Positions 1 to 22,873 of a stretch of 22,873 bases of DNA are shown here, in pieces. A model generated the notes under the pieces. That model did not search any database, was not told where the DNA came from, and saw nothing but the letters and a program-made list of their open reading frames with translations. Position numbers and translations under genes: made by a program. Within the stretch, counting starts at the first letter, position 1; each line of letters opens with the position of its first letter. Source of the DNA: a virus; the IMG/VR virus record IMGVR_UViG_3300044237_003362, positions 1 to 22,873 of that record; one strand, 5' to 3'.

Positions 1-1
1 A

Positions 2-763
2 ACAGTTTCTGCTAAAACACGTAAATTGAAAGCACAATGGACGCCTGAGTTCGCTCAAGACTTGAATGCTTATCACTCAATTGACGCAGAAGCAGAATTA
101 ACTTCTATCTTAAGTGAGTATATTTCAATGGAAATTGATCTTGAAATCTTAGATATGTTAATCAAGAATGCTGATACAGTTGAAGCATGGAGTGCTAAAG
201 TAGCTCAAGACGGATCTATTTCAGGTTTAACTAATGCTAATACTACAGCAGGTGGTACAGAAACACCAACAGTAGTAACAACAACTAATGCATCAGGTGT
301 ATATTACACTAAAATGTCTTGGTTCCAAACTTTAGGTATTAAATTACAGAAAGTATCTAACTTAATTCACCAGAAAACTTTAAGAGGTGGTGCTAACTTT
401 ATGGTAGTATCTCCAAAAGTATCTACAATCTTAGAATCAATCCCAGGATTTGCAGCTGACTCTCCAGGAGACTCTGACAAATACGCAATGGGTGTTCAAA
501 AGATTGGTGCAATTAATAATAGATATACAGTTTACAAAAACCCTTATATGACTGAAAATGTTATTTTAATGGGTTATAAAGGATCTCAATTCCTTGAAAC
601 TGGAGCTGTATTTGCACCTTATATTCCATTAATCATGACACCACTAGTATACGATCCAGTATCATTTACACCACGTAAAGGTATTATGACTCGTTACGCT
701 AGAAAAATGGTAAGACCTGATTTCTATGGTAAAGTATTTATCGCAGACTTAAACGAACTATAA
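2..763 (+). CDS. gp23: Major capsid protein gp23, C-terminal part (5' end outside window)
   Basis: T4-type major head protein, forming the hexamers of the HK97-fold capsid shell. The reading frame is already open at base 2 and reads TVSAKTRKLKAQWTPEFAQD, matching the conserved gp23 stretch in which AKSRKLKA is followed by LAQDL and a DAEAEL motif. The first start-like codon in the frame (TTG at 26) is internal, so the true start lies upstream of the window. About 253 residues are visible, roughly the C-terminal half of a usual gp23. The end, RYARKMVRPDFYGKVFIADL, is a typical gp23 C-terminus. The gene stops with TAA and is followed 24 bases later by a strong terminator, as expected for a very highly expressed gene. 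The call rests on recalled family motifs and on the head/neck genes that follow. Confidence 0.93.
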   Translation, partial: TVSAKTRKLKAQWTPEFAQDLNAYHSIDAEAELTSILSEYISMEIDLEILDMLIKNADTVEAWSAKVAQDGSISGLTNANTTAGGTETPTVVTTTNASGVYYTKMSWFQTLGIKLQKVSNLIHQKTLRGGANFMVVSPKVSTILESIPGFAADSPGDSDKYAMGVQKIGAINNRYTVYKNPYMTENVILMGYKGSQFLETGAVFAPYIPLIMTPLVYDPVSFTPRKGIMTRYARKMVRPDFYGKVFIADLNEL

Positions 764-787
764 TAGTTAGTTTAATCTTACTAAAAG

Positions 788-814
788 AGAGCCGCAATAG
801 CGGCTCTTTTTTTT
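788..814 (+). terminator. Rho-independent terminator after gp23
   Basis: An 8-bp perfect stem AGAGCCGC / GCGGCTCT with an AATA loop is followed by an unbroken T run. It is one of the few G+C-rich patches in the region. It should end the capsid transcript and insulate PhoH and the neck genes from it. Confidence 0.92.
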
Positions 815-824
815 ATATGTATAA
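815..824 (+). promoter_or_regulatory. Putative phage late promoter element before phoH
   Basis: ATATGTATAA begins directly at the end of the terminator T run and lies 14 bases before the PhoH start. It is a G variant of the ATATTTATAA element found before many other genes in this window. The promoter role is inferred from recurrence and position. Confidence 0.5.
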
Positions 825-838
825 TAAATGTTACGCAA

Positions 839-1507
839 ATGGCAATAAAAGATAATATGGTAAAAAGTCCACCAAAAGGAGCAGTCAGATTTTCTTTATC
901 TCTTTCAGAAGAACAAAAAAAAGCAAAAACCCAAATCTTAAAACATCCTTTTAATTTTATAGTAGGTAAAGCAGGTAGTGGTAAAACATTATTAGCAGTC
1001 CAAATAGCGTTAGATCAATTTTTTAAAAGACAATTTAATAAAATTATTATAACAAGACCTACTATATCTACAGAAGATAATGGTTTTTTGCCTGGTTCAG
1101 AAAGAGAAAAAATGGAACCATGGTTAGTTCCTATTAGATCTAATATGAGAAAAGTTTATAATAAACCACAAATATTAGAAAAAATGGAAAAAGCTGAACA
1201 AATTGAATTAGTATCATTAGCCCATTTTAGAGGTAGAACTTTTGATAATGCAGTTGTAATAGTAGATGAGTTTCAAAATTTAACTAGATCTCAATTAGCA
1301 ATGGCTATTGGACGTTTAGGTAAAGATTCTAAAATGTTATTTTGTGGAGATTCATATCAAATAGATTTAAAAGATAAAAATTATTCAGCATATCATGATA
1401 TGGCAAAATTAATTAATTCAAATTATGTTTATAAAACAATATTAAATGATAGTCATAGACATGATGCAATAGATGACTTATTAGAACTATTAAATGGATA
1501 TCATTAA
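839..1507 (+). CDS. phoH: PhoH-family P-loop ATPase
   Basis: A 222-aa protein of the PhoH family: cytoplasmic P-loop NTPases related to the helicase-like half of bacterial PhoH, widespread in marine phages, with unresolved function. Walker A GKAGSGKT is at residues 43-50 and Walker B VVIVDEFQN at about 138-146. The family segments TRPTISTEDNGFLPGSEREK (about 77-96), LAHFRGRTF, and the sensor-like MLFCGDSYQIDL are all present, so the ATPase core looks intact. The length fits phage PhoH proteins, which lack the extra N-terminal domain of some bacterial forms. The start is ATG with no Shine-Dalgarno sequence. It lies alone between the capsid terminator and the neck genes, with a promoter-like element on each side, so it appears to be a separately transcribed unit. 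Its place among head genes is unusual compared with T4. Confidence 0.93.
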   Translation: MAIKDNMVKSPPKGAVRFSLSLSEEQKKAKTQILKHPFNFIVGKAGSGKTLLAVQIALDQFFKRQFNKIIITRPTISTEDNGFLPGSEREKMEPWLVPIRSNMRKVYNKPQILEKMEKAEQIELVSLAHFRGRTFDNAVVIVDEFQNLTRSQLAMAIGRLGKDSKMLFCGDSYQIDLKDKNYSAYHDMAKLINSNYVYKTILNDSHRHDAIDDLLELLNGYH

Positions 1508-1524
1508 TTCTTTATAAAGTTTTT

Positions 1525-1534
1525 ATATTTATAA
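1525..1534 (+). promoter_or_regulatory. Putative late promoter element before gp13
   Basis: ATATTTATAA lies 23 bases before the ATG of the gp13-like gene, in the 50-base gap after phoH. It is an exact copy of the element seen at 6159, 9860, 11116, 14165 and 17843. It likely drives the packed neck genes that follow. Confidence 0.55.
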
Positions 1535-1557
1535 TAGAACAATCTAATTCTATTAAA

Positions 1558-2787
1558 ATGGCAAACATACCTATATGGCCCGGCTCAAGTAGTTTTTCTC
1601 CAGGAGATACACCTTTTGGATTTTATGATGATGACTTAGAATTTAAAAGAGATGCTGTAAGTGTAGCAACTTGGTGTGCTCAAAGATTAGGTTATCCCCT
1701 AATAGATATAGAATTACAAGCTATTAACTTTTTTACTTGTTTTGAAGAAGCAGTAACAGAATATGGAGCTCAAGTATATGGATATCAAATTAGAGATAAC
1801 TTACCTAAATTAGTAGGATCTGTTACTTCATCAATTGATGGATCTTGGGATAATATAAATAATGTAAATATTAAAGATGATTTTGGTACTCTTTTTGAAT
1901 CAAATAATTTAGGAGGAGGTAGCCAAACAGGAGGATCTTATGGAAGTACTACAGCAAAAACTTATTCTGCTTCTTTAGATCTACAAATAGGGGTACAAAA
2001 ATATGATTTAATATCTAGTGGATTAGTTAATTGGGAGTCGGGATCAAACCAAATCGAAAATGGATCTTTAAATATTAATGTAGGTAGAATTTACCACTAC
2101 CAACCTGCAGCTATTAATAGATATTTTGATCCATATGCAGGTACAGGTACAGGAATTCAATCATTAATGCAAGCTTTTGGATTTGGTAATTATTCACCAG
2201 GAGTTAACTTTATGTTAATGCCTATGTATTATGATATTTTAAAAATACAAGCTATTGAATTAAATGATACTATTAGAAAATCAGCATATCATTATGAAAT
2301 AGAAAATGATAGATATTTAAAAATATTTCCTATACCTAACCGTGATTATAAATTATGGTTTGATTATAATATAACATTATCAACTTTAGGAGGTGGAGCA
2401 AACCCAACTGAAGGGTTAGGTGTTGCAGCCCCACTTAATACAGTAACAGATATATCAAATGTTCCTTATGCTAATCCTACATATAAATTTATTAACTCTG
2501 TAGGTAGACAATGGATTAGAAAATATACTTTAGCTTTAGCTAAAGAAATGTTAGGAGGTATTAGAGGTAAATATCAAAGTTTACCTATACCTGGAGAAAC
2601 TACAACATTAGATTACAGTAGATTATTAGGTGAAGCTCAAGCAGAAAAAGAAGCATTAATAATTCAGTTAAGAGAAGATTTAAGTGAATTAACTACAGAA
2701 AGACAGTTAGCAAGAACAGCAGATGAAATTAATAGAAAAACAGACGCCCAAACAGGTGAAGGTAGATATCAAATTTATATCCACTAA
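1558..2787 (+). CDS. gp13: Neck protein gp13-like (head-tail connector)
   Basis: A 409-aa protein resembling T4-like neck protein gp13, which sits below the portal with gp14 and accepts the finished tail. Family-like features are the N-terminal WCAQRLGYPLIDIELQAINF, where a QRLGYP motif precedes an acidic helix and FEEAVTEYGAQ, and the C-terminal LAKEMLGGIRGKYQ followed by PIPGE and a helical, charged tail rich in E, Q and R. It is longer than T4 gp13 (about 309 aa). The extra length includes a glycine/serine-rich segment near residues 120-140 and a middle region around 190-300 with many aromatic residues. It is first in a packed run with the next three genes: its TAA shares one base with the next ATG. 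Assignment rests on these motifs plus position just before gp14 and gp15. Confidence 0.78.
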   Translation: MANIPIWPGSSSFSPGDTPFGFYDDDLEFKRDAVSVATWCAQRLGYPLIDIELQAINFFTCFEEAVTEYGAQVYGYQIRDNLPKLVGSVTSSIDGSWDNINNVNIKDDFGTLFESNNLGGGSQTGGSYGSTTAKTYSASLDLQIGVQKYDLISSGLVNWESGSNQIENGSLNINVGRIYHYQPAAINRYFDPYAGTGTGIQSLMQAFGFGNYSPGVNFMLMPMYYDILKIQAIELNDTIRKSAYHYEIENDRYLKIFPIPNRDYKLWFDYNITLSTLGGGANPTEGLGVAAPLNTVTDISNVPYANPTYKFINSVGRQWIRKYTLALAKEMLGGIRGKYQSLPIPGETTTLDYSRLLGEAQAEKEALIIQLREDLSELTTERQLARTADEINRKTDAQTGEGRYQIYIH

Positions 2788-3128
2788 TGATTAAATTAAG
2801 TAACATATTAACAGAAGTATTAAACACGTATCAAATTCAGTGTGAATTACTAACAGATCCTAAATTTAATGTAACAGACATATTAAATCAAGTTCGCGGC
2901 TTAAGAAAAGTAACAATTGTAAATAATATAACTCCTGAAGATTATATTCAAAAACAAGGAATAGAATATCATTTATTAAAAATAAAATTTGTAACTAGAG
3001 AAAATCCTAAAGATGATTTAGCTTCTTTTAAAGAAGATATATTAACTTCAGATATGTCAAAAAATGATTTAAGAATACCAGGAGCAAAATCAGTAAAATT
3101 TAAAGAAGAAACTTTAAAACGACTATAA
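2787..3128 (+). CDS. Small conserved-looking protein between gp13 and gp14, function unknown
   Basis: A 113-aa protein I cannot assign. The ATG overlaps the gp13 stop by one base (TAATG), suggesting coupled translation. The N-terminal helix MIKLSNILTEVLNTYQ is followed by strands and helices in a plausible alpha/beta sandwich. VTDILNQVRGLRKVTIV looks like a helix plus strand, followed later by the strand YHLLKIKFVTR, so a ferredoxin-like fold is possible. The C-terminus is basic (VKFKEETLKRL). There is no signal peptide or membrane segment. Because it is locked into the neck operon it is probably a virion or assembly factor for the head-tail joint. This is inference from context only. Confidence 0.75.
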   Translation: MIKLSNILTEVLNTYQIQCELLTDPKFNVTDILNQVRGLRKVTIVNNITPEDYIQKQGIEYHLLKIKFVTRENPKDDLASFKEDILTSDMSKNDLRIPGAKSVKFKEETLKRL

Positions 3129-3130
3129 TA

Positions 3131-3676
3131 ATGGCATTATTTGGAGGTTCCCGAGATATATCACTATTTCATAATTTGAATAAAGAATTAATTAATGATA
3201 TTATTCAAACAGAAATTGCTTACTATAAGTTTGCTTTAGAGCAAACTAAAATAAATGTTTATGGAGAAGCTCCTGGTAAAAATTATTTTGAACCTTTAAA
3301 AATAGCATGTTTAATTGATAGAACAGATCAATCTTGGTCTTCTGATGATTTTGGATCTGATATAAATCAAACTATTAATTTTAAATTTTTAAAAGAAGAA
3401 TTAAAAAATATAAACTTAATACCCGAAATTGGAGATTTACTTTTGTTTAGAAATAATTTTTATGAAGTTGATAGTAAAATAGAAAATCAGCTTATATTTG
3501 GAAAAGATGCAGATTATTCTATAGCAACAGAAACAACAAATTTTGGAGAGAGTTTTTCTATAGTAATTAATACACATATTTCTAGAGTAGAAAAACTAAA
3601 TTTAATACCATTAAGAGAAGGAAAATACCCAACTACAGAAAAATTAGATGGGGGAACAGCAAATTTAACAGGATAA
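3131..3676 (+). CDS. gp14: Neck protein gp14-like
   Basis: A 181-aa protein, likely the gp14 partner of gp13 in the neck ring that closes the head and binds the tail. Supporting features are the position between gp13 and gp15, the N-terminal helical part (LNKELINDIIQTEIAYYKFA) with IYG-type wording INVYGEAPGKNYFEP, and a beta-rich remainder in which LIPEIGDLLLFRNNFYEV resembles the head-closure fold segment. It is shorter than T4 gp14 (256 aa). It begins two bases after the preceding stop. Without an alignment, gp14 is the best fit but not certain; another small head-completion protein is the alternative. Confidence 0.65.
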   Translation: MALFGGSRDISLFHNLNKELINDIIQTEIAYYKFALEQTKINVYGEAPGKNYFEPLKIACLIDRTDQSWSSDDFGSDINQTINFKFLKEELKNINLIPEIGDLLLFRNNFYEVDSKIENQLIFGKDADYSIATETTNFGESFSIVINTHISRVEKLNLIPLREGKYPTTEKLDGGTANLTG

Positions 3677-3677
3677 T

Positions 3678-4697
3678 ATGCCTCATAACGATAGAAAAAA
3701 TATAAACCCAAGAAGACCTATTCCTAATGATAGCTATAATAGATTAAGAACTAATTTAGAAGCTAATTTTAAAGAAGGTTTTCCTATTGATATTGAAGGA
3801 AAAAATTATGGTGGTTTTCCAGGTCCAGATAATAGACCTGCTGTAAATATAGCAGATCAAATTTCTAGAAAAGATGATTTAATTAAAGATATATCTATAG
3901 GTTTACAAGACCATGATGAAGCTATAATGTATTATTTTAACAATGTTATTAGACCTTCTGTTATTATAAATGGTAATAGAACAAATGTGCCTATAATTTA
4001 TGGATCTCCTGAAAGATGGAAAGGAGTTCAAAAAGATGGATTTTATAGGGATAAAGAGGGTAAAATACAAACTCCTCTTATTATGTTTAAAAGAGATAGT
4101 ATTGAAAAAAGACGAGATCTTGGTAATAAATTAGATGGAAACAGTCCTCAAATTTTTTATACCTTTCAAGAAAAATATTCAAAAAGAAATATATATGATA
4201 ATTTTTCAGTTTTACAAGGTAGAAAACCACAAAGAGAAATATATAGAGTAGTAGTACCTGACTTTGTAAGAATACAATATACTTGTACTATATGGTGTGA
4301 TTTTATAGCTCAAATGAATAAATTAATTGAAACAATTAATTATACTTCAGATTCATATTGGGGAGATAAAGAAAGATTTCATTTTAATGCAAGAATAGAT
4401 ACTTATAATAATACAACAGAAGTAGCTCAAGGAGATAATAGAGTTGTAAAAACTGGTTTTGGTTTAACTATTCAGGGATATTTATTACCCGAAAGTTTAA
4501 ATAAAAAACTTTCAAGCGAAAACATGCAAAAGACTTTTAGTAAGTCTCAAATAGTTTTTGGAAATGAACTTGTAACTAATACTCCTGATGCCCCTAGAAC
4601 AAGAGAAGAAGTAAGAGGACAATTAACTGCAAATATAGAACAAGTAGATGGGGGAATAGGATATCAAATTATAGGAAATAATAATCAAATAGCATAA
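3678..4697 (+). CDS. gp15: Tail terminator / sheath stabiliser gp15-like
   Basis: A 339-aa protein resembling T4 gp15, the hexamer that caps the tail tube and sheath at the head-proximal end and joins the neck. Matches to the gp15 pattern run in order: VPIIYGSPERWKGVQKDG (T4 has VPITYASKE) near residues 103-120, a PLIMFKRD strand, then VRIQYTCTIWCDFIAQMNKL with the Y-x-x-x-I-W/F pattern and a Q-M helix (T4 has YELSIFTRYEDDMFQ), and finally TGFGLTIQGYLLPE (T4 has WSLTFEVNGWMYPP). The N-terminal 60 residues are extended and polar (PRRPIP, GGFPGPDN). It is the last gene of the packed neck run, and the next gene starts two bases after its stop. Confidence 0.82.
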   Translation: MPHNDRKNINPRRPIPNDSYNRLRTNLEANFKEGFPIDIEGKNYGGFPGPDNRPAVNIADQISRKDDLIKDISIGLQDHDEAIMYYFNNVIRPSVIINGNRTNVPIIYGSPERWKGVQKDGFYRDKEGKIQTPLIMFKRDSIEKRRDLGNKLDGNSPQIFYTFQEKYSKRNIYDNFSVLQGRKPQREIYRVVVPDFVRIQYTCTIWCDFIAQMNKLIETINYTSDSYWGDKERFHFNARIDTYNNTTEVAQGDNRVVKTGFGLTIQGYLLPESLNKKLSSENMQKTFSKSQIVFGNELVTNTPDAPRTREEVRGQLTANIEQVDGGIGYQIIGNNNQIA

Positions 4698-4698
4698 A

Positions 4699-5817
4699 AT
4701 GGCAAGAACAATAAGAGATACATTAAAATCATTTTTTCAAACAGGTGATGTACCTACAGAAGGACAATATGTAGATTTAATAGATAGTAATTTAAATTTA
4801 TCTGAAAATAATACAGGAAATATAGACCTAACAGGTAATATAACAGCTTCAGGTAATATAAGTTCAAGTATAACATCAGAAATTGAAACAGGATTTTTTT
4901 CTACAAAAGGAGGTTTTATAACAGCTTCAGGACATATAAGTGCAAGTGGTAATTTAAGTTTACAAGGTACTGCATCTATTGAGGGATCCATATCAGCTTC
5001 GGGTTTTAGTGCAAGTGGATTTACTCAATTACAGGATTTTAGAGCAAAAATACCTAATAGTGGTGAAATTTTATTTATAGCTGGGGACCATGAGCTTGAA
5101 ATTAAGGATTTAAATGGTGTTCAAGGTTATTCTTTTGGAAATTTAGATGGTTTAGGAAATAATGATGCTCGTTTTCAAACTAATGGACAAATTTCTGCAA
5201 CAACTAGGGTAACTGCAAGTAGCTTTATAGCATCAACGAACATAACAGCCTCAGGTAATATAAGTGCAAGTGGAAATATAAGAGGAAATTCCCTTACATT
5301 AGGTAATACACTTATAACAGCTACAGGAACTGAGATAAACCATATAGATGGTTTAACATCAGCCGAAGCTAGCCAAATAAAAAATATAAATTCAACAACT
5401 ATTTCTTCAACACAATGGGGTTATGTTGGTAATATGAATCAAAATGTTAGTACTAGTACTGCTGTAAAATTTAGTGGATTAATTTTAGTAGAAACTACAA
5501 CAAATGTTGATGCATCATCAGCTACCTCTATTGCCCTAGGAGATGGTAGAGGTTCATATACAATTAATTTTAGTAATTTAGGACCAATACAAGCAAATGC
5601 AATATCAGACTACGTTTTTGCATTAACAGGTGATGTTTTTGATGGAAGAACTGGTGTTACTATAATGGGAAATTGTAATGAAATATCAGATACTATTGTA
5701 GTAGAGCCTGTATTCACATATGCAGGCAATAAAGGCAATTTACGTTTCCGTACTGGTAATGAAATATTTAGTGGAGGTAGTTTAGTAGTACATTTTACAA
5801 TAATATCACACGAATAA
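4699..5817 (+). CDS. Tail fibre / virion protein with ITASGNISASG repeats (fibre 1)
   Basis: A 372-aa elongated, probably trimeric fibre-like protein. The N-terminus, IRDTLKSFFQTGDVPTEGQY followed by VDLIDS, is an attachment-type head seen on phage structural proteins. Residues about 45-110 and 165-200 hold repeats of the type ITASGNISASGN, which suggest a beta-helical or triple-stranded shaft. A NHIDGLTSAEASQIKNI segment near residue 214 is a common fibre spacer. The C-terminal ~110 residues are a repeat-free, beta-rich domain (YTINFSNLGPI, VTIMGNC, LRFRTGNEIF, LVVHFTIISH), probably the outer or receptor-facing tip. It begins two bases after gp15 with no promoter element, so it is probably co-transcribed with the neck genes. 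Confidence 0.75.
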   Translation: MARTIRDTLKSFFQTGDVPTEGQYVDLIDSNLNLSENNTGNIDLTGNITASGNISSSITSEIETGFFSTKGGFITASGHISASGNLSLQGTASIEGSISASGFSASGFTQLQDFRAKIPNSGEILFIAGDHELEIKDLNGVQGYSFGNLDGLGNNDARFQTNGQISATTRVTASSFIASTNITASGNISASGNIRGNSLTLGNTLITATGTEINHIDGLTSAEASQIKNINSTTISSTQWGYVGNMNQNVSTSTAVKFSGLILVETTTNVDASSATSIALGDGRGSYTINFSNLGPIQANAISDYVFALTGDVFDGRTGVTIMGNCNEISDTIVVEPVFTYAGNKGNLRFRTGNEIFSGGSLVVHFTIISHE

Positions 5818-5842
5818 TATAATTATTTTCATTTAAAACTTT

Positions 5843-6148
5843 ATGGCTACACCAATACAGTGGGAAAATGCAAACTTTACATGGAATAATAATCCTCATA
5901 AATGGAATGAAGTTTTATTAGTAATTGAAGCCTTAGGTGGTGGGGGGGTTATGGTTGAAGACATGCCCTGGACTCGATTTAATGACGAAAAGAAAAAACG
6001 TCTTATAAAACTTATTTGTAAAGTTCAAGGTAAAACAATAAAAGAAGAAAAAGAAATCAGTAATTATAAAATCCAAATTTCTGATATTAAATTATTAGCT
6101 AAAGAAGTATTAGGTATAGAAATAATGACTGAAAATATTAAGTTTTAA
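5843..6148 (+). CDS. Small hypothetical protein in fibre island
   Basis: A 101-aa protein of unknown function. Its N-terminus is tryptophan-rich (IQWENANFTWNNNPHKWNEV), then a Gly-Gly-Gly-Gly turn, an amphipathic basic segment (RFNDEKKKRLIKLICKV), and a lysine/isoleucine-rich helical C-terminus ending in LLAKEVLGIEIMTENIKF. No signal peptide or membrane span is seen. The four-glycine turn is encoded across a G7 tract at 5942-5948, unusual in this AT-rich DNA. It sits 25 bases after fibre 1 without a recognisable promoter element, so it is probably on the same transcript. A fibre-associated structural or assembly role is only a guess from position. Confidence 0.72.
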   Translation: MATPIQWENANFTWNNNPHKWNEVLLVIEALGGGGVMVEDMPWTRFNDEKKKRLIKLICKVQGKTIKEEKEISNYKIQISDIKLLAKEVLGIEIMTENIKF

Positions 6149-6158
6149 TAAATACGAT

Positions 6159-6168
6159 ATATTTATAA
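6159..6168 (+). promoter_or_regulatory. Putative late promoter element
   Basis: ATATTTATAA lies 12 bases before the ATG at 6181 and is followed by CAAAATCTAATT. The AATCTAATT part is also found downstream of the element at 1525, so the shared signal may extend beyond the 10-base core. Confidence 0.5.
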
Positions 6169-6180
6169 CAAAATCTAATT

Positions 6181-6741
6181 ATGTATAAATTATTTACTGA
6201 TAAATCTGAGCTTTTTGAATGTGATATTAAGTTAGAGGGAGCCAGTTTAAGTAAATCTTCAGCACGTTTAGTAGTAGAAACATCAGACTATTCTTTACTT
6301 TTTAAAGGTAATATTAATTCTAAGGGAAAATGTGAAATTCCTATTAGAAAACTAAAAGGCCTTATAGATGAAAACACAACAGGAAGTATTAGACTAGAAG
6401 TTATTGCTGAAGATACTTATTTTACTCCTTGGGAAAGTGACTTTGAAGTAGATGTAAGTAAAAAGGTAACTGTAGAAGTTAAATCACAACAAACTAAAAA
6501 ACCTATAGTAGAAACTAAAGTAAAGGTTAATGTTAAAAATGAAAAACCAACTACTACAGAAAAACAACATGTTATAAATTTATTTAAATTATTAATAAAA
6601 GAAAATATAAACGTAAGTAATATTTCATTTAAACGTAATAAACTAAATAATATAGTAGCAACGTATTTACAAGAAAATACCGTAAAAAACACAAGTAAAG
6701 TTATTAATGGTGTATTAAAAATTCTTGAAAGAGAAAAATAA
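6181..6741 (+). CDS. Hypothetical protein with beta-rich N-terminal and basic helical C-terminal halves
   Basis: A 186-aa protein I cannot name. Residues 1-100 look like a beta sandwich: alternating strands such as ARLVVETSDYSLLFKGNI, then IRLEVIAEDTYF and WESDFEVDV. A lysine/threonine/valine-rich linker follows (about 100-125: KKVTVEVKSQQTKKPIVETK and similar). The last 60 residues are helical and basic (HVINLFKLLIKENINVSNIS, then VINGVLKILEREK). There are no membrane segments. It has its own promoter-like element and is followed nine bases later by fibre 2. The two-domain design suggests a virion or scaffold-type protein, but nothing in the sequence fixes a function. Confidence 0.75.
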   Translation: MYKLFTDKSELFECDIKLEGASLSKSSARLVVETSDYSLLFKGNINSKGKCEIPIRKLKGLIDENTTGSIRLEVIAEDTYFTPWESDFEVDVSKKVTVEVKSQQTKKPIVETKVKVNVKNEKPTTTEKQHVINLFKLLIKENINVSNISFKRNKLNNIVATYLQENTVKNTSKVINGVLKILEREK

Positions 6742-6750
6742 TGGTTATAA

Positions 6751-7482
6751 ATGGCAATCGAAAACTTCGAAGGAAAAAATATACAGGATACTTTTCAAAG
6801 GGTAGTCCAAACAGATGGAACTAATCAATTAGCTGATGGAACTGGTTCTATTTTTATACCTGTTTCTTCTTCACACGCTATAACGGCATCACATGCTTTA
6901 TTTGCAGTTTCTGCTTCACATGAGATTACATTTGAATTATCTTCATCACATGCTGTAAGCGCAGACACAGCTAGTTTTGCAACTAATTTTACAGCCTCAG
7001 GCAATATAAGTGCAAGCGGTGATATTACTGCAAATTCTGGTTCATTTAATCGTATAAGTGCAAGTGGAAATATATTAGGAAGTAATGTAATTGCTAATGA
7101 TCTTTTATTTGCACAAAAAATTTCTGTTTTAGGTAGTGATAATACTCATACTCATACATTTATTGGAAATATAACAGCATCAGGTAATGTAAAAATAACT
7201 AGCGCAGATCCAAATCTAAGAATTGAAGACACAAATGGTAGATCAGTAGAAATAGATGTAACAGATGATATTTTTAGAATAGATGATGTTGGAAATAATG
7301 CAGCTATATTTACTACAGATCTTTCAACAAATCCTACTCAAACTACTTTTCAAACAAAACCAACTTTTTTAAGAGATGCAGAATTTGAAGGCAGTATAAG
7401 TGCAAGTGGTAATATAACAGCTTCAGGTAATATAAGAGCAGGTGGAGAAATAATAGGAACTATAAATGGAGGAACTTTTTAG
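6751..7482 (+). CDS. Tail fibre-like protein with SSHA and ITASGNISASG repeats (fibre 2)
   Basis: A 243-aa fibre-like protein. Its N-terminal head (QDTFQRVVQTDGTNQLADGT) is a type seen on phage fibre or appendage proteins. It is followed by an imperfect small-residue repeat (SSSHAITASHALFAVSASHE, then SSSHAVSADTASFA) at about residues 33-75, then ISASGN/ITASGN shaft repeats at about 80-110, 140-150 and 214-231. A NLRIEDTNGRSVEIDV segment between the repeats is a typical fibre spacer. The C-terminus, GTINGGTF, matches the end of fibre 4 (SIINGGSF). There is no obvious globular receptor domain, so this may be a shaft or connector. The start at 6751 gives the conserved-looking head; an earlier ATG at 6741 is out of frame. 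Confidence 0.75.
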   Translation: MAIENFEGKNIQDTFQRVVQTDGTNQLADGTGSIFIPVSSSHAITASHALFAVSASHEITFELSSSHAVSADTASFATNFTASGNISASGDITANSGSFNRISASGNILGSNVIANDLLFAQKISVLGSDNTHTHTFIGNITASGNVKITSADPNLRIEDTNGRSVEIDVTDDIFRIDDVGNNAAIFTTDLSTNPTQTTFQTKPTFLRDAEFEGSISASGNITASGNIRAGGEIIGTINGGTF

Positions 7483-7492
7483 ATATTTATTA
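7483..7492 (+). promoter_or_regulatory. Putative late promoter element before fibre 3
   Basis: ATATTTATTA, one mismatch to the ATATTTATAA consensus, starts right after the fibre 2 stop codon and lies 15 bases before the fibre 3 ATG. The following TAGAATA resembles TAGAACA downstream of the 1525 element. Confidence 0.45.
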
Positions 7493-7507
7493 TAGAATAA
7501 AACAAAT

Positions 7508-9667
7508 ATGGCAAGTACAATACAATTAAAAACAGGAACGGGATCAGCAGTGCCTACTTCTTTAACACAAGGAGAAGTTGCTATTAATATAGATAATGGT
7601 CTTATTTATTATGGTTCTGGTTCTACTAATACAAGAAAACAATTAGAATCTTTTACTAATATAACAGCCTCAGGTAACATAAGTGCAAGTGGGAATCTTA
7701 CAGTTAATAATACAACAGCCTCAGGTGATATAAGTTCAAGTAATACAGTACAAGGTTTTACAGGTTCATTTCATTATATTAAAGTTACTGATAATTTAGA
7801 AGTTGATGGTGATTTAACAGTGGGGGGTACTGTTACTGCTCAAGAATTCCATACTGAGTTTATTTCATCATCTATAATTTTTGAAAGTGGTTCTACAATT
7901 TTTGGAAATTCAGCAGATGATACACATACTTTTTCAGGATCTATAACAGCCTCAGGTAACATAAGTTCAAGTGGTACAGTTACAGCAAACTCAATAGTAG
8001 GTACATTAGCAACAGCAGCACAAACAAACATAACATCACTAGGAACATTAACAACATTAACAGTAGATCATATAACAATTAATAGTTCCACAATATCTGA
8101 TAATAATGAACTTATTTTAGATGCAGGAGATAATATAATATTAGATACTGAAGAAGACATAATATTTAAAGATGATGGTACTACAAGGTATATATTTAAT
8201 GTAGATTCAACACCAGAGATAGATATAGTAGGAGATTTAATTATAGATCCGTCAGGAGGTGATGTAAAATTTTCAGGCGCAAATATAAATGTAGAAGGCC
8301 ATATAACAGCCTCAGGTAATATAAGTGCGAGTGGAGAATTATCAATTACTGATAATACATTTATAGGTGGAAGACTTTCTGTAAATACTACTTCTACATC
8401 AGCTAGAGTAAATGTAGTAGGAACTCAAGCTCACCAACTATCGGGGGGTTCAAATAGTTTTAAAATTACAGGAGTATCAAATGCAGATGCATTATTTGTT
8501 TCATCATCTGGAAAAGTTGGTATAGGAACAACTGAACCAACAGAAAAACTACAAGTAGAAGGTAACATAAGCGCGAGTGGAAATATAATAGCTGTTTCTG
8601 CATCTATACAACATCTAGATGGTCCTGAAGGTGGAGGAATTTCTTTTACTGGAGGTAATCCAACCCTTAAAGGAGAAGATGGAGCCCAAATAACATTAAC
8701 AGATGGTGCTACAATTTCTGGAGGTAATAATACATTAAGAGTTGGTACTATTGTAAATGTAAATACAACCCATATAACAGCCTCAGGTAATATAAGTGCG
8801 AGTGGAACAATTATAGCAAACTCAATAATAGGGGGAGATATAGATGGGGGACATATAACAATTAATAGTTCCACAATATCTGATAATAGTGACCTTACTT
8901 TAGATGCAGGAGGAGATATAACATTAGATACTGAAGAAGACATAATATTTAAAGAAGATGGTACTACAAGGTATATATTCAGAATGGACTCAACACCAGA
9001 GATAGATATAGTAGGAGATTTAATTATAGATCCGTCAGGAGGTGATGTAAAATTTTCAGGCGCAAATATAAATGTAGAAGGCCATATAACAGCCTCAGGT
9101 AATATAAGTGCAAGTGGAACTATAACTGCAGATGATGGATCAGGAAAACAATTTACTGTAAGACCTAATTTATATTTCTTTGCAACAAATACTAGTGCAA
9201 CTACTCAAACACTTCATGGATCAAATGCAGGAGACCAAGAAGGTTCTCTTCCAGCAACTAATACAACAACAATTACCTTATCTCAACAACAAAATAGCCA
9301 CAGTAGTGTATTTAGTTTATCTAGTAATAGATTAACTATATCTAGAGCAGGTTTATATAAATTTACTTACAATGCTGTAATAGAAATAAATAATGGTTCA
9401 GGTAGAGCAGAAGGTTTTTGTGGATTAGTTCAAGAAACTAGTGCTGGTGATGTTACACTAGTTAATGGATCAGAAGCTAGAGGATATCATAGATTTAAAC
9501 ACGATCAAGGACCTTCAGGGGTAACTTTTGCAGCTACTGTTATTGTAAATGTAGCTGCAAATTCTATATATGATTTAAGATTTGGTCAAGAAGACCAATC
9601 TGTTGCAGGTGCTCAATTAAGAACATTACCTTCAGGTACTGCAATAACAGTAGAAGCAATAACTTAA
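7508..9667 (+). CDS. Large tail fibre with Mtd-type N-terminus and C1q/TNF-like C-terminal candidate (fibre 3)
   Basis: A 719-aa fibre, the largest in the island and the best candidate receptor-binding protein. Residues 1-45 (TIQLKTGTGSAVPTSLTQGE, then a DNGLIYYGSG motif) resemble the N-terminal domain of phage tropism-determinant proteins. The shaft has at least seven ITASGNISASG-type units. KVGIGTTEPTEKLQVEGNIS at about 336-355 is a spacer common in fibres carrying C-terminal tips. Two near-identical 89-residue blocks (8069-8335 and 8852-9118) are in-frame duplicates. From about residue 546 on, the repeat-free C-terminus has strands such as FSLSSNRLTISRAGLYKFTY and ends TAITVEAIT, a pattern typical of C1q/TNF-like jelly-roll trimers. 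The jelly-roll call is inference from strand pattern. Confidence 0.8.
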   Translation: MASTIQLKTGTGSAVPTSLTQGEVAINIDNGLIYYGSGSTNTRKQLESFTNITASGNISASGNLTVNNTTASGDISSSNTVQGFTGSFHYIKVTDNLEVDGDLTVGGTVTAQEFHTEFISSSIIFESGSTIFGNSADDTHTFSGSITASGNISSSGTVTANSIVGTLATAAQTNITSLGTLTTLTVDHITINSSTISDNNELILDAGDNIILDTEEDIIFKDDGTTRYIFNVDSTPEIDIVGDLIIDPSGGDVKFSGANINVEGHITASGNISASGELSITDNTFIGGRLSVNTTSTSARVNVVGTQAHQLSGGSNSFKITGVSNADALFVSSSGKVGIGTTEPTEKLQVEGNISASGNIIAVSASIQHLDGPEGGGISFTGGNPTLKGEDGAQITLTDGATISGGNNTLRVGTIVNVNTTHITASGNISASGTIIANSIIGGDIDGGHITINSSTISDNSDLTLDAGGDITLDTEEDIIFKEDGTTRYIFRMDSTPEIDIVGDLIIDPSGGDVKFSGANINVEGHITASGNISASGTITADDGSGKQFTVRPNLYFFATNTSATTQTLHGSNAGDQEGSLPATNTTTITLSQQQNSHSSVFSLSSNRLTISRAGLYKFTYNAVIEINNGSGRAEGFCGLVQETSAGDVTLVNGSEARGYHRFKHDQGPSGVTFAATVIVNVAANSIYDLRFGQEDQSVAGAQLRTLPSGTAITVEAIT
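8069..8335 (+). repeat. 267-bp in-frame direct repeat, copy 1
   Basis: Pairs without gaps with 8852-9118, offset 783 bases (261 codons). Bases 8207-8328 are identical to 8990-9111, a perfect 122-bp run, while the 5' part of the repeat has scattered substitutions. It encodes the block from ITINSSTIS through INVEGHITASGNISASG. Confidence 0.9.
8852..9118 (+). repeat. 267-bp in-frame direct repeat, copy 2
   Basis: Second copy of the 8069-8335 block, at a distance divisible by three. It lies just before the C1q-like candidate domain, so recombination between copies would shorten or lengthen the shaft by 261 residues and leave the tip in frame. Confidence 0.9.
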
Positions 9668-9678
9668 AAGTAAATAAC

Positions 9679-9858
9679 ATGTCAAACATAAATTCTATAA
9701 ATAGTGGTTCTTTAGGAGATATTCCTAAAGCAGAAATACGAACAGATAAAACACTTAACGAATTAGAAACAATTAATGGTGAAGCATATATATTTAGACT
9801 ATTAATTGAAAAAATAAATGAATTAGTTGATGAAGTAAATATATTAAAAAACCAATAA
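9679..9858 (+). CDS. 59-aa coiled-coil protein between fibres 3 and 4
   Basis: A short reading frame starting ATG at 9679 and ending TAA at 9858, filling the gap between two fibre genes in step with its neighbours (12 bases after fibre 3). The product begins MSNINSINSGSLGDIPKAEI and continues with a 35-residue amphipathic helix whose hydrophobic spacing (TLNELETI, FRLLIEKINELVDEVNILKN) suggests a short coiled coil. It is supported by the same codon style as its neighbours and the complete filling of the gap. It may be a small fibre-associated oligomerisation or assembly protein; the function is a guess. Confidence 0.62.
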   Translation: MSNINSINSGSLGDIPKAEIRTDKTLNELETINGEAYIFRLLIEKINELVDEVNILKNQ

Positions 9859-9859
9859 T

Positions 9860-9869
9860 ATATTTATAA
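9860..9869 (+). promoter_or_regulatory. Putative late promoter element before fibre 4
   Basis: An exact ATATTTATAA copy only three bases before the fibre 4 ATG. If it is a -10 promoter, transcription would start at or inside the start codon, so fibre 4 would be leaderless or start further in. This tight spacing is the main difficulty for the promoter reading. Confidence 0.42.
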
Positions 9870-9872
9870 TAT

Positions 9873-10766
9873 ATGACTATAAGAACTAAAAATAAAGACC
9901 CTAAATCTACAGAATTTTCTCCTAATGATATTATTATTAATACAAAAGATGGAGTTTTATTTTATAAATCAGATACAGGTTTATTTAAAGTTCAAGGAGA
10001 TAATATAAATACTTCAGTAACAGAATCTGCCTCAACAACTTCTATTCCAGATGGAACAATTTCAAGTTCGTTACAAAATTTAGGCAATATAACAGGCTCA
10101 AATATAAGTGCAAGTGGTGATATAACGGCAAATACTCTTACTTTAGATGGAGGAACCACTCAAACTATTAAAGGACCAGTATTAGGTTTTGATTCTGCGG
10201 GACAAATAAGACTAGATTCAGCGGGCTCAACAATTACTTTTTCTAAAAACGGTGTGAGTGCATTTGTAATTAACCCTGGTAATAATTCACATGATTTTAC
10301 AGGAAACATAACAGCCTCTTCTCCAGGTCACATAAGTGCAAGCGCAACTTCTACAGGATCATTTGGTAGACTAGAATGTTTAACTATTTCTGCCTCAACA
10401 GGTGAGTTTGATGATGATAGTATAAAAATTGGAGGAGAATCTCTTAATAAATCAAATTTAGTAAATTTAAAAGCGGGAAGACCTATAACAACAGCTAGTG
10501 CAAATTTACTTCGAGAAGGCTCAGCTGAAAGTGATGATACTTCTACAAAATTTACAAAAGTAGAAGCATTAATACATGAAAATGATGATAGAACTTTTTT
10601 AAAATTCAAATCACCTGCTAGAATAGCAACATTTGTAAGTGGTGTATTATTTCAGGATTTAAATAATCTTAATACTAATAATTATTTTAAAGTAGGCGTA
10701 GGAACAACAAATCTAATACTATCAGGAAGTATAACAGGATCTATAATTAATGGTGGGTCTTTCTAA
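9873..10766 (+). CDS. Tail fibre-like protein (fibre 4)
   Basis: A 297-aa fibre-like protein. The N-terminal segment (TIRTKNKDPKSTEFSPNDII followed by a DGVLFYKS motif) is laid out like the fibre 3 head: an extended R/K-rich strand, a P/D turn, then I-N-x-x-DG-x-x-x-Y. It may therefore be a divergent version of the same attachment domain. Shaft repeats are sparser than in the other fibres (ITGSNISASGDITAN at about residues 73-87 and near 147-160). The last third (about 200-285) is less repetitive, with charged stretches (SAESDDTSTKFTKVEALIHE). The C-terminus SGSITGSIINGGSF is close to the end of fibre 2. It lies 35 bases before the 10802 gene. Confidence 0.72.
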   Translation: MTIRTKNKDPKSTEFSPNDIIINTKDGVLFYKSDTGLFKVQGDNINTSVTESASTTSIPDGTISSSLQNLGNITGSNISASGDITANTLTLDGGTTQTIKGPVLGFDSAGQIRLDSAGSTITFSKNGVSAFVINPGNNSHDFTGNITASSPGHISASATSTGSFGRLECLTISASTGEFDDDSIKIGGESLNKSNLVNLKAGRPITTASANLLREGSAESDDTSTKFTKVEALIHENDDRTFLKFKSPARIATFVSGVLFQDLNNLNTNNYFKVGVGTTNLILSGSITGSIINGGSF

Positions 10767-10767
10767 T

Positions 10768-10787
10768 TTACATATATGTATATCCGA
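10768..10787 (+). promoter_or_regulatory. 20-bp repeated regulatory element, copy 1
   Basis: TTACATATATGTATATCCGA occurs here and identically at 14735-14754, each time in an intergenic gap before an ATG (14 bases before the 10802 gene). It contains the palindrome ACATATATGT and the ATATGTATA core related to the late-promoter-like element. Likely a promoter variant or a bound operator-type site. Confidence 0.55.
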
Positions 10788-10801
10788 TAAAATTATAAGT
10801 T

Positions 10802-11098
10802 ATGGCAATAAAAAATGAAAAAATCCCATCACCTCAGGAGTTAAAATCTCAACCACAATCTTTTACAGAACAAGAACTAAAAGAACTTGTAGATTTAAGA
10901 ACTGAAGTTTCTCAGTTAACTGCTACTATGGGTCAATTATATGTTAATAAGATTAAATTAGAAGAAACTGAACTTAAATTAAAAAAAGAATTAAAAGTTT
11001 TAGAAGAAAAAGAAACTAACATAGCTAAAAAACTATCAGATAAATATGGTAATGGTAGTATTGACCTAAGTTCAGGTACTTTTACCCCTAGTAAATAG
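10802..11098 (+). CDS. Small coiled-coil protein upstream of the tail sheath gene
   Basis: A 98-aa protein of unknown function. Residues 1-22 are polar and proline-containing. Residues about 22-80 form one long amphipathic, heavily charged helix (LVDLRTEVSQLTATMGQLYV, then LEETELKLKKELKVLEEKET), strongly suggesting a coiled-coil dimer or trimer. The C-terminus, LSDKYGNGSIDLSSGTFTPS, is non-helical and looks like a conserved short tail. There is no membrane or signal sequence. It has its own promoter-like element and ends with TAG. Its place just before the sheath gene suggests a tail assembly or chaperone role, but that is context only. Confidence 0.75.
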   Translation: MAIKNEKIPSPQELKSQPQSFTEQELKELVDLRTEVSQLTATMGQLYVNKIKLEETELKLKKELKVLEEKETNIAKKLSDKYGNGSIDLSSGTFTPSK

Positions 11099-11115
11099 TT
11101 TTTAAAATCTTTTTT

Positions 11116-11125
11116 ATATTTATAA
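11116..11125 (+). promoter_or_regulatory. Putative late promoter element in the sheath gene leader
   Basis: An exact ATATTTATAA copy, but about 96 bases before the sheath ATG instead of the usual 3-29. A second, weaker copy (ATATTTATAT, 11171-11180) and an A/T-rich ATAAATATAA stretch lie closer to the gene, so the sheath gene may have tandem starts or an unusually long leader. Confidence 0.5.
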
Positions 11126-11128
11126 TCG

Positions 11129-11149
11129 ACTAAATCATAGGGATTTAGT
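11129..11149 (+). other. Hairpin in the long leader before the tail sheath gene
   Basis: ACTAAATC / GATTTAGT form an 8-bp stem with a five-base loop. A T9 run follows at 11161-11169, but 11 bases separate it from the stem, so it is not a standard terminator. This 123-base gap (11099-11221) is the longest in the window and holds no gene that I can see. Confidence 0.5.
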
Positions 11150-11221
11150 TTTGGTTTGTGTTTTTTTTTCATATTTATATGAGAACCAACCACAGACATA
11201 ACTTTATAAAATAAATATAAG

Positions 11222-14149
11222 ATGGCAGAACAAATCATTTCACCAGGTGTTTTTACAAGAGAAAACGACCTTTCATTCTTACCTCAAGGAGTTGGCGCAA
11301 TAGGCGCAGCAATCATTGGACCTACTGTAAAAGGACCAGCTTTTGTACCAACAGTAGTAAGAAGTTTTCAAGAATTCGAAAATAGATTTGGACCACTAAG
11401 TTCAGACACATATGTTCCACAAACAATTAGAGAATACTTAAAAAATGCAGGATCAGTTACAGTAACAAGAATACTAGCAGGAGGTGGATATACATTTTCA
11501 ACAGGTAATATTGAACCTTTAGGAGTAATAATAGGTTCAGGAACTGCAGCCGCTGCTGTTTTTGCAACAGGTTCTCTTGTAATAGCAGATAGTTTTTTCC
11601 AAGACGAAGGTGATGAATTACAAATTACAAACCCCGCAGGAACAGAATTTAGAATTATAGCAGCAGATCCCGCAGCACTTCCTGCAGATGATACTGATGC
11701 AGGTATTTTCTTTGCTAGTACAGGTTCAAGTGATGCAACAGTTATGACTAACTTAGCAGCTAAATTAAGTGGTACAGTTGCAACTACAATTGGTGTTGCT
11801 GCTACTTCAGGTTCGGGTGCAGCTGGGTTAGAATTTACAGCCTCAGTAGCGGGTACATCAGGAAATGGTTTTACATTTGAAACAGGATCTGGTGATACAA
11901 TTAGTACAGATTCAGGTGTATCAACACTAGGAGGTACTAATGCTACATTAGAAGGAGGAGTATTAGCAGGATTAATTTACCCTGCTAAAGCAACAGGAAC
12001 ACCAACTCTTAATACATCAGCAATAACTCCATCTTCAGGACATGTAATTACTTCAAGTTTTGGAATTACTTTAAATGGATCTGGTGTTACTTCAACAACT
12101 TTTACTGCTTCTGTAAATCCATCTAATGTAGATTATTTATTTAAATATATTGGATATAATGCGGATACTAGTAGAGATGGAGCTTCAAGTGCTACAGCAT
12201 TTGATGGAATGCCTGGATACACATATTTAAATTTTAAAAATTTCCAAACAAATGCCTTAGCAACAGATGACTTAACTGGTTACAGTGGAATAGGTTCAGG
12301 ATCAGTACTTCAAATAGCTAAAATGAGTTCTAATAACCAAGTATTTGATGGAATAGGAAAAATAGAAGGATATGGTTATTCTTCAACACCATTTATCCAA
12401 TCACAAATTGCACAAGGACAAAAAGATTTATTTGCTTTTCACACTATTGATCATGGAAGACATTTATGTCATGAATATAAAATATCTATTGCTAATTTAA
12501 AAGAACCATCAGATATAAATGGAGTTGAACAATATTCTACATTTTCTGTATTAGTAAGAAAAACAAATGATACTGATAAAACTCCTATTATATTAGAACA
12601 ATATAATAATGTAAATCTTGATCCTAATTCACCAAATTATATTTCAAGAAGAATTGGAGATAGATATCCAGAATACAATGAAGTTTTAAATAAAGTTGAA
12701 TTACTTGGAAATTATCCAAATATTTCAAAATATATTAGAGTAGAAGCTTCTGAAGCAGTTGCAAATGGATCCTTATCTCCTAAATTATCCCCAAAAGGAT
12801 TTAAAGCAGTTAAAAATACATTTAATACAGGTTCATTAGATGTAAATTGTACTTTCCCATCTGCTTCATATGAAGGAGTACAACAAATAGGAACAGATTT
12901 AACATATAACCCAAAAGGATTTTTAGGATTTAAATTTTTAGATAAAGATTCAGATAATGAAAATTTCTTACAGCCTTTACCTAATAGTGCAGAAACAAAT
13001 ATAGCTGGAAACTTTAGCGTAGAAAATTATAGTGGTCACCCAAGTTCTAGTTTATGGTCAGGTTCATTAAGTGCTTCTATTGATACAACAGGAGCAGATG
13101 GACCAACAAATTCACAACTTAAATTTACAGTTCCTTTCCAAGGAGGTGATGATGGTTTAGCACCATGGACAATTAAAAAAATAGGATCACAAATAGAAAA
13201 TAGTAATTTATATGGGTTTGATTTAAGTACAACAAATGCAACAGGATATAAAGCTTATAAAAAAGCATTAGATATACTATCAAATCAAGATGAATATGAT
13301 ATTAATATGTTAGCAATGCCTGGTGTTATTCATTCATTACACCCATTAGTAACAAATGCAGGTATTGATATGGTAGAAGGAAGAGGAGATGCATTTTTTG
13401 TAATGGATTTAAGTACAGTAGATTCATCTGTAAACACAGCAGTAAGTAATGTAAGTGGTTTAGACACTAATTACGCTGCAGTTTATTATCCATGGGTTAA
13501 AGTACTTGATTCTTCCGTTAATAGACCAGTATTAGTACCACCATCAGTAATTGTACCAGGAGCAATAGCTGCTTCAGATAGAATAGGAGCTGAATGGTTC
13601 GCACCTGCAGGTTTAAATAGAGGAATTTTAGGAAATGTATTAGAAGCTAAAGTTAGATTAAACCAAAATGAAAGAGATACATTATATGATGCTAAAATTA
13701 ATCCAATAGCTACATTCCCAGCAACTGGTGTTTGTATTTGGGGTCAAAAGACATTACAAGAAAGATCAACAGCATTAGATAGAATTAATGTTAGAAGATT
13801 ATTAATTTCACTTAAGAAATTTATTGCAAGTTCTAGTAGATTCTTAGTATTTGAACAAAATACAACTCAAACAAGAAATAGATTCTTAAATATAGTTAAT
13901 CCATACTTAGAATCAGTACAGTCAAGACAAGGATTATTTGCCTTTAGAGTACAAATGGATGGTGGTAATAATACACCAGATGTAATTGATAGAAATCAAT
14001 TAGTAGGAGCTATTTATTTACAACCTACCAAAACAGCTGAATTTATAGTATTAGACTTTAATGTATTACCTACAGGAGCTACTTTTGATGGTGGTGGAGG
14101 TGCTACAGGAGGAGGTGCTACTGGAGGAAGTGGTGGAGGAGGCTACTAA
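11222..14149 (+). CDS. gp18: Tail sheath protein gp18-like (enlarged)
   Basis: Contractile tail sheath subunit. The N-terminus ISPGVFTRENDLSFLPQGVG, followed by AAIIGPTVKGPAFVPT and RSFQEFENRFG, is the classic sheath start. The C-terminal region has the conserved sheath core: NYAAVYYPWVKV, VPPSVIVPGAIAASDR, EWFAPAGLNRGIL, and the NRFLNIVNPYLESVQ and FRVQMD strands that interlock subunits. At 975 aa it is far larger than T4 gp18 (659). Extra length includes a T/S/A/G-rich module at about residues 105-247 ending in GTSGNGF and LGGTNATLEGG, a type found inserted in many phage structural proteins. A very glycine-rich tail (about 950-975) ends in GGY. Its position before gp19 matches T4. Confidence 0.95.
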   Translation: MAEQIISPGVFTRENDLSFLPQGVGAIGAAIIGPTVKGPAFVPTVVRSFQEFENRFGPLSSDTYVPQTIREYLKNAGSVTVTRILAGGGYTFSTGNIEPLGVIIGSGTAAAAVFATGSLVIADSFFQDEGDELQITNPAGTEFRIIAADPAALPADDTDAGIFFASTGSSDATVMTNLAAKLSGTVATTIGVAATSGSGAAGLEFTASVAGTSGNGFTFETGSGDTISTDSGVSTLGGTNATLEGGVLAGLIYPAKATGTPTLNTSAITPSSGHVITSSFGITLNGSGVTSTTFTASVNPSNVDYLFKYIGYNADTSRDGASSATAFDGMPGYTYLNFKNFQTNALATDDLTGYSGIGSGSVLQIAKMSSNNQVFDGIGKIEGYGYSSTPFIQSQIAQGQKDLFAFHTIDHGRHLCHEYKISIANLKEPSDINGVEQYSTFSVLVRKTNDTDKTPIILEQYNNVNLDPNSPNYISRRIGDRYPEYNEVLNKVELLGNYPNISKYIRVEASEAVANGSLSPKLSPKGFKAVKNTFNTGSLDVNCTFPSASYEGVQQIGTDLTYNPKGFLGFKFLDKDSDNENFLQPLPNSAETNIAGNFSVENYSGHPSSSLWSGSLSASIDTTGADGPTNSQLKFTVPFQGGDDGLAPWTIKKIGSQIENSNLYGFDLSTTNATGYKAYKKALDILSNQDEYDINMLAMPGVIHSLHPLVTNAGIDMVEGRGDAFFVMDLSTVDSSVNTAVSNVSGLDTNYAAVYYPWVKVLDSSVNRPVLVPPSVIVPGAIAASDRIGAEWFAPAGLNRGILGNVLEAKVRLNQNERDTLYDAKINPIATFPATGVCIWGQKTLQERSTALDRINVRRLLISLKKFIASSSRFLVFEQNTTQTRNRFLNIVNPYLESVQSRQGLFAFRVQMDGGNNTPDVIDRNQLVGAIYLQPTKTAEFIVLDFNVLPTGATFDGGGGATGGGATGGSGGGGY

Positions 14150-14164
14150 AAATTTAAAAGGCTT

Positions 14165-14174
14165 ATATTTATAA
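14165..14174 (+). promoter_or_regulatory. Putative late promoter element before the tube gene
   Basis: An exact ATATTTATAA copy in the 50-base gap after the sheath gene, 25 bases before the tube ATG. It would give the abundant tube protein its own transcript in addition to readthrough from the sheath gene. Confidence 0.55.
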
Positions 14175-14199
14175 CAAAATAATAAATTAAAATAAAAAA

Positions 14200-14685
14200 A
14201 TGGCAATATTAGAATCAAATCAGATGATGTTTACAGCATTCGAACCTAAATTACAAAATAGGTTTCTAATGGAAATTGAAGGCATACCAGCATATCTTAT
14301 TAAAAAAATTGATAGACCAGCTATTTCTTTTGGAGAAGTAGTTCTTGATCATATTAACGTGAAAAGAAAAATCAAAGGAAAAGCAAATTGGGACAATGTC
14401 ACAGCTGAACTTTATGATCCTGTAACACCATCAGGTGCTCAAGCAGTAATGGAGTGGGTAAGATTATCACATGAATCTGTTACTGGTAGAGATGGTTATT
14501 CTGATTTTTATAAAAAAGATTTAAAAATTCAAACTTTAGGACCAGTAGGTGATGTAGTTGAAGAATGGATTATGAAAGGAGCTTATTGTCAAAACGCAAG
14601 TTTTGGTAGTATGGATTGGACTTCAGATGCCCCTGCAAATATATCAATGACTATTGTAATGGATTATGCAATACTAAATTTCTAA
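14200..14685 (+). CDS. gp19: Tail tube protein gp19-like
   Basis: A 161-aa protein that should form the hexameric rings of the inner tail tube. The length equals the usual gp19 size (T4 is 163 aa). Features typical of the family are an N-terminal FEPKLQNRFLMEIEGIPAYL, the strand IKKIDRPAISFGEVVLDHIN followed by the basic VKRKIKGKANW, the loop LYDPVTPSGAQAVMEWVRL, and a C-terminal WTSDAPANISMTIVMDYAIL. It follows the sheath gene, is preceded by its own promoter-like element and is closed by a strong terminator 21 bases after its stop. Confidence 0.95.
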   Translation: MAILESNQMMFTAFEPKLQNRFLMEIEGIPAYLIKKIDRPAISFGEVVLDHINVKRKIKGKANWDNVTAELYDPVTPSGAQAVMEWVRLSHESVTGRDGYSDFYKKDLKIQTLGPVGDVVEEWIMKGAYCQNASFGSMDWTSDAPANISMTIVMDYAILNF

Positions 14686-14705
14686 TATTATATTTTATAA
14701 AAAAG

Positions 14706-14730
14706 AAAAGCGCCTTTTGGCGCTTTTTTT
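14706..14730 (+). terminator. Rho-independent terminator after gp19
   Basis: The stem AAAAGCGCC / GGCGCTTTT with a TTTT loop runs into a T tract. Strong stem and correct position at the end of the tube gene. The TTG at 14717, which would extend the next gene, lies inside this hairpin and is not a likely start. Confidence 0.93.
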
Positions 14731-14734
14731 ATTC

Positions 14735-14754
14735 TTACATATATGTATATCCGA
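14735..14754 (+). promoter_or_regulatory. 20-bp repeated regulatory element, copy 2
   Basis: Identical to 10768-10787. It begins five bases after the gp19 terminator and lies 25 bases before the ATG at 14780. The terminator-then-element order supports a promoter that restarts transcription for the tail-assembly genes. Confidence 0.58.
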
Positions 14755-14779
14755 ACTAGTTTTAAAATTAAATAACGTT

Positions 14780-15526
14780 ATGGAACAAAAACATCAATTT
14801 CCGGCTGAAGAAGTCACATTACCCTCAAAAGGTTTACTTTATCCACAAGATTCATCATTAAAAGATGGTATTTTAGAAATGAAGTATATGACCGCAAGAG
14901 AAGAAGACATCTTAACTAATCAAAACTTAATAGCTAATGGTACAGTAATTGATAAATTATTACAATCATTAATTATCTCTAAAATCAATTATAATGAATT
15001 ATTAATAGGAGATAAAGATGCTCTTATGGTAGCTGCTAGAGTTTTAGGTTATGGAGCAGATTATTCTTTTACTTACAGAGGAAAAGAAATTACTGTAGAT
15101 TTAACTAAAATAAAAGATAAACCTTTATCTGCTAAACCAATTGAAGAAGGTAAAAATGAATTTGAATTTACTTTACCTACTTCAAAAACTAAATTAACTT
15201 TTAAGTTATTAACTCATGGAGATGATAATGCTATAAAAAAGGAATTAGAAGGTTTAAAAAAAGTAGATAAAAATATTACTAGAGATTTATCAACTAGGTT
15301 AAAATATATGATTTTATCTGTAGATGGTAATTATGAAAAATCAGTAATTAGAAATTTTGTTGATAATAAATTTTTAGCTCGTGAAGCAAGAGAATTTAGA
15401 AAATATGTTGCACAAATCCAACCTAGCGTAGACTTATCTTTTGACTATGAAGATAACGAGGGGAATACTACAAAAGTAGAAATTCCTGTTGGGCTTGACT
15501 TTTTTTGGCCTGACGCCACAATATAG
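14780..15526 (+). CDS. gp26: gp26-like tail assembly / baseplate hub protein
   Basis: A 248-aa protein counted from the ATG at 14780; the frame extends to a TTG at 14717, but that lies in the terminator. It resembles the gp26 family of T4-like phages: VTLPSKGLLYPQDSS near the N-terminus, then the hallmark MKYMTAREEDILTNQNLIAN with VIDKLLQSLI (residues about 34-65), and a C-terminal FFWPDATI. T4 gp26 is a hub-assembly protein of 208 aa. The middle is alpha/beta with KLTFKLLTHGDDNAIKKELE. It lies right before the tape measure, the position of tail-assembly chaperones in other phages. Its last bases overlap a +1-frame ORF (to 15761), so a longer frameshifted form is possible. Confidence 0.8.
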   Translation: MEQKHQFPAEEVTLPSKGLLYPQDSSLKDGILEMKYMTAREEDILTNQNLIANGTVIDKLLQSLIISKINYNELLIGDKDALMVAARVLGYGADYSFTYRGKEITVDLTKIKDKPLSAKPIEEGKNEFEFTLPTSKTKLTFKLLTHGDDNAIKKELEGLKKVDKNITRDLSTRLKYMILSVDGNYEKSVIRNFVDNKFLAREAREFRKYVAQIQPSVDLSFDYEDNEGNTTKVEIPVGLDFFWPDATI

Positions 15527-15761
15527 GAAACTATTATTTGACCAAATACATTTTCTAGTGTTCCATGGTGGTGGTGGATTTCAACATTCAGAAGTTTATA
15601 ATATGCCTATTTGGTTAAGAAGATTCCACATTCAGTCTATTAGTGAATATAATAAAGACCAGAATGAAAAAATTGAAAAGGTTAAAAAAGGTAACCAATC
15701 TCCTAAAACTCCTTTGGGACCAAATGTAAATCCCTCATCAACATACAATTTTAAAAAGTAA
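15480..15761 (+). CDS. Overlapping +1-frame ORF, probable frameshift extension of the gp26-like protein
   Basis: The frame is open from 15480, right after an in-frame TAG at 15477-15479, to TAA at 15761. There is no ATG until about 15603, well after a coherent domain has begun (YRKLLFDQIHFLVFHGGGGF followed by HSEVYNMPIWLRRFHIQSIS), so a normal ATG start would lose that part. The only start-type codons earlier are CTG (15486) and TTG (15489) within the gp26-like gene. The product is aromatic and basic, with a helical charged C-terminus (YNKDQNEKIEKVKKGNQ). It ends 55 bases before the tape measure. I infer it is made as a fusion by +1 (or -2) frameshift; initiation at TTG, or an assembly error in the T7 tract, are the alternatives. 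Confidence 0.65.
   Translation, partial: KFLLGLTFFGLTPQYRKLLFDQIHFLVFHGGGGFQHSEVYNMPIWLRRFHIQSISEYNKDQNEKIEKVKKGNQSPKTPLGPNVNPSSTYNFKK
15500..15526 (+). promoter_or_regulatory. Candidate programmed frameshift region
   Basis: The overlap of the two frames holds a T7 tract (15500-15506) read TTT TTT TGG in the first frame, and ATA TAG G at its end. A +1 slip on the T run gives FFGLTPQYRKLLF. A +1 slip at the stop gives FFWPDATIRKLLF and keeps the FFWPD motif. I cannot tell which is used. No strong downstream hairpin is evident. Confidence 0.45.
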
Positions 15762-15789
15762 AGGTATCTACGATACCTTTCTTTTTTTT
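15760..15789 (+). terminator. Rho-independent terminator before the tape measure
   Basis: The 9-bp stem AAAGGTATC / GATACCTTT with a TAC loop is followed by C and eight T. It overlaps the last bases of the preceding stop codon and separates the chaperone-like genes from the tape measure transcript. Confidence 0.88.
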
Positions 15790-15799
15790 ATATTTATAC
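15790..15799 (+). promoter_or_regulatory. Putative late promoter element before the tape measure
   Basis: ATATTTATAC, one mismatch to consensus, starts at the end of the terminator T run and lies 17 bases before the tape measure ATG. This is a third case of a terminator followed directly by this element. Confidence 0.5.
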
Positions 15800-15816
15800 A
15801 TGTATAATACTATAAT

Positions 15817-17841
15817 ATGGCTACTAACGACGAAATCGAAAAAGGTAATAAGCTCCTACGGGATCAAGCAGAAAACGTTGAATTTATAAAAGACGCTTTT
15901 AGGTCCCTTTCTGCTGTAGTTTCTTCTGCTATAGAAGATGCTGTAGACCAAATGCAAGGACTAGACGATATAGGAGCTAGAATAGCTAAATCATCAGAAA
16001 GAGAATTAGTTGGAAGCTTTAAAAAATTAGGAAATCAGCTAGAAAAAAATGTAACTATACAAGCTAAAATTCTTAGAGGCCAAAATGCTAGTAAAGATAT
16101 TGAAAATCAAAGAATCAATATACAATCTAGATTAGAACAAACATCTGCAAAAATACGAAATAATACAGCTTTAACTGCCTTTGAACAAGAAAAATTAGTA
16201 GCTGAAGCTAAGGAACAAGCAGAATTTGGTTTTGATGCTTTAGATGCTCTTGAAAAACAAAATAAGGCACAAATAAAATCTATATCATTATTTAAAATAA
16301 CGGGTGGTGTTTTATCTAATATAGCTAATAAATTAGATAAATCTGGTGCTTTAGGAGAATTATTAAAAGGAGATTTTGGCCAAATTACAGCAGAACGAAT
16401 AGGTGAAGCAGGAGTTATTAGTGCTGTAGATATATTAACAACTGGGTTAATTGATGTAAGTAACCAAACAACTCAATTTCAAAGAGATTTAGGATTATCA
16501 GCAGATAAAGCAAACCAATTAAGAGATAGATTAGGAGATATAGCTTTACTTTCAGGTGAAACAGTTTTAAATACTACTACAGTAGTAAATGCATTTGAAG
16601 CTCTTAACTCATTAGGAACAGCTAATGTAGCTTTTAATGATGAATTATTAAAACAAGTTGGTTTATTAGAAACTCAACTTGGAATGTCAGCTGATCAACA
16701 AGCAAGATTTGGTTTTGAATCTTTAAAATCTGGAAAATCAGTAAACGATATATTTGATGATTCTATAGCTACTATAGGTGCTGTAGGAAAAGTAACAGGC
16801 CTTGAATTAAATAGATTAAAAGTTGTACAAGAAGCAGCAAGTGTAACAGGTGAAATCAGAGCCCAATTAGGATTTAGTATTGAAAATATATCTGAAGCTA
16901 TAGCAATGACTAAATCTTTTGGTATGACTCTTGCAGATGTATCAGGTGTTGCTAATAATTTATTAGATTTTCAATCTTCTATTGCCGCTGAATTAGAAGC
17001 TGAATTATTTACGGGAAAACAATTAAACTTAGAAAGAGCTAGATATTTTGCTTTAACAGGTGACTTAGGAAAATTAAGCGAAGAAATAAAAAATAATGTA
17101 GTAGATGAATATGAGTTTGCTCAAATGAATACTCTTGAAAGAAGAAAATATGCTAATGCATTAGGAATGAGCGTTGATCAATTATCTGACATGATATTTG
17201 ATATGAAAACTTTAGAAAGACTAGAACAAGAAGCACTTGATAGGGGTGATAAAGATTTAGCTCAAAATTTAAGAGCTCTTTCTTTACAACAAGAATTTGC
17301 TTTATTAGTTGAAAAAATTCAACAATCACTTGTAGCATTAGCTGATGGTCCTATAGGAACCTTAGCAAAAATGCTTGTAAATTTAATGGATTCTACTACA
17401 ACTGTTTTTACTACTTTTGGTTTAATAGCAGGAATTCAAGTAGGAGGATTAATAGCTCAATTTGTAAAAATGATAAAAATTATGAGATCAGCTGCTATAG
17501 CAGGGGGTGTAGCACAAGCTTTTTTTAATCCTGCAGGTATTGTTTTAAGTATAGCTGCAGCAGCTGCAGCAGCAGGATTTATATCTTCAATGATAAAACC
17601 ACCAGCAGAAGATGCAATGGTAGAAAATGCAATTATCACAAAGAAAGCAAGAGGTGCTATGGAATTAACACCTTTCTCTTCAGCGGACCAAGTTGCAATA
17701 GGAACTAATTTATTTGGTGGTGGAGGTGGAGAATCTCAACAACCAATAATAAACATATCTGGTGTAAAATTAACAACAGACAAATTTGTGGATAGAGCTG
17801 TGTTTTCTAGTGGATTAGATGAACAAACAGCTTATTCTTAA
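15817..17841 (+). CDS. Tail tape measure protein
   Basis: A 674-aa protein that fills the tail tube and sets its length. The first ~160 residues are charged and helical (coiled-coil type). A long, mostly helical middle follows. Residues about 525-593 hold strongly hydrophobic stretches (FTTFGLIAGIQVGGLIAQFV and FNPAGIVLSIAAAAAAAGFI), as expected for the membrane-active part of a tape measure. A glycine run (GGGGGE) lies near residue 635, followed by a short polar C-terminus. At about 1.5 angstrom per helical residue the length suggests a tail near 100 nm, similar to T4, whose gp29 is 590 aa. Position after the gp26-like gene and before baseplate genes agrees. Sequence similarity to gp29 itself was not recognised. 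Confidence 0.83.
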   Translation: MATNDEIEKGNKLLRDQAENVEFIKDAFRSLSAVVSSAIEDAVDQMQGLDDIGARIAKSSERELVGSFKKLGNQLEKNVTIQAKILRGQNASKDIENQRINIQSRLEQTSAKIRNNTALTAFEQEKLVAEAKEQAEFGFDALDALEKQNKAQIKSISLFKITGGVLSNIANKLDKSGALGELLKGDFGQITAERIGEAGVISAVDILTTGLIDVSNQTTQFQRDLGLSADKANQLRDRLGDIALLSGETVLNTTTVVNAFEALNSLGTANVAFNDELLKQVGLLETQLGMSADQQARFGFESLKSGKSVNDIFDDSIATIGAVGKVTGLELNRLKVVQEAASVTGEIRAQLGFSIENISEAIAMTKSFGMTLADVSGVANNLLDFQSSIAAELEAELFTGKQLNLERARYFALTGDLGKLSEEIKNNVVDEYEFAQMNTLERRKYANALGMSVDQLSDMIFDMKTLERLEQEALDRGDKDLAQNLRALSLQQEFALLVEKIQQSLVALADGPIGTLAKMLVNLMDSTTTVFTTFGLIAGIQVGGLIAQFVKMIKIMRSAAIAGGVAQAFFNPAGIVLSIAAAAAAAGFISSMIKPPAEDAMVENAIITKKARGAMELTPFSSADQVAIGTNLFGGGGGESQQPIINISGVKLTTDKFVDRAVFSSGLDEQTAYS

Positions 17842-17842
17842 T

Positions 17843-17852
17843 ATATTTATAA
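17843..17852 (+). promoter_or_regulatory. Putative late promoter element
   Basis: An exact ATATTTATAA copy beginning one base after the tape measure stop and 22 bases before the ATG at 17875. It probably serves the run of baseplate genes to the end of the window, which have no further clear copy. Confidence 0.52.
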
Positions 17853-17874
17853 TAAACATTAAAAACATAATATT

Positions 17875-18294
17875 ATGGCACACAGTAATTTATTAGATTT
17901 AAAATCAAACTTAGATAATAGAAATTCATTTGGTGGATCTTCAATGACTGCTATACCTCATTTAGAAAATAATTCTATTGATGGACCAGCAGTAAATGCC
18001 GCTTCTGAAACAGATGGAGGAGTAGGAGATACTATTGAACAACAATTTTTTCATGGTAAAGCAAATCCAGGAATGTTAGATGGTAAAAAAATAGGAGCAT
18101 TAGATTTGCATGTTCAATTACTAAACGACACTTATGAATATGATAGAGCAGGATTTGCGGGATCTTCAGGACCAGCACCTGGAGGTGTAGTAAATAAATT
18201 TGCAGATTTAAATTTAGATATTAATGCTAATGGTGAACAAGCAAGTCCTGAAAGATATATTGATAAAATGAACGCCTCTGGTTTATTACCATAA
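17875..18294 (+). CDS. Hypothetical small virion-type protein after the tape measure
   Basis: A 139-aa protein not recognised. It is acidic to neutral, glycine/asparagine-rich and low in long hydrophobic runs (LLDLKSNLDNRNSFGGSSMT, IGALDLHVQLLNDTYEYDRA, PAPGGVVNKFADLNLDINAN), which suggests an extended or partly disordered structural protein. No signal peptide, membrane span or catalytic motif is visible. It starts behind its own promoter-like element and lies 13 bases before the tube-junction gene, so it probably acts at the baseplate end of the tail. The function is unknown. Confidence 0.75.
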   Translation: MAHSNLLDLKSNLDNRNSFGGSSMTAIPHLENNSIDGPAVNAASETDGGVGDTIEQQFFHGKANPGMLDGKKIGALDLHVQLLNDTYEYDRAGFAGSSGPAPGGVVNKFADLNLDINANGEQASPERYIDKMNASGLLP

Positions 18295-18307
18295 TTTTTT
18301 ATAAACT

Positions 18308-19846
18308 ATGGCTTTAAATTCACTACTTAATTTACTTGGTGGAGATAGTATAATCCTTGGTGGGGATACAACAACTCAAAAAACTAATAATTTATATGCA
18401 ATAGGAGAAGGCTCTAAAGCACTTGACTATGGCGTAGCAGGACAGTCTGTAGTAGTAAATGAAGCAACTATTTTTAATATATCTCAACCAAGTTCAGGCC
18501 CTCTTTTAGGTAAACGAGTAGAATTTAATGGTTTTAATACAGAAAATATAAATCCTAGGGATTTAAAAACTACAGCTAACCCTACATTTTTATATCCTGA
18601 AGGATCTGAAGGTTATACTAGAGGAACACAAATAGATAATTTCGTAAGAGGAGGAGCTAAATATGCTAGAGAAGCAAGACAAATAGATACTAGAAGAATA
18701 ACTACATTTTTAGCTTCCTCTAATGGTAAACAATTTATAGCAAAACAAGTAGCTTTACAATTATTAAATCCACGAGAAGAAACTAATTTATTTAATGGTG
18801 GTTTAAGTTTATTAGCATCAGTTGGTTCTTCAGGGGTAGTTAATTTTAGAAGACATGGATTAATACCTACTCCTGCTAATTCTACATTAGCTCAAGGTTT
18901 AGGATTACCTAGTACAATTAGTTTAGGAGGAGTAGGTGAAGCTATAGGAATAGAAAGTATAGGATTAGGAGGAGACTATGTTAGTGTAACTCCTTTTAAT
19001 AGAGTTCAAAATTTTAACACAGGAGATCCAGGAAAACCATCAACACAAAATTTATTACAAAAAATTATAGATCTTGATAAACCTAAAGACCCTAGAATAT
19101 ATCAAGCGGGTACTATGAATGAAGATCTAGAATCTAATATAGATAAAGTAGATAAACTAAATGCTTTAGATGTAATTGAAGGAATTGATAGTGTTCCCCG
19201 ACCTACAGTATTTAAAGGGAAATTTGACCAAAATGGGGATAAAATTTTTGAAGAGTTAAAAGAATCAGATTTAAAAGATATGATAAATTTTAGATTTGAA
19301 ATATATAACTATAAAAACTCAAATACAGATCTAATAGCATTTAGAGCCTTTATAGATGGTTATTCTGATAGATATAGTGCTAATCATAATACAGTAAAAT
19401 ATAATGGTAGAGGTGAAGAATTTTACACATATAATAGTTTTAATAGAGATATAAGTGTAGATTTTAAAATAGCAGCCCAATCAAGACATGAAATGCAACC
19501 CCTTTATAGAAAATTAAATTACTTAATAGCACAAACAGCCCCTAGTTATAATGAATTTAGTGGTAGGATACAAACACCCTATTTATTACTAACTATGGGA
19601 GATTATTTTAAAAGAGTACCTGGAGTTGTAAAAGGAGTAAATATCGGGTGGCAAAAAGATTATACGTGGGAAATAGCTTTAGATAAAACAGATTCAAATA
19701 GTATAGATGAACCTAAAGATAAATTTATGTTAGTATTACCTCATGTCTTAGATGTAAGTGTTAGTTTCCAACCAATTCATGGATTTACACCAAATAATAA
19801 CATAAATACACCTTTTATTGGTATAGAAGAATATTTAACTACTTAA
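18308..19846 (+). CDS. Baseplate tail-tube junction protein, gp48/gp54-like
   Basis: A 512-aa protein. The last third (about residues 338-500) has the tube-type fold pattern: FRAFIDGYSDRYSANHNTVK, a F-Y-T-Y-N aromatic strand, RDISVDFKIAAQSRHEMQPL and YRKLNYLIAQTAPSY, then PYLLLTMGDYFKRVPGVVKG and VLDVSVSFQPIHGF. That layout (strand, R-E/H helix, L-x-x-L-x-x-x-A-P-x-Y, then LLTMGDY) is what I associate with gp48/gp54-type proteins that initiate the tube on the baseplate. The first ~330 residues are low in recognisable motifs, with a glycine-rich start (LLNLLGGDSIILGGD). Whether it corresponds to gp48, gp54 or a merged role cannot be decided here. It is followed one base later by the gp53-like gene. 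Confidence 0.65.
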   Translation: MALNSLLNLLGGDSIILGGDTTTQKTNNLYAIGEGSKALDYGVAGQSVVVNEATIFNISQPSSGPLLGKRVEFNGFNTENINPRDLKTTANPTFLYPEGSEGYTRGTQIDNFVRGGAKYAREARQIDTRRITTFLASSNGKQFIAKQVALQLLNPREETNLFNGGLSLLASVGSSGVVNFRRHGLIPTPANSTLAQGLGLPSTISLGGVGEAIGIESIGLGGDYVSVTPFNRVQNFNTGDPGKPSTQNLLQKIIDLDKPKDPRIYQAGTMNEDLESNIDKVDKLNALDVIEGIDSVPRPTVFKGKFDQNGDKIFEELKESDLKDMINFRFEIYNYKNSNTDLIAFRAFIDGYSDRYSANHNTVKYNGRGEEFYTYNSFNRDISVDFKIAAQSRHEMQPLYRKLNYLIAQTAPSYNEFSGRIQTPYLLLTMGDYFKRVPGVVKGVNIGWQKDYTWEIALDKTDSNSIDEPKDKFMLVLPHVLDVSVSFQPIHGFTPNNNINTPFIGIEEYLTT

Positions 19847-19847
19847 A

Positions 19848-20159
19848 ATGAAAAATAGAATAGAAAATATTTCTTTAGAAAGAAAAAATAAAAAAAGATA
19901 TTATAGAGGTATCAAATATCCTAATATACCTCTATCTATAGATGATTTATATGTAACAACAACTGCAGGCGATAGACTTGACTTATTAGCAAATCAATTT
20001 TATAATGATAGAGGATTATGGTGGGTTATAGCTACAGCTAATAGAGACATAGTAAGAAAAGATAGTTATGGGTTAAAACCAGGATTAGAAATTAGGATCC
20101 CATCTAATGTTCAAAGAATATTAGAAGACTATAAAAATTTAAATGATAAAAGTTATTAA
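19848..20159 (+). CDS. gp53: Baseplate wedge protein gp53-like (LysM-like)
   Basis: A 103-aa protein. After a basic N-terminus (ERKNKKRYYRGIKYPNIPLS) it has a LysM-type core at about residues 36-85: TTAGDRLDLLANQFYNDRGL, then WWVIATANRD, and GLKPGLEIRIP. This D-x-L-D-x-L-A ... Y-x-x-x-x-x-W-W-x-I-x-x-A-N ... G-x-x-I-x-I-P layout is shared by gp53-type wedge proteins and tail X-type proteins that hold baseplate parts together; here it is unlikely to bind peptidoglycan as a cell-wall LysM would. Shorter than T4 gp53 (196 aa), as is common in marine relatives. It sits one base after the junction gene and two bases before the next ATG. Confidence 0.75.
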   Translation: MKNRIENISLERKNKKRYYRGIKYPNIPLSIDDLYVTTTAGDRLDLLANQFYNDRGLWWVIATANRDIVRKDSYGLKPGLEIRIPSNVQRILEDYKNLNDKSY

Positions 20160-20161
20160 TA

Positions 20162-22873
20162 ATGGCAGAAATAGGATTATATGGGTCTCTTAAAGATTAC
20201 GTAAAACAACAACTTAAAGTAAGAAGATCAATATTATCTAATCCTCGTAGTACTACTATAGGTATAAATCAATATGAAAGAGATGGACAAACTTCAAAAT
20301 CATATGTTTTTGATTCTTCTAATGATTTTCAAACAAATAGTAGATTAGGTCCTGAACAATTTTATGCTTATACTACACAAAAAGTATGTACTATAAGAAT
20401 GGTTTCAGGTGTTGATATTGAAGAAAGTGCTAAAAATAAATTACTTAAACCAAATAAATTTATAGATGAAAATAAATTAATAGGACAAAATTTAGCAGCT
20501 TTATATATGCTTGAAGGGGGGACTATTAACGCTAACCCTGTTAGTATTACTAATGAAAATGATAAAACTTATTATGGTATACAAAGAAATACTACAAGAC
20601 CTAGAGGAGGTTTTGATAGAGGAAGGGGAGCAGCTTATGGTGATCCTAATATTAGAGCACACCCTACTGATGGTTTTGGTATTGTACCTATGCCAGGTAT
20701 TACTGATGCTAAAATAAATACTGTATCTGCAGAAGGAGCACTTAGAGAAGCTATAGTTAATTTTTCTTGTTATAATAGAGCACAACTAGAAATTTTAGAA
20801 ACATTATATATGAGACCCGGTTATAATGTTTTATTAGAATGGGGTTGGAATCCATATATTGGAAATTTAGGTGATGTTGAAGATGGAAATTATTCAGCTA
20901 TAGATAAATTTTTTGACCCAAATTCTGATTTTGATATAATAAATGAACAAATAAGAAAAAATAAAGAAAATTCATCAGGTAATTATGATGGTTTTATAGG
21001 ATATGTTAAAAACTTTTCATACCAGGCAAGAGAAGATGGAGGGTATGACTGTACAACTGAATTAATATCTAGTAATTCTCTATTAGAATCTTTACAAGCA
21101 GGAAGAAAAGTAGATTTTTTACAAAAAGATGGTGAAGTAGTAGTTGAAGATGAGTTTTTATATTATCTAAGAGCTATTCAAAAAAATATTTATAAAGATG
21201 GTGCTAGGTATTATCAAAAATTAGTAAATACAACAGAAGAATTCGAACAACAAGTAACTGAACAACGAGATGACAGAATAGAAGGTTATGTAAGTCAATC
21301 TCAAGAAAACCCCATAGCAGCTATAGGATTAAGAGAACAAATACAAAATGATTATTTATTAACGGCAATAATGCCTGAAAAAACAACAGATAGATCACAA
21401 AGAGCCAAACAAACTACAGAAAAAATTAGAGAATTAAATAATAGAGAAGCACGTTATTTATTAGGATTTAATGAGATAGAAAAGTTAATACTTAAAATTA
21501 ATAAAGGAAACATAACAGATGAACCTGATGTATTAAAAGAAGACCTTACAGGAAGAGGATTTCAATCATTTTTAAATGGTACTATGTTAAAACAAGTAGT
21601 ACAATATGATCCAAAAGAAGAACAAAAACAAGATGGTGAACCAGGTGATACTTTTACAACCAGTGGTTTTGAATCTCATGTTTACGTTAGATGGGATTTA
21701 GTAGTTCAAATAATTAACCATTTAATAACAGATCAATATAAAGAAGGTAAACCTATAGTAGAATTAACTTATTGCAATGAAAATACCCCTACAGTTTTTG
21801 ATATAGAAAATTTAGACAGTACGGGTTCTTTAGGACCAGAACTAGGTTATTATCTTCCTTATTCAGCTCCTAAAGATATTGAATCAGCAGATCCTGCATT
21901 TTTCCAAAATAAAAGCAAGGAAGTTCAAATTCCCATAAAAACTATTGATAAATATAGTCCTTTATTAGGACAAAGTTATGATTATAATATATGTTTATTA
22001 CCTCATATGAGAGTATTTGATAAGCTTTATAGTGAAAAAGAAGAAGAACGTGGATTCGATAGAGATCCAAATATTAGAGATAAAGATAATACACAAAGTT
22101 TTAAATTACAAAAACCTACTTTATTAACTTCATTTTTAGGTGAAATGGGAGCTAAAAGAGAAAGTATAGGTCTTATATATCTTAACTTAGAATATCTTAT
22201 AAAAGAATACGAAGGTATGAGATTACAAACTGTAAAAGCTGAAAGTGATGAAAGTACAGTATATACAAGATTTAGAGATGATTTTAGCATGCTTAAATAT
22301 TTGCAAACAGTATGGGGTAGTGTAAATAATGCCTGTGCTAATTATTATGATTTTGATATCCATACAGAACTTGAAAGACCCCATATTGCTAGAGTAGTTG
22401 AAAAAAACTTTAGACAAAGATTTAATGAAGAAGATTTATTTGAATTTAGACCCCAAGGACTAGAATCTATAACTAGAAATTTTATGTTTAGTTCTAAAAT
22501 ATCTAAAGACATAGCAAGTGTAATATCTATAGCAGCACAAGTTCCCAATGAAGAACAATCTTTATCAGCTTTATCTTTTAAAGCTTTTCATAAAAATATT
22601 AAAAGTAGATTTACTTCTTTACAATTTACAGAAAAAGAAAGACATGCAAGACAAGAAGACGCAAAAAAAGATTTAAAAGCAGATATAGAATCTTATAAAA
22701 AAATGACAATAGCTCTTAAATTATTTATGGAAAGACTATATAAATCAGATTTTACTAGTGAGTATGATGAAGATTCAACATCTAAAAGAAAATCAATAAT
22801 AAGTCCTAAAACTGCTATACAATATGCACAAGAAATAGAAGAATTAAGAGTAAAAATATTAAATAGATATCCT
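20162..22873 (+). CDS. Very large baseplate or hub-like structural protein (3' end outside window)
   Basis: The frame starts with ATG at 20162, two bases after the gp53-like stop (TAATAATGG), and stays open to the last base, giving at least 904 residues. The N-terminus is MAEIGLYGSLKDYVKQQLKV. A first conserved-looking region near residues 192-230 reads LREAIVNFSCYNRAQLEILE followed by LLEWGWNPYIG. A second near 277-313 reads GFIGYVKNFSYQAREDGGYD followed by CTTELIS. This NFSxQAREDGGYDC style is one I associate with large baseplate or hub-type proteins, but the match is from memory. Residues about 340-500 and the last ~90 are charged and helical (e.g. KERHARQEDAKKDLKADIES). Cysteines are few. 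The function is inferred from position after gp53. Confidence 0.72.
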   Translation, partial: MAEIGLYGSLKDYVKQQLKVRRSILSNPRSTTIGINQYERDGQTSKSYVFDSSNDFQTNSRLGPEQFYAYTTQKVCTIRMVSGVDIEESAKNKLLKPNKFIDENKLIGQNLAALYMLEGGTINANPVSITNENDKTYYGIQRNTTRPRGGFDRGRGAAYGDPNIRAHPTDGFGIVPMPGITDAKINTVSAEGALREAIVNFSCYNRAQLEILETLYMRPGYNVLLEWGWNPYIGNLGDVEDGNYSAIDKFFDPNSDFDIINEQIRKNKENSSGNYDGFIGYVKNFSYQAREDGGYDCTTELISSNSLLESLQAGRKVDFLQKDGEVVVEDEFLYYLRAIQKNIYKDGARYYQKLVNTTEEFEQQVTEQRDDRIEGYVSQSQENPIAAIGLREQIQNDYLLTAIMPEKTTDRSQRAKQTTEKIRELNNREARYLLGFNEIEKLILKINKGNITDEPDVLKEDLTGRGFQSFLNGTMLKQVVQYDPKEEQKQDGEPGDTFTTSGFESHVYVRWDLVVQIINHLITDQYKEGKPIVELTYCNENTPTVFDIENLDSTGSLGPELGYYLPYSAPKDIESADPAFFQNKSKEVQIPIKTIDKYSPLLGQSYDYNICLLPHMRVFDKLYSEKEEERGFDRDPNIRDKDNTQSFKLQKPTLLTSFLGEMGAKRESIGLIYLNLEYLIKEYEGMRLQTVKAESDESTVYTRFRDDFSMLKYLQTVWGSVNNACANYYDFDIHTELERPHIARVVEKNFRQRFNEEDLFEFRPQGLESITRNFMFSSKISKDIASVISIAAQVPNEEQSLSALSFKAFHKNIKSRFTSLQFTEKERHARQEDAKKDLKADIESYKKMTIALKLFMERLYKSDFTSEYDEDSTSKRKSIISPKTAIQYAQEIEELRVKILNRYP

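Follow-up and report, generated by a model that had tools for sequence, protein, structure and literature searches.

How a fibre-like gene comes to hold two separated, nearly identical copies of one segment, and what this tells about how such genes are rebuilt, is the question raised by the 719-aa open reading frame shown above. It lies in an IMG/VR virus record whose first 22,873 nucleotides, the whole stretch analyzed, are referred to here as the window. Fibre islands that vary among marine phages are known; the way in which they are rebuilt is less so. Coordinates of all features are those of the window and are collected in Table 1.

Table 1. Features of the fibre-like gene and its surroundings, in window coordinates
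Feature	Position	Strand	Basis
Fibre block between syntenic flanks	about 4699..10766	+	tblastn comparison with immuto and Mel-JY01
Fibre-like gene, 719 aa, made of cassettes	7508..9667	+	ORF; linker-joined cassettes
Mtd_N-like N-terminal domain (residues 5-40)	7508..7628	+	PF18454, weak match
Linker copy ITASGNISASG	7660..7692	+	motif match
Linker-to-linker cassette, copy 1	7942..8335	+	315/340 aligned positions identical to 8773-9118
Duplicated unit, copy 1	8069..8335	+	copy alignment
Copy 1 variable stretch	8106..8206	+	holds 14/15 differences
122-bp core	8207..8328	+	identical to 8990-9111
Linker copy at end of copy 1	8302..8335	+	motif match
Cassette between two linkers	8563..8803	+	90.9% identical to L004/L005
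Linker-to-linker cassette, copy 2	8773..9118	+	alignment with 7942-8335
Duplicated unit, copy 2	8852..9118	+	copy alignment
L003 variant tract in copy 2, 87 bp	8903..8989	+	21 differences
Linker copy at end of copy 2	9085..9118	+	motif match
C-terminal tip, possibly BclA/C1q-like	9119..9664	+	weak BclA_C match

A fibre-like gene in a variable block

The window is from an uncultured marine myovirus. By PHROGs, the flanking genes match a major head protein, PhoH, a head-tail adaptor, sheath, tube, and baseplate hub, and the fibre-like gene thus sits among genes for the virion structure of a contractile-tail phage. Among named phages, a stretch of Flavobacterium phage vB_FspM_immuto_2-6A matched 12 of the 22 window proteins in the same order (27-55% identity), and a stretch of Microcystis phage Mel-JY01 matched 11 of the 22, also in the same order. 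In gene order and in the similarity of its structural proteins, the window thus resembles an Immutovirus-like lineage. Both named stretches are like the window in the order of homologues around the fibre block but unlike it within the block, whose ORFs (4699-10763) gave no tblastn match to either stretch at E ≤ 1e-4.

No family in Pfam or PHROGs was matched by the whole 719-aa protein at E ≤ 0.01, and tblastn of the protein against 50,697 phage records gave no match at E ≤ 1e-5. Residues 1-51 matched PF18454 (Mtd_N) at E 1.7e-4, which is below the curated cut-off, and Mtd_N was found at E ≤ 0.01 in 24 of 29 aligned homologous N termini (best 1.2e-7); an AlphaFold model of the N terminus (mean pLDDT 68.9) had no Foldseek match at E ≤ 0.001. 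At the other end of the protein, the C-terminal tip matched BclA_C at E about 2e-4, again below the curated cut-off, and is 70% identical to the tip of L026, one of the related contigs; its AlphaFold model was unusable (mean pLDDT 47). In sequence searches of the PDB, residues 318-365 aligned over a short stretch with a cell wall surface anchor family protein, 8ol4 (E 2.7e-4); all other matches had E > 0.2. Given the Mtd_N-like N terminus, the BclA_C-like C terminus, and the position of the gene, the protein is probably a receptor-binding fibre, with the repeat region as its presumed shaft. When searched on its own against the phage records at E ≤ 10, the bare 89-aa module had four matches, the best being two records of Pelagibacter phage HTVC008M (38%, E 3e-3), and a peptide pattern run against genome contigs matched 43 stretches, 0 of which were confirmed. 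In HTVC008M (L028), the distant relative of the duplicated module, seen in four places, was noted at 5001-5216, where the annotated gene is a baseplate wedge initiator.

A short element, ATATTTATAA, was observed in seven copies across the window (at 1525, 6159, 9860, 11116, 14165, 17843, and 21186), all on the + strand, as compared to a mean of 1.02 in shuffled sequence. Since each of the first six copies precedes an ORF start by no more than about 100 bp, it may serve as a promoter element of the phage.

Two copies of one cassette in a mosaic gene

The peptide ITASGNISASG, referred to here as the linker, is repeated through the window gene (six copies) and the adjacent ORFs, and reaches 17 copies in one ORF of L189. 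The best relatives of the window gene differ part by part along its length: the closest to 7508-7692 is L132 (94% identity), to 7942-8077 L087 (88%), and to 9083-9667 L026/L027 (79%), with several matches beginning or stopping at linker copies. L004/L005, the closest match to the cassette at 8563-8803, share about 76-86% identity with the window in their other matching stretches, which lie over upstream genes. Judged from these matches, the window gene is a mosaic of cassettes joined by ITASGNISASG.

The repeat within this gene, described in an earlier note as an in-frame, gapless duplication of 267 bp at an offset of 783, proved exact. The two copies are identical at 252 of 267 bases (94.4%), lie in codon phase 0 of the ORF, and are not adjacent, being separated by a gap of 516 bp. 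The accompanying description of a perfect 122-bp core downstream of a diverged part was likewise borne out, as 14 of the 15 differences between the copies fall at 8106-8206 and the remaining one at 8329. Were 15 differences placed randomly in 267 positions, a run of at least 122 identical bases would be expected with P = 0.0013. The dN/dS of the variable stretch, which is based on few changes, is 0.6-1.0. As drawn in the earlier note, the left end of the repeat is away from any linker; the upstream similarity probably reaches the linker at 7942 and 8773, beyond a 48-bp length difference.

Two further IMG/VR records with other sample numbers, L001 and L002, match the window at 99.9% identity, and both retain the two copies at an offset of 783 within an ORF of 719 aa. 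All record and contig comparisons reported here are of assembled sequences; because both copies are present in L001, L002, and the window, a one-off assembly error is unlikely. The change of 261 codons that was predicted to follow from recombination between the copies was not seen, as two of the two other spanning records keep 783 bp and 719 aa. A third near-identical record, L003, begins at 8686 and consequently spans copy 2 only. L003 differs from L002 at 22 positions over 7.1 kb, 21 of them within 8903-8989, and from the window at the 21 positions of this tract and six elsewhere. At 10 of the 21 variant sites L003 agrees with copy 1, and at 11 with neither window copy; at five more positions that distinguish the copies, it has the base of copy 2. 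We read the tract as another allele of copy 2, apparently replaced by recombination. The clustering of differences between the copies and the 87-bp tract of L003 together support the earlier proposal of recent gene conversion or duplication.

The Mtd_N-like N terminus prompted consideration of a diversity-generating retroelement, which was not supported: of the sites that vary among copy 1, copy 2, and L003, seven are T/G or T/C, in addition to A sites. No reverse transcriptase was found among the PHROG matches of 20 of the 22 ORFs in the window, itself a fragment.

Breakpoints, codon choice, and the origin of the repeat

Related fibre loci were collected with three linker-pattern scans, which together with the earlier relatives and the window gave at least 254 contig groups; drawn by linker patterns from the matches listed, this set is neither complete nor unbiased. 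At least 94 contig pairs have in common an HSP that is 1 kb or longer, at 95% identity or more. Alignment ends were taken from HSPs of at least 250 bp at 95% or more when the end lay 60 bp or more inside both loci, yielding at least 65 ends. The 27 ends that belong to HSPs of at least 1 kb were kept and collapsed by hand to 14 breakpoints, and the other 38, including the cassette matches L090/L251 and L057/L157, were left uncounted. Among the matches listed, seven of the 14 breakpoints have both sides no more than 8 bp from a linker, as compared to 0.95 expected from the linker coverage of the ORFs; the simulated P is about 1e-5, a post hoc value for hand-collapsed breakpoints in contigs fetched by linker.

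Three of the seven linker breakpoints have sequence matched on both sides. L026 and L027 (99.99% identical over 8.9 kb) differ by 87 bp, or 29 codons, bounded by a 27-bp perfect direct repeat in the linker; the matching flanks are 244 bases long, counting the repeat, and 8.9 kb long. L068 and L200 (100.0% identical over 9.5 kb) differ by 198 bp, or 66 codons, between linkers that match at 27 of their 29 bases; one flank is the 9.5 kb at 100.0%, and the other consists of 95 identical bases. Each of these two pairs differs by one linker-to-linker cassette. In the third pair, L034/L220 (95.3% and 97.8% identical on the two sides), one module is replaced by another, with open frames of 711 and 633 codons, the left joint at a linker, and the right joint elsewhere. 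The breakpoints of L032/L204, L076/L119, L096/L224, and L277/L279 are matched on one side only and are weaker; the joints of the last three pairs are near a locus end (64-73 bp from the end of both loci for L096/L224), such that misassembly is possible. L034/L220 and L032/L204, being 95-98% identical, are outside the near-identical range. Contig pairs also cross linker copies without a break in at least 428 instances (pair by copy), which indicates that change events are rare at this scale.

Length change was also seen at a repeat other than the linker. L263 differs from L088, L258, L269, L275, and L278 (98.7-99.4% identical) by 162 bp, or 54 codons, with long matching stretches on both sides; these five contigs have three repeat units where L263 has one, and share its end. 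The 338-codon fibre ORF of L263 contains one NTGQGANELY unit and the 392-codon ORF of L275 contains three, with identical ends. The earlier suggestion that fibre length varies while the tip is preserved thus holds for near-identical relatives (L263 and its five counterparts, L026/L027, and L068/L200), but only at repeats other than the one for which it was made. Two small clusters of differences were noted in fibre genes that are otherwise near-identical, one of seven differences in about 20 bp (L091 1008-1028, compared with L123) and one of four differences in 20 bp at a linker (L049 6375-6394, compared with L083); these suggest short conversion tracts (positions of both clusters are in the orientation used for analysis).

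Of 297 linker-bearing ORFs among the matches listed, 28, the window's included, contain internal repeats 120 bp or longer with 85% identity or more, and the duplication examined here is therefore ordinary for the family. Repeat offsets are in frame in 62 of 63 cases among the matches listed, although some of the repeat-bearing ORFs are mutually near-identical and the counts are accordingly not independent. Repeat ends coincide with a linker on both copies at 17 of 126 ends among the matches listed, versus about 8.4 expected; linkers thus leave most internal duplications unexplained, and a role as their main cause is unsupported.

The linker is distinctive at the level of DNA. The alanine of TASG is encoded by GCC in 54% of 693 linker copies, as compared to 7% of other alanines (236 ORFs from other contigs, among the matches listed), and in the window by GCC at seven of nine linker positions, as compared to 5% of 62 other alanines. 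When only the 287 copies that match no fetch pattern are considered (134 contigs, among the matches listed), GCC is used in 45% versus 6.7% elsewhere, and serine 8 is AGT in 75% versus 29% of other serines; the AGT value of 90% over all linker copies is inflated by the fetch patterns. All linker copies (1160 of 1160 among the matches listed, both strands examined) are in one codon phase and on the linker-rich strand of their locus. The linker is present in at least 71 contigs whose identity to the window, in the best sheath match, is 35-77%, and a 36-base form gave no blastn match at E ≤ 1 among the 50,697 phage records. Such codon choice would be unexpected from selection on the protein alone and would be expected from spread or homogenization by recombination.

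The likely explanation of the repeat, in our judgment, is a duplicated cassette in a mosaic fibre gene that is shuffled by linker and cassette recombination. The fibre would be a string of cassettes separated by ITASGNISASG, a linker of unusually conserved DNA. Cassettes would be moved, inserted, or deleted in frame when linker copies of one genome, or of co-infecting phages, undergo homologous recombination, and recombination between longer homologous cassettes would convert tracts inside them. In the window gene, the outcome would be two copies of one cassette, with the core unchanged and the head exchanged. We infer that linker recombination caused the observed changes and that selection favors change in the fibre. 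A broader proposal, made tentatively, is that the linker could be a lineage-wide recombination joint kept as DNA, scattered many times through fibre genes, by which uncultured marine myoviruses that have little else in common would trade single cassettes from a common pool; if true, each genome would be one draw from a shared cassette pool, and fibre length and content would shift within populations.

A somewhat unlikely alternative to linker-directed exchange is that the linker is a mere conserved structural element, with cassettes exchanging anywhere and alignments running on through it. The uniform codon phase of the linker copies is what a protein element would show, and the ends of internal repeats are only weakly tied to linkers; against this, linker codons depart from those of their own ORFs even in copies independent of the fetch patterns, and L026/L027 and L068/L200 each differ by one linker-to-linker cassette. 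Replication slippage followed by point mutation, with no gene conversion, is less probable again as the source of the two copies. The in-frame offset, and the in-frame repeats of other family members, are compatible with slippage, but the copies are 516 bp apart, their differences are clustered, and L003 differs from L002 at 21 sites in 87 bp versus one in the rest of 7.1 kb. That repeat collapse or chimerism during assembly produced the copies or their variants appears very improbable. These are metagenome contigs, some of which start in or near fibre genes, and L003 itself starts 217 bp upstream of its variant tract; yet the window, L001, and L002 concur on both copies, 11 bases of the L003 tract occur in neither window copy, and L263 and its five counterparts are matched over long stretches on both sides of their difference.

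Relation to known systems of fibre exchange

Conserved motifs in T4-type fibre genes, as Tetart reportedly described in 1998, are joints for the exchange of fibre segments. The window family is like the T4-type phages in having conserved fibre-gene motifs as candidate exchange joints, and here too breakpoints between close relatives fall in the conserved motif (seven of 14 versus 0.95, a post hoc comparison of hand-collapsed breakpoints in motif-fetched contigs). It appears to differ from T4 in that a single in-frame linker recurs throughout a gene, in many copies, and bounds the gain or loss of single cassettes. An excerpt of one account describes frequent shuffling of gp37 and gp38 domains (PMC3797505). 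For E. coli phages, the excerpted text of a further study proposes conserved DNA motifs at receptor-binding domains as recombination hotspots, namely three distinct motifs of 44, 95, and 20 bp upstream and downstream of the domain, the presence of which was uncorrelated with the number of recombination events (PMC10408124). As far as that excerpt goes, these motifs resemble the linker as conserved DNA proposed to serve module recombination, and differ from it in that the linker is the same motif repeated inside the gene.

In marine phages, metaviromic islands and host recognition clusters are described, in excerpts of two reports, as variable genes between conserved structural genes, with host-recognition genes that carry tail fibre, C1q-like, or Mtd domains (PMC3909814, PMC7029224). 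The window is reminiscent of these islands in its variable putative host-recognition genes amid conserved structural genes; the excerpts of both reports make no mention of a shared linker or cassette joint. Literature searches by linker letters and by topic found no description of the linker, the one letter match (antibody panning) being judged unrelated, and an earlier description is possible. While motif-driven shuffling of fibres is known, the occurrence of many codon-conserved, in-frame linkers per gene across diverse uncultured phages looks new. A repeated, codon-conserved linker at breakpoints between near-identical contigs provides a concrete joint, the use of which can be counted in long reads.
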